Shown in pieces: positions 1 to 61,857 of a stretch of 61,857 nucleotides of DNA (within the stretch, counting starts at the first letter, position 1; every line of letters begins with the position of its first letter). Both the position numbers and the translations under genes were made by a program. The DNA comes from Thermoprotei archaeon. GTDB lineage: Archaea; Thermoproteota; Methanomethylicia; Nezhaarchaeales; B40-G2. A model generated the notes under the pieces. The model was not told where the DNA came from, searched no databases, and saw only the letters and a list, made by a program, of their open reading frames with translations. The DNA lies in contig QMSI01000002.1 of assembly GCA_003649615.1 (NCBI GenBank), positions 1 to 61,857 of the forward strand, in the 5' to 3' direction.

Positions 1-2
1 AT

Positions 3-318
3 GCAGCATGCCATGAATATACTGAGGGGCTCCCAATGCTCTTGAAAGCAAGGAACGGATCGATCTATGCGGAAGGAAAGAGCCACACGTTATTAGGCTT
101 TCACTACAATGGAACTTTAAAGTCATAGCTACGACGGAAAGCAACAAAGCATCAATCCTAAACAAATATAGAACAATCCTTTGGAGTTACGATACGCCTT
201 CAAACCCACTTAACGATGAAAGCTGATTGGAGCGACGAATGTTAACATCACCGAGGATTCGAGTAGAGTAGTTATCGGCTTTGGAGGTAGTTCTATCAGA
301 ATGTTTGAAAGATCATAG
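3..318 (+). pseudogene. Possible decayed gene remnant, three frame-shifted pieces
   Basis: Three protein-like stretches follow one another in three different frames. The first runs in frame 3 to a stop at 126, the second in frame 2 from about 116 to a stop at 224, and the third in frame 1 from about 226 to a stop at 316. Each reads like ordinary protein (for example ATTESNKASILNKY in the second and VVIGFGGSSIRMF in the third), and together they could be the C-terminal part of one protein broken by two frameshifts. I do not recognise the family. Assembly errors near the contig edge, or chance, are alternatives. The remaining bases up to the tRNA at 395 hold nothing I can support. Confidence 0.3.
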
Positions 319-394
319 CTCCTTGTGAGAGCCCACAGCAAGGTCTAAGGAGGAAGCACCTCTTTCAATCGATGAGGAATTAATGGAAACTGAA

Positions 395-469
395 CGCCCC
401 GGCCGGGATTTGAACCCGGGTCACCGGCTCGACAGGCCGATATACTAGACCGGACTATACTACCGGGGC
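395..469 (-). tRNA. tRNA-Asp (anticodon GTC)
   Basis: On the minus strand a full cloverleaf can be drawn. The acceptor GCCCCGG pairs with CCGGGGC and the discriminator is G. The anticodon arm TCGGC-CTGTCGA-GCCGG gives anticodon GTC, and the T arm is CCGGG-TTCAAAT-CCCGG. No intron is present and CCA is not encoded. Confidence 0.95.
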
Positions 470-583
470 CTTATGGTGGAGAGGCTGGGCTGTTCTTAAA
501 TTTTTCTTGGAACCTGGACTTGGCTAATGTAGGCTTATTAGGTTAAAGGGGCTTACCTCAAGTTTTGGTTAAGGTGGACGGAG

Positions 584-952
584 TTGGTCATCAAGATAAA
601 ATACGAGCCTTTCAAGGAAATAGTGGTTAAGGAAATAGTAGAATACCCGTCACCTGATAGCTTAGCCAGGTTTCTGGGAGCTTACCTTAAAGCTGGCCAG
701 CTCATCGTACCCAACTGGACTGAGGGCGTATTGTTCTGCTACTTTCCGCTACCCCTCACGACAGAAAGCTTAGTTAAGGAGTACTTTGATGGGCGAGTTT
801 ATTGGTCAACGATCATGTTCACTCTCATGCCCACCTACCAAGAAGTGTTGAAGATAGATGCTGCCGAAGTGCCTGTGATAGATGTGAGCCATAACCCTTC
901 GCTTAAGCGGATTGCCAAGTGGCTGAAGGCCAGGTTTAAGGGTCAAAGTTGA
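584..952 (+). CDS. Conserved-looking hypothetical protein (122 aa)
   Basis: I do not recognise this family. The protein is soluble, mixed alpha/beta in character, with no signal peptide, membrane segment or cysteine motif; a basic helix-like tail (RIAKWLKARFKG) ends it. The first usable start is TTG at 584, preceded by GGACGGAG; no ATG or GTG lies upstream in frame. The stop overlaps the start of the next gene by four bases, so the two are probably co-transcribed and translationally coupled. That makes a role linked to the downstream Fe-S protein possible but unproven. Confidence 0.7.
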   Translation: MVIKIKYEPFKEIVVKEIVEYPSPDSLARFLGAYLKAGQLIVPNWTEGVLFCYFPLPLTTESLVKEYFDGRVYWSTIMFTLMPTYQEVLKIDAAEVPVIDVSHNPSLKRIAKWLKARFKGQS

Positions 953-1731
953 AAGCTAATAGCCTTCAAGCATTAGTTGAACAGTTCATTTCAGAGTATA
1001 GAGGTGGCAGCTTAACCTCGTGGTGGAGGAAGCCTTTAGTAGGCGTCGCAGAAGCCCAAGACCCTCTGTTTAGGGTGCTGAAGAGAAAGCATGGCTTTCT
1101 TTTACCTGAAGAGATTGTGAACAGTGCGAGGAGCGTAGTGGTGATCTTCCTACCCTTCGCGGAATGGATAGTAGAAAGCAACCTTAACCCTGGTCCTGCT
1201 TCCAGAGAATGGGCACTAGCATACCTTGAGGCAAATCAGCTGCTAACAAACTTAGCCGATTGGTTGGCAGAGACCTTAGAAATGAAAGGTTTTAAGTCAA
1301 AGCCAATAGCTCCAACTGGCGAGTTCGATGAGGAAGCCCTGATAAGCAATTGGTCGCATAAACATGCTGCTTATGTTGCCGGGCTTGGTAGTTTAGGTGT
1401 ACACCATATGCTTATAACCGAGGAGGGCTGTTGCGGAAGACTCGTAAGTATCGTTACAGAAGCTCTGCTTAACCACCGCACTGAGCCCTTGGAGGAAGCT
1501 TGCCTACATAAGCTTGGCTTTGAATGTCTCAAGTGCGTGGCTCATTGCCAGTTTGGAGCATTGACAGCTACGAAGCTGAATAAACAAAAGTGCTATGAAG
1601 TTTGTTTGAGCAACGCCAAACTGTATATTGACTTAGGATTAGCCGATGTATGTGGTAAATGTGCCTGTGGCCTACCGTGCAGCTTAAAGAAGCCGACAGC
1701 AGATATTGAGCGAAAGCTTTTTTACAGTTAA
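949..1731 (+). CDS. Fe-S cluster protein of the QueG-like / reductive-dehalogenase-like group
   Basis: The 260-residue protein carries two cysteine clusters in its C-terminal third. One is near residues 185-200 (CLHKLGFECLKCVAHC) and the other near 235-244 (CGKCACGLPC), as expected for a protein binding two Fe-S clusters. The N-terminal region, with VVVIFLPFAEW and the AGLGSLGVHHMLIT segment, resembles the corrinoid/epoxyqueuosine-reductase-like fold that in archaea and anaerobes is often annotated as epoxyqueuosine reductase. It is shorter than true QueG (about 350-380 aa), and archaea use archaeosine rather than queuosine, so I do not assign that reaction. The TTG start at 949 overlaps the previous stop by four bases. 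A redox role with an unknown partner is the safest reading. Confidence 0.7.
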   Translation: MKANSLQALVEQFISEYRGGSLTSWWRKPLVGVAEAQDPLFRVLKRKHGFLLPEEIVNSARSVVVIFLPFAEWIVESNLNPGPASREWALAYLEANQLLTNLADWLAETLEMKGFKSKPIAPTGEFDEEALISNWSHKHAAYVAGLGSLGVHHMLITEEGCCGRLVSIVTEALLNHRTEPLEEACLHKLGFECLKCVAHCQFGALTATKLNKQKCYEVCLSNAKLYIDLGLADVCGKCACGLPCSLKKPTADIERKLFYS

Positions 1732-1774
1732 AACCACGTGTAGCTCCAACCTGTAGTCTTAGGAGAGCGTTTGA

Positions 1775-2221
1775 ATGACAAATCTTATTGAAGTAAAAGT
1801 TTTCGATGTGGTGGTAGCTAAAACGCCTTATGGCTTAACCTCAGCTGTGCTATTGGAGGAAAGCGATGGAAGAATAATGCCTATCCTAGTAGACCCCTAT
1901 CAAGCTTCATCGATAAGGGCAGCAATGGAAGGAGAGGTAGGTGAAGTGGAAAACACCCACGACCTATTGATGAAGGTTATGAAGGAAGCCGCTGTTACCC
2001 TCAAGAAAGCCACAATATATGCTTTAGTTGACGATAGGTTTCAGGCCAACATAACTATTGAGTCAAATGGAGCAGAGAGGGAGTTGGAAAGTCGAGCTAG
2101 CGACGCCATCGCTTTAGCTTTGAGGGCTAGAGTCCCAATTTATGTAGCTGAGGACGTATTTGATAAGGCCTCTATAAGCCGAGAAGAATTAACTAGGGGA
2201 GAACCAAGCGAAGAAATGTAA
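1775..2221 (+). CDS. Bifunctional nuclease (BFN/DUF151) domain protein
   Basis: The 148-residue product matches the BFN/DUF151 family along its whole length: a beta-rich N-terminus ending in ILVDPYQASSIRAAMEG, then the DLLMKVMKEA helix, and the family-typical segment ESRASDAIALALRARVPIYV near residues 107-127. Members in other organisms have been reported to have nuclease activity or to act in stress signalling; the archaeal role is not settled. The ATG start at 1775 lies after AGGAG about ten bases upstream. It stands alone between the Fe-S protein and the interrupted tRNA-Tyr gene, with no obvious operon partner. Confidence 0.85.
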   Translation: MTNLIEVKVFDVVVAKTPYGLTSAVLLEESDGRIMPILVDPYQASSIRAAMEGEVGEVENTHDLLMKVMKEAAVTLKKATIYALVDDRFQANITIESNGAERELESRASDAIALALRARVPIYVAEDVFDKASISREELTRGEPSEEM

Positions 2222-2391
2222 CTAAGTCCACCATCTTTTTACACGTGGCTTTGAAGGTTATCGTAAAGAAGTTCTATAACGCTATATCGGAGCAGTTTTC
2301 CAAACACCTATGTAGCTTGGGATTACGCTAAGGATGAACCTACCCTATAACATAAGTGAAGCAGGGTTGGTGGAGTTAAAGATCATGAAAA

Positions 2392-2541
2392 TCCCCGGGG
2401 AGGGAGTTGAACCCTCGACCATTCCCGGCCTTCACAGCTCTCGGTTACCGCTCGGCTGAGCAGGGGTCACCGCGCGCATTTACGCCCTCACCCGCCGGCC
2501 AACACCTACAGCCGAGCGCTCTACCTCTGAGCTACCCGGGG
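2392..2541 (-). tRNA. tRNA-Tyr (anticodon GTA) with apparently two introns
   Basis: Minus-strand acceptor halves CCCCGGG and CCCGGGG pair with A as discriminator. The C1:G72 pair is the archaeal tRNA-Tyr identity element. The D arm is GCTC-AGAGGTA-GAGC and the T arm is GAGGG-TTCAACT-CCCTC. The 5' anticodon arm CTCGG-CTGTA places GTA at 2507-2509. The gene is 150 nt, twice the usual length. The best model removes about 60 nt (roughly 2446-2505) after position 37, where exon CUGU can pair with GCGG near the intron 3' end, and about 18 nt from the variable loop, leaving a 72-nt tRNA. The exact junctions are uncertain because CCGAG occurs twice (2440-2444 and 2451-2455). Confidence 0.82.
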
Positions 2542-2754
2542 TTCATGATGGAAGACTCTGGAGAGAGGCTTTAAATTTTTTGGATTAAGGATTTTTGCCC
2601 AGCTTAATGAATACATAGCTCTGTTAATGGGTAAGGCTTCACATCTACTAAACGTCGCTATGGTTTAAGGTCCCTAGGGCGAGAAAAAGCTAAATAGCTT
2701 ATTTTATGCGTCTATGTCCGCGCCTTAAAGCAGCAAATAAGGCGGGGGAGTAGG

Positions 2755-4491
2755 TTGTTAAGGCCTACCAAGATGGTTAAGCTACGTTTCGCTGTGCTCG
2801 AAGACTACGTCGATGATGTGATAAGGGCTCTAGGTAAGCTAGGCGTAATTCAGTTCATTGATTTTAGCTCAGCCATGGAGGAGTTTGAAGGCTTAGCTAC
2901 ACCTGTAGGTGTTTCCGAGGAGTTCGTATCGAAGGTGGTGTCGCTCTCTTCGAGAATTGAAAGTTTGATTTCGGCAGCCGCCATTAAGGGAGAGGCTAAG
3001 GTTAAGGAGGTGCCAGTTAAGCTCGGACCTTCGCTCAAGGTACTGGACGAAATTCAGAAAAGGCTAGAGGAACTTAAGGCTGAGTATGAAAAGGTAAAAG
3101 ACGATCCTGAGGAGCTCAAGAAGTTTGCTGAAGAAAAGGGCGTGGAATTGTATGCACTTAAAGATATGGTTGAGGTGGAGCGTAGGGTTCACGATGTCAA
3201 GGCTTCCAGCGGTAAGGCAGGTAAGCTATTCATAATTCAAGGCTGGGTCCCTGAAGCTAAAGCAGCAGAAACCCGGAAGACGGTGGAACAAGCGTCTGAA
3301 GGCTTCTACTTCTTCGAAGAGGTTAAGCCTGAGGTTAAGGCTCACCATGCACATGAAGAGCAAGCCGCGATGCCGCCGACCCTCATTGAGCATAGAAGCT
3401 TCATTACACGAAACTATCAACCCTTCGTAACAGCCTTCGGCTATCCCTCCTATAAAGAGATAGACCCAACGATAATCATGGCCATAACCTTCCCGATATG
3501 GTTCGGTTTCATGTTCGGCGACGTAGGACACGGTCTATTACTCCTCATAGGAGGACTCTACTTCTACTGGCTTAAGCGCTCAGGGATTAAGGTGCCAGAC
3601 CTGCTAGACCCTATAGTTAAAGGCTCCGAGCTTCTAATTATGTGCGCTATCTCATCCATCGTGATAGGCTACCTATTCTATGGAGTGGTCTTCGGTAGTC
3701 ATGAGTGGTATGAGGCAATTTACCATGGGGGCGTCATTGCGGTTCCAGCAGGCTATGAATACTTAGCACACGAGATACATTGCCCCATACCTTTAGGCAC
3801 ACTCCACCACCCACTCTTCATATTAAAGATGAGCATATACATAGCATTCTTCCAGATAATACTTGGTCTATTGCTTGACGCCATTAACAAGGCTTCCAGC
3901 GGGGAAGTAAAACACGCAGTACTCGGACCATTAATGTGGCTGTGGCTGTATGGCACGCTAGCCGCCCTCTTCATACTATATGACGTCACCCCAACCACTA
4001 GGATTAACACATTCCTAAAGGACCTCTTCACGTTTAACGTAAACGAGCTTCACATACCACTCCCCATACCCCCGCTAATGCTGTTCTTGCTACCCTTCGT
4101 AGTAATGATACTAGCGAGGATGTTATTCGAAGAGCCTATCGAAGGCTTCGGCTCAAGCCTAGAAGCCCTAGCAGCCTCCATCTCTAACACCGTGTCCTAC
4201 GCTAGGATCTTCGCGTTCTTCCTAGTGCACCACGCTGTAGCCGAGCTCGGGTTAGCGGCAGGCATCGAAGATCTTGGACACTGGATGGCTGTCGGCAGCT
4301 ACGGCACTGCTGGAATGGCGGTGATAATCTTTGTCCTCGCCACCACCCTCATCATGACCCTTGAGCTACTAGCGACCTTCATGCAATCCCTGAGGCTTCA
4401 CTGGGTAGAATGGTTCCTCAAGTTCTATCAAGGGACGGGCAAGAAATATGAACCCTTTACCTTCCCCATCAGGTACCTATCATTAACTTAA
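2755..4491 (+). CDS. atpI: A/V-type ATP synthase subunit I (a subunit, rotor-stator membrane channel)
   Basis: The 578-residue protein is the archaeal equivalent of the V-ATPase a subunit, which provides the ion half-channels. Residues 1 to about 200 are charged and coiled-coil-like (the cytoplasmic arm), and the rest is a series of about seven or eight membrane helices. The family hallmark FGFMFGDVGHGLLL sits near residues 250-265, and SNTVSYARIFAFFLVHHA, with the essential Arg of the channel, near 477-495. It is somewhat shorter than the usual 620-680 residues. Translation starts at TTG 2755 after GGGGGAGTAGG. Subunits C and K follow downstream, while E, A, B, D and F are not in this window, so the ATPase genes are split in this genome. 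Confidence 0.95.
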   Translation: MLRPTKMVKLRFAVLEDYVDDVIRALGKLGVIQFIDFSSAMEEFEGLATPVGVSEEFVSKVVSLSSRIESLISAAAIKGEAKVKEVPVKLGPSLKVLDEIQKRLEELKAEYEKVKDDPEELKKFAEEKGVELYALKDMVEVERRVHDVKASSGKAGKLFIIQGWVPEAKAAETRKTVEQASEGFYFFEEVKPEVKAHHAHEEQAAMPPTLIEHRSFITRNYQPFVTAFGYPSYKEIDPTIIMAITFPIWFGFMFGDVGHGLLLLIGGLYFYWLKRSGIKVPDLLDPIVKGSELLIMCAISSIVIGYLFYGVVFGSHEWYEAIYHGGVIAVPAGYEYLAHEIHCPIPLGTLHHPLFILKMSIYIAFFQIILGLLLDAINKASSGEVKHAVLGPLMWLWLYGTLAALFILYDVTPTTRINTFLKDLFTFNVNELHIPLPIPPLMLFLLPFVVMILARMLFEEPIEGFGSSLEALAASISNTVSYARIFAFFLVHHAVAELGLAAGIEDLGHWMAVGSYGTAGMAVIIFVLATTLIMTLELLATFMQSLRLHWVEWFLKFYQGTGKKYEPFTFPIRYLSLT

Positions 4492-4739
4492 CCACGCCTT
4501 CTTTTATTGGAGCCCGAGTACATCCTTTCAATCATCTTCACTACGATGATGGTGCCTACCGCTAACCCCACTAAGCCTCCTATGAGAGATAGGAGGATTT
4601 GATGTAGGATGCTTAATCTTTGCCCAAAAGAGTAGCCTAAAACCATACCTAAGACCACCAGTAAGGGCAATATTAAGCCTAGTAACAATCCTCTTAAGGC
4701 CATTCTGAAGTACATGGCTCTGTCCAAGGAGATCAGCAT
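4488..4739 (-). CDS. Small two-helix membrane protein, AtpZ/AtpI-like by topology
   Basis: The 83-residue product has two glycine-rich hydrophobic helices (about residues 15-38 and 47-69) and a basic tail ending KRRRG. The Gly spacing (GLLLG, LGMVLG, GGLVGLAVG) recalls AtpZ/AtpI assembly factors that sit next to ATP synthase genes, but sequence alone does not prove this. It is transcribed against its neighbours, between the genes for subunits I and C, and its stop overlaps that of atpI by three or four bases. A TATA-like box at 4762-4768 lies about 26 bases upstream of the ATG, which fits a leaderless mRNA starting at 4739. A functional link to the ATPase is inference from position. Confidence 0.65.
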   Translation of the reverse strand: MLISLDRAMYFRMALRGLLLGLILPLLVVLGMVLGYSFGQRLSILHQILLSLIGGLVGLAVGTIIVVKMIERMYSGSNKRRRG

Positions 4740-4761
4740 TAATACTCATATACTGTTGCGG

Positions 4762-4768
4762 ATTTATA
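4762..4768 (-). promoter_or_regulatory. TATA-like promoter box for the small membrane protein gene
   Basis: Read on the minus strand the box is TATAAAT, centred about 26 bases upstream of the ATG at 4739. This is the spacing expected for an archaeal leaderless transcript. Confidence 0.45.
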
Positions 4769-4782
4769 GGGTTCGAGGCAGG

Positions 4783-5796
4783 ATGAGGCGGCCTGATGCG
4801 TACGCTTATGCGCTCGCTAGAGTATATGCTAAGCGCTCCTATATGCTTAAGGCTGAAGACTTCGAAAACATGGCCAGAGCTATAAGCTACCAGCAAGCAT
4901 TGAGGTACTTAGCCTCTACAAGCTATGGACCATATATAGCCTCAGCAGAAGAGGTCATGGATGTTGATAGGGGGCTCGCGCAGAGCTATAACGATCTCTT
5001 CGAGGAGCTGACCAGGCTCGTAAGCGGTAAAGCCAAGGCTTACATAGAGTTGTCCAAGTATAAGCATGAGCTTGAGGTATTGAAGGCTATACTACGAGCT
5101 AAGTTTTCTAATGTACCTAAAACCGAGGCTCTGAGGCTAATAGTCCCAGTAGGCCGATACGGCCCTGAAGTTTGTGAGAAGCTAATAGGGGCGCGGGATA
5201 CCTCAACAGCTATCTTTATGGTTCAGGACGAGGAGCTAAAAGGAAGATTACACGTAGCTTTAAAGGGAGCAGAGGAGCTAAAGAGCCCTTACCCACTTGA
5301 ACTCGCCGTAGACCGCTACGCTTACGGCCTATTAGGCAAGGCGGTGGAGGAGCTTAAAGGCCTAGATAGAGACTGGGTGAGGAGGTTATTAGGAGAAGAG
5401 GTGGACTTAAAGAATTTCATGGTTTGCCTGAGGCTTAAGTCCATGGGCGTTAAGGATTACAAGAACTATCTACTACCCTATAAGTTTAGGTTTACAGTTG
5501 AAATGGCTAGCAAGGCAATGTCAGCCCCTACACTGAGCGAGGCTTTGACGGTCGTAAAAGACCTTTGGGGAGAGGTGCCTAAAGCAACTAGTCTGACTGA
5601 GGTTGAAGCTCACTTATTGAGGAGGCTAGCTAAGGTAAACGCCGCGATCTTCCTTCACTACGGGTTTCACGTAGGTATCCTCCAGGCCCTCCTCAACCTT
5701 AAGTTCTTCGAAGTACGCAACCTCAAAGCGCTCCTGATAGGTAAAAGTGAAGGGTTACCAGCTGAAGATATAATGTCACGGTTGATACTGCATTAG
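4783..5796 (+). CDS. atpC: A/V-type ATP synthase subunit C (d-like central stalk-to-rotor connector)
   Basis: This is the soluble, all-helical subunit that couples the central stalk to the membrane ring. The 337-residue length from the chosen ATG and the N-terminal YAYALARVYAKRSYML segment, followed by helical DFENMARAISYQQALRYL, fit the archaeal subunit C / eukaryotic subunit d family. The frame is open further upstream to 4714, but that would overlap the divergent membrane-protein gene; ATG 4783 with GAGGCAGG just ahead gives the normal family N-terminus. It lies between atpI and atpK on the same strand, with the opposite-strand gene inserted before it. Confidence 0.92.
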   Translation: MRRPDAYAYALARVYAKRSYMLKAEDFENMARAISYQQALRYLASTSYGPYIASAEEVMDVDRGLAQSYNDLFEELTRLVSGKAKAYIELSKYKHELEVLKAILRAKFSNVPKTEALRLIVPVGRYGPEVCEKLIGARDTSTAIFMVQDEELKGRLHVALKGAEELKSPYPLELAVDRYAYGLLGKAVEELKGLDRDWVRRLLGEEVDLKNFMVCLRLKSMGVKDYKNYLLPYKFRFTVEMASKAMSAPTLSEALTVVKDLWGEVPKATSLTEVEAHLLRRLAKVNAAIFLHYGFHVGILQALLNLKFFEVRNLKALLIGKSEGLPAEDIMSRLILH

Positions 5797-5847
5797 CTGC
5801 CACAAAGGTTAAAAACAGAGGGATGGAAAAGTGTGGAGGGGTTTACC

Positions 5848-6171
5848 ATGAAGGCGGTGAAGGCGGCGCTTTTCGCGCTAATAGCATTAGCGGTATTGGC
5901 CACAGCCACCATCAGCTTCGCGTCCGCGGCTGAGGCAGCTGCGGAAGGCAATGCCGGTTTTGGAGAGATGGGTAAACTGCTAGGAGCAGGAATGGCTATA
6001 GGCTTCGCAGGTTTAGGAGCAGGTGTAGGTATGGGTACAGCTTCTGCTGCTGCTATTGGAGCTATGGCGGAGAAACCTGAGGTCTTCGGTAGAACGCTGA
6101 TCTACATCGTGTTCATCGAGGCTATCGCTATCTATGGTCTGGTAATCTCGTTCATGTTGATAATGTTATAA
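5848..6171 (+). CDS. atpK: A/V-type ATP synthase subunit K (proteolipid c-ring subunit)
   Basis: The 107-residue protein is a membrane-ring subunit that carries the transported ion. It has an N-terminal signal-like helix ending near [11 protein letters not shown] and then a single two-helix hairpin. The first helix is Gly/Ala rich ([20 protein letters not shown]) and the second holds the carboxylate Glu in [10 protein letters not shown]. The cytoplasmic loop [12 protein letters not shown] between them is typical. Having one hairpin means the ring uses one carboxylate per hairpin. I chose ATG 5848 because GGAGGGG at 5835-5841 sits seven bases upstream; a GTG at 5833 is possible. It is the last gene of the I-C-K cluster and a T-rich terminator follows. 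Confidence 0.93.
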
Positions 6172-6188
6172 AACAACGTTCCAGCAAC

Positions 6189-6194
6189 TTTTTT
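6189..6194 (+). terminator. T-rich transcription terminator after atpK
   Basis: A run of six T residues followed by ACTTT lies about 18 bases after the atpK stop, in the gap before a convergent gene. Archaeal RNA polymerase terminates at such T runs. Confidence 0.35.
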
Positions 6195-6217
6195 ACTTTA
6201 AGAGAAAAGAGGGAGCC

Positions 6218-6598
6218 TTACTTAAAAGCCCAGGCTCCAGAGGACAGTATTAGCCAAGCAGCGAAGGCCGTAGCCATTCCGTGTAGCAGACCAGCCAATC
6301 CGATGAAGGGGATTCCAGACCCAGCCATGGTGGCCGCGGCGAAGATTAAGCTGAAAGTAACGCTCAGCGCTGGTATCGCGAAACCTAGTATTTTACCCCA
6401 CTTAGCATTATTAAATAGCCCTACGCTTGCTACTAGCGCTAGTATGCCGAAGAGGCCTGTTACTAAGACTACGACTAAGAAGCTTCCTCCAGCTCCTGAA
6501 GAGGCCAAGAGAATACTTGACCCTAACATAAGCACTCCGTATATGAACAGGCAGATACCTGCACCTATACTTGAGAGAGGCTTAAGCTTGGTTGCCAT
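6218..6598 (-). CDS. Four-helix membrane protein of unknown function
   Basis: The 126-residue product is almost entirely hydrophobic, with four predicted membrane helices separated by short Gly/Ser-rich loops and no charged active-site motif. I do not recognise the family. The ATG at 6598 follows GGAGGGAG seven bases upstream; an in-frame TTG at 6601 is less likely. It is divergently arranged with the AtpZ-like gene at 6685, and both appear to share the TATA-like element at 6651-6661, so the pair may be co-regulated. A link to the neighbouring ATPase genes is possible but rests only on position. Confidence 0.65.
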   Translation of the reverse strand: MATKLKPLSSIGAGICLFIYGVLMLGSSILLASSGAGGSFLVVVLVTGLFGILALVASVGLFNNAKWGKILGFAIPALSVTFSLIFAAATMAGSGIPFIGLAGLLHGMATAFAAWLILSSGAWAFK

Positions 6599-6650
6599 CA
6601 AACTCCCTCCACAGCAGAGATTTCCACTACAGGTTGGCTGGCTAAGAATA

Positions 6651-6661
6651 CCTATTTAAGG
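6651..6661. promoter_or_regulatory. Divergent, nearly palindromic TATA-like element
   Basis: CCTATTTAAGG reads almost the same on both strands. Its centre is 29 bases from the ATG at 6685, which fits a leaderless transcript on the plus strand, and about 58 bases from the ATG at 6598 on the minus strand. Confidence 0.4.
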
Positions 6662-6684
6662 TTTCTAGGACTTAGTTAAGGTGT

Positions 6685-6903
6685 ATGTCAAGCCAAGGCT
6701 CCATGCGGGAGGCAGCGTACGCCCTTGGCATGGGGTTAGACCTCCTAGTCTTTGCTTTGGTGGGCTACTTCGCCGGTAAACACGTCTTGGGAGACGAGGC
6801 ACTGGGAATTGGGCTAGGTATACTGGTAGGTACCCTATTGATGTGGTACCACGCCTATAGCCTCATTAAGGCTATTAGGCGTAGGAGAGGAAGCGTGAAA
6901 TAG
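6685..6903 (+). CDS. AtpZ/AtpI-like small membrane protein
   Basis: The 72-residue protein has the layout of the AtpZ/AtpI family: a short polar N-terminus, a first helix starting YALGMGLDLLVFALVGYFAGK, a short loop with an acidic residue (LGDEALG), a second Gly-rich helix (IGLGILVGTLLMWY) and a basic tail. In bacteria such proteins accompany ATP synthase and are implicated in ring assembly or divalent cation uptake. Here it lies 0.5 kb downstream of atpK on the same strand but has its own promoter-like element. The ATG at 6685 is the only sensible start. Family assignment is by pattern and topology. Confidence 0.65.
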   Translation: MSSQGSMREAAYALGMGLDLLVFALVGYFAGKHVLGDEALGIGLGILVGTLLMWYHAYSLIKAIRRRRGSVK

Positions 6904-6937
6904 CTCCTCCTTTTATAGCGTGAATGTCCCTTGAAGG

Positions 6938-8134
6938 GTGACGGGGGGCGAGGATGTGGACGGAGAACTCTTCGTAGCGACCAGTGAAGAGATTAAACGA
7001 GGATCAACTACTGACATCTACTACCTTAGGACGAGGGAGATCTTAGCGAAAAAAGGAATAGCAGAGACGAAGGTGGCCATGGATATCCACGCTTACTCCT
7101 TTCCTCAAGGTTATGAGTGGGCAGTATTTGCTGGCGTTGAGGAGGCAGTTAAGCTTCTCGAAGGATTAAAAGTCGATGTTTACGCCATGGATGAAGGCTC
7201 CATCTTCAACTTATACGAACCCGTACTCAGGGTCGAAGGACCTTACAGCGAGTTTGGGATCTACGAGACCCCCATTCTTGGACTGCTTCGACATAGTTCG
7301 AGCATCGCTACTAGAGCAGCTAGGTGTAAAAAAGCAGCCGGAGATAGAATGGTAATCTCCTTTGGAGTGAGGGCTATACATCCAGCCATAGCCCCCATGG
7401 CCGATAGGGCAGCCTTCATCGGAGGGTGCGACGCTGTCTCAGGAGTAGCGGGAGCAAAGCTAATAGGTGAAGAGCCTGTAGGTACTATACCTCATGAGCT
7501 GATTATAATCATTGGTAACCAGGTAGAGGCATGGAAAGCCTTCGATGAAGTAATGCCACCTAACGTTCTACGCATAGCGTTATGCGACACTTGGTTTGAT
7601 GAAAGGGTAGAGGCTTTAATGGCTGCCCAAGCTCTTGGTGAAAAGCTCTACGGAGTTCGTTTCGACACCCCAAAGTCGAGGAGAGGAGATATTAGGAGAA
7701 TCGTTGAGGAAGCCCGATGGACTTTAAACCTGCACGGTTATCGCCATGTAAAGATAGTGTTAAGCGCAGGGCTCGACGAATACGCGATAGCTAGGCTTAG
7801 AGACGTGGTAGATGTGTTTGGTGTAGGTACATCTATCATGTTTCCACCTTCCATAGATCTAGCTTTCGACATAGTTGAGGTCGAAGGCAAACCCATCTCG
7901 AAGAGAGGGAAAATGCCAGGACGGAAACAGGTCTACCGATGCTTTGACTGCATGGAGAGAGCCGTGAAGCCCTTAGAGGAGCCTCCACCCACTTGTCCAC
8001 GCTGCGGCAAGGTCATGGAAGGCATGCTAAAGCCGCTGTTGAAGCAAGGAAAGCTTGTCAGAGAACTACCTAAACCTAAAGAGATAAGGAATTATGTGTT
8101 ACGACAGCTCGAGAAGCTGCCAGACTTCGCTTAG
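6938..8134 (+). CDS. pncB: Nicotinate phosphoribosyltransferase, archaeal type with C-terminal zinc ribbon
   Basis: The enzyme joins nicotinate and PRPP to give nicotinate mononucleotide in NAD salvage. The 398-residue protein has the family fold with conserved segments FGVRAIHPAIAP (about residues 148-159) and the phosphate-binding region VDVFGVGTSI near the end of the barrel. The C-terminus carries a four-Cys zinc ribbon (CFDC...CPRC, about residues 345-369), as in archaeal members. A TATA-like TTTTATA at 6911-6917 lies about 26 bases before the GTG at 6938, which fits a leaderless start; an internal GTG at 6956 with a G-rich ribosome site is the alternative. The splicing endonuclease subunit and HisRS genes follow closely on the same strand. 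Confidence 0.88.
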   Translation: MTGGEDVDGELFVATSEEIKRGSTTDIYYLRTREILAKKGIAETKVAMDIHAYSFPQGYEWAVFAGVEEAVKLLEGLKVDVYAMDEGSIFNLYEPVLRVEGPYSEFGIYETPILGLLRHSSSIATRAARCKKAAGDRMVISFGVRAIHPAIAPMADRAAFIGGCDAVSGVAGAKLIGEEPVGTIPHELIIIIGNQVEAWKAFDEVMPPNVLRIALCDTWFDERVEALMAAQALGEKLYGVRFDTPKSRRGDIRRIVEEARWTLNLHGYRHVKIVLSAGLDEYAIARLRDVVDVFGVGTSIMFPPSIDLAFDIVEVEGKPISKRGKMPGRKQVYRCFDCMERAVKPLEEPPPTCPRCGKVMEGMLKPLLKQGKLVRELPKPKEIRNYVLRQLEKLPDFA

Positions 8135-8177
8135 CGGTCAAGGTTTAAATCACGCGGCCACGCCTAGTTTAAAAGCT

Positions 8178-8723
8178 ATGAGCAGAGAGGAGCAGGAACG
8201 AAAACCGCTAAAGGTCCTTTTCAAGGAGGACGACTTCACAGTGGAGGACGAGGAGGAAGCTCGGGAACTTTACTCTACAGGTTATTACGGTGAATACGTA
8301 TCTGGGAAGCTTAAGCTATCCCCAGCCGAAGTCCTCCATTTACTTGAAAGGGGCAGGATAAGGGTTTATGATGATAGTGGAAAGGAGCTCGAGTTCGATG
8401 AAGTGGCAAAGAGGTTGATGAAGAAGGATCCTCAAACCTGGCTTAAATACCTTGTATACTCGGACCTGAGAAGGAGGGGGTATGTGGTCAAGGAGGGGTT
8501 TAGTGACCGCGTAGAATTTAGGGTGTACAGGCGAGGAGCTGAAGTAGGCTCGGAGGGAGCTAAGTACCTGGTTTACGGCGTGATTGAAGGTGAGCCTCTA
8601 GATCTAAACAACATCTACAATATGACAAAGACTGCCAGAGCGCTACGTAAAGAGCCCGTGCTGGCCATTGTTAATAGACAAGGCGAAGTATGTTACTATG
8701 AAGTAGCGCTGGTATCGCTATGA
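8178..8723 (+). CDS. endA: tRNA-splicing endonuclease subunit, lacking the catalytic His (probably structural)
   Basis: The 181-residue protein matches the EndA fold, including the C-terminal catalytic-domain core YLVYSDLRRRGYVVKEGF and FRVYRRG. Archaeal EndA uses a Tyr-His-Lys triad. The Tyr (in FRVYRRG) and the Lys (in RKEPVLAIV) are present, but where active enzymes read E-H-S before YLV this protein reads SEGAKYLV, so the His is replaced by Gly. Non-catalytic subunits pair with a catalytic one in the two-subunit enzymes of many TACK archaea; that role here is inference, and no second subunit is in the window. ATG 8178 gives the normal family N-terminus. The hisS start follows 11 bases after the stop. 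Confidence 0.85.
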   Translation: MSREEQERKPLKVLFKEDDFTVEDEEEARELYSTGYYGEYVSGKLKLSPAEVLHLLERGRIRVYDDSGKELEFDEVAKRLMKKDPQTWLKYLVYSDLRRRGYVVKEGFSDRVEFRVYRRGAEVGSEGAKYLVYGVIEGEPLDLNNIYNMTKTARALRKEPVLAIVNRQGEVCYYEVALVSL

Positions 8724-8734
8724 GGTGAAGCTTC

Positions 8735-10033
8735 GTGGAGCCTAAGAGGCCGAGAGGGACAAGGGACCTGCTACCTGAAGATGCGTTGAGGTATAGGCAT
8801 GTAATAGATACCGTGAAGAAAGTCTTTGAGAGCTTTGGCTTCGACGAAGCTGAAACCCCCGTCTTAGAGCTCTGGAAAATCTTGATAGCTAAATGCGGAG
8901 AAGAAGTTGAAAAACAGATCTTTAGGTTAGAGGGAGGAGAGCTGGGGTTACGCTTTGACTTGACAGTAGGGCTAGCTAGGGTAGTGGCTAGCAACCCTAC
9001 GTTGCCTAAACCGTTCAAGAGATACTGCATATCTAGAGCCTGGCGACATGAGGAGCCTCAGAGCGGCAGGTTAAGAGAGTTTTGGCAGGCTGACGCCGAT
9101 ATAGTAGGCGTAGCATCCATGGAGGCTGACGCCGAGGTTTTAGCAGTGGCTGTTGAATGTTTGAGGAGGCTAGGGTTGGAGAAGTTTGAACTAAAAATAA
9201 ACAACCGAAAGATCCTAGAGGCCTTAGCACGTCTCTCAGAGGTGCCTGAAGAAAAATTTCTTGATGCCTTCAGAGCGATAGATAAGATGGATAAGATAGG
9301 TCTCGAGGGGGTAAAGGCTGAGCTTGAAACTAGAGGGCTTAAGGAGCAGGCAAAGAAACTGTTGTCTTTCATATCCATAAAGGGTAAGGTAGACGAAGTA
9401 GCAGAAGAGGCGCGAAGAGTTGTGGAGGGAGATGACGTAGGTATTGAAGGGTTAAAGGAAATCGAGACCATTCACCGCCTAGCTGAGGTCTATGGCTATG
9501 CCGATAAGCTCATGCTCGACTTTAGTTTAGCTCGAGGCTTAGATTACTATACTGGACCCATCTTTGAAGTAGTAGTTGAAGGTATGACTGGAAAACTAGG
9601 GAGCGTGGCAGGTGGAGGAAGGTACGACGAGTTAATCCAGTTACTGGGGGGGCCGCATATACCAGCTACCGGGATCTCGCTAGGTATGGATAGGCTTGTG
9701 GAAGTTTTGAGAATCGAAGGAAAACTACCCAGCATCAAAACAAGGACTAAAGTCTTTGTAGCAGCGGTGAGTGAAGATGTGAAGCTTGAAGCGCTTAAAA
9801 TAGCTTCAAAGCTAAGAGAAGAAGGTGTAGCAGCTGAAGTAGACCTAATGTCTCGAAAGCTTGACCGCCAGCTTAAGTACACTGATACCAAAGGCATACC
9901 GTATGCCCTCATAGTTGGCAGGAAGGAGCTAAGTCAAGGCATGTTAAGGCTCAGAGACATGGAGAAGAGGTTAGAGAAAATGGTAAGGCTTGAAGATGCC
10001 ATAAAGATCTTGAAGGAGGAGGCCTCATGGTAA
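8735..10033 (+). CDS. hisS: Histidyl-tRNA synthetase
   Basis: This class II synthetase charges tRNA-His. The 432-residue protein has motif 1 around PRGTRDLLPEDALRY, motif 2 with the ATP-binding Arg in YCISRAWRHEEPQSGR (about residues 99-114), the histidine-specific segment LARGLDYYTGPIFEV near 266-280, motif 3 near ISLGMDRLVEV, and a C-terminal anticodon-binding domain (VFVAAVSEDVKLEALKIA onward). Length is normal. GTG 8735 is preceded by GAGGTGAAG at about six bases. It is closely spaced after the endonuclease subunit gene and overlaps the following small gene by seven bases, so all three are probably one transcript. Confidence 0.96.
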   Translation: MEPKRPRGTRDLLPEDALRYRHVIDTVKKVFESFGFDEAETPVLELWKILIAKCGEEVEKQIFRLEGGELGLRFDLTVGLARVVASNPTLPKPFKRYCISRAWRHEEPQSGRLREFWQADADIVGVASMEADAEVLAVAVECLRRLGLEKFELKINNRKILEALARLSEVPEEKFLDAFRAIDKMDKIGLEGVKAELETRGLKEQAKKLLSFISIKGKVDEVAEEARRVVEGDDVGIEGLKEIETIHRLAEVYGYADKLMLDFSLARGLDYYTGPIFEVVVEGMTGKLGSVAGGGRYDELIQLLGGPHIPATGISLGMDRLVEVLRIEGKLPSIKTRTKVFVAAVSEDVKLEALKIASKLREEGVAAEVDLMSRKLDRQLKYTDTKGIPYALIVGRKELSQGMLRLRDMEKRLEKMVRLEDAIKILKEEASW

Positions 10034-10308
10034 CCCAGGCCGAGGTTGCAGCTATCACGAAGAGAGCACGTGAAGCTTCAGCAAGGATAGTAGTTACCTT
10101 CAAGGGGCTTCGCTACGCCATGGTCATAAACGGCTTTATTAAGGCTGAAGACAGGGACTCAAGCAAAGTGGAATGGAGCAAGGCTTTCGGCTCACTTACA
10201 CCCAAGGAGCTACTAAGCTCTATGCCCATTGAGAAAATTGAGGTTCAACTTCCCGATAAGACCTTTATCTTTAACCAGGTGAAAGAGCTCTTAAAGTGGG
10301 CCCTCTAG
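10027..10308 (+). CDS. Small hypothetical protein downstream of hisS
   Basis: The 93-residue soluble protein shows no motif I recognise. It is predicted alpha/beta, with a central segment VTFKGLRYAMVINGF and a C-terminal helix ending LKWAL. The ATG at 10027 lies inside the end of hisS and follows GGAGGAGG at short distance, which is strong evidence for translation coupled to hisS. A role in translation is a guess from position only. Confidence 0.65.
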   Translation: MVTQAEVAAITKRAREASARIVVTFKGLRYAMVINGFIKAEDRDSSKVEWSKAFGSLTPKELLSSMPIEKIEVQLPDKTFIFNQVKELLKWAL

Positions 10309-10405
10309 ATCTATCTGGATTTTTCAAAAACTAGGACAGACTACAGATATGCTGTTTCTCAATGATTTCACAAGGAAAAATAAAGGTGAGTGATGCTTAC
10401 TGAAG

Positions 10406-11068
10406 CTACTCAGAATAGCTTGGTGGGATCATTTCAGGAGGTAAGTTTGGCAAGCCAAAACCATCATTATAGTATATGTGTAACAAAGCATTCACGTCTA
10501 GGGATGATGGAAGCACATCCACATTAACGCTCGACGCATCATAGGTTGGATACATTAGGTCGCCTGGATCGTCGCTATGACCTAGACCTAATGCATGTCC
10601 TAACTCGTGACGAAGCACGTTTCTAACGTCCTCCCTTGTAGCTACACCACTTCCTACTTTTACAGATATCTTGACCTTATCGAAGTAGCCATCATTATCT
10701 TTATCCTGCAAAATAGCCATGCCTAAAACTCCGGCAAAGGTGCCACGATGTAGGGTAATGACTATGTCAGCTTCTCTAGAAGAGTCGACCAACTGAAAAT
10801 CAAAGATGCCATCTACTTCGCCACCTATCTCGCTATTATCTACCGTGTTCTCGCTTGCACCTTCTAAAGCTGTAGACCAATCGTTGAGAGCTACTAGGAC
10901 GTCAGAAATGTAGTCCTGTAATTTAGGTGATACTTTTACGTAGACCTTTAAGTTGTCATGATCCCACTCCTTCCCTATTAATTGAATAGTGCCTGGTGTG
11001 GCTCGCACGGTTGCTATAGGAAATAGCAGAAGTAGCATAATCGTCGATGCTACGATTACCTTTCTCAT
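10406..11068 (-). CDS. Secreted matrixin-like zinc metalloprotease
   Basis: The 220-residue product starts with a clear signal peptide (basic MRK, then a hydrophobic stretch to about residue 20). The catalytic zinc site HELGHALGLGH spans residues 154-164, and a methionine follows at 172 in DLMYP, the Met-turn that defines metzincins. A DKDNDGYFD loop at about 132-140 looks like a calcium site. Catalytic-domain matrixins of this size without a hemopexin domain are known in archaea; no inhibitory cysteine-switch propeptide is visible. I chose ATG 11068 rather than 11095 because a TATA-like TTTAAGTA around 11098-11105 is too close to the upstream ATG. It likely acts outside the cell on protein or peptide substrates. 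Confidence 0.88.
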   Translation of the reverse strand: MRKVIVASTIMLLLLFPIATVRATPGTIQLIGKEWDHDNLKVYVKVSPKLQDYISDVLVALNDWSTALEGASENTVDNSEIGGEVDGIFDFQLVDSSREADIVITLHRGTFAGVLGMAILQDKDNDGYFDKVKISVKVGSGVATREDVRNVLRHELGHALGLGHSDDPGDLMYPTYDASSVNVDVLPSSLDVNALLHIYYNDGFGLPNLPPEMIPPSYSE

Positions 11069-11366
11069 TTTTTCACGAATAAGTCGTATTATCATAATAC
11101 TTAAACCTTAGTATAACGAAATTTTCACCTGTCGACAAGTACTTCTCCGTCAAATTATCGTCGCCTCCCACCATTCTGCCTAGCAAACATAGTTTTCCTA
11201 TGATCATGTATACCTTTATTGACCTCCAAAGCAACGCAGCGCCCTACAAATTATTACACCTATTACAATATCTATGTGTAGATCAGAGGAAGACTTTCCG
11301 CGAACACCTGGAGACCTCACGATGGGCGACAAGTGCTTGAGAGGAACGTAGCTGCCACCGCAATGG

Positions 11367-11442
11367 CGGGCCCGGGGGGATTCGAACCCCCGACCTACGG
11401 CTCCGAAGGCCGCCGCTCTAGTCCGTGCTGAGCTACGGGCCC
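11367..11442 (-). tRNA. tRNA-Arg (anticodon TCG)
   Basis: The minus-strand acceptor GGGCCCG pairs with CGGGCCC and the discriminator is G. The anticodon arm GCGGC-CTTCGGA-GCCGT gives TCG, and the T arm is GGGGG-TTCGAAT-CCCCC. It is intron-free and CCA is not encoded. The 270 bases between it and the protease gene hold nothing else I can support. Confidence 0.94.
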
Positions 11443-11510
11443 GATTACTAGCCTAACAGCCTCCCTTTTAAGGGGCAACCTTCTCTCATATTAAACTGGA
11501 GAGTTAGGAT

Positions 11511-12779
11511 ATGAGCCTTCGAGACTTCCTGAAAGATTGCGAGGCTAAAGGAGAAGTGGTAAATGTTAGCGGTAAGGTATCGTCAAGGCTGGAGGCCGCC
11601 TCGCTGTTAGCTAAATATGATGGAGGGCCCGTGGTGATGCTTCAGGATGTTGAAGGCAAGGGGCTAACAGTGGTTGGAGGGATATGTGGCATTAGAGAGA
11701 GAATTTATAGAGCTTTGGGGGTTAGGGAGGCTTCATATTTTAGAGTAGTGAGCGAGGCTTTAAGGAACCCTATTGAACCAGTAGTGGTAGACGATGCCCC
11801 TGTTAATGAAGTAGATCTAGGCTCAAGCCTTGAGAAACTCCCCGTACTGACGTATTATGAAAAGGACCCCGGGCCTTACATAACGGCTGGGATGGTCGTA
11901 GCTAAGGACATAGATGAGGGTTTCCAAAACGCCTCAGTACATAGGCTACTTGTACTTGACCGGGAAAGAATGGCAATTAGGATGGTTCCACGCCATCTCT
12001 ATGCCCTTTACAAGAAAGCTGTGGAGAGGGAAGTTGACCTTCAAGTAGCTATAGTGGTAGGCATACACCCAGCGGTGTTATTCGCGGCTTGCTGTAATCC
12101 TCCATTAGGTGTTGATGAGCTTTGGGTAGCAAATAGGTTACTTGGAGGAAGACTGAGATTGACCCGGTGTAACAAGGTGGACTTATTAGTTCCAGCTGAT
12201 GCAGAGCTCTTGATCGAAGGTGTGATAAAGCCCGGAGAGACGGCACTGGAAGGGCCCTTTCTCGACGTTACAGGCACTTACGACGAAGCTAGACAACAAC
12301 CTATCATCAGGGTGTTAAGGGTTAGCATGAGGAGAGGAGCTCTATATCACGCCATCCTCCCAGGAGGGTGTGAGCATAGGCTACTCATGGGCATGCCAAG
12401 GGAAGTCTCTATCTGGGAGGCTGTGAGCAACGTAGTACCTGAAGTTAAAGCAGTGAGGTTAACACCTGGCGGCTGCAACTGGCTTCACGCCGTGGTAGCT
12501 ATAAGGAAACAATGGGAGGGCGATGGGAAGAACGCTGCGTTAGCAGCCTTTACAGGCCACCCCAGTCTTAAGCATGTCGTGATCGTCGACTGGGACGTAA
12601 ACGTAGATGATCCAATAGAAGTGGAAAGAGCTATCGCTTTAAACGTGCAGGGTGACGAGGACTTGATAATGATTAAGGGTGCTAGAGGGTCAAGCCTCGA
12701 TCCTTCAAGTAGTAAGCAGGGAATAACCTGTAAAGTAGGGGTGGACGCTACAAAGAAGCTTAGATCCACGAAAAGCTAA
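11511..12779 (+). CDS. UbiD-family decarboxylase, probable anhydromevalonate phosphate decarboxylase
   Basis: UbiD enzymes use prenylated FMN to decarboxylate unsaturated acids. Archaeal members of about 420 residues act in the archaeal modified mevalonate route, converting trans-anhydromevalonate 5-phosphate to isopentenyl phosphate, which fits the archaeal lipid genes elsewhere in this window. The 422-residue protein has the family layout, including the N-terminal SLRDFLKDCEAKGEV, the central NASVHRLLVLDRERMAIRM region and the C-terminal catalytic portion with HAVVAIRKQWEGDGKNA. The ATG at 11511 follows GGAGAGTTAGGAT. The exact substrate is inference; other UbiD decarboxylations remain possible. 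Confidence 0.85.
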   Translation: MSLRDFLKDCEAKGEVVNVSGKVSSRLEAASLLAKYDGGPVVMLQDVEGKGLTVVGGICGIRERIYRALGVREASYFRVVSEALRNPIEPVVVDDAPVNEVDLGSSLEKLPVLTYYEKDPGPYITAGMVVAKDIDEGFQNASVHRLLVLDRERMAIRMVPRHLYALYKKAVEREVDLQVAIVVGIHPAVLFAACCNPPLGVDELWVANRLLGGRLRLTRCNKVDLLVPADAELLIEGVIKPGETALEGPFLDVTGTYDEARQQPIIRVLRVSMRRGALYHAILPGGCEHRLLMGMPREVSIWEAVSNVVPEVKAVRLTPGGCNWLHAVVAIRKQWEGDGKNAALAAFTGHPSLKHVVIVDWDVNVDDPIEVERAIALNVQGDEDLIMIKGARGSSLDPSSSKQGITCKVGVDATKKLRSTKS

Positions 12780-12852
12780 GCAACATAGCTACTCATTTAA
12801 GTGGGAAGCGACTTATAGCATCGCTTAGCGTCTCTAGGTTAGGAGTTGAACC

Positions 12853-14142
12853 ATGCGTTTGAAGAGGGTAGGAGAGATCAAGGATCCAGTACATGGTTAC
12901 ATATACTTTACAGAGGTAGAAAAGGCGTTAATAGATTCAAGCCCAGTTCAAAGGCTTAGACGAATTAAGCAGCTTGCAGGCTCTGACCTTACATATCCTG
13001 GAGCTTGCCACACTAGGTTTCTACACTCCCTCGGAGTTATGCACCTATCGGGGCTCCTAGCCGAAAGGCTAAACTATCTAGGCTACATAAGCAGTGATGA
13101 AGTTCAGAAACTTAGGATAGCTGGATTGTTGCACGATCTAGGCCATGGCCCTTTTAGCCATGTATACGAGGAGGTCTTAAACGAACATAAAGGATTAACC
13201 CATGAAGACCTCACTAATTGGATCATAAAGGAAAGTGAAGTTGGAGACTTACTTAGTGAAGCTGGTTACTCAAAAGAAGAGATAGCCGATTTAAGCGTAG
13301 GTAAACTGACAAGTAAAGACACCGCCTTCTTAAACCAAGTAGTTTCTGGTAGGTTATCACCTGATACCATGGATTACATCGTCAGAGACTCTTACTTTGC
13401 TGGTGTAGGATTTGGAGAAGTTGATATCCATAGGCTGATAGATTCGATAGACGTGATAGAGGGTTCAGTAGCCGTAGATTATCCAGGTGCCTTCTATGTC
13501 CTAGAAGCTTTCATCATAGCTAGGCTGGAATTGTTCAACGCTGTATACTTTCATAGGACGGTGAGAGCAGCTAACGTTATGCTCTCTAGGGCCATGAACT
13601 ATGCAGATGAAGAACTAGGACTAACTAAGTTTAGTGATGTAGAAGAGTTTCTTTCAATGGACGACTACTCAGTGCTTCACGCGCTTCTTTCACTTCAAGG
13701 AGGCGGGAAAGCCGAGGTGGCTAGAAGGCTAGCATATATGTTCAGTCAACGTAAATTATTGAAGAGTACATACGAGGCAGTTGTACATAGAGGCGATGAC
13801 CCATTAGCCGGTCTGCTCAGAAAAGCTAGTCTAAGGAAAAAGTTAGAGGAGGAAGTTGGAGCAGTGGCCTGTGTTGATCCGGATTACGTGGTGGTCGATG
13901 TTCCTACAGTGTTATCAGTCCCAGTCCACCCAAAAGATGGAGCAGAAATCCTAGTTTTTAAAAGGACACAGAGGGGGGAGCGTGAGATACATAGGTTAAC
14001 TGATGTTTCGCAGCTGCTCTCCTCGCTCTCCAAGTTCACCGATGTTATTAGGGTGTACACTCTTCATGAACATAGGGAAGCAGTGGAGAAAGCCTGTAAG
14101 GAGATCTTTGGACAAGAGGGGTTGACTAGGATCTCAGTCTAG
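12853..14142 (+). CDS. HD-superfamily phosphohydrolase (dNTPase/SAMHD1-like)
   Basis: The 429-residue protein opens with KDPVHGYIYFTEVEKALIDS and the QRLRRIKQL segment typical of SAMHD1/dGTPase-like HD proteins. The metal ligands are visible as His58 (RFLHSLG), the HD pair at 94-95 in LLHDLGHGPFSH, and a later Asp in SPDTMDYIVRDSYFAGV. Family members hydrolyse dNTPs or related nucleotides. The ATG at 12853 has TAGGAG about eight bases upstream. The next gene, thymidylate kinase, starts 16 bases after the stop, so the two may form a dNTP-pool operon. The substrate cannot be read from sequence. Confidence 0.87.
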   Translation: MRLKRVGEIKDPVHGYIYFTEVEKALIDSSPVQRLRRIKQLAGSDLTYPGACHTRFLHSLGVMHLSGLLAERLNYLGYISSDEVQKLRIAGLLHDLGHGPFSHVYEEVLNEHKGLTHEDLTNWIIKESEVGDLLSEAGYSKEEIADLSVGKLTSKDTAFLNQVVSGRLSPDTMDYIVRDSYFAGVGFGEVDIHRLIDSIDVIEGSVAVDYPGAFYVLEAFIIARLELFNAVYFHRTVRAANVMLSRAMNYADEELGLTKFSDVEEFLSMDDYSVLHALLSLQGGGKAEVARRLAYMFSQRKLLKSTYEAVVHRGDDPLAGLLRKASLRKKLEEEVGAVACVDPDYVVVDVPTVLSVPVHPKDGAEILVFKRTQRGEREIHRLTDVSQLLSSLSKFTDVIRVYTLHEHREAVEKACKEIFGQEGLTRISV

Positions 14143-14158
14143 CTGTGGTGATGAAAAC

Positions 14159-14755
14159 GTGAAGGGTATACTCATAGCTCTTGAAGGCATCGATGGAGCA
14201 GGAAATACTACACAGGCTAAGTTATTGTCATCCTGGCTCAAGAGAAAGGGGTTTAAGGTAATATTGACCAAGGAGCCGACCCGCGGCTGGGTGGGTAAGC
14301 TCATTAGAAGGAGACTTAAGGAAGGACGAGTTGATGCAAACATAGAAGCCCTCCTTTTTGCTGCCGATAGGGCCGAGCACGTAGCAAAAGTCATAGCTCC
14401 TTCCCTAAGGGAAGGGGCCATAGTGGTTACGGACAGGTATTTTGAATCCTCAATAGCATATCAAGGAGCCCAAGGAGCAGAGGTGGAGTGGATTGAAGCT
14501 ATTAATAGCTTTGCCCCAAAACCGGCTTTAACGGTGGTTCTGGACCTAGAACCTAGGCTTGCCCTATCGAGAAAGCATGAAAGAAGGGAAGTATTCGAAG
14601 AAGAAAGCTTCCTAGAAAAGGTTAGGGAAATTCTTAGAAGGAGAGCTCTTGAAAAAGGCTATGTCCTCGTCGATGCCAGTAAAAGCGTTAAAGAAGTCCA
14701 TGTAGAAGTTAGGAAAGCCGTAAGGCACATTCTTAAAAAGTTGCAGTCTTTTTAA
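14159..14755 (+). CDS. tmk: Thymidylate kinase with an altered Walker A motif
   Basis: The 198-residue protein follows the dTMP kinase pattern: LEGIDGAGNTTQAKLL at residues 7-22 (P-loop), the KEPTRGWVGKLIR segment with the DR-type nucleotide-binding Arg, the VTDRYFESSIAYQGAQ motif near residues 91-106, and a C-terminal helical part. The usual P-loop lysine (GKTT) is replaced by Asn (GNTT; codon AAT), which would weaken or change phosphate binding unless another residue compensates. GTG 14159 is the start; the nearby ATG at 14151 runs into a stop. Tight spacing behind the HD hydrolase suggests co-transcription. Confidence 0.88.
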   Translation: MKGILIALEGIDGAGNTTQAKLLSSWLKRKGFKVILTKEPTRGWVGKLIRRRLKEGRVDANIEALLFAADRAEHVAKVIAPSLREGAIVVTDRYFESSIAYQGAQGAEVEWIEAINSFAPKPALTVVLDLEPRLALSRKHERREVFEEESFLEKVREILRRRALEKGYVLVDASKSVKEVHVEVRKAVRHILKKLQSF

Positions 14756-14794
14756 TAACGTTGAGGAGCTTCCAAGTAAAAAGCACGGTGTTTT

Positions 14795-16117
14795 TTAGAA
14801 GCCAGAGCTAGAAGGATCGATAGGCTTCAATATATCTCTTAGCAGCGATGTAGCGTAGGTTCCTCTCTCTAAAATGAAGCGTAAAGTCAACTTAGTTAAG
14901 GGAGGGTTAAGCTCGTCTTTGTCTACCTCAATTATCGTAAAGCCTTCAGGTTTACAAACAATCTTTCTAGGCCTTGAAAGAAGACTAGCGTAGGGGAACT
15001 CTTCGACTTTAAAATCCTCTAATGAAACCTTTTCCTCCTTCAAGACCTTCTCTAAGAAAGGAGGAAGTGGAGGCTGAAGCCTAAGCTCATAACTAGGTAG
15101 AGGGATAGCTACGCATGCCGAGCCTTCCTCAACCATCGAGGAGAACTTCTCGACCATACTAGTATCCTTAACCTTAAAGGAGCGATCTTCAGTTACCACG
15201 TAATCTCCTTCCATAGGTAGATGATAGTCACGCATAGCTCGCACTCTATAGCTTAGCGTCTTGTTGAAGAGATATGCTTGGTAAGCCTCCACTATAAGCC
15301 TCAGTAAGGCTTTAGGAAGTACCCTCAAGGCTCCAACATAGTCATTGGGGTGGTGAATAAGGTAATTCAGCATTCGGCGTTCATACACCATTCCTTTAGG
15401 CATCAGCCGCAACGATTCTCTAAGATCGCCCGCTGTTCTTGCCCTGCGTACAATGATACCTTCCTCAGGATAGGCGTGGAAGAGGTATTCGTTAACAGCA
15501 GCTTCAAAGTCACCCTTGACAATATACCTCCCTACGATATGGGTGTTGGGTCTTTTGGTCCCGAACCTTTGGTAGCCATAATAGTTCAGGAAGCCTTTTC
15601 GCTTCATTAACTGATAGATTACCATCCTAACCTTGCTGAGGGCTTCGCCAGGATTTAGGGGTATAGCTCTTACCGTCACCGTGAAACGATTCCCGTAAAG
15701 GTCCTTCTTAGCTAGGGGTTTATGGAAAGGTTGAACCTTTAATATCTTCAGACCAGTAAGGGGGGTTGTTTCTAGGCTTAGGGGTATCATTCCCTTGATC
15801 GAGAATCGCTGTACAGCTACAGCATTAGCGTCCTTTAAGCCTGCGTAGGAAACATCGTTTAAAGGTACCTTTAAGGCTTTAGCCAATCTCCTTGCAGCCG
15901 TGAACGTATCTATACCTTTCTTTTCTACAAGGAAAAGGGTGTAGCCTCCTCCTAAAGGAGGATCTAGTAACCTTCCTGGAGCTGCGAGCTCTTCTACCAC
16001 AAAATCCTCCAACCTCCACTTAATCCTCCCTCCTATCCCTTCTACAGTGGAGGCGTAGAATAACATGCCAAGCTCCTTATCCAAGGAGGAGGCTGAAGAT
16101 AAGGGCAAAAAGTACAC
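14795..16117 (-). CDS. truD: tRNA pseudouridine synthase D
   Basis: TruD converts U13 of tRNA to pseudouridine. The 440-residue protein has the family signature SYAGLKDANAVAVQ, with the catalytic Asp at residue 96, and the later NYYGYQRFGTKRPNTH segment (about residues 177-192) that is diagnostic for TruD. Length fits archaeal members. It begins at GTG 16117, one base after the Pth2 stop codon, so the two genes form a translation-coupled operon on the minus strand. Confidence 0.94.
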   Translation of the reverse strand: MYFLPLSSASSLDKELGMLFYASTVEGIGGRIKWRLEDFVVEELAAPGRLLDPPLGGGYTLFLVEKKGIDTFTAARRLAKALKVPLNDVSYAGLKDANAVAVQRFSIKGMIPLSLETTPLTGLKILKVQPFHKPLAKKDLYGNRFTVTVRAIPLNPGEALSKVRMVIYQLMKRKGFLNYYGYQRFGTKRPNTHIVGRYIVKGDFEAAVNEYLFHAYPEEGIIVRRARTAGDLRESLRLMPKGMVYERRMLNYLIHHPNDYVGALRVLPKALLRLIVEAYQAYLFNKTLSYRVRAMRDYHLPMEGDYVVTEDRSFKVKDTSMVEKFSSMVEEGSACVAIPLPSYELRLQPPLPPFLEKVLKEEKVSLEDFKVEEFPYASLLSRPRKIVCKPEGFTIIEVDKDELNPPLTKLTLRFILERGTYATSLLRDILKPIDPSSSGF

Positions 16118-16118
16118 C

Positions 16119-16478
16119 TTAAAGTAGTTTAAGGTTACCTGTGACTAAATCTATGAGGCGGCTTGGTGCAGGCCCTATTCCTACAGCCGTGGGGGTATTT
16201 GGAGGAAGCTCTGTTAAACCAGCGTCTCTAACTACCATAGCCGGTAAGCCTAATCGCTTAGCTTCCGCTTCAAGTCTAAATAACTCTTCTTCACTTGAAA
16301 CTTTAACTACCACTTTTTTCTGCGACTGGATGAGCCACATGCGCCACCAGTCCCCTCTCATCTTTCTGGCTTCCTCCGCAGCCATAACAGCAGCGTGAGC
16401 TACTTGAGCAGCCAGCTTACCTTTACTCATCTTAAGGTCTTCTCTAACCGCTATCACCTGCTTGTAATCTTTAAACAT
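16119..16478 (-). CDS. pth2: Peptidyl-tRNA hydrolase 2
   Basis: The enzyme frees tRNA from stalled peptidyl-tRNA. The 119-residue length and the N-terminal motif KMSKGKLAAQVAHAAVMA (about residues 17-34) are characteristic of the archaeal/eukaryotic Pth2 family, as is the C-terminal PTAVGIGPAPSRLIDLVTG. The ATG at 16478 is the first start. The stop lies directly before the truD start. Confidence 0.95.
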   Translation of the reverse strand: MFKDYKQVIAVREDLKMSKGKLAAQVAHAAVMAAEEARKMRGDWWRMWLIQSQKKVVVKVSSEEELFRLEAEAKRLGLPAMVVRDAGLTELPPNTPTAVGIGPAPSRLIDLVTGNLKLL

Positions 16479-16531
16479 GTAAACTTAAGACGTATTAACT
16501 TCCCATTAAGGTTTACGTGAGGGAAGCCTAA

Positions 16532-17785
16532 GTGAGCCAGCACGACATAGTGGTAGTAGGGGCTGGTCCTAGTGGTTTAATAGCTTCCTTCGAGGCGGCG
16601 AGAAGAGGAGCTAACGTACTTATCTTAGAGGAAGACAGCGTTGTTGGAAAACCCGTTCATTGCGCTGGTTTAGTTAGTGTGAAAGGTCTTAGCCTTCTAA
16701 ACCTACATGGAGATTACATACAGGGGAGCGCCAAAGGAGCTATATTGCATTCTCCATCGGGTTTGCAAATTCGGATCGAAGCAAGGAGGGACGTTGCGTA
16801 TGTAATCGACCGTGCTAAGTTTGATCAAACCTTAGCTAAAAGGGCAATAGAGGCTGGTGCCGAATTAGCGTGTAGAGCTAAAGCATTAAAAATTCTATGG
16901 GAAAAGATGAGGGTGGCCGGAATCGAGGTTACGCTTAACGGAGTTAGAGTTGAAATTAAAGCAAAAGTGACGATAGACGCTGAAGGAGCTAGGTTTAAAC
17001 TTTTGCGTGAAGCTGGGTTAAACCCTCCTAAGCTTAGCTTGCTCTACCCTGCAGCCCAAGTAGAGGTGGAAGGAGCCGACGTAGAGGAGAACATGGTAGA
17101 ACTCTTCTTCGGTGAACAATGGGCGCCTGGCTTCTTCGCCTGGATCATACCCCATCGAGAAGGATGTAGAGTAGGGTTAGCCTCTAAAGTAGGCATGGCG
17201 AAAACACTTCTTGAACGGTTCATCAAGAAACATCCAGAGGCATCCACGAAGCTCAGAAGGGTCAAAGTTAAGGAAGTATCAGGCGGGTTGCTGGTTCTTG
17301 GAGGCCCTGCCCCACGCACCTACAAAGAAGGCTTCTTAGCTGTGGGGGATGCAGCTGGCCACGTTAAGCCTACTACAGGAGGAGGAGTCGTATTCGGAGG
17401 GCTCTCCGCTAAAATAGCTGGAGAAGAAGCAGCCATGGCCGCTCTACGTGGAGATAGAGAAGCCTTTGCCAGGTATGAAAGAAGGTGGAGAAAGATTATT
17501 GGTGGGGAATTAAAGTGGATGAGTAGATTAAGGACTTACTTATCATCATTAGATGACCGAGAACTTGACCATTTATTCGCCTCCGCTTTAAAACTCAAGC
17601 TAGAAGAAGAATTAGCCATAAAGGGAGATATGGATTTCCAGGCATTAACCATGAAAAAGCTCCTGAAAGCCCCTAGACTAGCACCTTTACTATTTAGAGT
17701 AGCCATGGGTTTAGCCATAGAAACTTTTAAAACCAGCTCAGAGGTTAGAGGTGAAGACTCTTCAACGGCGGTGGAGAATGTCTAG
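16532..17785 (+). CDS. Geranylgeranyl reductase family FAD enzyme (archaeal lipid saturation)
   Basis: These flavoenzymes saturate the isoprenoid chains of archaeal membrane lipids. The 417-residue protein starts with the dinucleotide-binding VVVGAGPSGLIASFEAARRG, followed by the CAGLVS motif near residue 47, and has the second FAD motif FLAVGDAAGHVKPTTGGGV around residues 269-287. Length agrees with digeranylgeranylglycerophospholipid reductases. GTG 16532 follows GGGAAGCCTAA. The gene overlaps the Zn-ribbon gene downstream by eight bases and leads to EF-1beta. Confidence 0.87.
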   Translation: MSQHDIVVVGAGPSGLIASFEAARRGANVLILEEDSVVGKPVHCAGLVSVKGLSLLNLHGDYIQGSAKGAILHSPSGLQIRIEARRDVAYVIDRAKFDQTLAKRAIEAGAELACRAKALKILWEKMRVAGIEVTLNGVRVEIKAKVTIDAEGARFKLLREAGLNPPKLSLLYPAAQVEVEGADVEENMVELFFGEQWAPGFFAWIIPHREGCRVGLASKVGMAKTLLERFIKKHPEASTKLRRVKVKEVSGGLLVLGGPAPRTYKEGFLAVGDAAGHVKPTTGGGVVFGGLSAKIAGEEAAMAALRGDREAFARYERRWRKIIGGELKWMSRLRTYLSSLDDRELDHLFASALKLKLEEELAIKGDMDFQALTMKKLLKAPRLAPLLFRVAMGLAIETFKTSSEVRGEDSSTAVENV

Positions 17786-17957
17786 AGAAATAAACTTCCC
17801 ACTATGCGCCTCCTGCAAGAGACCAATAACACCAGATGTAAAAGGAGCTAAATTTTATTGTCCTCAGTGTGGAGGCTTCTTGATATGGCGGTGTTGGCAC
17901 TGTCGAAAACAGGTCAACCCATATAAGTGTCCTAAGTGTGGTTTTGAGGGGCCCTAG
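17778..17957 (+). CDS. Zn-ribbon protein, HVO_2753-like (59 aa)
   Basis: The 59-residue protein carries four paired-cysteine knuckles: CASC, CPQC, CWHC and CPKC, giving two small zinc sites. This is the layout of a short archaeal zinc-finger family of the HVO_2753 type, thought to bind nucleic acid or to regulate. ATG 17778, with GGTGGAG just upstream, gives the normal family length and overlaps the end of the reductase gene by eight bases. EF-1beta follows 10 bases later, an arrangement consistent with a translation-related role. Confidence 0.85.
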   Translation: MSREINFPLCASCKRPITPDVKGAKFYCPQCGGFLIWRCWHCRKQVNPYKCPKCGFEGP

Positions 17958-17967
17958 GTGGTGAAGC

Positions 17968-18234
17968 ATGGCCAAAGTAATGGCTGTAGTGAAAGTAATG
18001 CCTGAGGACGTAGGAATCAACTTAGAGCAATTAAAAGACGATATACAAAAAAGCTTGCCTGAGGGTGTAAGCCTTCAGAAATCAGCGGTCGAAGAGGTAG
18101 CCTTTGGGATAAAGGTGCTTAAGTTGGTGCTCCTCCTCCCAGAAGAGGAAGGTGGTACGTATCAAGTTGAGGAAGCCATCTCTAAGGTGAAAGGCGTAAG
18201 CCAAGTTGAAGTCGAAATGGTTACGAGGGTTTAA
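17968..18234 (+). CDS. aef1b: Elongation factor 1-beta (EF-1alpha nucleotide exchange factor)
   Basis: aEF1B promotes GDP/GTP exchange on EF-1alpha. The 88-residue size, the N-terminal VMAVVKVMPEDVGINLEQL and the segment AFGIKVLKLVLLLPEEEGGT near residues 47-66 are typical of the single-domain archaeal factor. The ATG at 17968 follows AGGTGGTGA. Its partner EF-1alpha lies at the far end of this window at 47722. Confidence 0.94.
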   Translation: MAKVMAVVKVMPEDVGINLEQLKDDIQKSLPEGVSLQKSAVEEVAFGIKVLKLVLLLPEEEGGTYQVEEAISKVKGVSQVEVEMVTRV

Positions 18235-18283
18235 TAGAGGGTAGGATTAAGTATTAGTTTGAGCCTTCTCACATTAACGTTAG

Positions 18284-20509
<2,226 letters not shown>

Positions 20510-20520
20510 AGGGCCCAACC

Positions 20521-20760
20521 TTGTCTGCATGGATGTCCATTCCTCTCGAGGAAATAATAGTAGATCTACTTAGGCGGAGAGGAGGGGTAGCGAAGGATAA
20601 AGAGCTCTACACCATGCTTAAAGCCATGCTCGGCGATGTTTCGCAGAGAGAGGTCCTTAAAGCTTTACTTAAATTGGAGCTTAGTGATGTGGTAAGAGTC
20701 TCCACGATAAAGAAGAACCTAAAATCGGTGACCTTAATAAAGAAACCTGAAGAGGGCTAA
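20521..20760 (+). CDS. Small winged-helix-like hypothetical protein
   Basis: The 79-residue soluble protein reads like a single helix-turn-helix unit: a helical IIVDLLRRRGGVAKDKELYTML, then VSQREVLKALLKLELSDVVRV and a beta-hairpin-like tail. It resembles small winged-helix proteins common in archaea, but I do not recognise a named family. The TTG start at 20521 lies 11 bases after the cdc48 stop, with GAGGGCCC between, and the stop is three bases before the fen1 start, so it is probably co-transcribed with both. Confidence 0.65.
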   Translation: MSAWMSIPLEEIIVDLLRRRGGVAKDKELYTMLKAMLGDVSQREVLKALLKLELSDVVRVSTIKKNLKSVTLIKKPEEG

Positions 20761-20763
20761 AAC

Positions 20764-21801
20764 TTGGGCGTAGATTTAAAGGATCTTGTACCTAAGAGAG
20801 AGATCACTCTTCAAGACCTTAACGGTAGAGCTATAGCTATAGATGCCTACAATACGTTGCACCAGTTCTTGGCTATTATACGTCAGCCCGATGGCACCCT
20901 CCTCATGGATAGTCAAGGAAGAATAACCAGCCACCTATCAGGCTTATTTTATAGGACCGTTAACCTGTTGGAGATGGGCATTAAGCCTGTGTACGTCTTC
21001 GACGGTAAGCCTCCCGAGATCAAAGAGCTAGAAGTGCTAAGGAGGAAGATGCATAAGGAGGAAGCTGAGCGCAAATATGAAGAAGCCTTAGCTCGAGGAG
21101 ACCTTAAAGCAGCTAAAACTTATGCTCAACAAACAGGCAAATTAACCGAGGAGATGGTTGAAGATGCCAAGAAGCTCCTAGACACCATGGGCGTACCTTG
21201 GATTCAAGCACCGTCAGAAGGAGAAGCCCAAGCAGCTTACATGGCTGCTAAGGGAGACGTATACGCGGCAGCCAGCCAGGACTATGACTCTCTCCTGTTT
21301 GGGGCCCCAAGATTGGTGAGAAACGTAACGATCACGGGGAGGAGGAAGCTACCCAGGAAGGATGTTTACATAGAGGTTAAACCTGAACTCATAGAGCTAG
21401 AGCAGCTACTCAAAGAGCTAGAGATAACAAGAGAGCAATTGGTAGACGTAGGTATACTTGTAGGCACTGACTATAACCCTGAGGGTGTTAAAGGGATAGG
21501 GCCTAAGAAAGCCCTTAAACTAGTAAAGGAACAAGGCTCGCTTGAAAACGTGCTTTCCACGCTGAAAGACGTAGAGTTTCCTTTTGATCCCAAGGAAATA
21601 AAGAAACTTTTCTTGAGCCCTGACGTAACCTCCGATTATAAGCTAGAGTGGAGAGAACCGGATAAAGGAGAAGTTGTAAGGTTCCTCTGTAGAGAACACG
21701 ATTTCTCAGAGGATAGGGTAATGAATGCGGTGGAGAGAGCGATTAAAGCGTTTAAGGCAGGGAAAGGTAGGGTTACTTTAGAGGCCTACTTTAAGTTTTA
21801 A
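20764..21801 (+). CDS. fen1: Flap endonuclease 1
   Basis: FEN1 removes 5' flaps during Okazaki-fragment maturation and repair. The 345-residue protein has the XPG N-domain ([34 protein letters not shown]) and the internal domain with catalytic acidic residues in [15 protein letters not shown] and [13 protein letters not shown]. It also has the helix-hairpin-helix [21 protein letters not shown], and ends in a PCNA-binding-like tail, [12 protein letters not shown] 20764 is the start. The stop overlaps the convergent DUF371 gene by four bases. Confidence 0.96.
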
Positions 21802-22229
21802 CCTACAGACTCTGCCTCGATTATAACCATAACCTCCACGGAGGGATCTTTTAGAAGCTCCACTAACCTTCTGTCTAGATCGGCTGCAGCCTTATCAGCC
21901 TTCACCATCACCGTCCTTCCGCATATATAGCTGCTCTTCCTGAACACAATGCTTCTTTCGTCGTTAAAAACCATCATAGCTGAGCCATAGCCCCTCACTA
22001 CGTCAGATAACCCCTCAGCCTCAATCATCAAAGTAATAACGCTCCCCTCCCTCGAAGCCAACTTTTTAAACTCTAACGATAAGTCCCGAGCTGCCTTCTC
22101 CGCAGCTATGGCTACGATACAGTCACCTCTAGGAGACAAATAAGGGTCTTTAGTGATCTCTAACGTTGATCTGTGAGTAGCCTTAACGTTAGGATGCCCC
22201 CTTGCCTTAAAAACTTCAGCGGTTCTCAT
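21798..22229 (-). CDS. DUF371 family protein
   Basis: The 143-residue protein matches the archaeal DUF371 family, with [20 protein letters not shown] near the N-terminus and the segment [19 protein letters not shown] after it. No enzymatic role is established. ATG 22229 is preferred to the in-frame TTG at 22232. It faces fen1 with a four-base overlap and is divergent from pcm. Confidence 0.82.
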
Positions 22230-22281
22230 CAATCCCTAAGCTCAAATAACCCCTTATTAAAAGCACTCTCAGGGAGAAAGG

Positions 22282-22971
22282 TTGTCGAGTACTGGGAAGG
22301 AGCGCGAAGCAGCCATTAAGAGGCTGATAGAGGCAGGGGTAATTAAAAGTCAAGCAATAGCCAAAGCCATGTTAAAGGTTCCCAGAGAGGAATTTCTCCC
22401 TCCTGAGCATAGAAGGCACGCCTATATAGATAGTCCTCTGCCCATAGGCTATGGACAGACCACCAGCGCCTTACACATGACCGCTTGGCTAATAGAAGCT
22501 GTCCGATTGAAGCCAGGAGACAAAGTATTGGAGGTTGGCGGTGGCTGCGGCTATATGGCTGCTGTTTACGCCGAGATGGTAGCCCCAGAAGACTCAGAGA
22601 TCAAAGGACACGTCTACACCGTGGAGCTCATAGAGGAGCTGGCCAAGATGGCTGAAGAGAACCTAAAGCGACTTGGCTATGCCGATCGAGTCACAGTGAT
22701 TCATGGCGACGGAAGCCTCGGCTATGAACCAGCTAAACCATACGATGCCATAATAGTAACTGCCGCCTCACCCGATGTGCCTAGACCGCTCATAGACCAG
22801 CTGAAGCCTAAAGGTAGACTTGTCATACCTGTGGGTGGCCCAGGCTTTTACCAGGATCTAGTCCTCGTGGAGAAAGACGAGGAAGGGGAAGTTAAGATGA
22901 GAAGTCTAGGAGGATGTGTCTTCGTCCCTCTAAGAGGGAGATACGGCTTCCCAGACAAGGCTCTGTATTGA
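22282..22971 (+). CDS. pcm: Protein-L-isoaspartate O-methyltransferase
   Basis: The enzyme repairs isoaspartyl damage by SAM-dependent methylation. The 229-residue protein has the substrate-site segment DSPLPIGYGQTTSALHMTA (about residues 53-71), the SAM-binding motif VLEVGGGCGYMAAVYAEM and the post-motif YDAIIVTAASPDVPRPL. A GGGAGAAAGG precedes the TTG start at 22282. The next gene, a Trm5-like methyltransferase, starts nine bases after the stop. Confidence 0.94.
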   Translation: MSSTGKEREAAIKRLIEAGVIKSQAIAKAMLKVPREEFLPPEHRRHAYIDSPLPIGYGQTTSALHMTAWLIEAVRLKPGDKVLEVGGGCGYMAAVYAEMVAPEDSEIKGHVYTVELIEELAKMAEENLKRLGYADRVTVIHGDGSLGYEPAKPYDAIIVTAASPDVPRPLIDQLKPKGRLVIPVGGPGFYQDLVLVEKDEEGEVKMRSLGGCVFVPLRGRYGFPDKALY

Positions 22972-22980
22972 AGGGGCCTT

Positions 22981-24051
22981 GTGTTGACCAAACATCTCAT
23001 TGAGAGCATAGGGGTAAAGGTGGTCAAAGAGAAAGGAGAGGAGATCAGAAAGTGTTTAGCAAGGTTAGAGCTCTTAAACAGAGATGTCCTCATTAAGAAG
23101 GAGGGTGAACATCTCCTAATCCCTGTGAGCAGGGCAATCAAGGAGAGGGAGTTAGAAGAGCTAAAAGCAGTGTATCCTCAAATAGAGGTTGTCAAAACTC
23201 TCTTTAAAGCCGCCCCTCATAGACCTAAAGACCTAATGGAAGCCCTAAAAGACCTTCTACCTCCTTATAAGCTGGCATCATTACCAGGTTCCTTCGACAT
23301 CATAGGTGACATAGTTGTGATAGAGATCCCGCCAGAGCTTGAAGGAGAAGAAGCGTTGATAGCAGAGGGAATCATGAGGATACATCCTCACGTCAAATCC
23401 ATCTACAAGAAAGCAGGAGCGGTGGAGGGGGAATTTAGAGTAAGACCTCTTAAATTCATAGGTGGTATAGATAAGCCTGTAACTGTACATAAGGAGCACG
23501 GTTGCCTTTTCAAAGTAGATCTAAAGGAAGTTTACTTCAGCCCCAGGTTAGCTACTGAACGAAGGAGAGTGGTAGAGCTGGTTAATAGCCGAGAAGTAGT
23601 AGTAGATCTCTTCAGCGGTGTAGGGCCCTACGCCATACAGATCGCTAAGTTTCGAGGAGCCAAAGTTTATGCCGTAGACATAAATCCTCGAGCCTACCAG
23701 CTTCTACTAGAAAACATCAGAGTCAATAAAGTTCAAGACAGGGTCGAAGCTGTTCATGGTGATGCTCGTCAAGTGGCCTCCACGATCCTTAGAGGCATAG
23801 CTGACCGAGTTATCATGAACCATCCAAGTCAAGCTCTAGACTTCCTCGACGCAGCGTGTCTTGCTTTAAAGCCAGAGGGAGGGGTTATTCATGTTTATAC
23901 CTTCGCTCACGCGTTTGAGGATATCGAGGACTACCTTGCAAGGAAGATTAGAGATGCAGGTAGAAGAGTGTACGGTATACTTCATCGAGGCTTCGTCAGA
24001 CAAGTAGCTCCGAGAGAGTGGCAAGTGGTCATTGACGTTAAGGTGCGTTGA
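22981..24051 (+). CDS. trm5: tRNA (guanine37-N1)-methyltransferase, Trm5-like
   Basis: Archaeal Trm5 methylates G37 next to the anticodon, the entry step to wyosine bases. The 356-residue protein has an N-terminal D1-like region and the D2 segment ending EYGCLFKVDLKEVYFSPRL-like (here KEHGCLFKVDLKEVYFSPRL). Its Rossmann core has motif VVDLFSGVGPYAIQIAKF (about residues 208-225) and the acidic VYAVDINPRAY. The catalytic-pocket motif reads DRVIMNHPSQA where typical Trm5 has N-L-P, so Leu is replaced by His. The related TYW2 family is the alternative. Start is TTG 22981 after AAGGGGCC. Taw1, acting on the product m1G37, lies at 28601. Confidence 0.85.
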   Translation: MLTKHLIESIGVKVVKEKGEEIRKCLARLELLNRDVLIKKEGEHLLIPVSRAIKERELEELKAVYPQIEVVKTLFKAAPHRPKDLMEALKDLLPPYKLASLPGSFDIIGDIVVIEIPPELEGEEALIAEGIMRIHPHVKSIYKKAGAVEGEFRVRPLKFIGGIDKPVTVHKEHGCLFKVDLKEVYFSPRLATERRRVVELVNSREVVVDLFSGVGPYAIQIAKFRGAKVYAVDINPRAYQLLLENIRVNKVQDRVEAVHGDARQVASTILRGIADRVIMNHPSQALDFLDAACLALKPEGGVIHVYTFAHAFEDIEDYLARKIRDAGRRVYGILHRGFVRQVAPREWQVVIDVKVR

Positions 24052-24093
24052 ACCATGGAAAGCTTTTATAAGGGATTTCCCACCCCACCAAGT

Positions 24094-24179
24094 GGGCCCG
24101 TAGCTTAGCACGGTAGAGGAAAGCCGAAAGCGCTCGGCTCTTAACCGAGTGGTCGCGGGTTCAAATCCCGCCGGGCCCG
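24094..24179 (+). tRNA. tRNA-Lys (anticodon CTT) with a 12-nt insertion in the D arm
   Basis: The acceptor GGGCCCG pairs with CGGGCCC and the discriminator is G. The anticodon arm CTCGG-CTCTTAA-CCGAG places CTT at 24140-24142, and the T arm is GCGGG-TTCAAAT-CCCGC. After GTAGAG a 12-base segment GAAAGCCGAAAG (about 24119-24130) interrupts the 3' strand of the D stem; removing it restores GCTT paired with GAGC and a 74-nt tRNA. The insertion is best read as a tiny non-canonical intron. AGCCGA within it can pair with TCGGCT of the anticodon arm, giving a bulge-helix-loop type fold. Confidence 0.88.
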
Positions 24180-24252
24180 CTACCTCACCGCCTTGATAGA
24201 GGCGAAGAAATTAAGCTTGCCTCAGCGTAACGCTGCATAGTAGCTTAAGCTA

Positions 24253-24927
24253 GTGGTAAGGTTGACGATGAAGGAGCTTAAGGTCGAACTCAGGAAGCTC
24301 CTCTCTAAGTTGAGTGAAGACCTTGAACGAAAAGAGAAGCTAAAGGACTACTTAGTATCTACGTCGAGAAGGATCATAAAGGCAGCTGGAGACGCGGTGA
24401 TCTCAATACACTCTGAGCGGTTAGAGGAAGCTGATGAACTGATAAGGAAAGCCAGCAGTCTACTTAATGAGGCTTTGAAGCAAATTGAAGGACAGATAGA
24501 GTACCTCTATGAAGGACCTTTACCCCAAGCCTTGAAGGAGTACGTGGAAGCCTTGACGTTTTATAGGGTATACCAAGGGCAGAGCCCGCCAAGTCCAGCT
24601 GAGCTCAATGTACCTCTTAAGCCCTACATATACGGCTTGACAGAGGTGGTGGGAGAGGCTAGGAGAAGGGTGATTGATTCGCTTAGGAAAGATAAGATTG
24701 AAGAGGCTGAGAGATGGCTTGAGATCATGGAAGCTTTCTACGGAGCGTTAAGGGAGCTTGAGCTTTATAGAAGCGCATTGCCTGATATTAAACACAAAGT
24801 TGACCAGGTAAGAAGACTCACGGAAGTTACAAGAGGAGATGTCGCCTTAGCTACCCAGCGCAATAGACTACGACAAGACTTGAGAAGGTTGGAGGAGAGG
24901 CTTAGGGGGACGAGTAATCATGGTTAG
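24253..24927 (+). CDS. Translin-like protein
   Basis: The 224-residue, almost all-helical protein resembles archaeal translin homologues: a basic N-terminal helix pair, SRRIIKAAGDAVISIHSER (about residues 36-54), then DELIRKASSLLNEALKQIE and an acidic/aromatic core (EYVEALTFYRVYQG). Translins are single-stranded nucleic-acid-binding ring proteins; with TRAX they degrade RNA and process tRNA leaders in fungi. The start is GTG 24253 or ATG 24268; I see no ribosome site that decides. The stop overlaps the SepRS start by eight bases, so translin and SepRS are translation coupled. Confidence 0.8.
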   Translation: MVRLTMKELKVELRKLLSKLSEDLERKEKLKDYLVSTSRRIIKAAGDAVISIHSERLEEADELIRKASSLLNEALKQIEGQIEYLYEGPLPQALKEYVEALTFYRVYQGQSPPSPAELNVPLKPYIYGLTEVVGEARRRVIDSLRKDKIEEAERWLEIMEAFYGALRELELYRSALPDIKHKVDQVRRLTEVTRGDVALATQRNRLRQDLRRLEERLRGTSNHG

Positions 24928-26515
24928 GTTAAGGTTCACCGAGATACTTGAAAAAGCCGAGCAGAACTTTGAGGAAACTTGGCTTGAGACCGGGAAGCTT
25001 GTTGGTAAACGTTTCGCTAGAAGAAAGCCCTTGATAGCTTACGTTAAAGGTAAGCCTCATCCATTGATGGAGATCCTCCAAAAGTTTCGAGAAGCCTACC
25101 TACGTTTAGGGTTCGAAGAAATTCTTAACCCGGTTATTGTGGAGGAGGAAGATGTAAAGAAGCAGTATGGCCCTGAGGCTCTAGCTATTCTCGATAGATG
25201 TTACTATCTTGCTGTACTGCCCAGGCCTGATATAGGAATAGGTAAAGATAAACTTAAACTTCTTCAAGCTTTAGGGATCGAGATCGATGAGTCAAAAGTG
25301 AGGAAGCTCCAAGAAGTCTTACATGCCTACAAGAAAGGCGAAGTAGGCTCAGACGACCTCGTAGAACGCATTGCTGAAGCCTTAGCAGTAAGCGATGTTA
25401 TAGCGACGAGAATTCTAAGCGAGGCACTCCCTGAGTTTAAAGAACTCAGGCCTGAACCTACCTTATTGACTTTAAGGTCTCACATGACCACGTCTTGGTT
25501 CCTCACCCTATCGGCTTTACAACACAAAAAGACCTTACCTATTAAGCTTTTCAGCGTAGGGGTAAGGTTCAGGAGAGAGCAACGTGAAGATGAGACTCAT
25601 CTTAGAACCCATCATGCTGCCTCCTGCGTAGTCATGGATGAGGAGCTGGACGTAGAGGAAGGAATAGAGCTAGCAGAGGCGGTGCTTAGACAGTTCGGTT
25701 TCAAGGAGTTTAAACATGTGCGGAAGAAGGTTACAGCTAAATACTATGCGCCTGAGACAGAGCATGAGACCTACGTCAAATATCGAGGCGAGTGGGTAGA
25801 GGTAGCTAACTTTGGGCTCTACAGCCCTATTGCTCTAGCACATTACAAGCTCGAGTACCCAGTGTTGAACTTAGGAATCGGGGTAGAAAGGGTAGCAATG
25901 ATACTTTACGGCTATGACGACGTAAGGAAGCTAGTCTATCCTCAGTTTTACGAGGAGTGGTCGCTAAGTGACGAAGAACTGGCCTCCATGATTCGCTTAG
26001 AAGAGGAACCCTCTACCCGTGAAGGCAAGCTCCTAGCCATCTCCATAACTGATACTTTACAGAAATATCGCGACGCATCTAGTCCTTGCGAGTTTCAAGC
26101 GTTTAAAGGAGAAGCTTGGGGAATGAAGGTTGAAGCTAAGGTGTATGAGTATGACCCAGGTGTCAAGTTGACAGGCCCAGCCGCCTTCAATAAGGTCTAT
26201 GTATATAAAGGAAACATTCTCGGATTACCACCCACAGGGATGGATGAAAAACCAGAGGTAATGGATGCCAGAAAGGAGGGTGTGGACTCAGGGTTAAGTT
26301 ACGCTTACGCAATAGCAGCTAAGGCAGCTGCCGAAGCAGAGAAAAAAACCCCCACTGGCGGTGAAGTAAATATCAGAGTGAAAATTGCGCGCACACCTAG
26401 CGACGTGAACATTTACATCGAGGAAACAGCCAGGAGGTATGTGCAAAGTAAGGGTGGCCGGATAGATATTAGAGGTCCTGTGTTTATAGGTGTTAAGATA
26501 AATGTACAGCCTTGA
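24920..26515 (+). CDS. sepS: O-phosphoseryl-tRNA(Cys) synthetase (SepRS)
   Basis: SepRS loads phosphoserine onto tRNA-Cys; SepCysS then converts it to Cys. The 531-residue length and class II core agree with this family: FREAYLRLGFEEILNPVIVEE near residue 55 (motif 1 region), TLRSHMTTSWFLTLSAL near 186, VGVRFRREQREDETHLRTHH (motif 2, about 213-232), and NLGIGVERVAMILYG (motif 3, about 317-331), with a C-terminal anticodon-binding extension. PheRS-alpha-like enzymes are related but shorter and lack this extension. SepCysS and SepCysE are not in the window. It overlaps translin upstream and endonuclease V downstream. Confidence 0.93.
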   Translation: MVRLRFTEILEKAEQNFEETWLETGKLVGKRFARRKPLIAYVKGKPHPLMEILQKFREAYLRLGFEEILNPVIVEEEDVKKQYGPEALAILDRCYYLAVLPRPDIGIGKDKLKLLQALGIEIDESKVRKLQEVLHAYKKGEVGSDDLVERIAEALAVSDVIATRILSEALPEFKELRPEPTLLTLRSHMTTSWFLTLSALQHKKTLPIKLFSVGVRFRREQREDETHLRTHHAASCVVMDEELDVEEGIELAEAVLRQFGFKEFKHVRKKVTAKYYAPETEHETYVKYRGEWVEVANFGLYSPIALAHYKLEYPVLNLGIGVERVAMILYGYDDVRKLVYPQFYEEWSLSDEELASMIRLEEEPSTREGKLLAISITDTLQKYRDASSPCEFQAFKGEAWGMKVEAKVYEYDPGVKLTGPAAFNKVYVYKGNILGLPPTGMDEKPEVMDARKEGVDSGLSYAYAIAAKAAAEAEKKTPTGGEVNIRVKIARTPSDVNIYIEETARRYVQSKGGRIDIRGPVFIGVKINVQP

Positions 26516-27191
26516 CGATAGACGTGTAAAAGTACCTAAAAACTTTGATATCTCCAAGGCTAGGAAGGCTCAACAACTAATAGCTTCGAAAACCATAGAG
26601 GTTGATGAGCTCCCACGTCAATTAACCTACATAGCCGGTGCCGATGCAGCTTTTAGAAAAGGCCGAGTGATAGGGGCCATAGTCGTGCTTAGATACCGTG
26701 ACTGGAAGGCAGCGGAGGAAAGTAGCGTCGTGCTTGAGGAACGCTTCCCCTACATACCTACCCTCCTATCATTTAGAGAAGCTCCCGTGATCTTTGCTGC
26801 CTTCAGCAAGCTTAAAGTTAAGCCACAGCTCATGTTCATCGATGGACAAGGCTTAGCCCACCCATACCGTTGCGGTTTAGCTACTCATATAGGTGTAGTA
26901 TTGGATTTACCTACCATAGGAGTAGCTAAGAAAAGGCTGTGGGGTGAAGAGGGGGCTCTTGAAGGAAATAGAGCCCCTTTGATAGATCCAAGAGACGGAA
27001 AAGTAATAGGAGCAGCCGTTTGGACGAAAAAGGGGTCCAGACCTGTGTACGTAAGCATAGGACACAAGATAAGCTTAGAAACTGCTGTGAGACTCGTGTT
27101 GGAAGCCACTTTGCCTGGGAAAAGACTACCTGAACCTATCCTAGCTGCTCACGCTTTAGCTTCAAAAATGGCTAAAGAGGTGGCTGAATGA
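26502..27191 (+). CDS. nfi: Endonuclease V (deoxyinosine/inosine endonuclease)
   Basis: EndoV cuts near deoxyinosine in DNA and, in several organisms, inosine in RNA. The 229-residue protein has the metal-site Asp in IAGADAAFRKG (about residues 46-56), the conserved PYIPTLLSFREAP (wedge region) and the catalytic LMFIDGQGLAHPYRCGLATHIG (about 110-131; quoted here in two overlapping parts). The ATG at 26502 lies inside the end of sepS, overlapping by 14 bases, and its stop overlaps ribK by four. Confidence 0.94.
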   Translation: MYSLDDRRVKVPKNFDISKARKAQQLIASKTIEVDELPRQLTYIAGADAAFRKGRVIGAIVVLRYRDWKAAEESSVVLEERFPYIPTLLSFREAPVIFAAFSKLKVKPQLMFIDGQGLAHPYRCGLATHIGVVLDLPTIGVAKKRLWGEEGALEGNRAPLIDPRDGKVIGAAVWTKKGSRPVYVSIGHKISLETAVRLVLEATLPGKRLPEPILAAHALASKMAKEVAE

Positions 27192-27868
27192 ACATCGCCC
27201 CTGAACTTTGGGATTCACTATACCGTCTAGCAGTGTTGGGGGCAACTAAGCATCCAGTAGCGATCAATAGCGCCGCCTTCGGTAAGGCTCTAGGTATCTC
27301 TCAACAGACAGCCTCAAGGAGGTTGATAGAGCTTGAAAAGCAGGGATTGGTTAAAAGGGAGGTTTTACGTAGAGGACAGACGGTGATGCTGACAGAGAAA
27401 GGCGTAGAGGCTTTAAAGGAGGTTTATGCGGAGTTGAAGAGGTTGTTTGAGGAAGAGGTAGGTGAGCTTACTGTTGAAGGAGAGATATTCACGGGATTGG
27501 GTGAAGGAGCTTACTACGTGAGCCGTGAAGGTTACAGAAGACAGTTCATCGCTAAGCTAGGTTTCGATCCTTATCCAGGGACTCTGAACGTAAAGCTAAG
27601 CGATACTAAAAGCCTCAGAGCCAGAGAAACATTGGAACATTTTAGAGGAATAGAAATTGAAGGGTTTAGCGATGGGGATAGAACATACGGCCCCGTCAAG
27701 TGTTTTAGAGCTACGATAAATGGAACAGTAGAGGGTGCAATAGTTATAGCAAGGCGAACTCATTACGGTAAAGATACCTTGGAATTCATCGCCCCCATTA
27801 ACGTGAGGAGAGCTTTAAGCCTCAAGGATGGGGATAGGATCAAGGCCGAGATCCGGTTGGTTCATTAA
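27188..27868 (+). CDS. ribK: CTP-dependent riboflavin kinase with N-terminal winged-helix regulator domain
   Basis: RibK makes FMN from riboflavin using CTP. The 226-residue protein joins a winged-helix DNA-binding domain (FGKALGISQQTASRRLIELE, about residues 30-49) to the RibK catalytic domain. The catalytic domain shows GLGEGAYYVSREGYRRQF, GFDPYPGTLNVKL (about 122-134) and the C-terminal FIAPINVRRAL. This fusion is the RbkR type, in which the enzyme also represses riboflavin genes. The ATG at 27188 overlaps the EndoV stop by four bases. The 3' end overlaps the convergent FAD synthase gene by 29 bases. Confidence 0.93.
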   Translation: MNIAPELWDSLYRLAVLGATKHPVAINSAAFGKALGISQQTASRRLIELEKQGLVKREVLRRGQTVMLTEKGVEALKEVYAELKRLFEEEVGELTVEGEIFTGLGEGAYYVSREGYRRQFIAKLGFDPYPGTLNVKLSDTKSLRARETLEHFRGIEIEGFSDGDRTYGPVKCFRATINGTVEGAIVIARRTHYGKDTLEFIAPINVRRALSLKDGDRIKAEIRLVH

Positions 27869-28301
27869 ACCTGCGCTCAGCCCTAGCCAACACTTCTTCT
27901 ATTATTTGGGATGAGCTATAAAAGCGACAGCCTCTATAAGCCTCCTTCAACCTGACCACTTCTACGTTTAAACCTCGCCTATTAAGTTCCTCCTCTAACC
28001 ACTCTTCATTAAAAGGCTGATTTGGGCCTAGGAGGATCACGTCTGGCTTAACTTCTTCAACCACCCTGAGTAAATCACCTTCATGACCTAAGACCGCCTG
28101 ATCCACAGGCTTCAAGTTACTAACTACTTCTAGGCGCTGATCTTCCGGTACAATAGGTTTCCTACCCTTAACTCTCTCTACAGTAGAGTCGCGAGCTACT
28201 ACGACGACTACTGTGCCCATCTCTTTAGCCTTCCATAAGAGGTATAGGTGGCCAGGATGAATTAGGTCGAACACGCCTGCAACCATTACTTTCTTAACCA
28301 T
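27840..28301 (-). CDS. ribL: FAD synthase (RibL)
   Basis: RibL adenylates FMN to FAD. The 153-residue nucleotidyltransferase has the HxGH motif in GVFDLIHPGHLYLL (about residues 9-22) and the second signature YSSSQIIEEVL near residue 128-138, matching the archaeal RibL family. ATG 28301 follows AGGTGTC. It converges on ribK, which makes its substrate, with 29 bases of 3' overlap, so the two transcripts are partly antisense. Confidence 0.93.
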   Translation of the reverse strand: MVKKVMVAGVFDLIHPGHLYLLWKAKEMGTVVVVVARDSTVERVKGRKPIVPEDQRLEVVSNLKPVDQAVLGHEGDLLRVVEEVKPDVILLGPNQPFNEEWLEEELNRRGLNVEVVRLKEAYRGCRFYSSSQIIEEVLARAERRFNEPTGSRP

Positions 28302-28311
28302 GACACCTCAC

Positions 28312-28587
28312 CTAAGCTTCAAAGGGCCATTTAAAGGAGGCTAAACCTAAAACTCTTAGGGTATCAAGAAGGCCTTCAGCATATACTACGCATACCAAGC
28401 TAGTTGTTAAGTCCCCCTCCTCCAAATAATGTAGAGCATCACGATAATACCTTTCCACTAAGTCGAGCACCGTCCTAACCTTGTTGCCATCCACGCTCAC
28501 TTCGAGCTCGGCAAGTTTAACCTGGCTTAATGTCTTTTTTAGCGAATTTAGATACCTATCTAACCTTTCTCTAAGCTCCTTGGACAT
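28312..28587 (-). CDS. DUF357 family helical protein
   Basis: The 91-residue protein matches the short archaeal DUF357 family: an all-helical product with LRERLDRYLNSLKKTL at the start and the conserved core VERYYRDALHYLEEGDLTTS (about residues 48-67) followed by YAEGLLDTLRVLG. Its function is unknown. It sits between taw1 (13 bases upstream) and ribL (10 bases downstream) in one minus-strand run, and overlaps neither. Confidence 0.85.
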   Translation of the reverse strand: MSKELRERLDRYLNSLKKTLSQVKLAELEVSVDGNKVRTVLDLVERYYRDALHYLEEGDLTTSLVCVVYAEGLLDTLRVLGLASFKWPFEA

Positions 28588-28600
28588 AGAGAAAGCCTCT

Positions 28601-29551
28601 TCACGCTACCTCAATTGGTTTAGGAAGCCTGGAGAGCAGCACTACCCTTGAGTGTAGAGAGTCCTCTAGGACCTCATAGCCTATATGTTGAGATAGAAGA
28701 TGGGCAAACCTGACCACTTCGCTATGTCTAGGCATGTTTCCAAGCTTGAGTCTATACCTCGAGAAACCTAAGTACATGTAGGCTTTAACTTCTACGTAAT
28801 GGCTATTAGCCTTTTCAATGAGCGAAGCATAGCCTTCTATATCAACGTCATTAACGCCTTTTATTAAGGTCAATCTTAACGCTGTAGGGCACTTGAAAGT
28901 GCTCAGTAGGCTTAAGGTTTCATTAAGCCTCTGCCAGGCATCGCTCATGGAAGGTCTACAGACCTTCCTGTATAGGGTCTCGTTAGGAGCGTTGATAGAC
29001 ACGTAGAGCTGTGAAGGTTCATTGCTCAGAGAAGAGAGCACTTCAGGGTATAGGCCGTTGGTCACTAGGAAAGAAGTGAAACCCTTAGATCGTAATAGGC
29101 CTAGAAGGTCATCTATGTAAGGGTAAAGCGTGGGCTCACCAGCCAACGATATGGCAAAGTGTCTAGGATGTAAAGCCTCTTCAAAGCGTTTCCTATCCAC
29201 CTTCGGGTTTGACTTATAACCACTGACAATCCTGCGCTGTTCCTTCAACGCTCCTTCGATTAAAGTTTCAGGTTTATCGATAGGAGGCAGCCTCAGTTCA
29301 TCCCATGATACTCCTGGGTCTGATCGTTCAATCCTCCAGCAGTGGAGGCAGGCGTTAGGGCATGAGAGCATAGGTGTAAACTGTACACAACGATGGCTCT
29401 GTATGCCGTACCAGCTCTTATAGCATAGCTTATCTTCCGTTAAAGCCTTGTGAAGCCAATGGCACTTCTTAACCGCGGCATGCTCGTGGCGGCCAACGAG
29501 GTGGTAACGTTGCTTAACAAGAAGAGACTTTACTTGAGGAGAGAGGTACAT
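28601..29551 (-). CDS. taw1: tRNA 4-demethylwyosine synthase (Taw1/TYW1)
   Basis: Taw1 is a radical-SAM enzyme that builds the tricyclic wyosine core on m1G37 of tRNA-Phe. The 316-residue protein has the radical-SAM triad in CPNACLHCW (about residues 64-72) and further N-terminal cysteines for the second cluster (CHWLHKAL, LCYKSW, HRCVQF). It also has the conserved ISLAGEPTLYPYIDDLL (about 133-149). Length fits archaeal Taw1. The ATG at 29551 follows GGAGGAGAC. It forms a run with DUF357 and ribL downstream and psmB upstream. Trm5, which makes its substrate, is at 22981. Confidence 0.94.
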   Translation of the reverse strand: MYLSPQVKSLLVKQRYHLVGRHEHAAVKKCHWLHKALTEDKLCYKSWYGIQSHRCVQFTPMLSCPNACLHCWRIERSDPGVSWDELRLPPIDKPETLIEGALKEQRRIVSGYKSNPKVDRKRFEEALHPRHFAISLAGEPTLYPYIDDLLGLLRSKGFTSFLVTNGLYPEVLSSLSNEPSQLYVSINAPNETLYRKVCRPSMSDAWQRLNETLSLLSTFKCPTALRLTLIKGVNDVDIEGYASLIEKANSHYVEVKAYMYLGFSRYRLKLGNMPRHSEVVRFAHLLSQHIGYEVLEDSLHSRVVLLSRLPKPIEVA

Positions 29552-29568
29552 GTCTCCTCCACTATGCT

Positions 29569-30216
29569 CTACTTTAAGGGTGTAAAGCGCTCCTCAATTC
29601 CTCCACTTGATATGGATAGCAAGTCTATGCCATCGCCAGACAAGGCATCCCTCTCGATGGCCACCTTAATAGACTTGGCTGCCAGATCTTCAGCCTGCTT
29701 TAGGTTCATGTCTCGCTTATACTCGGTCTCAAGGATAGCTATGGCCACTGAGGCTCCACTGCCTATGGCAGCATAGTCATCCTCTATTAGAGAGCCAAGA
29801 GGATCTAAGATGAAGAGATGGGGGCCTTCAAGGTCTATGCCTCCAAGTAAGGTTTCGCTGAATAGAGGCATGTAGCGCTGGCTAAACAGGATATTTGCCA
29901 ACAGCTTGGCTGCTGACCTAATAGCCATCTTACGATTGAAGTTAAGTTCATAGAGGCTAGCTTCCACAGCCAGTGTCCTTGCAATCGCCTGCATATCTCC
30001 TATTAGGCCAGCACACGCTATCCCCATCCTATCGGTAACCCTGAAAACCTTCTTAGCAGATTTGCTTGTCACTGTTAGCCCATATGAGACCCGCTTTTCA
30101 GATGCTAACACCACCCCTTCACTACACCTTACTCCTACAGTAGTAGCTCCTACAGCCAAGGGTATCCTGTTAGGAAACGAAGCCTCCATAAGTACGCCTC
30201 CAAGCACACATTCCAT
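29569..30216 (-). CDS. psmB: Proteasome beta subunit, copy 1
   Basis: This is the catalytic ring subunit of the 20S proteasome. The 215-residue precursor would be cleaved before Thr in GATTVGVRCSEGVVLASEKR, giving an N-terminal-nucleophile Thr; the acidic residue in ASEKRVS and the catalytic Lys in SAKKVFRV are in place. The C-terminal GSGASVAIAILE block is typical. ATG 30216 after GGTGGAGG fits a short propeptide; an internal ATG at 30189, also with GGAGG, is possible. A second beta subunit lies at 36801. The promoter region is shared with the divergent MJ1316-domain gene. Confidence 0.94.
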   Translation of the reverse strand: MECVLGGVLMEASFPNRIPLAVGATTVGVRCSEGVVLASEKRVSYGLTVTSKSAKKVFRVTDRMGIACAGLIGDMQAIARTLAVEASLYELNFNRKMAIRSAAKLLANILFSQRYMPLFSETLLGGIDLEGPHLFILDPLGSLIEDDYAAIGSGASVAIAILETEYKRDMNLKQAEDLAAKSIKVAIERDALSGDGIDLLSISSGGIEERFTPLK

Positions 30217-30248
30217 ATCCCTCCACCTTTTAAGATTTCCCAGCCAAC

Positions 30249-30258
30249 GCTTTATAGC
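30249..30258. promoter_or_regulatory. Divergent TATA-like element between psmB and the MJ1316-domain gene
   Basis: GCTTTATAGC reads as a TATA box on both strands. It is centred about 28 bases before the plus-strand ATG at 30282, which suggests a leaderless transcript, and about 38 bases before the psmB ATG at 30216, which leaves room for the ribosome site seen there. Confidence 0.45.
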
Positions 30259-30281
30259 AGGGGATGCAGTAGTGAATCAAA

Positions 30282-30524
30282 ATGGTTACCGTAAGGGAAA
30301 TGTTAAACAAGCTTAAATGGAGCCTCGGTTTAGGCGGTTATCAAGTCGTCATCGTACATCGAGGGGCTCCAGGAGATGTAAAAGTTATTGCAGGGTCTTC
30401 CATCAAGGAGGTTGGAAGGTACTTTTTCGTGTATGAGGAGAACGGTGTTGAGGTACAAATACCTTATCATAGAGTCCTCGAGGTACGTAGCGTAGAAGGA
30501 GAGGTTCTATTTAGGAGGAGGTAA
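30282..30524 (+). CDS. MJ1316-type RNA cyclic-group-end recognition domain protein (DUF504)
   Basis: The 80-residue product is a stand-alone MJ1316/DUF504 domain: VREMLNKLKWS at the N-terminus, VIVHRGAPGDVKVIAGSSI (about residues 24-42) and a closing IPYHRVLEVRSVEGEVLFRR. In multidomain proteins this domain is proposed to recognise 2',3'-cyclic phosphate RNA ends. It lies one base before a Nog1-type GTPase gene and in the same run as the RNA 3'-phosphate cyclase RtcA, which acts on exactly such ends. Function here is inference from the domain and context. Confidence 0.85.
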   Translation: MVTVREMLNKLKWSLGLGGYQVVIVHRGAPGDVKVIAGSSIKEVGRYFFVYEENGVEVQIPYHRVLEVRSVEGEVLFRRR

Positions 30525-30525
30525 A

Positions 30526-31539
30526 TTGGAACAACCCTTCTCCTCCATGCCTGACCCCCTTAGAAGCCGTGAACTTATAGACTTAGCCTTTAGAAGAGCT
30601 AGGAAAAGAGAGGTGAAAATTCCAAGAAGAACACCTAAGGATTTGAAGGCTAAGATTAAGGAAGAGACAAGAATTACCTCCGCTGGTAACATCGTTATCA
30701 ATAGGTTACATAAAGTAGTAGCGGAGACACCGAGGATTAGTGACCTGCATCCATTTTACAGAGAAGTAGCTGATGCCGTGGTAGGGGTAGATAACCTAAG
30801 GAAAGCCTTAGCCAGAATAAAGCGAGCTGAAACTATCGTGAAGAGGTTATTGAAGGACCATCTTAGGATGGTTAAGCGGGCTAGGGAGGTTCATGAAGCA
30901 GCTAGGATAAGGAAGGCCTTTTACGGTAGGTTAAGCTCAGTGCTCAAGAAACTTGATAAAGACTTAGCCTTAATAAAGGAGGCTGGAGCTAAGCTTAGAA
31001 AGCTACCATCCATAGATCCTGAAGGACTAACAGTAGTAGTAGCTGGCGCACCCAACGTGGGAAAGTCCTGCTTCGTCAAATGCGTGTCCACAGCCAAGCC
31101 TGACATAGCATCCTACCCATTTACCACTAGACAGGTTCTTGTAGGACACCTTGACCTTGGAGGAGTTAGAGTACAGATCATAGATACACCCGGCCTCCTT
31201 GATAGACCAATTTATAAGCGTAATAGGGCGGAGCAGCAAGCTATAGCTGCGCTTAGACATTTAGCTAAGTCAGTGATATTCATGATAGATCCATCTGAAA
31301 CCTCTGGGTACACCATTAAGGAGCAGGTAAACATCTATAGAGGGGCGGTGGAAGTTCTCAAGGATATACCTCACCTCCCTGTTCTTAATAAGGTGGACTT
31401 AGCCTCGGAGAGGCAGATCAAGGAAGTGGAAGATGAGCTTGGATTAAGGAACCTGCCTAAAATGGTTGCTTTACGCTGTTTAGGAGTGAAGGAAGTATTA
31501 GTAGAAGCAGTGAAAGCTGCGAGGAGGGGAGAAGGATGA
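30526..31539 (+). CDS. Nog1-like GTPase
   Basis: Nog1 proteins act in assembly of the large ribosomal subunit in eukaryotes, and archaeal forms are assumed to be similar. The 337-residue protein has an N-terminal helical domain (about residues 1-165) and a G domain with P-loop GAPNVGKS, switch-region DTPGLLDRPI, and base-specificity motif VLNKVDLA. TTG 30526 directly follows GGAGGAGG at the end of the previous gene. The stop overlaps rtcA by four bases, so the MJ1316, Nog1 and RtcA genes form one coupled operon. Confidence 0.9.
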   Translation: MEQPFSSMPDPLRSRELIDLAFRRARKREVKIPRRTPKDLKAKIKEETRITSAGNIVINRLHKVVAETPRISDLHPFYREVADAVVGVDNLRKALARIKRAETIVKRLLKDHLRMVKRAREVHEAARIRKAFYGRLSSVLKKLDKDLALIKEAGAKLRKLPSIDPEGLTVVVAGAPNVGKSCFVKCVSTAKPDIASYPFTTRQVLVGHLDLGGVRVQIIDTPGLLDRPIYKRNRAEQQAIAALRHLAKSVIFMIDPSETSGYTIKEQVNIYRGAVEVLKDIPHLPVLNKVDLASERQIKEVEDELGLRNLPKMVALRCLGVKEVLVEAVKAARRGEG

Positions 31540-32618
31540 GGATAGATATCGATGGTAGCATGCTTGAAGGGGGAGGACAGATACTTAGACTAAGCATAGC
31601 ATTGTCGGCAGTATCAGGAGTACCTCTCAGGATATACAACATACGAGCTAAGAGAAGCAACCCGGGGTTAAGGCCGCAACACTTAACGGCAATTAAGGCG
31701 GTAGCTGAACTTGTAGGAGCTAAGGTTGAAGGGTTAAGGGTAGGTTCAAGGGAGCTAATCTTTACTCCAGGTAGGCCTCGTGGAGGTAGATTTTACTTTG
31801 ACGTGGGAACGGCTGGTGCAACTACGCTAGTGTTGCAGAGTCTATTACCAGCTTCGGCCTTCTCCCCTAAAAGGGTGATGGTAGAGGTTAAGGGAGGTAC
31901 TAATAACCCTATGGCTCCTCCCATCGATTACGTTCAGCGCTTACTTTTGCCCATCCTAGCGAAGATGAATTACCATTGCCAAGTCTCCTTACTTAGAAGA
32001 GGGTTTTACCCTAGAGGAGGAGGCGTAGTGAGAGCAGTTATGGAGCCTGTGGACAAGCTGAGGACCATATCTATGCTTAAGCCAGGTAAGGTAGTTAAGA
32101 TAACAGGCATAGCTTATAGTTGTAAGCTACCTGGACACATCGTTGAGAGGATGGCAAAAAGTGCCGAGAAGGCTTTAACTGAAGCTGGATATGGTGATGT
32201 AGAAATAGAGCATGAAGTGCTACAGCCAGAGCACCCTAAGTGTAGCTTAGACCCTGGATGCGGGATACTGCTTAGAGCTGAAACTAATGAGGGGGCTTTA
32301 CTTGGTGCCGATAGCCTAGGCGAGAGAGGTAAACCTGCTGAGAAGGTCGGTTTAGAGGCTGCTCAATCCTTAATAAAACAGTTGAGCTCGGGAGCTTCAA
32401 TAGATCGATATATGGGTGATCAACTCATAGTCTACATGGCTTTAGCCGACGGGAAATCTGAGGTAAGGGTTAGCGAATTAACTCTTCATGCCTTGACGTG
32501 TATGGAAGTAGTTAAGATCCTGCTAGGAGTTACTGTAGAGGTGGAAGGAGGATTAGGGAAAACCTCCAACATCCTATGTAGAGGAGTAGGTTTAAGGAGG
32601 AAGATGGAAGAGAGCTGA
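31536..32618 (+). CDS. rtcA: RNA 3'-terminal phosphate cyclase
   Basis: RtcA converts a 3'-phosphate RNA end to a 2',3'-cyclic phosphate using ATP. The 360-residue protein opens with the family hallmark GGGQILRLSIALSAV (about residues 12-26), and has KRSNPGLRPQHLTAI, and the RGFYPRGGGVV segment near residue 161. The C-terminal catalytic His is probably the one in LTLHALTC near residue 317; this is by position. Length is normal. The ATG at 31536 overlaps the Nog1 stop by four bases and has GGGGAGAAGG upstream. Confidence 0.94.
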   Translation: MRIDIDGSMLEGGGQILRLSIALSAVSGVPLRIYNIRAKRSNPGLRPQHLTAIKAVAELVGAKVEGLRVGSRELIFTPGRPRGGRFYFDVGTAGATTLVLQSLLPASAFSPKRVMVEVKGGTNNPMAPPIDYVQRLLLPILAKMNYHCQVSLLRRGFYPRGGGVVRAVMEPVDKLRTISMLKPGKVVKITGIAYSCKLPGHIVERMAKSAEKALTEAGYGDVEIEHEVLQPEHPKCSLDPGCGILLRAETNEGALLGADSLGERGKPAEKVGLEAAQSLIKQLSSGASIDRYMGDQLIVYMALADGKSEVRVSELTLHALTCMEVVKILLGVTVEVEGGLGKTSNILCRGVGLRRKMEES

Positions 32619-32654
32619 AAAAATATAATACGCTTACCCCTAAAGGGGGCGAGG

Positions 32655-33380
32655 GTGCTTAAAGTGCCGATTCAAAAGGGAGACTATGTATTGATAGATT
32701 ACGTCGCAAAAGTAAAGGAAACCGGCGAGATCATAGACTTAACTAAAGAAGATGTAGCTAAGGAAGCCAGGTTCTACCGTGAAGATGGTATTTACGAGCC
32801 GCAGCTGGTCATCGTAGGTGAAGGATGGGTACTTGAAGGCTTAGATGAAGCCTTAACCCAGATGGAGGTAGGAGAAGAGAAGACCGTAGAGATACCGCCC
32901 GAGAAAGCCTTCGGAGAGAGGGATCCCAGCAAGGTTAGGACGGTTCCAGCTAGAGAGTTAGCGCGAAGAGGTATAACACCTAGGCTTGGGGCTCGCATAG
33001 AATTTGATGGAAGATTAGGCCTTGTTAGAAGCATAGGTGGAGGTAGAGTAATACTAGACTTTAATCATCCACTAGCAGGTCACTCCATAGTATATGAGGT
33101 AAAAGTAGTGTCGAAGATCGAGGGAAACGAAGACAAAGTGTTAGAGCTTCTCCACCGAAGATTTAGGAGGATACCTAAAGACAGGTTTAAGATCAAACTT
33201 GAGGAAAACGTGCTGGACATAGAAGTGCCTGAAGAAGCCTTTACGCTTGAAGACTTGCAGTACGCTAAACGAGGCCTAGTTATCGATATTCAGAGGTATA
33301 TGCCTCAAATCCAGGCAGTGAGGTTCCACGAAACCTACACTATTAAGAAGAGCGAGGCTCCCGCTTCACAAGAACCTTAA
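32655..33380 (+). CDS. FKBP-type peptidyl-prolyl isomerase, long archaeal form
   Basis: The enzyme speeds proline isomerisation and often has chaperone activity. The 241-residue protein begins KGDYVLIDYVAKVKETGEII and contains VLEGLDEALTQMEVGEEKTV and PPEKAFGERDPSKVRTVP (the flap domain), returning to the FKBP core at DFNHPLAGHSIVYEVKVV, the SlyD-like arrangement. A C-terminal extension of about 90 residues follows, as in long archaeal FKBPs. GTG 32655 follows GGGGGCGAGG. The 3' end overlaps the convergent UPF0179 gene by 38 bases. Confidence 0.92.
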   Translation: MLKVPIQKGDYVLIDYVAKVKETGEIIDLTKEDVAKEARFYREDGIYEPQLVIVGEGWVLEGLDEALTQMEVGEEKTVEIPPEKAFGERDPSKVRTVPARELARRGITPRLGARIEFDGRLGLVRSIGGGRVILDFNHPLAGHSIVYEVKVVSKIEGNEDKVLELLHRRFRRIPKDRFKIKLEENVLDIEVPEEAFTLEDLQYAKRGLVIDIQRYMPQIQAVRFHETYTIKKSEAPASQEP

Positions 33381-33783
33381 CCAATCCTAGCCCTCTAGGG
33401 CAAGGAAGCTTACCTAGATCACCCTTAATTACCCTGAACTTCTCACCCTTACTTATCATTGGTGGAGAACATAAACGATGGAAGCGGCAGGTGACTTCAC
33501 TACATTTTTGTGGACGGAACCACACCACCAGGTCCTCTAAGGCTAATTTTGGAGGCAGAGCTAATTCGATAGGTGCCTCCACTACTTCCACTACCCTTAC
33601 TCCTCCTTCATGTATTTTACATGGATGCTTCTTCTCCCTAACTGCTACCACTTCGTAAACCACGCCTGGCTCAAGCCTTCCCACACAAACCTGGTATAGA
33701 TTACAGCCTCTACAGGCTTGAGGAGGTTCACCATTAATGAAGCGGTAGCCTACCCTAGCTTGAAGCTCGCCCACTAAAGTCAC
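33343..33783 (-). CDS. UPF0179 family cysteine-rich protein
   Basis: The 146-residue protein matches archaeal UPF0179: paired cysteines CRGCNLYQVC (about residues 24-33), a further CKIHEGGVRVVEV, and a second cluster CSEVTCRFHRLC with a final Cys in LPCPRG. Metal or Fe-S binding is likely from the Cys pattern; no activity is established. ATG 33783 is the start. It converges on the FKBP gene with 38 bases of overlap and lies downstream of egsA on the minus strand. Confidence 0.85.
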   Translation of the reverse strand: MTLVGELQARVGYRFINGEPPQACRGCNLYQVCVGRLEPGVVYEVVAVREKKHPCKIHEGGVRVVEVVEAPIELALPPKLALEDLVVWFRPQKCSEVTCRFHRLCSPPMISKGEKFRVIKGDLGKLPCPRGLGLVKVLVKREPRSS

Positions 33784-33817
33784 GATTCGATCTTTACCTT
33801 CCGTTGAGACCTACCTC

Positions 33818-34867
33818 CTATTCTATTACACCTGTTACTCTAGCAAGCCTCTCAGCAGCTGACTCTGTTAACCCTGTCTCGCCGAGAATTGTGTAGCGGT
33901 TCCTTATCTTATGGGCCATCGTGAGCGCCTTTATCACCATCTTGGATGACACCTTCAGCCCTTCAGCGTTGGTGGGGGCACCTATGGACCTTAACACCGA
34001 TCTTATCCTACGCCAATCAAGGCCGTGAAGATAGGCCATCATTATGGTACCTACGCCGCACTGTTCCCCGTGTAGAGCTGGCCTTGAAGCCACTATGTCG
34101 AGAGCATGGCTAAACTGGTGTTCCGAGCCTGAGCATGGTCTAGAGGAGCCTGCTATACACATAGCTACGCCACAGGACACTAAAGCCTCGAGGAGTGTAC
34201 GTATACCTTCATCAGTTAGGTTTGCTATCTCCCTAGCACTTTTCATAACTAGGTGGGCCGACATCCTAGCCAAAGAAGCAGCATACTCGCCGTAATATTC
34301 ACCTTTAAGTCTGTGAGCCAAGAGCCAGTCGCTCACAGCTGTTATCTTAGCCACAACATCTCCACACCCGCTTATGATGAGGCGTCGAGGCGCCCTCTTT
34401 ATGACTGAGACATCGGCTATAATAGCTGATGGAGTTTGGGCCTCCACCGACCCGTAAGTGCCTAGACCTTTAACCGATGCTCTGGGGGAAGCTATCCCGT
34501 CATGTGAGGCTGATGTTGGGACGCTCACAAAGTTTAATCCAGTCTTCGCTGCTGCTAGCTTAGCTACATCAATGATGGAACCTCCGCCTACACCTATAAT
34601 GGCAGAAGGCCGTTTATCCTGAGCTAGCTTAACAACCTTCTCCACCCACCCTGCATCAGGGTCGTCTATCACCACGAGGTCATAATCTATCTTGGCTGAG
34701 GAGAGAGCTGACAGAGCTTCATTACCAGCCGCTTGAAGAGTCATGTCTCCAGTGACCACCATTAAGTTACCATGAAAACCTAGCTCTCTACAAGTGTTAC
34801 CAAGCATCTTTAGTACGCCGTCGCCTACAACTATGCGTCTAGGCAAGTTTATGAGGTGAATGGACAT
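33818..34867 (-). CDS. egsA: sn-Glycerol-1-phosphate dehydrogenase
   Basis: This enzyme sets the archaeal glycerol stereochemistry by reducing dihydroxyacetone phosphate to G1P. The 349-residue protein has the NAD(P)-binding GVGGGSIIDVAKLAAAKTG (about residues 96-114), the conserved FVSVPTSASHDGIASPRAS, and zinc ligands consistent with SGCGDV, GSEHQFSHALD and LHGEQCGVG. Length is normal. The ATG at 34867 follows GAGGTGAAC. It lies five bases after the aCPSF1 stop, on the same strand. Confidence 0.95.
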   Translation of the reverse strand: MSIHLINLPRRIVVGDGVLKMLGNTCRELGFHGNLMVVTGDMTLQAAGNEALSALSSAKIDYDLVVIDDPDAGWVEKVVKLAQDKRPSAIIGVGGGSIIDVAKLAAAKTGLNFVSVPTSASHDGIASPRASVKGLGTYGSVEAQTPSAIIADVSVIKRAPRRLIISGCGDVVAKITAVSDWLLAHRLKGEYYGEYAASLARMSAHLVMKSAREIANLTDEGIRTLLEALVSCGVAMCIAGSSRPCSGSEHQFSHALDIVASRPALHGEQCGVGTIMMAYLHGLDWRRIRSVLRSIGAPTNAEGLKVSSKMVIKALTMAHKIRNRYTILGETGLTESAAERLARVTGVIE

Positions 34868-34872
34868 TTAGT

Positions 34873-36780
34873 TCACCTCAACCTAATGGTTTCCTGCGGC
34901 ATAGGAGCTATCGTGGGAACCTTGAAAAATCTCTGTATAGTATTCGCTAAGTTTAGGCTCTTAGTCTCTTCTCCGTGGCAAACCAGGATCCTTGAAGGCT
35001 TAGGGACGACCCGTTGAACAAACTTTAATAATTGTTTTCGGTCACTATGGCCCGAGAAACCTTCAATACTCACCACTTCGCAATTCACTTTAACCACTTC
35101 AGGTTTACCTTCAGGTCCGCTAACGGTAACTTCTCTAACACCGCTCTGCACCCTTCTACCAAGGGTACCTTCAGCCTGGTAGCTTACGAAAATCAAGCTA
35201 TTCTTCTCGTCAGAGGCCAATAGCCTGAAGTACTCTACGGCAGGACCTGCATTTAGCATGCCAGAGGTAGCCATAATTATGCAGGGTTCCCCCTCTACAA
35301 TATCAGGCCTAGCGCTGCGGCTCTTGACAGTTATAAAGTTCTCAGAGAGGAAGGGGTTTTGCTCTTCGTAGAAAATTTTGTTCCTAACTTCTCTGGCAAG
35401 TTCTTCAGGGTAAGCAGTATGAATAGCAGTAGCTTCTTGTACCATCCCTTCTATGTATATAGGGACTGAAGGAATCAGGTTTTGCATAATGGCTTCTACA
35501 AGCACCAACATCATCTCTTGGGCTCTACCCACTGATAGCACGGGTATCAGTACCTTCCCCTCTCTACTGAGAGTTCTGTTGATTGCATTAATGAAAGTTT
35601 CCTCAGTTTGTTGACGGGCGGGCATAACGTCATCGGGAGCGCCGTAGGTGCTCTCCATGATTAAGGTTTCAAGCCTAGGAAAAACGTAGGTTGATGCTTC
35701 AAGAAGCCTAGTTTTAGCGAACTTGAAATCACCTGTATAGACTACGTTGTGAAGGCCGTCGCCTATATGGAGGTGGACTATAGCCGAGCCTAAGATGTGA
35801 CCAGCATTATGTAGGGTTAATCTAACATTAGGGGCTACGTCTGTAACCTCTCCATAGTTAAGAGGAATAGTGTGTAGGAGGGCAGTCTTGATATCCTTTA
35901 TATCGTAGGGAGGGGTTCTACCTTCCCTTGAAGCAACGTCTAAGTAGTCAAGTAGGATGAGGGCCATAAGCATCTGAGTAGGCCTACTACAGTATACGGG
36001 TCCTCGATATCCGTACTTAAAGAGGAATGGAAGAGCGCCGCAGTGATCTAAGTGAGCGTGAGTTATGACCACTGCATCAAGGTTGTCGAGGTCGATCTCC
36101 CATAAGCTAGGAAACTCCTCTGAGAGTGAGAAGGCACCAGGTTTAACCCCACAGTCCAAAAGCACCTTGGTTTCATCCGCCTCCAAGAGAAGAGCAGATC
36201 TACCTACCTCTAAGAAGCCTCCTAGAGCCTTTATCCTCACTCTGCCTTTCTTGGTTAACATAGGTCTATGGATACGTAGGCCGATATTTTTCAATATTTT
36301 TTGACGGTAGCTGCTATTCCTATATATGAAGCGAGCAACCTGATACGCTATATGAGAATGGAGAGGTGGAGTTCGCAGAACCACAGGTCTCCAGAGTGTC
36401 TTCATTAGTATTTGGCGAAGAAGAGAGCCGCTTTTCCCTATAACCAAGCCAGGCTTCCTGGCTTCTATTAATACCTCTCCCATGGTTTTATCAAACATAA
36501 TCTCTGTAATCCCAGCGTCTTCAGGGACAAGCTCCTTGATTATTTTCTTAGCCTCCTCTTCAGGGAGCCTTATCTCAGGGTCGGTCTTTAAAACTACGCG
36601 TTTTCTTATCATTCTAGCTAAGGTCTTCATCAAGTTACCGTCTTCCATTAACGCCGACGGGTTTTGAGCATAAACCACTACTTCAGGTCCTTCAAACTCT
36701 ACTTTTGTAACCTTAGCCTCTTTGGGGATTAATTGAAGGATACCATCCCTAACTGCTGAAGGTCCACTAGGTCTCTGCAT
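34873..36780 (-). CDS. aCPSF1 (FttA), beta-CASP ribonuclease and transcription termination factor
   Basis: aCPSF1 cleaves nascent RNA at U-rich sites and drives transcription termination in archaea. The 635-residue protein has N-terminal KH domains (second with GLVIGKSGSLLRQIL, about residues 111-125), the metallo-beta-lactamase core with THAHLDHCGALP (about 239-250) and VYTGDFKF, and the beta-CASP insertion with ATSGMLNAGPAVEYF. The C-terminal motif includes EGFSGHSDRKQL and LVCHGEE. Length and order match the family. The ATG at 36780 is 20 bases downstream of the second proteasome beta gene and egsA follows closely, so all three may share a transcript. Confidence 0.95.
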   Translation of the reverse strand: MQRPSGPSAVRDGILQLIPKEAKVTKVEFEGPEVVVYAQNPSALMEDGNLMKTLARMIRKRVVLKTDPEIRLPEEEAKKIIKELVPEDAGITEIMFDKTMGEVLIEARKPGLVIGKSGSLLRQILMKTLWRPVVLRTPPLHSHIAYQVARFIYRNSSYRQKILKNIGLRIHRPMLTKKGRVRIKALGGFLEVGRSALLLEADETKVLLDCGVKPGAFSLSEEFPSLWEIDLDNLDAVVITHAHLDHCGALPFLFKYGYRGPVYCSRPTQMLMALILLDYLDVASREGRTPPYDIKDIKTALLHTIPLNYGEVTDVAPNVRLTLHNAGHILGSAIVHLHIGDGLHNVVYTGDFKFAKTRLLEASTYVFPRLETLIMESTYGAPDDVMPARQQTEETFINAINRTLSREGKVLIPVLSVGRAQEMMLVLVEAIMQNLIPSVPIYIEGMVQEATAIHTAYPEELAREVRNKIFYEEQNPFLSENFITVKSRSARPDIVEGEPCIIMATSGMLNAGPAVEYFRLLASDEKNSLIFVSYQAEGTLGRRVQSGVREVTVSGPEGKPEVVKVNCEVVSIEGFSGHSDRKQLLKFVQRVVPKPSRILVCHGEETKSLNLANTIQRFFKVPTIAPMPQETIRLR

Positions 36781-36800
36781 AGAAAACTACCTTTTATGGT

Positions 36801-37478
36801 TCAAAGGCTACCTAGCTCCTTAATCAAGGTCTCTCCAGGTTTCTCTTCGATTCCTTTCTTGGTTATGATAGCCACATCGAAACCTTCACCGCTAGCTGGA
36901 TCCCACTTCATAGAGGAGGACACAGCTTTTATTACTACTGGGATGGCTTCAGCCACAGTCATGCCATCGTGGTAGGCGCCTTCAAGGACGCCTAGAGCCA
37001 TAGGCGAACCTGAGCCTGTAGCTATGTAGCGCTCCTCTGTCATTGTGCCGAAAAGATCCAAGTTAAACATCCTAGATCCCTCATCGTCTACACCTGCAAC
37101 TATAGCTTGGAGAATGAAGGGATAGTATCGAGCGCTAAAGAGAATGTTAGAGGCCAAGGTAGCTGCTGCCTTTACACCTATGGGCCTCCCATTCATTAAC
37201 TTATATAGCCTAGCCTGAGCGCTGATGCGGTCAATGAGCATTTGGGCATCAGCCACTACGCCAGCTATAGTGGCTGCTATATGATCATCTATCTTACAGA
37301 TCTTTTTCCCTCTTTTATTAGCTATGAAGAAGCCCGACGTAACCCTCCTATCCGTGACTAATATTACTCCATCGCTACAGACCACTCCGATAGTAGTAGT
37401 CCCTAGCCTAAGTCCAAGATTCCATGCCCTATTCTCCACCAGTTCACGGAACATGATCCAGCACCTAAAATTGGTCAT
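36801..37478 (-). CDS. psmB: Proteasome beta subunit, copy 2
   Basis: The 225-residue precursor has the processing site before Thr in RLGTTTIGVVCSDGV (about residue 27) and the catalytic Asp/Lys in VTDRRVTSGFF and KRGKKICKI, so it should be active. A GSGSPMALGVLEGAY block is present. It differs clearly from copy 1, so the 20S core probably contains two kinds of beta subunit. Start ATG 37478 lies downstream of a TATA-like TTTAAATAAAA at about 37511-37522; an internal ATG at 37454 would give a shorter propeptide. aCPSF1 follows in the same direction. Confidence 0.94.
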   Translation of the reverse strand: MTNFRCWIMFRELVENRAWNLGLRLGTTTIGVVCSDGVILVTDRRVTSGFFIANKRGKKICKIDDHIAATIAGVVADAQMLIDRISAQARLYKLMNGRPIGVKAAATLASNILFSARYYPFILQAIVAGVDDEGSRMFNLDLFGTMTEERYIATGSGSPMALGVLEGAYHDGMTVAEAIPVVIKAVSSSMKWDPASGEGFDVAIITKKGIEEKPGETLIKELGSL

Positions 37479-37546
37479 AAAAGAGGTAAATCGTACATCT
37501 TCACGGACGGGTTTTATTTAAAGCTTTTCCGGGTTTTGGTCCAATG

Positions 37547-38035
37547 CTACCTAGTTAGCTTCCAAATTTCATCGCCCACCCTATGTAGAACCTTCAACGC
37601 TTTACCTCTCCTAACCTCCATCACTTCCCTTCCCGACATGAGAGCCACCCCTATGGCTAAAACTTTGCCTAATTTCTCTTCAGCTATCGCAACTACATCT
37701 CCAGGATTCATGGAGTCAGGAACCTGCCTAATGCCAGGGGCCATTACGTCAGCCCCCCTCAGTATCCTAGGAGCCGCCCCCATATCCACCACTACTTTGG
37801 GGAAGGGGGCAGCTTCAGCGAGGTGAATAGAAGGGATAAGTCTGTCTTCCACTTCCAAAAGGAGGGGAAGGCCATCTACGAAGTAAATGTTTATCTCCTT
37901 CACCTTCACGAGCTCCCACACACTCCTAACCTTCTCCCTTAACCTATCCTCAAGAGAGGGGTAGAGTCTTGAAGCCTTCTCCACCAGACCTTTAACATCG
38001 CGTTTACTTAGGTAATGTCGCTGTATCTTAGACAT
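37547..38035 (-). CDS. PUA-domain RNA-binding protein (MCT-1/Tma20-like, DUF1947)
   Basis: The 162-residue protein has an N-terminal DUF1947-type region (about residues 1-75) and a C-terminal PUA domain containing PFPKVVVDMGAAPRILRGADV, MAPGIRQVPDSMNPGDVVAI and an ending IGVALMSGREVMEVRRGKAL. Eukaryotic homologues MCT-1/density-regulated proteins act in translation initiation and ribosome recycling; the archaeal role is inferred. ATG 38035 is the start. It is divergent from the Lsm gene. Confidence 0.88.
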   Translation of the reverse strand: MSKIQRHYLSKRDVKGLVEKASRLYPSLEDRLREKVRSVWELVKVKEINIYFVDGLPLLLEVEDRLIPSIHLAEAAPFPKVVVDMGAAPRILRGADVMAPGIRQVPDSMNPGDVVAIAEEKLGKVLAIGVALMSGREVMEVRRGKALKVLHRVGDEIWKLTR

Positions 38036-38139
38036 TAGAGGACGTTAAGGAAAGAGAATAATATAAAGTCTTCCTAAGGAGACCAAAAGCTATATATCGA
38101 GAGGCCTGAAGCTTCAGAGCACTGGCAAGGGAAGAGGCT

Positions 38140-38370
38140 ATGGCCGAGCTAGCAACAGCAAACTTACTAAATGAAGCTTTAGGGAACATGATATTAATTA
38201 AGCTTAAGGGTGGAAGAGAGCTTAGAGGTAAGCTAAGGAGCTTCGACCAGCACCTCAACATCGTCCTCGATGAGGCTGAAGAGGTACGACACGACGGAGA
38301 AGTCAAGAAACTAGGACTAGTCTTGATAAGAGGAGATAACGTAGTATTAGTGTCGCCTGCGCCTAAATAG
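38140..38370 (+). CDS. Lsm/Sm-like RNA-binding protein
   Basis: The 76-residue protein is a single Sm fold. Sm1 covers NMILIKLKGGRELRGKLRSF with the QHLNIVLDEAEE motif (about residues 23-54), and Sm2 contains LGLVLIRGDNVVLVSP (about 59-74). Archaeal Lsm proteins form heptameric RNA-binding rings. L37e follows 21 bases downstream, the widely conserved archaeal Lsm-L37e pairing. Confidence 0.94.
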   Translation: MAELATANLLNEALGNMILIKLKGGRELRGKLRSFDQHLNIVLDEAEEVRHDGEVKKLGLVLIRGDNVVLVSPAPK

Positions 38371-38391
38371 AGGTCTTCATGGTGGTTAGCT

Positions 38392-38583
38392 TTGGTTAAA
38401 GGAACTACCTCCTTCGGTAAACGAGGAGGCAGAAAAACCCACATCAGATGTAGAAGGTGCGGTAGACACTCCTTCAATGTCACTAAACGTTACTGCGCAG
38501 CCTGCGGGTTTGGTAGAAGCAGTAGGTTGCGAAGATACTCTTGGCAGACAAAGAAGCTTAACCGCTCTTCAAGGCTAAGATAG
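38392..38583 (+). CDS. rpl37e: Large-subunit ribosomal protein L37e
   Basis: The 63-residue basic zinc protein has the family signature [20 protein letters not shown] and a CxxC pair (CRRC at about 20-23, CAAC at about 35-38), followed by [23 protein letters not shown] 38392 is the start, after GGTGGTTAGC. It is paired with the Lsm gene. Confidence 0.95.
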
Positions 38584-38597
38584 AAAATAATAAATAA

Positions 38598-38686
38598 TGG
38601 ACCGGGCGGGACTCGAACCCGCGACCTCCCGCACTTCAGGCCCTAAGGCTTGCCAAGCGGGCATTCTACCGCTGAACTACCGGCCG
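38598..38686 (-). tRNA. tRNA-Ala (anticodon GGC) with a 17-nt canonical intron
   Basis: Minus strand: the anticodon stem CCCGC pairs with GCGGG and the loop TTGGCA..T gives GGC (38652-38654). The intron 38634-38650 after position 37 forms a textbook bulge-helix-bulge: UUGG pairs with CUGA, the three-base bulges are CAA and AGU, and the inner stem is GCC/GGC with loop UUAG. The G3:U70 pair of tRNA-Ala is present. Position 1 is C, opposite C72, so the terminal acceptor pair is mismatched, which is odd. The discriminator is A and CCA is not encoded. Confidence 0.93.
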
Positions 38687-38828
38687 AGCTTAGCGTATCA
38701 AGGTGCTTTTTATAAAGATTTTGCGCCTTAACCCAAACATCCTACATTCACACCCATATTACCTTTCAACACTCCTCGGAAAACTGAGCTACATGCAGAG
38801 GAGCTACATAACCCTCAAAGGTGGCTTC

Positions 38829-38854
38829 CTTCACCCCTCAGGTTGGAGGTGAAG
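38829..38854. repeat. Inverted repeat upstream of cdc6, possible origin element
   Basis: CTTCACC at 38829-38835 and GGTGAAG at 38848-38854 form a perfect 7-bp inverted repeat with a 12-base spacer. It lies 70 bases before the Cdc6/Orc1 gene in a non-coding stretch of about 235 bases. Archaeal origins often adjoin cdc6 and contain such repeats, but I see no clear standard origin-recognition box, so this is only a candidate. Confidence 0.35.
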
Positions 38855-38923
38855 AAAACCAACTCCCTCATCCACTTATAAGCTAAGTATTAAGCTAATT
38901 AAGGGTGGTACGGTGTCTGAGCC

Positions 38924-40129
38924 TTGTCCACTGCTCTAGAGGATATATTTCAGCGTGTCTTAACCGCTAGAGTCTTCAAAGATAGAGAAAAACTTAGACC
39001 TGACTATGTTCCTGAAGAACTTCCTCACCGTGAATATGAGATAAAAAGGCTGGGCGAGACTCTAGCTCCTGCCATTAAGGGTGTTAGGCCCTCAAACGTA
39101 TTCATTTATGGTCTACCTGGCACGGGTAAAACGGCGGTGGCTAAGTATGTTCTCAAGAAACTCTCTAAAGCAGCGGCTAGGCTTGACCTAGGCTCAGGGC
39201 TGGCTAATTGTTACATTAATTGTAAATATGACAATACGAGTTATAGGGTCTTTGCCTCATTATGTGAACAGCTTGGGGTCAAAGTCCCCTTTACTGGGCT
39301 ATCTATACCTGAACTTTTCAGGAGGTTTATGAAAGCGCTGGAAAGCAGCAGTAGGCTTGTAATAATTGTGCTCGATGAAATAGACGTTTTAGCAGGGCAT
39401 AGCAGCAGCGACCTGCTTTATAGGTTAACGCGGATAAACTCCGAGCTCTCCAAGTCGAGAGTAGCGCTCGTAGGGGTGACCAACGACCTTAAATTCACAG
39501 AAAGCCTTGATCCTAGGGTTAAGAGCGCATTAGGGGAGGAAGAACTAGTTTTTAAGCCCTATGATAGCGATGAGCTTGAAGATATTCTTAGACAGAGAGC
39601 TAAACTAGCATTCATGGAAGGCGCCTTAGAGGAAGGGGTCATACCGCTCTGCGCCACCCTAGCTGCTCGTGAACATGGAGACGCTAGAAGAGCCCTTGAC
39701 CTACTAAGGGTAGCAGGTGAAGTAGCGGAGAGAGGGGGTGGCTTTAAGGTTACTGAAGCTCACGTTAGGAAAGCGCAGAAAGAGTTGGAGCGCGATAGAG
39801 TAGTGGAAGTCTTAAGGTCGATGCCGCTCCACGGAAAGCTAACATTAATGGCCGTCTACCTCCTAGAACGTAAAGGAGTCAAGGAAAAAACTACAGGGGA
39901 AATATACAGCCTCTATAAGGAAGTCTGTAAGATGTTGAGATTAGATGAGCTCACTCAGCGTAGAGTAAGCGACCTTATTAACGAGCTTGACGTAGCTGGT
40001 CTCGTAACAGCGAGAGTAGTGAGTAGAGGTAGAAGAGGGTTAACCAAGATAGTTAAACTTAACATTAATGAGGAGATACTGCGTGAAGGGTTGAGGGAGG
40101 ACGATAGGCTTAGCGCCCTACTCCAATAG
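38924..40129 (+). CDS. cdc6: Cdc6/Orc1 replication initiator
   Basis: The protein binds origins and loads the MCM helicase. The 401-residue product has Walker A IYGLPGTGKTAVAKY (about residues 63-77), Walker B IIVLDEIDVLAGH (about 147-159), sensor 1 VALVGVTNDL, the sensor-2 Arg in GDARRALDLLRVAGE, and a C-terminal winged-helix domain (TTGEIYSLYKEVCKML onward). An in-frame stop at 38918 leaves TTG 38924 as the first start. The adjacent upstream non-coding region is a candidate origin. DUF99 starts two bases after the stop. Confidence 0.94.
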   Translation: MSTALEDIFQRVLTARVFKDREKLRPDYVPEELPHREYEIKRLGETLAPAIKGVRPSNVFIYGLPGTGKTAVAKYVLKKLSKAAARLDLGSGLANCYINCKYDNTSYRVFASLCEQLGVKVPFTGLSIPELFRRFMKALESSSRLVIIVLDEIDVLAGHSSSDLLYRLTRINSELSKSRVALVGVTNDLKFTESLDPRVKSALGEEELVFKPYDSDELEDILRQRAKLAFMEGALEEGVIPLCATLAAREHGDARRALDLLRVAGEVAERGGGFKVTEAHVRKAQKELERDRVVEVLRSMPLHGKLTLMAVYLLERKGVKEKTTGEIYSLYKEVCKMLRLDELTQRRVSDLINELDVAGLVTARVVSRGRRGLTKIVKLNINEEILREGLREDDRLSALLQ

Positions 40130-40130
40130 G

Positions 40131-40727
40131 TTGGAGGAGCTTAAGGTACTAGCAGTAGAGGGTGGTAGGCTACCTTCAGTGAGCTTCAAAGCTAGAGGGG
40201 AAAAAACCGTTCTTGTAGGAGTATTGATGCGTAGGTTTAGAGTAGTGGATCTATCCTGGAGGCTTATAGAAATAGATGGCCTAGACGCGACGGAGAAAGC
40301 CATAGAGATAGCATCCGATTTACCTTCCCCAGACCTAATAATGTTGGGGAGTGTTACCTGTGCAGGTTTTAACATCCTTAACCCCTTTAAGCTAAATGAA
40401 AAGCTAGGCGTACCGGTAATAGTGGTGGTTAAAGAAAAGCCTAACAATGAAGCTGTTTACTCAGCGTTGATTAAGCATTTCCCGGACTGGAAGGAGCGTT
40501 GGAGAGTATTTGAGGAACTAGCTGAGAAAGCACCTATACGTCATGTAAAGGTGGAGGAAGGCAACCCCGTATATCTTGAGGCCATTTCAATAAGCGGCGA
40601 AGAAGCCGAAAAAACCATCAAAGCATTCCTGAAGTGGGGAAGACTCCCGGAACCTCTACGAGTAGCTGAAATCATTGCCAAGGGCGCTTCGAGGAGTCTC
40701 TTTAAAACATTAGGTCTTCACGGTTAA
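40131..40727 (+). CDS. DUF99 family protein (endonuclease dU-like)
   Basis: The 198-residue protein fits DUF99 (COG1628), which shares the endonuclease V fold: VLAVEGGRLP at the N-terminus in place of the first catalytic Asp region, then DLIMLGSVTCAGFNILNP (about residues 68-85) and GVPVIVVVKEKPN. Some members have been described as acting on deaminated bases. TTG 40131 overlaps the GGTTGGAGGAG just after cdc6, so it is probably co-transcribed with it, consistent with a replication or repair role. A true endonuclease V is separately encoded at 26502. Confidence 0.85.
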   Translation: MEELKVLAVEGGRLPSVSFKARGEKTVLVGVLMRRFRVVDLSWRLIEIDGLDATEKAIEIASDLPSPDLIMLGSVTCAGFNILNPFKLNEKLGVPVIVVVKEKPNNEAVYSALIKHFPDWKERWRVFEELAEKAPIRHVKVEEGNPVYLEAISISGEEAEKTIKAFLKWGRLPEPLRVAEIIAKGASRSLFKTLGLHG

Positions 40728-40774
40728 GGCTGAAAACATATATCCTTAAGCCTAGCTAATAACTTTGAGGTATA

Positions 40775-41767
40775 ATGAGCAGCGTCGAGTATAGGAAGCT
40801 GCAAGAGACTAAGAGTGGCTCCTACTTGATCTCTTTACCCAAAGGATGGGTAACTAGGATGGGACTTAAAGGAGGCGCTACGGTAGCTTTAATGGAGGAG
40901 AGCGATGGAACCATAATCATAAGGTCAGGTGGTATAGAGGATGTAGAAAAACTAAACATAGCGGTGGTGGAGCTAGACGAAAACGTAGGAAGAGAGATTT
41001 TAGGAAAGTACTTGATAGGAGCCGACATCATCCATATTAAGGCTTCAAAGCGCATAACTTTAGATCAGAGGGAGAAGATTAAGAATACATTAACCGCCCT
41101 TGTAGGGACAGAGATCATAGAGGAGAAACCTAACGAAATAATAGTACAATGCTTATTGTCTCCACTAGCCATACCGATCAAAACTTTGCTTAGAAGAGCT
41201 CACATACTGTCATTACAGATGCATATAGACGCTATAACTGCTTTCAGAGATAAGGACGAAGATTTAGCTAAAAGCGTGGTTAGGAGGGATGATGATCTCA
41301 ACCGTCTATACTTCCTCATCGTTAGGCAGCTGAGATCTATCGTACAAAACCCCAGGCTTTCAGAAAAAGCAGGGATAAGCTTAGTTGAGTGCCTTGACTA
41401 CAGGCTCGTAGCTAGAGCGCTGGAGTCTAACGGAGACCAAGCGGTGACGATTGCTAAGAGTGCCATAGCTTTACGGCCCTACGACCCTCCTCCAGACATA
41501 GTAGAGGGGTTAATGAGTTTAAGTGAACTTATTAGAAAGATACAAGATGAAGCATTAACCGCCCTCTTTAAACTCGACACAAAACATGCTGAAAACTGTG
41601 TGAAGCGCGAGCTTGGCTCTAAAGTACATTCGCTAATGGAGCAGCTTAATCAACGTATACTTGAACTGCCTTCTACTATGGCCTTCTACCTTAACGAGAT
41701 AGCTAATAGCCTCAGAAGGGTAAAGGAGAACTGCATAGATATCGCTGATCTCGTAGTAAAGCCTTAA
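40775..41767 (+). CDS. PhoU-like phosphate regulator with N-terminal AbrB-type domain
   Basis: The 330-residue protein combines a SpoVT/AbrB-like DNA-binding fold (KLQETKSGSYLISLPKGWV, about residues 8-26) with PhoU helical repeats in the C-terminal two-thirds (HILSLQMHIDAITAF and later DALTALFKLD-like helices). Such fusions are common in archaea and are linked to phosphate uptake or metal-dependent signalling. No Pst transporter genes are in the window, so its target is unknown. The ATG at 40775 is preceded by TTTGAGGTATA. Confidence 0.88.
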   Translation: MSSVEYRKLQETKSGSYLISLPKGWVTRMGLKGGATVALMEESDGTIIIRSGGIEDVEKLNIAVVELDENVGREILGKYLIGADIIHIKASKRITLDQREKIKNTLTALVGTEIIEEKPNEIIVQCLLSPLAIPIKTLLRRAHILSLQMHIDAITAFRDKDEDLAKSVVRRDDDLNRLYFLIVRQLRSIVQNPRLSEKAGISLVECLDYRLVARALESNGDQAVTIAKSAIALRPYDPPPDIVEGLMSLSELIRKIQDEALTALFKLDTKHAENCVKRELGSKVHSLMEQLNQRILELPSTMAFYLNEIANSLRRVKENCIDIADLVVKP

Positions 41768-41817
41768 AGAAGCAAAGGAGTTAAGGTTAAGTGGAACTCA
41801 TCTACGTTACCCAAGAA

Positions 41818-41929
41818 GCCGGGGTGGCTGAGCGGTCTAAAGCGCCGGCCTCGAGATCTTATGAGGAAAGAGGCCAGGAAAGCCGGTGCCCCTTTACGGG
41901 GCGCGTGGGTTCAAATCCCACCCCCGGCG
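41818..41929 (+). tRNA. tRNA-Ser (anticodon CGA) with a 25-nt intron
   Basis: The acceptor GCCGGGG pairs with CCCCGGC and the discriminator is G. The anticodon arm CCGGC-CTCGAG..A-GCCGG places CGA at 41852-41854. The long variable arm GCCCC-TTTA-CGGGGC marks a class II tRNA, and the T arm is GTGGG-TTCAAAT-CCCAC. A 25-base intron at 41856-41880 interrupts the loop after position 37. Its bulge-helix-bulge fold is imperfect: three of four central pairs form, and GGCCTC can pair instead with GAGGCC inside the intron. Confidence 0.93.
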
Positions 41930-41982
41930 CTACTTGAAACGTCAAGTTTAATAAGGAGCTTGGAAAGGTTAAGCAGGGCTCT

Positions 41983-42147
41983 TTGCAAAGCCTTGAAGGC
42001 TTAACATCAATCAATAAACCTTATTGCTTCGGCTTTTATCGGTACTTCAACGTTGATGGTCAATGTAAGCTATGTAAATGGAGAGAAGAATGTTTAAGGT
42101 ACTGGAGCCAACGGGGCAGCCAAGAAACTCTAACAAGCATAGAGTAA
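41983..42147 (+). CDS. Small four-cysteine protein (54 aa), CFG-type motif
   Basis: This short frame reads TSINKPYCFGFYRYFNVD and then GQCKLCKWREECLRYW, giving Cys15, Cys28, Cys31 and Cys37 (C-x12-C-x2-C-x5-C). A CFG...CxxCxxxxxC pattern recurs in short archaeal and phage zinc or Fe-S domains. No ATG or GTG lies upstream before the stop at 41935, so TTG 41983 is the best start; the ribosome site (GCAGGG) is weak. It sits between two intron-containing tRNA genes with no other gene nearby. The Cys spacing argues that the frame is real, but expression is unproven. Confidence 0.55.
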   Translation: MQSLEGLTSINKPYCFGFYRYFNVDGQCKLCKWREECLRYWSQRGSQETLTSIE

Positions 42148-42225
42148 ATGCTAAGTCAAAGCAATAGTCTCTAAGCTTACTTAAAATAAAGCTCTTTATC
42201 GTCATACAAAGTAGGTCATAAATGA

Positions 42226-42339
42226 TGCGGGGGGTGGGATTTGAACCCACGAAGGCCTATGCCACAGGATACCCCATACCGGCCTCTTTTAGCCGAGATC
42301 TTAAGTCCTGCCCCTTTGTCCTGGCTCGGGAACCCCCGC
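42226..42339 (-). tRNA. tRNA-Leu (anticodon TAA) with a 29-nt intron
   Basis: The minus-strand acceptor GCGGGGG pairs with CCCCCGC and the discriminator is A. The anticodon arm CAGGA-CTTAAG..A-TCCTG gives TAA (42301-42303). The class II variable arm and the T arm GTGGG-TTCAAAT-CCCAC are present. The intron 42271-42299 follows position 37. Exon CUUA pairs with intron UGGG, the bulges are AGA and GUA, and the inner stem UCUCGGC pairs with GCCGGUA with one mismatch, which is a good bulge-helix-bulge. Confidence 0.94.
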
Positions 42340-42466
42340 AAGGGTTTGGAAGAAGTGTTTGTTGAGGCGTGAAATAATCTTTTCGTACATAGCTTAAAGA
42401 GAGAACACTACGAAAACTCGCCATGCCAAGCAGCAACTTTTATGTATCTAACCCTTCGATTTAAGG

Positions 42467-43489
42467 ATGGTTGAGTTGATTAGCGGTCTTAGGACCATTT
42501 GGTGGGAAGACGGCAAAGTCTTCATGGTCGATCAGAACAAGCTTCCTTGGGAGTTTACCTTTAAAGTCTGTAGTAGTGTTGAGGAAGTAGCTGAAGCCAT
42601 TAAAGATATGACAATTAGAGGTGCTCCTGCCATAGGGGCAGCGGCAGCTATGGGTCTAGCTTTGGCAGCTTACCACTGCAAGGCTAAGAAAAAAGAGGAA
42701 ATGGTAAAAGCGGTGGTAAAAGCAGCTGAAGTTTTAAGGTCTACTAGGCCTACTGCTCGCAATCTCTTCTGGGCTATAGAGAGGGTTCTCAAAGTGTTGG
42801 AGATGAAGGAAGGAGTAGAGGAAGTACGCAGAGAAGTTTTGATGGAGGCTTTAAGGATAGCTGATGAGGACGTTGAGGTTAATAGGAAAATAGGTGAAAC
42901 AGGTGTTTCTATCCTTGAAGACGGGGACGTAGTATTAACGCACTGCAACGCTGGCGCTTTGGCCACGGTGGGTTACGGCACAGCATTAGCTCCAATAAGG
43001 GAAGCTGTGAAGAGAGGGTTGAGAGTGAAGGTCATAGCTACCGAGACGAGGCCTAAGCTTCAAGGCGCTAGGCTAACAGCTTTAGAGTTGAAGATTGAAG
43101 GAATACCGGTTAAGGTGATAACCGATGGGATGGTCGGCTACGTGATGAGGGAAGGTATGGTCAACAAGGTGATTGTAGGAGCTGATAGGGTGTTTAAGGA
43201 TGGACACGTGGTTAATAAGGTGGGCACCTTGACGATCGCGGTGGTGGCCAATCACTTTAATGTACCTTTCTACGTAGCAGCTCCTACCTCAACCTTCGAT
43301 CTAACTTTAAACGTAGAGGACGTAACCATTGAAATGAGAGGAAGAGAGGAGGTAGCTTCCATTGCAAACTTCCCGATACTCCCTTCAGGCGTAGAGGCGT
43401 TAAATCCAGCCTTTGATGTAACACCTCCTTACTTGGTAACAGGGTATATAACTGAGAAGGGGATATTGAGGCCCCCCTTTACATTATAG
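42467..43489 (+). CDS. mtnA: S-methyl-5-thioribose-1-phosphate isomerase (MtnA)
   Basis: MtnA isomerises methylthioribose-1-phosphate to the ribulose form in methionine salvage. The 340-residue protein has the signature DMTIRGAPAIGAAAAMGLAL (about residues 48-67), the catalytic Cys in VLTHCNAGALATVGYGTA and the catalytic Asp in VGADRVFKDGHVVNKVGT. Those three motifs separate MtnA from related eIF2B subunits and ribose-1,5-bisphosphate isomerase. The ATG at 42467 has a weak upstream site. It faces the Clp1-type kinase gene with six bases of overlap. Confidence 0.93.
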   Translation: MVELISGLRTIWWEDGKVFMVDQNKLPWEFTFKVCSSVEEVAEAIKDMTIRGAPAIGAAAAMGLALAAYHCKAKKKEEMVKAVVKAAEVLRSTRPTARNLFWAIERVLKVLEMKEGVEEVRREVLMEALRIADEDVEVNRKIGETGVSILEDGDVVLTHCNAGALATVGYGTALAPIREAVKRGLRVKVIATETRPKLQGARLTALELKIEGIPVKVITDGMVGYVMREGMVNKVIVGADRVFKDGHVVNKVGTLTIAVVANHFNVPFYVAAPTSTFDLTLNVEDVTIEMRGREEVASIANFPILPSGVEALNPAFDVTPPYLVTGYITEKGILRPPFTL

Positions 43490-44782
43490 GGGCCATCCTT
43501 CAATTTTTGCCAGTTCTCTGCCCTCTTCATCCAGCTTTAGTTGACCCACCTGTATAATGCTTACCTGCCCTTCAAATGGGGTCAAGAGGCTTATGGTCCT
43601 CTCCTCGTAGTCTATCTCCTCTATTATGCCTAGGCCTAGCAACGTTGAGGCTTGACCTATAAGACCAGCTATTAGTCCTTTCTCGGCTCCTCGATGAATA
43701 ACTAACACTTCTTCCTTCCCAAAGGCCTCCTTCAGCTTTAAAGCTGCCTCCGAAGAATTCGAAATAGGTTTATCAACCACCACAAACATCGAGTCTGGGC
43801 CTTCCTCTCCGTAGATCACCTCTAAGCCTAAGATAGACTCTACTTCGCTTTTACGCTCCTTGCTCATCTTGAAACCTGTGGTGTAAAGTGTATACATCAA
43901 GCCGGTGACATCGAGCGAATACTTTCTTATCTTGGCCCTAGCAAAGTATCCCTTGTATGCCAGTTCCCTTTTCACTCTCCTATCCTCCTTGCTTCTGGCC
44001 TTAATAGCTGATGAGACCGGGACTCTAAGCACCTCAACTTCCTTGAAGTTTATGTAAGGCTTAGCCAAGTGTTCTACCTCAGTGCTTCGCTGTATTAGTA
44101 CAAGATGGCTAGGCTTCAACGCCCCCAATAGGCCTGCTTTAAGAAACCTTGCTCCACGACCAGTTGTCCAGCCACTTGTGTTTATAATTAAGGCTTCTAC
44201 ACCCTCCCTCACAGCCTCTTCAAAGAGTATTTTAGCTCCGACTATAACGCGATCTGTTAAGCCTGAGGGAGAAGTAGCTCCTATGAAGTAGGCGCTCTTA
44301 AGCACCGCTTTGTCGAGGCTGGTCACATAATCTTTAATTAAACCTAAGCTAATGGTGGTGGGTACAAAGACTTCTGCCTGGCCTGGATCACAATCCAAGA
44401 CGCCTACTTTAAAACCTGCTTCAATGAAGCGATTGGCCAAGTATGTACAGAACGTCGTCTTACCGCTATCTATGTCCCCAAACACCATAACCCTGAGAGG
44501 AGCACCAGCTCCAATTATTCTATCAATTGTTATGTACCACTCTCTAGGTATGGTAGCTGAAGAAAGAGGCTCTATTTTGGCTTCAGGACCAGCTTTAACC
44601 TCCACGACGGAGTTCTCAATAGCCTCTAAAGGCAGAGACCTAGACCTGGGTACAGTTAAGGACTCCTTGATCTTTACAGGTTTCCCTAATACTGAAAGTG
44701 AGCCTTCAAGCAGCCTTATAGAGGCTGGTCCTTCTACTTTGTAGGATGATCCTTTTGGAATGGTGACCCTTGAGTTAGACAT
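43484..44782 (-). CDS. Polynucleotide 5'-kinase, Clp1/Grc3 type
   Basis: Archaeal Clp1 phosphorylates 5'-OH ends of RNA and DNA. The 432-residue protein has a beta-rich N-terminal domain (about residues 1-90), a P-loop VFGDIDSGKTTFCTYLAN near 103, the Clp1-family GVLDCDPGQAEVFVPTTISL (about 128-147) and ALIINTSGWTTGRGARF, and a C-terminal beta domain. ATG 44782, with GGGTGGG a few bases upstream, is preferred to GTG 44791. It overlaps the start of its neighbour at 44775 by eight bases, so the two genes are translation coupled. Confidence 0.9.
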   Translation of the reverse strand: MSNSRVTIPKGSSYKVEGPASIRLLEGSLSVLGKPVKIKESLTVPRSRSLPLEAIENSVVEVKAGPEAKIEPLSSATIPREWYITIDRIIGAGAPLRVMVFGDIDSGKTTFCTYLANRFIEAGFKVGVLDCDPGQAEVFVPTTISLGLIKDYVTSLDKAVLKSAYFIGATSPSGLTDRVIVGAKILFEEAVREGVEALIINTSGWTTGRGARFLKAGLLGALKPSHLVLIQRSTEVEHLAKPYINFKEVEVLRVPVSSAIKARSKEDRRVKRELAYKGYFARAKIRKYSLDVTGLMYTLYTTGFKMSKERKSEVESILGLEVIYGEEGPDSMFVVVDKPISNSSEAALKLKEAFGKEEVLVIHRGAEKGLIAGLIGQASTLLGLGIIEEIDYEERTISLLTPFEGQVSIIQVGQLKLDEEGRELAKIEGWPL

Positions 44783-45410
44783 GAAGCCCACCCTTCACTC
44801 TATGACCTTCCTTTAAGGCTATGTGTAAGGCTGAAGCCGCGTCTTTAGGTATGGGAGGATCCAGGGAAGGGATGGAGGTAAGGGAGGCGAGAGCTTCGTC
44901 CACCACCTCTACCTCAACCCCTTCAAGCCCAATAGAGAACGTGGATAAAACCTTATCTCTATGTTTAGGCGAGCCATCACCTATCCTTAATAATGTTCTT
45001 ACTGCCAACTTAGCCTCTACGACATCCTTAACATAGTTAAGTAGATCATCCACCTCCCTAAAGACCCGGTAATCTATGAGAGCTGAATCCGCCACTACAG
45101 CTAAGCCATAGGTTTCGCCTGGATCAATACCCACGATAAGCTCACCAAACTTATCTCTACCCTGAAGAGCAAGCCTTATCCTAGCACTAAGTAACGATAT
45201 CCCTTTGTCTTTAACCTCCACCACTTTAACTCCATTTAAACCCTGCATTTTAAGGGCGTCTTCCTTAGCTACCAATACCACTTTAATCTCCTTGGGAAGA
45301 GGGCTATCTGGATCAAGGCTAACAAAATCCAGGTTTAACCTTCTCAACTCTGATATTATTTCATAGTAGTCTTTTGCTCGAGTAGCGTATACTCCGATAC
45401 GGCTCAGCAT
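44775..45410 (-). CDS. RNase H-like-fold hypothetical protein
   Basis: The 211-residue protein contains LIVGIDPGETYGLAVVADS near residues 95-113, the first strand and Asp of the RuvC/RNase H-like fold, followed by acidic residues in later helices (VVEAKLAVRTLLRIGDGSP, EVEVVDEALAS). This matches a conserved but uncharacterised archaeal group resembling Holliday-junction-resolvase-like proteins. The N-terminal 90 residues form a separate small alpha/beta domain. ATG 45410 follows GGTGGTGG. It overlaps the Clp1-type kinase gene by eight bases; a nucleic-acid role is inferred. Confidence 0.75.
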   Translation of the reverse strand: MLSRIGVYATRAKDYYEIISELRRLNLDFVSLDPDSPLPKEIKVVLVAKEDALKMQGLNGVKVVEVKDKGISLLSARIRLALQGRDKFGELIVGIDPGETYGLAVVADSALIDYRVFREVDDLLNYVKDVVEAKLAVRTLLRIGDGSPKHRDKVLSTFSIGLEGVEVEVVDEALASLTSIPSLDPPIPKDAASALHIALKEGHRVKGGLHV

Positions 45411-45446
45411 TCCACCACCATTCAAGAAACCTAAAGGAAGGCAACT

Positions 45447-46130
45447 ATGCTAAATATAAACGTAGCGCATCACCTAATGGGGAGAAAGCTGAAAAACATA
45501 GAAGAGCTTATCAGAGCTTTGACAAGGCGAGGAGGACTCCTCCTAATCTATGGGGGAGGAGGAACAGGGAAGACGACACTAGCCTTGCAGCTTCTATTGA
45601 GCGCCTTGACGAGGGGTTGGAGGTCACTATATGCATATACAGGTAGGCTCAGCTCGAAAAGATTCAAGTCTTTGGCTCAAAAAAAGCTGGAAAACCTACG
45701 TCACCTGTTAATCTTGATAAGGCTAGTCGACTTCGATGATCAAGATAGAGCTGTAGATGCCCTCTACAGGAGTAGGGGAGAGAAGTTAAAGGTAGCAGTT
45801 TTTGATACTTTCACTGGTCTTTATAGATCCTTTGTGGCTGAAACGAAAAACCCCTTAAAGGCTAGCAAGTTGTTAAACCAACAGTTAGCCATGCTCGCTG
45901 AGCTTGCAAACAGCTTCAACCTAAACATAATATTGACTAGTAGGGCTAGAAGGCTTGCAGAGGATTTGGAGCCAGAAGCTTCTAGTTTGCTGGAGTATTG
46001 GGCAAACACCATAATTAGGATCGAGAAGCTAGAGAGATTAAAGTGGAGAAGGATAACGGTGGAGAAGGGACCTCCGCATCTGGAAGGATGGGTAATCGAG
46101 GCTGAGATGACAGGCAAGGGGTTAAGGTAG
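45447..46130 (+). CDS. RadB-like RecA-family ATPase
   Basis: The 227-residue protein is a stand-alone RecA core: Walker A LIYGGGGTGKTTLALQLLL (about residues 34-52), Walker B VAVFDTFTGLY near 112-122, and a third motif NIILTSRARRLAEDL. It lacks the N-terminal helix-hairpin-helix domain of RadA, as RadB paralogues do; KaiC-like single-domain ATPases are an alternative. ATG 45447 or the internal ATG at 45477 may be the start. CarS follows three bases after the stop. Confidence 0.82.
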   Translation: MLNINVAHHLMGRKLKNIEELIRALTRRGGLLLIYGGGGTGKTTLALQLLLSALTRGWRSLYAYTGRLSSKRFKSLAQKKLENLRHLLILIRLVDFDDQDRAVDALYRSRGEKLKVAVFDTFTGLYRSFVAETKNPLKASKLLNQQLAMLAELANSFNLNIILTSRARRLAEDLEPEASSLLEYWANTIIRIEKLERLKWRRITVEKGPPHLEGWVIEAEMTGKGLR

Positions 46131-46132
46131 TC

Positions 46133-46630
46133 ATGGCGTGGTACGTTGAAGAGCTCATCGAAGCCCTATTGTTCATACTTCCAGCTTACGTAGCTAATGC
46201 CGCTCCTCTCCTATTAACACCTTGGATGAGGGTACGCCATCCAATGGACTTTGGCTTATCCATGTCCGATGGGAAAAGAATACTTGGCGATACCAAGAGT
46301 TGGGAGGGGTTTGCTTTTGGAATTACCCTAGGTACCTTTACTGGGGCTTTGATCTCCAAGCCTTTACTAGGCTTAGCCTTGAGCGTAGGCGCTATGATAG
46401 GTGACCTAGCAGGGTCCTTCATTAAACGTAGGGCAGGTATTGAGCCAGGCCATCCAATACCCGTCCTAGATCAGCTGGATTTCCTTGTAGGAGCTCTCAT
46501 ACTTGCTTACATCTTGGGGGAAACTTTAAGTCCAGTTAAGGTGTTGATATTAGTAGTCATAACGCCACCTATACATCTAGCCACTAACACCTTTGCTTAT
46601 TTACTAGGCTTTAAAGATAGGCCTTATTAA
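46133..46630 (+). CDS. carS: CDP-archaeol synthase (CarS)
   Basis: CarS activates digeranylgeranylglycerol phosphate with CTP, a key step in archaeal phospholipid synthesis. The 165-residue protein has about five membrane segments and the family motif GDTKSWEGFAFGITLGTFTG (about residues 52-71). Further motifs are the cytidylyl-transfer loop GDLAGSFIKRRAGIEPGHPI (about 90-109) and PVLDQLDFLVGAL (about 110-122), where the Asp residues bind metal. ATG 46133 is three bases after the RadB-like stop and the 3' end overlaps the convergent gene by four bases. Confidence 0.94.
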   Translation: MAWYVEELIEALLFILPAYVANAAPLLLTPWMRVRHPMDFGLSMSDGKRILGDTKSWEGFAFGITLGTFTGALISKPLLGLALSVGAMIGDLAGSFIKRRAGIEPGHPIPVLDQLDFLVGALILAYILGETLSPVKVLILVVITPPIHLATNTFAYLLGFKDRPY

Positions 46631-47034
46631 GAGACAAAGACCCTTAAGGCTATCCACCAGAAGCCTGTCAGCCCTGCTAAGAGTAGTAGAAGACCTATTA
46701 AAGAAACAATTAAGGCGCTCTTCTCATCTCTTGGTTTAGAAGCACTGTCATGTACGATTAATAGGCCTAGGAAAGTCAACGTAAACATTATGGCTAAGAA
46801 AAAGGCTTCATAGAAGGTCTGGGCGGAAAGCGGGCTTAGACCCAGCTCAAAGGCGAAGGTTCTACCTGCAGCAGCTGCTTGAGCAGAAACAAAAGACACA
46901 CTCTCCCAGTTTATAACACAGAAGAGGAAACCACTGACTAAAATTATACACCAAATAATCACCAGGATAGGTAAGAGCTGTGAAGGAATCTTAATCTTCT
47001 TGACACGCCTAACTATGGACTGCAACAACGACAT
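46627..47034 (-). CDS. Small membrane protein of unknown function
   Basis: The 135-residue product has a basic amphipathic N-terminus (SIVRRVKKIKIPSQ) and three predicted membrane helices (about residues 21-43, 70-91 and 108-131). No family is recognised. ATG 47034 follows AAGGTGATT, a good ribosome site; the upstream ATG at 47103 has none and would add a non-conserved-looking stretch. It converges on carS with a four-base overlap and is divergent from the Zn-ribbon gene at 47168. Confidence 0.7.
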   Translation of the reverse strand: MSLLQSIVRRVKKIKIPSQLLPILVIIWCIILVSGFLFCVINWESVSFVSAQAAAAGRTFAFELGLSPLSAQTFYEAFFLAIMFTLTFLGLLIVHDSASKPRDEKSALIVSLIGLLLLLAGLTGFWWIALRVFVS

Positions 47035-47167
47035 GTCAATCACCTTACAGCCCAAGCCTAAATTTAAAGTCTTCGAGAACCGGAGATAAAAGATGAAGAA
47101 CATCGGATTTCTAAGCGTTAAGTTAACAAACCACCCTCTCTAGTACCCTCCAAGGAGGCTGGGGGAG

Positions 47168-47335
47168 TTGGAGATTGTGCTCTGTAGCCAGTGTGGGCAT
47201 GTCCTACATAAAGGAGATGAGCTTGTAACGCCTAAGGATATAGCCAAGAAGTATAATGGACGCTGCCCGAAATGCCTCAACCCTCTAAACGCTAAGGGAA
47301 CAAAGATACAGATAATCAGTAAAGGTAGGCGCTAA
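47168..47335 (+). CDS. Small Zn-ribbon protein (55 aa)
   Basis: The frame encodes a 55-residue protein with two cysteine pairs, CSQCG near residue 6 and CPKC near residue 34, and a basic end (IISKGRR). It reads as a single zinc ribbon, in the style of small archaeal RNA- or ribosome-associated proteins. TTG 47168 follows GGGGGAG. The stop abuts the stop of the S10 gene on the other strand at 47336, leaving no intergenic room. I do not recognise a named family. Confidence 0.72.
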   Translation: MEIVLCSQCGHVLHKGDELVTPKDIAKKYNGRCPKCLNPLNAKGTKIQIISKGRR

Positions 47336-47644
47336 CTAAACCAACTCTATCTCTATATGTATTGTATCTGGCATCCTGATTCTCATGAGTGATCTTAATG
47401 CTCTCTCCTCCGCGTCTATATCTATAATTCTCTTATGAATGCGTAGCTCGTAGTGATCGAAGGTGTGAGTTCCCTCACCTGAAGGAGCCTTCCTAACCGG
47501 TATCACCATTTTTTTAGTCGGTAGCGGGATAGGGCCCTTGACATGTACTCCTGTCTTTCTAGCTAGACCTACTATTTCACTACATACTGCCTGAAGGTCA
47601 TTAAGGTTAGGGCTTGAAAGCCTTATCCTAGCTTTTCGCACCAT
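47336..47644 (-). CDS. rps10: Small-subunit ribosomal protein S10
   Basis: The 102-residue protein has the S10 signature [20 protein letters not shown] (about residues 35-54) and the conserved [21 protein letters not shown] 47644 is the start. It is the last gene of the minus-strand str operon, 77 bases after EF-1alpha, the usual archaeal order. Confidence 0.96.
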
Positions 47645-47721
47645 CTACGCCACCTTAGTCTTCTAAGCCCTAGCTAAACTGGTTTTTAAAACACTCGCTA
47701 AAGAAAAGTGCTGGGGGTTTA

Positions 47722-49029
47722 TTATTTCTCCACCTTAAGTGGGGTGGAATCTATGACTATGCCAGCAGCTATGGTTCTACCCATATCTCTGATAGCAAAG
47801 CGACCTAGCGGTGGAAACTCTGAGTACTTTTCTATTACCACAGGGCGAATAGGCTTGAACCTAACTATTGCGCTGTCACCCTGCTTTATGAAGCTGGGCT
47901 TCTCCTCTATCACGCTGCCTGTCCTTGGGTCGATCTTCTGTAAAATCTCGTCAAAGCGGCAAGCCACCGTAGCTGTGTGTACATGAAGCACAGGCGTGTA
48001 GCCCACGGCGATGGAGGTCGGATGGTATAGCACGAATATCCTACCGATGAACTCTTGCACGACAGTTGGAGGTTTGTCAGGTGGGCCAGCTACATCTCCT
48101 CTCCTTATATCAGTTCTAGCCAAGCCACGGACGTTAAAGCCTATGTTGTCTCCTGGCTCAGCCCTCTCCAAACGTGTATGATGCGTCTCAATGGACTTAA
48201 CCTCACCCTTCTTATTGGAGGGCATGAAGAGCACTGTATCTCCAACCTTTATCACTCCCGTCTCCACCCTACCCACTGGCACAGTCCCTACGCCGGTGAT
48301 CGAGTATACGTCCTGTACCGGCAATCGGAGAGGTTTATCTACAGGTTTCGGAGGAGGTTGGAAGGTGTCTAGAGCTTCAACTATTGTTGGTCCTTTATAC
48401 CAAGGTGTATTATTGCTTCTCTCAACAAGGTTGTCGCCGTACCAGGCGGAGACGGGTACTACATTGATCTTTGATACATCGTAGCCGATCATCTTAAGTA
48501 GCTTTAAGGTACCTTCCTTGACCTCGTTAAACCTAGCTTCGCTCCAGTTCACCGTGGGGTCATCCATCTTGTTGACCGCCACAACGAGCTGGTTAATGCC
48601 CATGGTCTTAGCCAGGAAGGCGTGTTCCCTTGTCTGCCCTGCAGGGCCTATACCGGCCTCGTACTCTCCTCTCTTAGCGGATATCACTAGGATAGCGCAG
48701 TCTGCTTGCGAAGCTCCAGTAACCATATTCTTCACGAAGTCTCTATGTCCAGGGCAGTCTATGAGGGTGAAGAAGTTTTTCTTGGTTTCGAACTTGAAGA
48801 AGGAGAGGTCGATGGTCATATCTCGCTCTCGCTCTTCCTTGTAGGTGTCGAGAATCCATGCATACTTGGCAAACTCCTTACCACTTTTCTTGGCTATTTC
48901 TTCGAGCTCCTTTAACTTCCTATCATCTATGTGGCCTGTCCTGAACAGCAAGTGACCTGTCAGTGTTGACTTGCCGTGGTCTACGTGTCCTATGACCACA
49001 AGGTTCAGGTGAGGCTTAGCGCTTGACAA
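47722..49029 (-). CDS. tuf: Elongation factor 1-alpha
   Basis: EF-1alpha carries aminoacyl-tRNA to the ribosome. The 435-residue GTPase has G1 VIGHVDHGKSTLTGHLLF (about residues 11-28), the switch region DMTIDLSFFKF, G3 LIDCPGHRDFVKNMVTGASQ (about 92-111) and G4 VAVNKMD, with beta-barrel domains 2 and 3 after residue 225. Length is typical. ATG 49029 is the start. It lies between S7 and S10 in the str operon; its exchange factor EF-1beta is at 17968. Confidence 0.97.
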   Translation of the reverse strand: MSSAKPHLNLVVIGHVDHGKSTLTGHLLFRTGHIDDRKLKELEEIAKKSGKEFAKYAWILDTYKEERERDMTIDLSFFKFETKKNFFTLIDCPGHRDFVKNMVTGASQADCAILVISAKRGEYEAGIGPAGQTREHAFLAKTMGINQLVVAVNKMDDPTVNWSEARFNEVKEGTLKLLKMIGYDVSKINVVPVSAWYGDNLVERSNNTPWYKGPTIVEALDTFQPPPKPVDKPLRLPVQDVYSITGVGTVPVGRVETGVIKVGDTVLFMPSNKKGEVKSIETHHTRLERAEPGDNIGFNVRGLARTDIRRGDVAGPPDKPPTVVQEFIGRIFVLYHPTSIAVGYTPVLHVHTATVACRFDEILQKIDPRTGSVIEEKPSFIKQGDSAIVRFKPIRPVVIEKYSEFPPLGRFAIRDMGRTIAAGIVIDSTPLKVEK

Positions 49030-49130
49030 CCTTACTTACACCTCTTGCCGCTAGGTGTTTCGAGAAGACCTCCTATTAAGCTTCACGCCTTTACCGTTAA
49101 CCTCTGCAACATAACTGTCAAGGAAAGGCC

Positions 49131-49706
49131 TCACCTAGAGGCCATAGCTATTCTTTCCATCTCATCCTTCCGGCTAATCGCGTAGCTCCTCGAGCTCCCC
49201 TCAGCTGCCAGCATTATCTCTTCAGCAAGACACTCCTCAATACTTTTAGGGCTACCGAAAGAAGCTATCCTAGCCCCTTCGGTAATCCACCTTAAAGCTA
49301 GATCTACCCTGCGTTGAGGGGCTACATCAACCGACTGGTGGTAAACTATGCCTCCGTAAGCTATACGGGTGGTCTCCTCTCGCGGAGCCGCATTTTCTAT
49401 GGCGTTAATTAGTACTTGAACGGGGTTCTGCTTGGTCTTTAAACTTATAATCCCAAAAGCCTGTTTAACTATGCTAGTAGCTAGCTGTTTCTTGCCTTGG
49501 TTCTTCCCGACCTTCATCAAGTGGTTTATGAGCCTCTCAACGATAGGTACCTCAGCCTTCCCAAACCTTTTATGTTCATGTCTACCTTCAGTATGAGGAA
49601 GAAAGACAGGCTTTAAGCAGATATATCTGCGTAAACCTGGATCATGTACCTCGACGCCCTCCATAGACCATTTATTGAAAAGCTTCACCTCCACCAAAAC
49701 CGCCAC
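49131..49706 (-). CDS. rps7: Small-subunit ribosomal protein S7
   Basis: The 191-residue protein carries the S7 core: [20 protein letters not shown] (about residues 53-72), [19 protein letters not shown] and [16 protein letters not shown], with the archaeal N-terminal extension. It starts at 49706, three bases after the S12 stop. Confidence 0.97.
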
Positions 49707-49709
49707 CGC

Positions 49710-50105
49710 TCATCTTAAGGGTTTAGTCTTCTTCCCAGACATCAAAGCCCTAAGTGAAACACCATTAACCGATACAACCTTAAACCTCACTCCAGGTAGG
49801 TCTCCGTAAGCCTTTCCTTGAGGCCCCCCTATCCTCTCTATCAACACTTCGTCGTGCTCATCGATGAAGTTTAGAGCTCCGTCACCCGGGACAAAAGCAG
49901 TTACCTGCTTACCATTTTTAATAAGTTGAACCCTCACGCACTTCCTCACAGCCGAGTTGGGCTGTCTACTCTCAATACCGACCTTCTCTAAGACGAGGCC
50001 TCTAGCCATAGGGGCTCCTTCGAGGGGGTCAACTTTCACGTCTAGGCGTAACATTCTCCTCTTATAGCTGCTCTGACTCCACCTGAACTTCTGCCTTTTA
50101 GCCAT
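49710..50105 (-). CDS. rps12: Small-subunit ribosomal protein S12 (start codon problem)
   Basis: S12 sits at the decoding centre. The protein from ATG 50105 (131 residues) has the hallmark [40 protein letters not shown] and the [10 protein letters not shown] motif. It is about 15 residues shorter than usual. The missing conserved N-terminus is encoded in frame just upstream (50150 to 50106: [14 protein letters not shown]), but that stretch has no ATG, GTG or TTG after the stop at 50154-50156. A strong ribosome site AGGTGAT (50153-50159) and an ATG in the next frame (50154) sit exactly there, so a one-base indel or an unusual start such as GTT is likely. Confidence 0.95.
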
Positions 50106-50199
50106 AAGCTTCCTCGCAGCGAAGAGGCCTCGAGGAGACTTACCCGTAACCCATCACCTTCGCTTCCCTACAGGGGGCGCGAATAAAACTATTTCGGTC

Positions 50200-50634
50200 T
50201 TAGCTAATGACGACGTTATCTATATCGAAGTATCTCTTAGCTAAAATCCTGGCTCTCAGGATTTTGTTTCCATCCCTGCCGATGGCTACTCCTTTTTCTT
50301 GAGGGTTAACGGTCACGAAGGCTACGGTCTTGCCGTCAGGAGATTTAATTATCTTGACGGAGTGGACCTTAGCGGGCAGTAGGCTATTCTTTATAAGGTC
50401 TTCAGGTTTGTCTGCATCTTCCACTACCTCCACACTCTTACCTATTAGCTTTGTAAGCCTCTTAACGTTGGATCCATTTCGCCCTATGGCTAAACCCATG
50501 TGGCCCTGCTTAACCACAAAGAGAATCCTGCTTCTCTCCTGGTCAATTACGCAGTCCTTGGCCTGCGCCCCAGTGATGGATTCGAAGAGGCTTAGGTAGC
50601 GGAGCTCTTCATTAAACAGCCTTATCTGAGGCAC
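50200..50634 (-). CDS. nusA: NusA-like KH-domain protein
   Basis: The 144-residue archaeal NusA consists of two KH domains, with GXXG loops at GLAIGRNGSNVKRLTKLIG (about residues 47-65) and GVAIGRDGNKILRARILAKR (about 115-134). It lacks the bacterial N-terminal and S1 domains, as usual in archaea, and probably binds nascent RNA. It lies one base after the L30e stop and before S12, in the standard operon order. Confidence 0.95.
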   Translation of the reverse strand: MPQIRLFNEELRYLSLFESITGAQAKDCVIDQERSRILFVVKQGHMGLAIGRNGSNVKRLTKLIGKSVEVVEDADKPEDLIKNSLLPAKVHSVKIIKSPDGKTVAFVTVNPQEKGVAIGRDGNKILRARILAKRYFDIDNVVIS

Positions 50635-50635
50635 G

Positions 50636-50950
50636 CTACCCTACCTCCTGCTCTTCAACCAGTTTCATTATCTCGGAGTCACCTTCATCTAGCACCGTAA
50701 GGGCTGCTACCATAAAGCGTCTCCCGCAGGTCTCCCCTAGCTCCTTACTGCTTAGAGGGCAGACATAGGTCGGTATATTTGAGAGTTTCGCGTGATGTAC
50801 TATCAGGTCCTTCATGTCTGGAGGGCAGTTGCGCGCCAAGATAATAAGCCTACCTCTACCATGAGCCACAGTTCTAAGGGTCTCTCGGCTACCTAAGATT
50901 ACCTTCCCAGTCTTCATCGCGACTTTGAGCTCATTCTCCAGGCTTATCAT
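50636..50950 (-). CDS. rpl30e: Large-subunit ribosomal protein L30e
   Basis: The 104-residue protein has the L7Ae/L30e fold: [20 protein letters not shown] (about residues 9-28), [20 protein letters not shown] and the closing [20 protein letters not shown]. The ATG at 50950 overlaps the rpoA2 stop by four bases (ATGA), so it is translation coupled to the polymerase genes. Confidence 0.96.
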
Positions 50951-52134
50951 GGTTCTTCCTCCTCCAAGTATCTCATTAGTAAGTCGACCATCCCACTGCC
51001 CAGCGGTATAATCTGACCCACGATAACGTTCTCGGTAACTCCTTTTAAGTCATCACGTTCACCTCTAATACCTGCCTCAAGAAGTTGCTTAGTGGTCACC
51101 TCAAAGGCCGCTCTCGCGAGTACACTACCTTTCTCTCCGCTAACGCCATGACGACCTATCTGCCTCACTCTACCTGTAGCGGTCATTAGATCTGCCACCA
51201 GCATCACGTGTCTAATATCCACGTCTAAGCCTTGTTCCTCGAGCACTCTCATGGTCTCGTTTATAATGGCGTTTCTGGCAGCTTCTATTCCCAACACCGC
51301 TGCTATCTCATGGATGTTATTCGTAAAGACCCTCGTGGCGTCTATTTCAGGTATCTCTTCAGCTTTCTTAAGTACCCCTGCTAAGTTTGAACCATCGAAG
51401 TAAAGAACCCACTCGTCCCCTTCCTTCTTTATCACAGGTCGCTTTAGCCCTCTAACACCCTTAAGCTTAATCCCAAGGATCTTTTGACGAAGCCTCGTGA
51501 ACTTGTTTAAGTCGAGAAGCGTCGGAGGCTTAACAATAATCGTGTCTTCCTCCACCTCCACGGAGCCCACCTTATACTTCTCAATAGCTTTAGCCACCTG
51601 TTCGGGCGTGAGCTGCCTATCACGCATTATATTCATGTCCAGCTTGATGGTTATGCTCTGCGAGAGAAGGTCGTAGTCGATAAACTTGGTTACATTCTCC
51701 ACCGTAGTCTGGGTGAGTTTATTGGCTACCTCGTTAGCCTTTTCCCTATCCTTCTTGGCATCTCCCTTTAAGTGCACCACCATGATTGGCGTGGAGGGAT
51801 TTCGCCTAGCGTCGAGGATCTCTATAAGCCTTGGAAGGCCTAAGGTTACGTTAAGCTCTCGAACCCCTGCATAGTGGAAAGTTCTAAGAGTCATCTGTGT
51901 GCCAGGCTCACCTATAGACTGCGCGCTAACCGTGCCCACAGCTTCACCTGGCTCTACGAGAGAGCTCTCATAGGCCTTAATGGTCTCCTCGATTATCTTC
52001 TCGAGCTCCTCCTCAGTCAATTCATAAGCTAAAAGCTTATTCTTTAACTCCTCGACTAAGGACGCAGGAAGTACTCCTTCCTCTATGAGCTTCTCCAACC
52101 TAGCCTCTACTTGTTCCTTGGTTAAGGTCACCAT
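50947..52134 (-). CDS. rpoA2: RNA polymerase subunit A'' (C-terminal part of the largest subunit)
   Basis: The 395-residue protein supplies the C-terminal third of the beta'-like subunit, including the bridge/trigger region: [20 protein letters not shown] (about residues 62-81) and [10 protein letters not shown] are the trigger-loop hallmark. The end contains the conserved [21 protein letters not shown] split largest subunit is an archaeal trait. ATG 52134 overlaps the end of rpoA1 by seven bases. Confidence 0.97.
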
Positions 52135-54797
52135 TTCACCACCGCCTTTGGACCTAAAACTTTCTCAACAATCTTGTCTACGTTAACAGGCTTACCATGA
52201 TCACTCTTCGAAGGATCTACACCATCTTCTCCATACTTGAACTGAATGATTCTCCCTGTAGCATCTCTCACAGTCTGGTCGTAATCTACGCGGAGGTCTT
52301 GAAGCGCATTGATTAACCTACGCTGCATGTAACCGCTCTGAGAAGTACGTACAGCCGTGTCTACTAAACCTTCGCGTCCACCCATAGCATGGAAGAAGAA
52401 CTCTGTGGGTGAGAGACCATCTTTATAGTTGCTGGTTACGAAGCCCCTAGAGGTTGGCCCTTTGTCCCCTACTTCGAAGTGAGGAAGCGTCCTATCCATA
52501 TAACCTCTGTGTATACGTTCACCTCTCACTGTTTGTTGTCCAACACAGGCAGTCAGCTGAGTGAGGTTTAAGATAGAGCCTCTGGAGCCTGCTCTAGCCA
52601 TGATTAAGGTGTGGCTGTAAGGATCGAGGTACCTTGAAGCTATCTCCCCGGCCTTATCTCTAGCTTCAGCTAGCACCTCATGTATCTTCATCTCTAGCGT
52701 CTCCTCCAAGGTCTGGCCCGGTGCTGGTTCAAGCTCTCCTCTAAGGTAGGCTTCTATTATGTCGAGAACCCTTTGCTTTTCACGCTCCAATATATCGTGT
52801 ATCCTCATCTTTGCCTCTAAAGGCAGTTCCTCGTCGCTGAGGCCTGTGGTTAGGCCCCAAGAGTTCATGAAGGTGAGGAAGAGCTTAAACGTATTATCAA
52901 TGAACTCTCTACCAACCTCTACCCCATAATCCTTTATGATACGGTGTAGTACGCTGTCCGGCTGTTGTGCACCTATGGATTTCTTATCTACTACCCCCAT
53001 GAGGAGTTCTCCATCTAAGACAAGGACAAAGGCATCGTAGGGACAATCCTCCTTAACGCAGCGATCGCATTTAATACATGCATTGGCTTTGAGGGCGCAG
53101 TTTAAGCCTTTAGGAAGCATTAAGCTAAGCAGTTGTTTACCTGTCCAGTAAGGACCTGGCTTAAGTATCGTTGGTTCAGGGAGTCCTCCTTCATACTTAG
53201 CGTTGTAAAGAAGATCTTGAGCCTCTTCGGAAGTTAGTAGCGTGGTCTTCCTCGTAAGTAAGTAGGCCCCCGATATGTAGTCCTGTATTCCTCCTATGAT
53301 AGGACCTCCATACCTTGGCGATAACATCTGTTCCTGGACAAGCATTAGCGTTAAAGCTTCAGACCTAGCTTCTTCGCTTTGAGGTACGTGGAGGTTCATT
53401 TCGTCTCCGTCGAAGTCAGCATTGTAGGGAGGACAAACACATAGGTTTAATCTGAAGGTCTTGTAGGGCAACACCTTAACCTTATGGGCCATGATGGACA
53501 TGCGGTGAAGAGAAGGTTGCCTGTTGAAAAGCACGATGTCACCATTCCTTATATGCCTCTCCACGATGAAGCCTGGACCTAAGGCTTCAGCAAGTATGCT
53601 TCTGTCCTTGACGTACCTTAAGTCTACTCTACGGCCGTCAGGCCTGATGACGTAGTTAGCCCCCGGATGTTCGTGAGGACCTCTAAGCACCAGTTCTCTC
53701 ATCTCCTTAAGGTTCCACTCAGTCACCTTTTCAGGAATGGTCAATATCTTAGCTACGTCGATGGGTACTCCCACTTCATTAATGCTAAGGTTAGGGTCTG
53801 GAGAGATCACGGTCCGAGCCGAGAAGTCTACCCTCTTACCTGAAAGGCTACTCCTAAACCTACCCTCCTTACCTTTAAGTCTTTGAGCTAAGGTCCTTAA
53901 GGCCCTCCCCGACCTATGACGAGCGGGAGGAATTCCTGAAACTTCATTGTCGAAGTACGTGGTGACATGGTACTGGAGGAGGTCCCAGAGCTCCTCTATT
54001 ATAGCCATAGGAGCCCCTAACTCTAGTTGTTCGCGGAGACGCTCATTGATCCTCACAATATCAACAAGCTTATGGGTTAAATCGTCCTCCGATCTAATGC
54101 CCGACTCGAGAGTAATGGAAGGCCTGACCGCTATAGGAGGTACAGGCAACACGGTTAGTACAGTCCATTCAGGCCTTGAGAGCTTGGAGTTGAAGCCAAG
54201 TAGCTCATAGTCCTCGTCAGGGATGAGCTCTAATCTAGCCCTTATCTCGACGGGAAAGAGGCGACGCTCACCTTCCCTCGTCCTCTCATAAAAAGTAGTG
54301 GGTTTCTCAAGCCTAATCCTACCTTTATGAGCATGGCAGTATGGACACTCCGTAGCCTTCATAGCCCGCTTTAGCAGCCTATTCACAATTCTCTGCTTCA
54401 TTAACTCCCAGAGCCTAGCCTTCTTCTCCTTATACTCCCTGTACCTTTTAACATCCTCTGGTGGAATAGAAAGCCTACCGCACCTAGGACAAGTTGCCTG
54501 TAGAAGCTGTTGAATCAGCTTAACGAAGCCTACATGGACAACGGGGCGGGCAAGCTCTATATGTCCAAAGTGGCCGGGGCATTCACCTACCCTATTGCCG
54601 CAGGTTTGGCAGCGCTGCCCCGGCTCGATGGTGCCCAGCCTGCGGCTAACCAAGCCGGTATCGATAGGAGTCCCATCCTCATCGTAAGTGTCAGGCGTTA
54701 TGATGTTTACCACTGAAAGCTTCCTTATATCGTCAGGAGAGAGGACGCCGAAGGTAAGGGACTTGATCCGTTTAAACCTTAGTTGAGGTTCACTCAT
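52128..54797 (-). CDS. rpoA1: RNA polymerase subunit A' (N-terminal part of the largest subunit)
   Basis: The 889-residue protein has the N-terminal zinc sites [18 protein letters not shown] (about residues 64-81) and CPRC, and the catalytic metal triad [19 protein letters not shown] (about 451-469). It also has the bridge-helix region near the end ([20 protein letters not shown], followed by RRLINALQD). A cysteine-rich insert [14 protein letters not shown]...CPYDA lies near residues 568-590. ATG 54797 follows GGGGTGAGAGG; a GTG at 54806 is less likely. It is tightly packed between rpoB and rpoA2. Confidence 0.97.
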
Positions 54798-54808
54798 ACC
54801 TCTCACCC

Positions 54809-57800
54809 CTACGACACTTTAATGCGGGGAGCTATGCCTAGACTCATGAGCTCCTGTAGGAGCAGCTTGAAGGCGTAAGACATGATCACCGGGGATATAG
54901 AAGCTTTATCTCCACACACCGAGCACCGGTAAGTGTCGGCGTTTCTATCGTAGTAAGCTATGAAGCCGCAGTTCTCACATACGTAAGCGATGAACCTATC
55001 CGACTCGTCGAGAAGGCGCTCCTTCAATAGGGAAGCTGCGCCATGAGCTATCAAACAGTCCCTCTCCATCTCCCCGAACCTAAGTCCTCCTTCACGCGCT
55101 CTACCTTCAGTAGGCTGCCTCGTCAATATCTGCACTGGGCCACGAGCCCGTGCATGCATTTTATCCGCTACCATATGGTGTAGCTTCTGGTAATACACGG
55201 GGCCTATGAAGATCTGAGCTTTAAACATCCTACCCCTGACGCCGTCATACATGACCTCGTAGCCTGAAGGCTTAAAACCAAGCTTTCGAAGCGCTTCCTT
55301 CAATTCCTCCTCCTTCTCATTGTTAAAGGTAGTTCCATCCACAAACCTACCTTCAAGCGCTGCCACTTTACCTGCAAGAGACTCAAGAAGCTGTCCCACC
55401 GTCATCCTAGAGGGGAAAGCGTGAGGGTTGATGATTAGGTCGGGCACGATGCCCTGCTCGGTAAATGGCATATCCTCCTGTGGGACAAGAAGCCCTATCA
55501 CGCCCTTCTGGCCGTGGCGCGAAGCAAATTTATCTCCAAGCTCAGGGACCCTTTGGTCCCTAACCTTTACCTTGACAAGCTTATTGCCATCGATGGTCTC
55601 GGTTATCATCACCGTGTCCACTACGCCCAGCTCACCGTGCCTCACATCAACGGACGTCTCTCTCCTTACCGACTCAGCGGTCTCGAACTCTTTATACTCC
55701 TCTAAGAAGCGTGGCGGGCTCGTCCTACCTATGATTACGTCTCCACCCTTCACTATGGATTCAGGTTCAGCTATGCCGTCCTCTCCAAGGTTCCTATAGG
55801 CTTCCTCAGCCCTATACCCTCTGACGTCAGGGGTGGGTATCTCTATCTTATCTTCCTGGCCGCCTGGGTATTTACGCTCCTCAGCTTCATACACCCTGAA
55901 GAAAGTGGATCTACCTAAGCCTCGCTCCACCGAGGACTTATTGATGATCAAGGCGTCCTCTATGTTATACCCGGAGTAGGAGAGGACGGCGACGATAAAG
56001 TTTTGGCCAGCCGGCCTATCGTTATAGCCTATGAAGGACATAGGCCTTGTTTGGACTAAAGGCCTCTGTGGGTAGTGCAGTAGGTGGCCTCGGGAATCCA
56101 TCCTTAAGAGGAAGTTAGCTGCTGGGAACCCCAGCGCTTGCTTGGCCATGGCCGCTTCGTAGGAGTTGCGCGGAGACTGGTTATGCTCGGCGTATGGTAT
56201 TAGGGATGCGCAGATGCCCAGTATCGTGGCCGGTATGATCTCGAGGTGAGTGTGTTTAGGCGTAACGTCCTCAGGGTTTAAAGCAACATAGGCGTTTTCC
56301 TCCTCCTCAGCATCCAAGTACTCTATAAGACCTGCCTTCACTAACTGGAGCCAGGTTATCTTACCGAACCTAAGCTTCTCTACGTGTTCAGGCTTAATGC
56401 ATGGTTTACCGTCCTTCACCACTATCAAAGGCCTACATATACGACCTGCGTCGCAGTTGACGTGAACCTCATTTATGTAGTCTGTCTTTATATGAGCTAT
56501 GTTCACCTCAAAGCTTATCTTCCCAGCCCTGCGACGCTCCCTAACCTCATTAGCTAAAAGCTCAGGATATTCGTGGAAACCTATGAGCCTACCGTTTAGA
56601 AACACCTTAGCTCCTGTCATTGTAGAGGACTCTCCCTTAAGCCTACGAGTGGGCTTAACTCCTAAGCCATATAGCAAGTGTTCTACTTCCTTTTCGTCAA
56701 CGCCTACTGAAGCCCTAGCGAGTAAAGCCAAGTTCTTGACTAAGCCGCAGTTAGGGCCTTCAGGGGTCTCGTTAGGGCACATGCGCCCCCACTGCGTAGC
56801 ATGTAGATCTCTAGCCTCGAAGTGAGGTTGGCTTCGACTAAGCGGCGAGATTACACGTCTCATGTGGCTCAGGGTAGAGATGAAGTTAGTCCTGTCCAAG
56901 AGCTGGCTGACCCCTACTTTTCCGCCCACCCAGTTACCGGTAGCTAATGCATGGCGTAGCCGCTCAGTAATGACGTCAGCCCTGACCAACGTCTCCACAT
57001 GAATCCCTAACCCTCTATCCTTAAGCCTCTCCAATTGGTACTGTAGGTCGCGGCAGAAGTTCCTAAAAGCCACCCTAAACAGGCTTGCCAGTAAGTCACC
57101 GGCCAGCCTAAGACGCTTATTAGCATAATGATCCTTATCGTCAGGCTTCCTCCTACCCAAAACTAGCTCTATAAGCTTCTCCGCCATCTGTCCCAGGAAG
57201 TAAGCCTTCTTCAACCTATCCTCAGGACGATTACCGAGGTGAGGAAGGAAGTACCTATCTATGACCATGCAAGCCCGCTCAATCCTACGCTCCCTAGGCT
57301 GACCAAACACTATCTTGCTTCCCACGAAGTCAAGTGCATCCTCCACTGTTAAAATCGAGGACGCCGCCTCGAGAGAAGCCAGCAACTCTCGCCTGATCTC
57401 TGAGTCGTGTGAAACAGCCTCAGTGATCTCCTTATCCGTCTTAAGGCCTAACGCCCTCATCATTATAACCAGCGGTATCCTACCAGCCACCGCGGGGAAT
57501 GACACATGGAGCGTGCTATCTTTGAGCCTCTCTACCGCAGTAGGCATCCTGAAACCGGCAGCTGCCGACAACACCTTAGCTATGTAGGGCGCCGCCGAAG
57601 ACTCACTCTGCACATCCACTAATACATGGTTAGTGGCTAAGTCCTCCTGAGATACCAAAACACGTTCAGAGCCATTAATGATGAAGTAGCCTCCAGGATC
57701 GCGTGGGTCTTCGCCATAAGCCATCAGCTCCTCCTCGCTTTTCTTGGACAGCGGGCAAAGGACCGACTTAACCATGATAGGGAAGTAACCGATGAAGACC

Positions 57801-58135
57801 TCCACAGGAGGCCCTTCAACCCCTCCCGCCGATACCTTTACCATCAGCCTGAGCGACTTGGCATACGTTATGTTCCGTAGCCTAGCCTCCATGGGAAGGA
57901 CCGGGTTATGCTCCTTACGCTCTGAGCCGTCAGCCTCGCGGGCGTAGGGCTCCGTAATGCTGATCTTGAGGAACTTAACCTTGACATCTCCTGCCGACAC
58001 TTCACCCTGCTCCTCGACGATGCGCTGGATAACGTTAGTCACGAAGTCGTTATACGAGTCCAAGTGCTGTCTAACTAAGCCGTGCTCCTTAATGAAAGCC
58101 TCCACCAGCGTCCATCTATCCTCAACACTAAGCAA
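54809..58135 (-). CDS. rpoB: RNA polymerase subunit B (unsplit second-largest subunit)
   Basis: The 1108-residue protein is a full-length archaeal RpoB, not split into B' and B''. Motifs include [20 protein letters not shown] and [19 protein letters not shown] in the central part, the catalytic-region [40 protein letters not shown], and a C-terminal zinc site CENCGF...CSVC. TTG 58135 is chosen because GGAGGTG lies six bases ahead; the frame continues to 58183 but that would overlap rpoH. An unsplit rpoB is typical of TACK archaea, while many euryarchaeal methanogens have a split gene. Confidence 0.97.
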
Positions 58136-58148
58136 AAAACACACCTCC

Positions 58149-58388
58149 TCAAGGCACCACGAAGCGATACGCCACGAACACACCAGCAGTCTTACTATGC
58201 CTAGTAATCTTCACTACATCTCCAGGCTTAGCTCCAATAATCCTAGCAATAGGATCACTACTTCTAATCCAAGGAAGCATCTCGGCACGGATACCTAACT
58301 CCTTCAAAACCTTACGCTTCTCCTCAGCCGATAAAACCTCATGTTTAGGAACAAGCTCATGATTAAGTAGATCGAGTTTCCTAACCAA
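58149..58388 (-). CDS. rpoH: RNA polymerase subunit H
   Basis: RpoH is the archaeal counterpart of the C-terminal domain of eukaryotic Rpb5. The 79-residue protein carries [40 protein letters not shown] and the end [10 protein letters not shown], all typical. The frame stays open upstream into the tRNA-Lys gene, but TTG 58388, six bases after GAGGTG, gives the normal RpoH length. It is the first gene of the rpoH-B-A1-A2 operon; rpoB starts 13 bases after its stop. Confidence 0.94.
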
Positions 58389-58503
58389 ACCAAACACCTC
58401 TAAAACCCGCCACACCATCACCAAAGAGCTCGCAGTAGAAGCCACAAGGTAGCTCTTATAAACTTTACTAGCATCAGCGACGGCCTCATGTAATAAGTAA
58501 AAG

Positions 58504-58605
58504 CGGGCCCGGCGGGATTTGAACCCGCGACCACTCCCCAGGAGGGCTAATGGCCCCCCTTCCGGGTTAAAAGCCCGTTGCTCTACCATGCTGAGCTACG
58601 GGCCC
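58504..58605 (-). tRNA. tRNA-Lys (anticodon TTT) with a ~28-nt non-canonical intron
   Basis: The minus-strand acceptor GGGCCCG pairs with CGGGCCC and the discriminator is G. The anticodon arm ACGGG-CTTTTAA-CCCGG places TTT at 58569-58571, and the T arm is GCGGG-TTCAAAT-CCCGC. Between the anticodon stem and the variable loop TGGTC lies an insertion of about 28 bases (about 58534-58561). It forms an 8-bp hairpin, AGGGGGGC with GCCCTCCT around loop CATTA. Exon CCCG can pair with intron TGGG, with three-base bulges GAA and GAG, so this is a bulge-helix-bulge intron near position 43/44; the exact cut sites are uncertain by one or two bases. Confidence 0.9.
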
Positions 58606-58892
58606 TTAATTGCCCCTTTGAAGAGGCTCTTATTTTTTCCTCTCACGAGCTCCATCTTAATATGAAAGACGCCACGACTTACCTTTCTTCTCGTCAAACG
58701 GTAGGTCGTTGATGCCCATCAACTCCCCTAATATACAGCGTCTCAGCCAGCATCTGCGCTGAGGGAAAAACAGTAATAGTTCCCTCCAATCAATCCAAAC
58801 AACGTCTACGCGTGTAGTTACATGAGGCTAAGAGGCCTGAATGCTGGATTTAGAAATAAAAAGTTTAGGTTCAATACATTTTTTGGGGACGA

Positions 58893-58977
58893 GCGGGGGT
58901 AGCCAAGCCAGGTCAAAGGCGCAAGGTTCAGGACCTTGTCCCGTAGGGGTTCGTGGGTTCAAATCCCACCCCCCGCA
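58893..58977 (+). tRNA. tRNA-Leu (anticodon CAG)
   Basis: The acceptor GCGGGGG pairs with CCCCCGC and the discriminator is A. The anticodon arm CAAGG-TTCAGGA-CCTTG gives CAG (58929-58931), with a class II variable arm TCCCGTAGGGGTTC. The gene is intron-free and 85 nt long. An AT-rich box AAATAAAAAG about 35 bases upstream is a likely promoter. The 288 bases between the tRNA-Lys gene and this gene hold no other feature I can support. Confidence 0.95.
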
Positions 58978-59310
58978 TCAATTCTTTCTAGAGTCATTTC
59001 TATGAACTGAGGTTTAATGTTCCTTCAAGCCTTCAGCATCACCAGCAAGCCACTCGACAACTATCGAAATTGTTTCGCCTTAACCCTAACAATGCTGCTA
59101 TGCTTATCGAAGCATAGGGGTGGTCAAGGACCCGATGGTTGTTGATGTGGTTGCCCCTCACCTTTAAGGTAAGTAAGGACTACACAATCACCCTTGAGAC
59201 TTAAACGACCCGCCTCTCCTCTAACGAGGGAAACCTTTTAAGACCATTAGTCGGAACAGAAGGCTCAATAAGGCTTTGTCGTAACTATCTATGCCTAGAG
59301 AGAGCAAGTG
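58978..59310. other. Non-coding stretch with one 8-bp perfect hairpin
   Basis: No gene is visible here. The only structure found is CTATGCTT-ATCG-AAGCATAG at 59098-59117, a perfect 8-bp inverted repeat with a four-base loop. It could be an RNA hairpin or a protein-binding dyad; no T run follows it closely, so it is not an obvious terminator. Confidence 0.5.
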
Positions 59311-60504
59311 ATGAATGGAGAGCTAATTTTCGAGATTACACTGTTCCATATCGCGGTGTTAATAATAGTCTCTAGGTGTTTCGGTGAAGTATTCGCGAGG
59401 CTTAAGCTTCCTGCTGTTGCTGGCGAGATAATTACTGGCATTCTTCTAGGACCAGCTGTCTTAGGTTTAATATTTGTAAACCCCGATATCAAGCTCTTCA
59501 TAGCTCTTGGCATCTATTTCTTACTTTTCTTCGCAGGCTTTGAAGAGATCGACCTCGCTGACTTAGCTAAAGCAATGCGTCTTAAAACCCTGGTAGCCGC
59601 CATAATGTCCCTCCTCGTACCTTTCTCCATCTTCCTTCCCTTCCTCCTGATGTACCTTGGAGGAGAGGTGGCAGCCAATATCCTGGCTGCCATAGTGCTT
59701 GCGCTTACGAGTATGGGTGTAGTTTTGAGGTGTGTCGCCGACTTTAAGATAACAGGTACAGCAAGCGGTGTGAACCTAGTTAACATGGCAATGCTCAACG
59801 AGCTTTTCGGTCTACTAGCTGCGAGCCTAGCTTTAGAGGCATTACTATACCCAAGCACTGATGAATACTACTTCCTTCTTTCAAGGTCCCTCAAGGTGAT
59901 AGCCTTCTTCTTCCTAGCTGGGTTAGCAGGGTATTACGTGGTGCCCTCGCTAATTAGGAAGGCAGAGGAGTTGCTTAAGATCAGGGAAGCATCCTTTGCC
60001 GTGTTGATAGCTTCCATCCTTGTGTTTTCCTATGGAGCGAGCGTAGCTGGGCTACATGGCGTTTTCGGCGCGTTGACCCTAGGCTTTGCACTATCCACAG
60101 CTAAAGGGGACCCCATAATAAGCAAGACAGTACAGCAGCTAGAGGGCTTTGCCCATGGAATATTCATACCCATTTTCTTCGCTGGAGCTGGGCTATACGT
60201 AACGAAAGACTTTCTGGCGTTAAGCCCTCTCGCCATCCTACTGCTCTCGGCTGTAATCATAGGTGGCAAACTATTGGGAGGATACATCGGCTCGAGGATC
60301 CTACTACCTAGGAAGATCTCTGGCATGGTGGCCCTCGGATTGCTGGCTAAGGGAGGAGTCGAGCTAGCTATCTTGCCCTTCGCGATGGTGTTCGGCGCTC
60401 TAACCAATGAGCTCTACTCTTTCATCGTGGTCTTGATGATCTTAATGATGATAGTCTCAGCCATCTCGATCAGGGCTTTAGCGGCAGGAGAGCGGCAGGC
60501 TTAG
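59311..60504 (+). CDS. Cation:proton antiporter, CPA2/NhaP-Kef-like
   Basis: The 397-residue protein has about 12-13 membrane helices and the CPA layout: a first repeat with LPAVAGEIITGILLGPAVLG (about residues 31-50), then ALTSMGVVLRCVADF in the unwound-helix region, and a second repeat including FIPIFFAGAGLY. At the ion-binding site, where NapA-type carriers have Asp-Asp, CPA1 has Asn-Asp and Kef proteins have Gln-Asp, this protein reads MLNELFGL, so Glu may be the coupling residue. It probably exchanges Na+ or K+ for H+ across the membrane. ATG 59311 is chosen over the adjacent GTG 59308. Confidence 0.87.
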   Translation: MNGELIFEITLFHIAVLIIVSRCFGEVFARLKLPAVAGEIITGILLGPAVLGLIFVNPDIKLFIALGIYFLLFFAGFEEIDLADLAKAMRLKTLVAAIMSLLVPFSIFLPFLLMYLGGEVAANILAAIVLALTSMGVVLRCVADFKITGTASGVNLVNMAMLNELFGLLAASLALEALLYPSTDEYYFLLSRSLKVIAFFFLAGLAGYYVVPSLIRKAEELLKIREASFAVLIASILVFSYGASVAGLHGVFGALTLGFALSTAKGDPIISKTVQQLEGFAHGIFIPIFFAGAGLYVTKDFLALSPLAILLLSAVIIGGKLLGGYIGSRILLPRKISGMVALGLLAKGGVELAILPFAMVFGALTNELYSFIVVLMILMMIVSAISIRALAAGERQA

Positions 60505-60553
60505 GATATTTTTACCTTTCTTCGTCGTCGACTACTAGAGGTGTTTCATAAAG

Positions 60554-60561
60554 TTTTTTTT
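60554..60561 (+). terminator. T8 run downstream of the antiporter gene
   Basis: Eight consecutive T residues lie 50 bases after the antiporter stop and 25 bases before the tRNA-Thr gene. This is a plausible archaeal terminator. Confidence 0.4.
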
Positions 60562-60585
60562 CCTAGTAGGGTCTCTAACGTTAAG

Positions 60586-60660
60586 GCCCCGGTAGCTCAG
60601 CCTGGTTGGAGCACCGCCTTGGTAAGGCGGGGGTCGCGGGTTCAAACCCCGCCCGGGGCT
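60586..60660 (+). tRNA. tRNA-Thr (anticodon GGT)
   Basis: The acceptor GCCCCGG pairs with CCGGGGC and the discriminator is T. The anticodon arm CCGCC-TTGGTAA-GGCGG places GGT at 60621-60623, and the T arm is GCGGG-TTCAAAC-CCCGC. It is intron-free and CCA is not encoded. Confidence 0.94.
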
Positions 60661-60701
60661 TTCCACAGCATCATCGGCTAGATTCTACTTATCGGAAAGC
60701 T

Positions 60702-60721
60702 TCTATAAACTGCTTTATAGA
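60702..60721. promoter_or_regulatory. 20-bp palindrome upstream of the solute-binding protein gene
   Basis: TCTATAAA and TTTATAGA form a perfect 8-bp inverted repeat around CTGC. The site lies about 40 bases upstream of the TATA box of the transporter gene, a position suitable for an operator or activator site. The binding protein is unknown. Confidence 0.4.
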
Positions 60722-60761
60722 TTTAAGAGCTCTCCCTTCAATGTAAAAAGGCCTAGATACC

Positions 60762-60768
60762 TTATATA
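60762..60768 (+). promoter_or_regulatory. TATA box of the solute-binding protein gene
   Basis: TTATATA lies 44 bases before the ATG at 60812, leaving a short leader that contains the strong ribosome site GAGGGGGG at 60801-60808. Confidence 0.55.
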
Positions 60769-60811
60769 CCCATTGTCATAGAAAAAAGGTCTCGAAGTAC
60801 GAGGGGGGAAA

Positions 60812-61857
60812 ATGAAAAGAATTGCACTAACACTAACTATAGTAACCATCCTATTGCTCTCCATAATTGTAGCCGCTGCACCTTCAACCACAGAGGCGCA
60901 GGAAAACTTTGACACTACAGGTCCTCGCATTGATGAGCTGGTAATTAAGATCTACCTATCACCAGAGCCGGAGTTCATGGCATTAGAGGCGGGCGAGATA
61001 GATATCATCGACTGGCCTCTGACATCAGCTAAAATCGAAGAGTTTATGGATAATCCCGACATAGTGTTGGCCGAGTACACTGAGCTGGGCATGTTTGAGT
61101 TTGACTTCAATAACAGGCGCTGGCCGATGAGTAACCTAAACTTTAGAAAAGCTATAGCTCATCTAGTTGATAAGGACAGGATAGTGACCGAGGTAGTGAA
61201 AGGATATGGCATGGTGCTGGACTCCATCATAGGGCCTCAGTGGGGCGATCTATACAACCCGAATGTACCTAAATATGAATATGACCCTGAGTTGGCAGCT
61301 CAATTGCTAGACGAGGCAGGCTTCGTTATGGGGCCTGACGGCTGGAGAATTGATCCACAGACTGGCGAAACCTTAAGACCGCTGGTCTTCATCATAAGGG
61401 CTGATGACCCGCTAAGAAGCCAGGCCGGCTTAATGCTCGTCGAGGAGCTCGAAAACATAGGTATACCTGTCGATGAGCAAGTTGTGGATAGAACCATTGC
61501 CTACGAGAAGGTAATGACAGAGTATGACTACGACATATACACCGGAGGCTGGATACTAGACAGGGATGGTACTTACCTATACGACCTATACACCAGCTAT
61601 ATCGACGTATACCCTGAGCCTTGGAGCTTAAACTACATCGGATTCAATAACTCAGAGTTCGATTATTGGGCATATCAGATGAAATATAACAGCTCCAACT
61701 TCGAGGAGTTTAAGGAAGCTGCCTGGAGAGCCCAAGAAATATTCATGGAGCAGGTACCGATGATACCTCTATGGTCAACGGCAGGCGTTAAGGCTTACCG
61801 TGCAGACCTCAGGGGAGTCATAAACATGGTGGGACAAGGAGTAAACAACGTCTGGAC
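60812..61857 (+). CDS. ABC transporter solute-binding protein, peptide/oligosaccharide family 5 (3' end outside window)
   Basis: The visible 348 residues begin with a signal peptide (MKRIALTLTIVTILLLSII, cleavage near residues 22-30) and show the family 5 pattern: LEAGEIDIIDWPLTS (about residues 56-70) and FRKAIAHLVDKDRIVTEVV (about 112-130), which is the classic R-x-A-h-x-h-h-h-D-r motif. The segments YDPELAAQLLDEAGF and MLVEELENIGIPV also fit DppA/OppA-like proteins that deliver peptides or sugars to an ABC transporter. No stop occurs before the window end, so the gene is incomplete here. The permease genes presumably follow outside the window. Confidence 0.92.
   Translation, partial: MKRIALTLTIVTILLLSIIVAAAPSTTEAQENFDTTGPRIDELVIKIYLSPEPEFMALEAGEIDIIDWPLTSAKIEEFMDNPDIVLAEYTELGMFEFDFNNRRWPMSNLNFRKAIAHLVDKDRIVTEVVKGYGMVLDSIIGPQWGDLYNPNVPKYEYDPELAAQLLDEAGFVMGPDGWRIDPQTGETLRPLVFIIRADDPLRSQAGLMLVEELENIGIPVDEQVVDRTIAYEKVMTEYDYDIYTGGWILDRDGTYLYDLYTSYIDVYPEPWSLNYIGFNNSEFDYWAYQMKYNSSNFEEFKEAAWRAQEIFMEQVPMIPLWSTAGVKAYRADLRGVINMVGQGVNNVW

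Follow-up and report, generated by a model that had tools for sequence, protein, structure and literature searches.

The 61,857-nt stretch of archaeal DNA that was analysed as a whole (the window) carries an EndA-type gene whose product has lost the His of the Tyr-His-Lys triad used in tRNA splicing, raising the question of what such a protein does and which protein cuts in its place. The product of this gene scored 71.5 bits against Pfam PF01974 (cutoff 27) and 56 bits against PF02778 (cutoff 21), with both the N-terminal and the catalytic EndA domains present. Its AlphaFold2 model (mean pLDDT 91.9) gave Methanocaldococcus jannaschii EndA as the top Foldseek match (1a79, TM 0.86/0.90, E 7e-16), and the leading matches were EndA/TSEN splicing endonucleases only, confirming the EndA fold. 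Since a longer in-frame start at 8094 would overlap the upstream gene and the lengths of relatives back the ATG at 8178, the latter was favoured as the start; about 30 nt before this ATG lies a TTTAAAT box, which fits a leaderless archaeal transcript. The gene is flanked by a nicotinate phosphoribosyltransferase-family (NAPRT) gene and by a histidyl-tRNA synthetase (HisRS) gene whose GTG start lies 12 nt downstream of its stop, so the EndA-type gene and the HisRS gene are likely co-transcribed. Of the 34 loci examined in relatives, 31 had HisRS at most about 3 kb from the EndA-type gene, and 8 had NAPRT nearby as well, these being exactly the same-order relatives. Coordinates of all features are collected in Table 1.

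Table 1. Features of the splicing endonuclease subunits and tRNA genes (window positions unless a contig is named)
Feature	Position	Strand	Basis or conservation
endA-β, structural (non-catalytic) subunit of tRNA-splicing endonuclease, 181 aa (assignment very probable)	8178..8723	+	PF01974 + PF02778, AlphaFold2/Foldseek, tree
Tyr117 codon TAC, triad Tyr kept	8526..8528	+	Y 67/73, F 6/73 non-crenarchaeal β subunits
Gly127 codon GGA at catalytic His position	8556..8558	+	H in 55/55 catalytic rows
Lys158 codon AAA, triad Lys kept	8649..8651	+	K in 73/73 non-crenarchaeal β subunits
Glu170 codon, acidic, L10-loop position	8685..8687	+	E/D in 73/73 non-crenarchaeal β subunits
Catalytic α EndA, 183 aa	G000 contig 15, 15882-16433	+	complete Tyr-His-Lys triad
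tRNA, probably Tyr(GUA) (C1:G72); anticodon-loop intron about 60 nt + variable-region insertion about 17-20 nt	2392..2541	-	Rfam alignment; likely substrate
tRNA-Lys(CUU), about 12-nt D-loop insertion, non-canonical	24094..24180	+	Rfam alignment; likely substrate
tRNA-Ala(GGC), anticodon-loop intron	38598..38686	-	Rfam alignment, ARAGORN; likely substrate
tRNA-Ser(CGA), anticodon-loop intron	41818..41929	+	Rfam alignment, ARAGORN; likely substrate
tRNA-Leu(UAA), anticodon-loop intron	42226..42339	-	likely substrate
tRNA-Lys(UUU), about 29-nt variable-region insertion, non-canonical	58504..58605	-	Rfam alignment; likely substrate

The original prediction had read the Tyr and Lys of the triad as present and the His as replaced by Gly, and the alignment agreed on each residue. 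Tyr117 and Lys158 stand at the triad positions, and Gly127, ten residues past Tyr117, falls in the His column when aligned with 35 true catalytic relatives, where M. jannaschii EndA and every catalytic relative have their His. The same column holds Ala in Aeropyrum pernix chain 3ajv_B, which PMC6379350 gives as the H133A mutant. A catalytic His displaced elsewhere in the loop was rejected because the whole C-terminal catalytic domain was found to contain no His; the sole His of the protein belongs to the N-terminal domain, at about residue 53. The window protein thus has the incomplete triad of a structural subunit, with Gly at the His site and with Tyr and Lys kept. It also has the acidic L10-loop residue, Glu170, at a position that serves α–β assembly in the EndA family (PMC6379350), and for which a docking role may be presumed from the family; in catalytic α subunits position 170 is mostly Lys, Arg or another residue and is not conserved as acidic. 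A draft metagenome assembly leaves room for Gly127 being a sequencing or assembly error, or for the gene being in decay, but we give these explanations next to no credence: the frame is open, the protein is 63% identical to the β subunit of the sister genome, where Gly occupies this site too, His is missing from the β subunits of every class relative, the order NAPRT-β-HisRS is kept within the order, and independent genomes contradict both.

A second EndA with a full triad, which the prediction expected in the genome and outside the window, was sought by profile search of the window's genome. Exactly two significant EndA genes were returned, the window gene and one on another contig, contig 15, whose product carries the complete triad (FAVYKYGPGIDHAPFLV...SHSVRKRF). 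A third match on contig 10 (E 0.26) was rejected as noise; a third copy could be missing, given the draft state of the assembly (94% complete, contamination estimate 6.3%). The best solved match of the contig 15 protein was 3p1z_B (183.7 bits), which is the catalytic subunit in the A. pernix heterotetramer. This putative α subunit has a Crenarchaea-specific loop (CSL) insertion of the Aeropyrum type, FVGVNKPK, in which Lys39 aligns with residue 44 of 3p1z_B (numbering taken from the alignment), the CSL Lys44 of the A. pernix α subunit. Lys occupies this column in 53 of the 53 α subunits that have it. According to its title, a 2011 study by Okuda et al. (a reference in PMC12397907) found the A. 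pernix CSL lysine to be important for activity.

The same pairing recurred widely. Forty relatives were searched, and in the quality subset (n = 22, ≥90% complete, ≤5% contaminated) all 22 genomes gave two EndA matches above the family cut-off, one strong (α) and one weaker (β). Two EndA genes were also the rule across 121 phylum genomes, being present in most of them; in the few with one at a stricter threshold, the β subunit is absent or too divergent for the profile to pick up. The class, like most of the phylum, normally has an α/β pair, which is not peculiar to the window's genome. One phylum genome (G071, a bin with 7% contamination) had three EndA genes, on contigs 60, 76 and 95 (L142, L193 and L194), of which L194 has the triad without the CSL and resembles a single-subunit EndA of the euryarchaeal type.

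In the alignment that placed Gly127 in the His column, all 35 α subunits read Y-H-K and the 51 β subunits Y-x-K, and in a tree of 84 sequences one branch parted α from β (support 100/99), which argues for one old duplication that predated the divergence of these classes. The window protein sat in the β group with known structural subunits, apart from the catalytic ones, as expected if the His-less copy is the structural subunit. The tree was midpoint-rooted and the crenarchaeal β subunits form long branches, so their exact placement is unsure. Both genes of the window's genome paired with their counterparts from a same-family sister genome (G001; support 100/93 and 100/94), making contamination an unlikely source of either copy; the α gene was therefore rejected as a contaminant despite the contamination estimate. 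The data directly show the two genes, the triad residues of each, the lysine of the CSL and the α/β family split.

Could the window protein nevertheless cut, either as an endonuclease with another general acid or as an active homotetramer? Tyr and Lys are in place, and His, absent from all other β rows, is found at the site in one thaumarchaeal β subunit, but we consider this very unlikely, given that the catalytic domain has no His, that β subunits tolerate many different residues at the His site, that they do not conserve the Arg which all 55 catalytic rows have seven residues ahead of the catalytic Lys, and that a full-triad α subunit is always present in near-complete relatives. The thaumarchaeal exception (L045:4950-5543, VBPX01000050.1, Thaumarchaeota TA_21) is a β-type EndA with a full Tyr-His-Lys set; it was sorted among the α subunits by the script on its His and is not one of the 35 true α subunits. 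Its His codon is CAT against CGT in a close relative, an Arg-to-His change that may be due to chance. We conclude with high confidence that the window gene encodes the structural β subunit of an (αβ)2 heterotetrameric tRNA-splicing endonuclease, with its catalytic α subunit encoded on contig 15.

Enzymes of the (αβ)2 type have been described for Crenarchaeota, Thaumarchaeota and Nanoarchaeum, and the assembly, division of labour and broad specificity proposed here are modelled on solved relatives. Two α–β dimers would assemble via the acidic L10 loop of β and paired C-terminal strands. The α subunit alone would bear the Tyr-His-Lys site and cut, with one cut per α at the two bulges of a bulge-helix-bulge motif or a relaxed variant of it, and its CSL with the invariant Lys would let the enzyme accept non-canonical sites. 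The A. pernix enzyme (PDB 3P1Z, 3AJV) likewise consists of a separate Y-H-K α subunit with CSL Lys44 and a separate His-less two-domain β subunit, and has the broad specificity predicted for the window's enzyme; its β subunit, however, has also lost the Lys (His stands there) and has the L10 motif TGL, whereas the window β has Tyr, Lys and an acidic QGE. The Pyrobaculum aerophilum enzyme (PDB 2ZYZ) shares the division of labour and the CSL, but its β subunit lacks the N-terminal domain present in ours. The β subunits of thaumarchaeal/Nitrososphaeria α2β2 enzymes resemble the window β in keeping Tyr and Lys, losing His and ending in RGE-V-x-YY, and differ from it in a Tyr-to-His-site loop one residue shorter and in sequence (about 31-37% identity). 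The Methanopyrus kandleri heterotetramer (PDB 5X89) also has catalytic and structural chains, but in its structural half Tyr (now Phe), His and Lys are all lost. The closest fold, the α4 EndA of M. jannaschii (PDB 1A79, 32% identity to the window β), differs in having one gene, Y-H-K in all subunits and narrow specificity. An α4 homotetramer was rejected for the window's genome, which has two genes, one of them without His, and so was the ε2 (ARMAN) type, in which three units are fused in one protein of about 390 aa, the proteins here being 181 and 183 aa and encoded on separate contigs.

The prediction had also pointed to several tRNA introns at unusual positions in the window as fitting substrates. 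In Rfam alignments, insertions outside the canonical 37/38 position were predicted in at least ten tRNA genes of the genome, as is expected for a broad-specificity enzyme, and three of these are in the window (Lys(UUU), Lys(CUU) and the tRNA at 2392-2541), so that gene and substrates do fit together. Elsewhere in the genome, non-canonical insertions were found in Ile, Gln, Arg, Glu, Lys, Asn and Gly tRNA genes, lying in the D loop and anticodon loop (Arg), the D loop (Glu) or the variable region (Lys, Asn and Gly). In tRNA-Ile(GAU) (L122, G000:C6:479-581) the insertion seems to interrupt the anticodon stem near 30/31, and in tRNA-Gln(CUG) (L124, G000:C79:4656-4748) near 32/33, both read by eye from the alignments; the places are given as insertion regions and not as exact splice sites. 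An automatic bulge-helix-bulge search with splice-and-rescan yielded no reliable exact splice sites. The structure of the substrate genes itself is directly observed, and abundant non-canonical tRNA introns have been tied to α2β2 enzymes before (PMC4090602, PMC3218864).

Two further observations concern individual tRNA genes. ARAGORN labelled the tRNA at 2392-2541 as Asn(GUU), while Tyr(GUA) follows from C1:G72 and from reading the gene with a canonical 37/38 intron. Two tRNA-Lys(UUU) genes carry different variable-region insertions (L106 at 58504-58605 and L135 at G000:C135:2467-2571), one of which may be a contaminant in the draft genome.

In archaea, splicing endonuclease has rRNA precursors among its substrates too (PMC7714728), and the complex could in principle serve mainly rRNA or other RNA processing at bulge-helix-bulge motifs, with tRNA introns secondary. 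This is very improbable, as about sixteen predicted intron-bearing tRNA genes in the genome need the enzyme; the two roles are, besides, not mutually exclusive.

The structural assignment stands, but the window β retains Tyr and Lys, which most structural subunits of Crenarchaeota have lost, and so may not be purely structural. Among 73 non-crenarchaeal β subunits of several classes, Lys158 was conserved in all and Tyr117 was Tyr or Phe in all, in contrast to the His column, which was variable (P, G, T, A, R, S, E and others; entropy 2.55 bits, rank 111 of 172), and a β alignment of 36 rows had both residues in its set of 16 invariant columns. In the crenarchaeal β subunits (n = 19), Tyr and Lys were mostly gone: A. 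pernix, whose genome is in the sample and whose β subunit matches the solved structural chain 3p1z_A over its whole length, keeps the Tyr and has His in place of Lys, and others have K/L, W/T or I/L. It is conceivable, though we hold it to be rather unlikely, that in the non-crenarchaeal β subunits of the phylum Tyr and Lys form a selected anion- or RNA-binding half-site that contacts the pre-tRNA backbone or intron (for example, a bulge phosphate) and aids specificity without cutting, His having been lost first and Tyr and Lys shed later in Crenarchaeota. Against this, the two residues are lost in crenarchaeal β subunits of working heterotetramers and in the M. kandleri structural half, and hence are not required in general. 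Phe in place of Tyr in six rows, confined to one group of β subunits, suggests packing and fits it better than chemistry. The invariance of Lys could reflect either the fold or an RNA contact, which conservation by itself fails to separate. Judged from these sequences, the simplest order is probably duplication, then His loss in the β stem, then loss of Tyr and Lys in Crenarchaeota.

The window's enzyme is of a known type, and the retained Tyr/Lys half-triad is a modest, less familiar addition. In the literature searched, we found no description of the splicing endonuclease of Bathyarchaeota, Verstraetearchaeota, Methanomethylicia or Asgard archaea. A further archaeal class joins the holders of heterotetrameric, broad-specificity enzymes, and in this class non-canonical tRNA introns accompany the splicing enzyme. 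The class may be a thermoproteotal one of Methanomethylicia (Verstraetearchaeota) type; the named relatives that sequence comparison gave belong to Thaumarchaeota/Nitrososphaeria and are merely distant. Most relatives have methyl-coenzyme M reductase: mcrA was found in 27 of 41 near-set genomes and is absent from the window's genome (G000), and one order is split on this gene, with G000, G001 and G002 on one side and G003-G005 and G007 on the other. The loss of His in essentially every β subunit, and of Tyr and Lys only in Crenarchaeota, suggests an order of pseudoenzyme decay and makes the β subunits of this class suitable for studying the role of the non-cutting subunit, which, should the half-site reading prove true, would be a specificity subunit rather than a scaffold.
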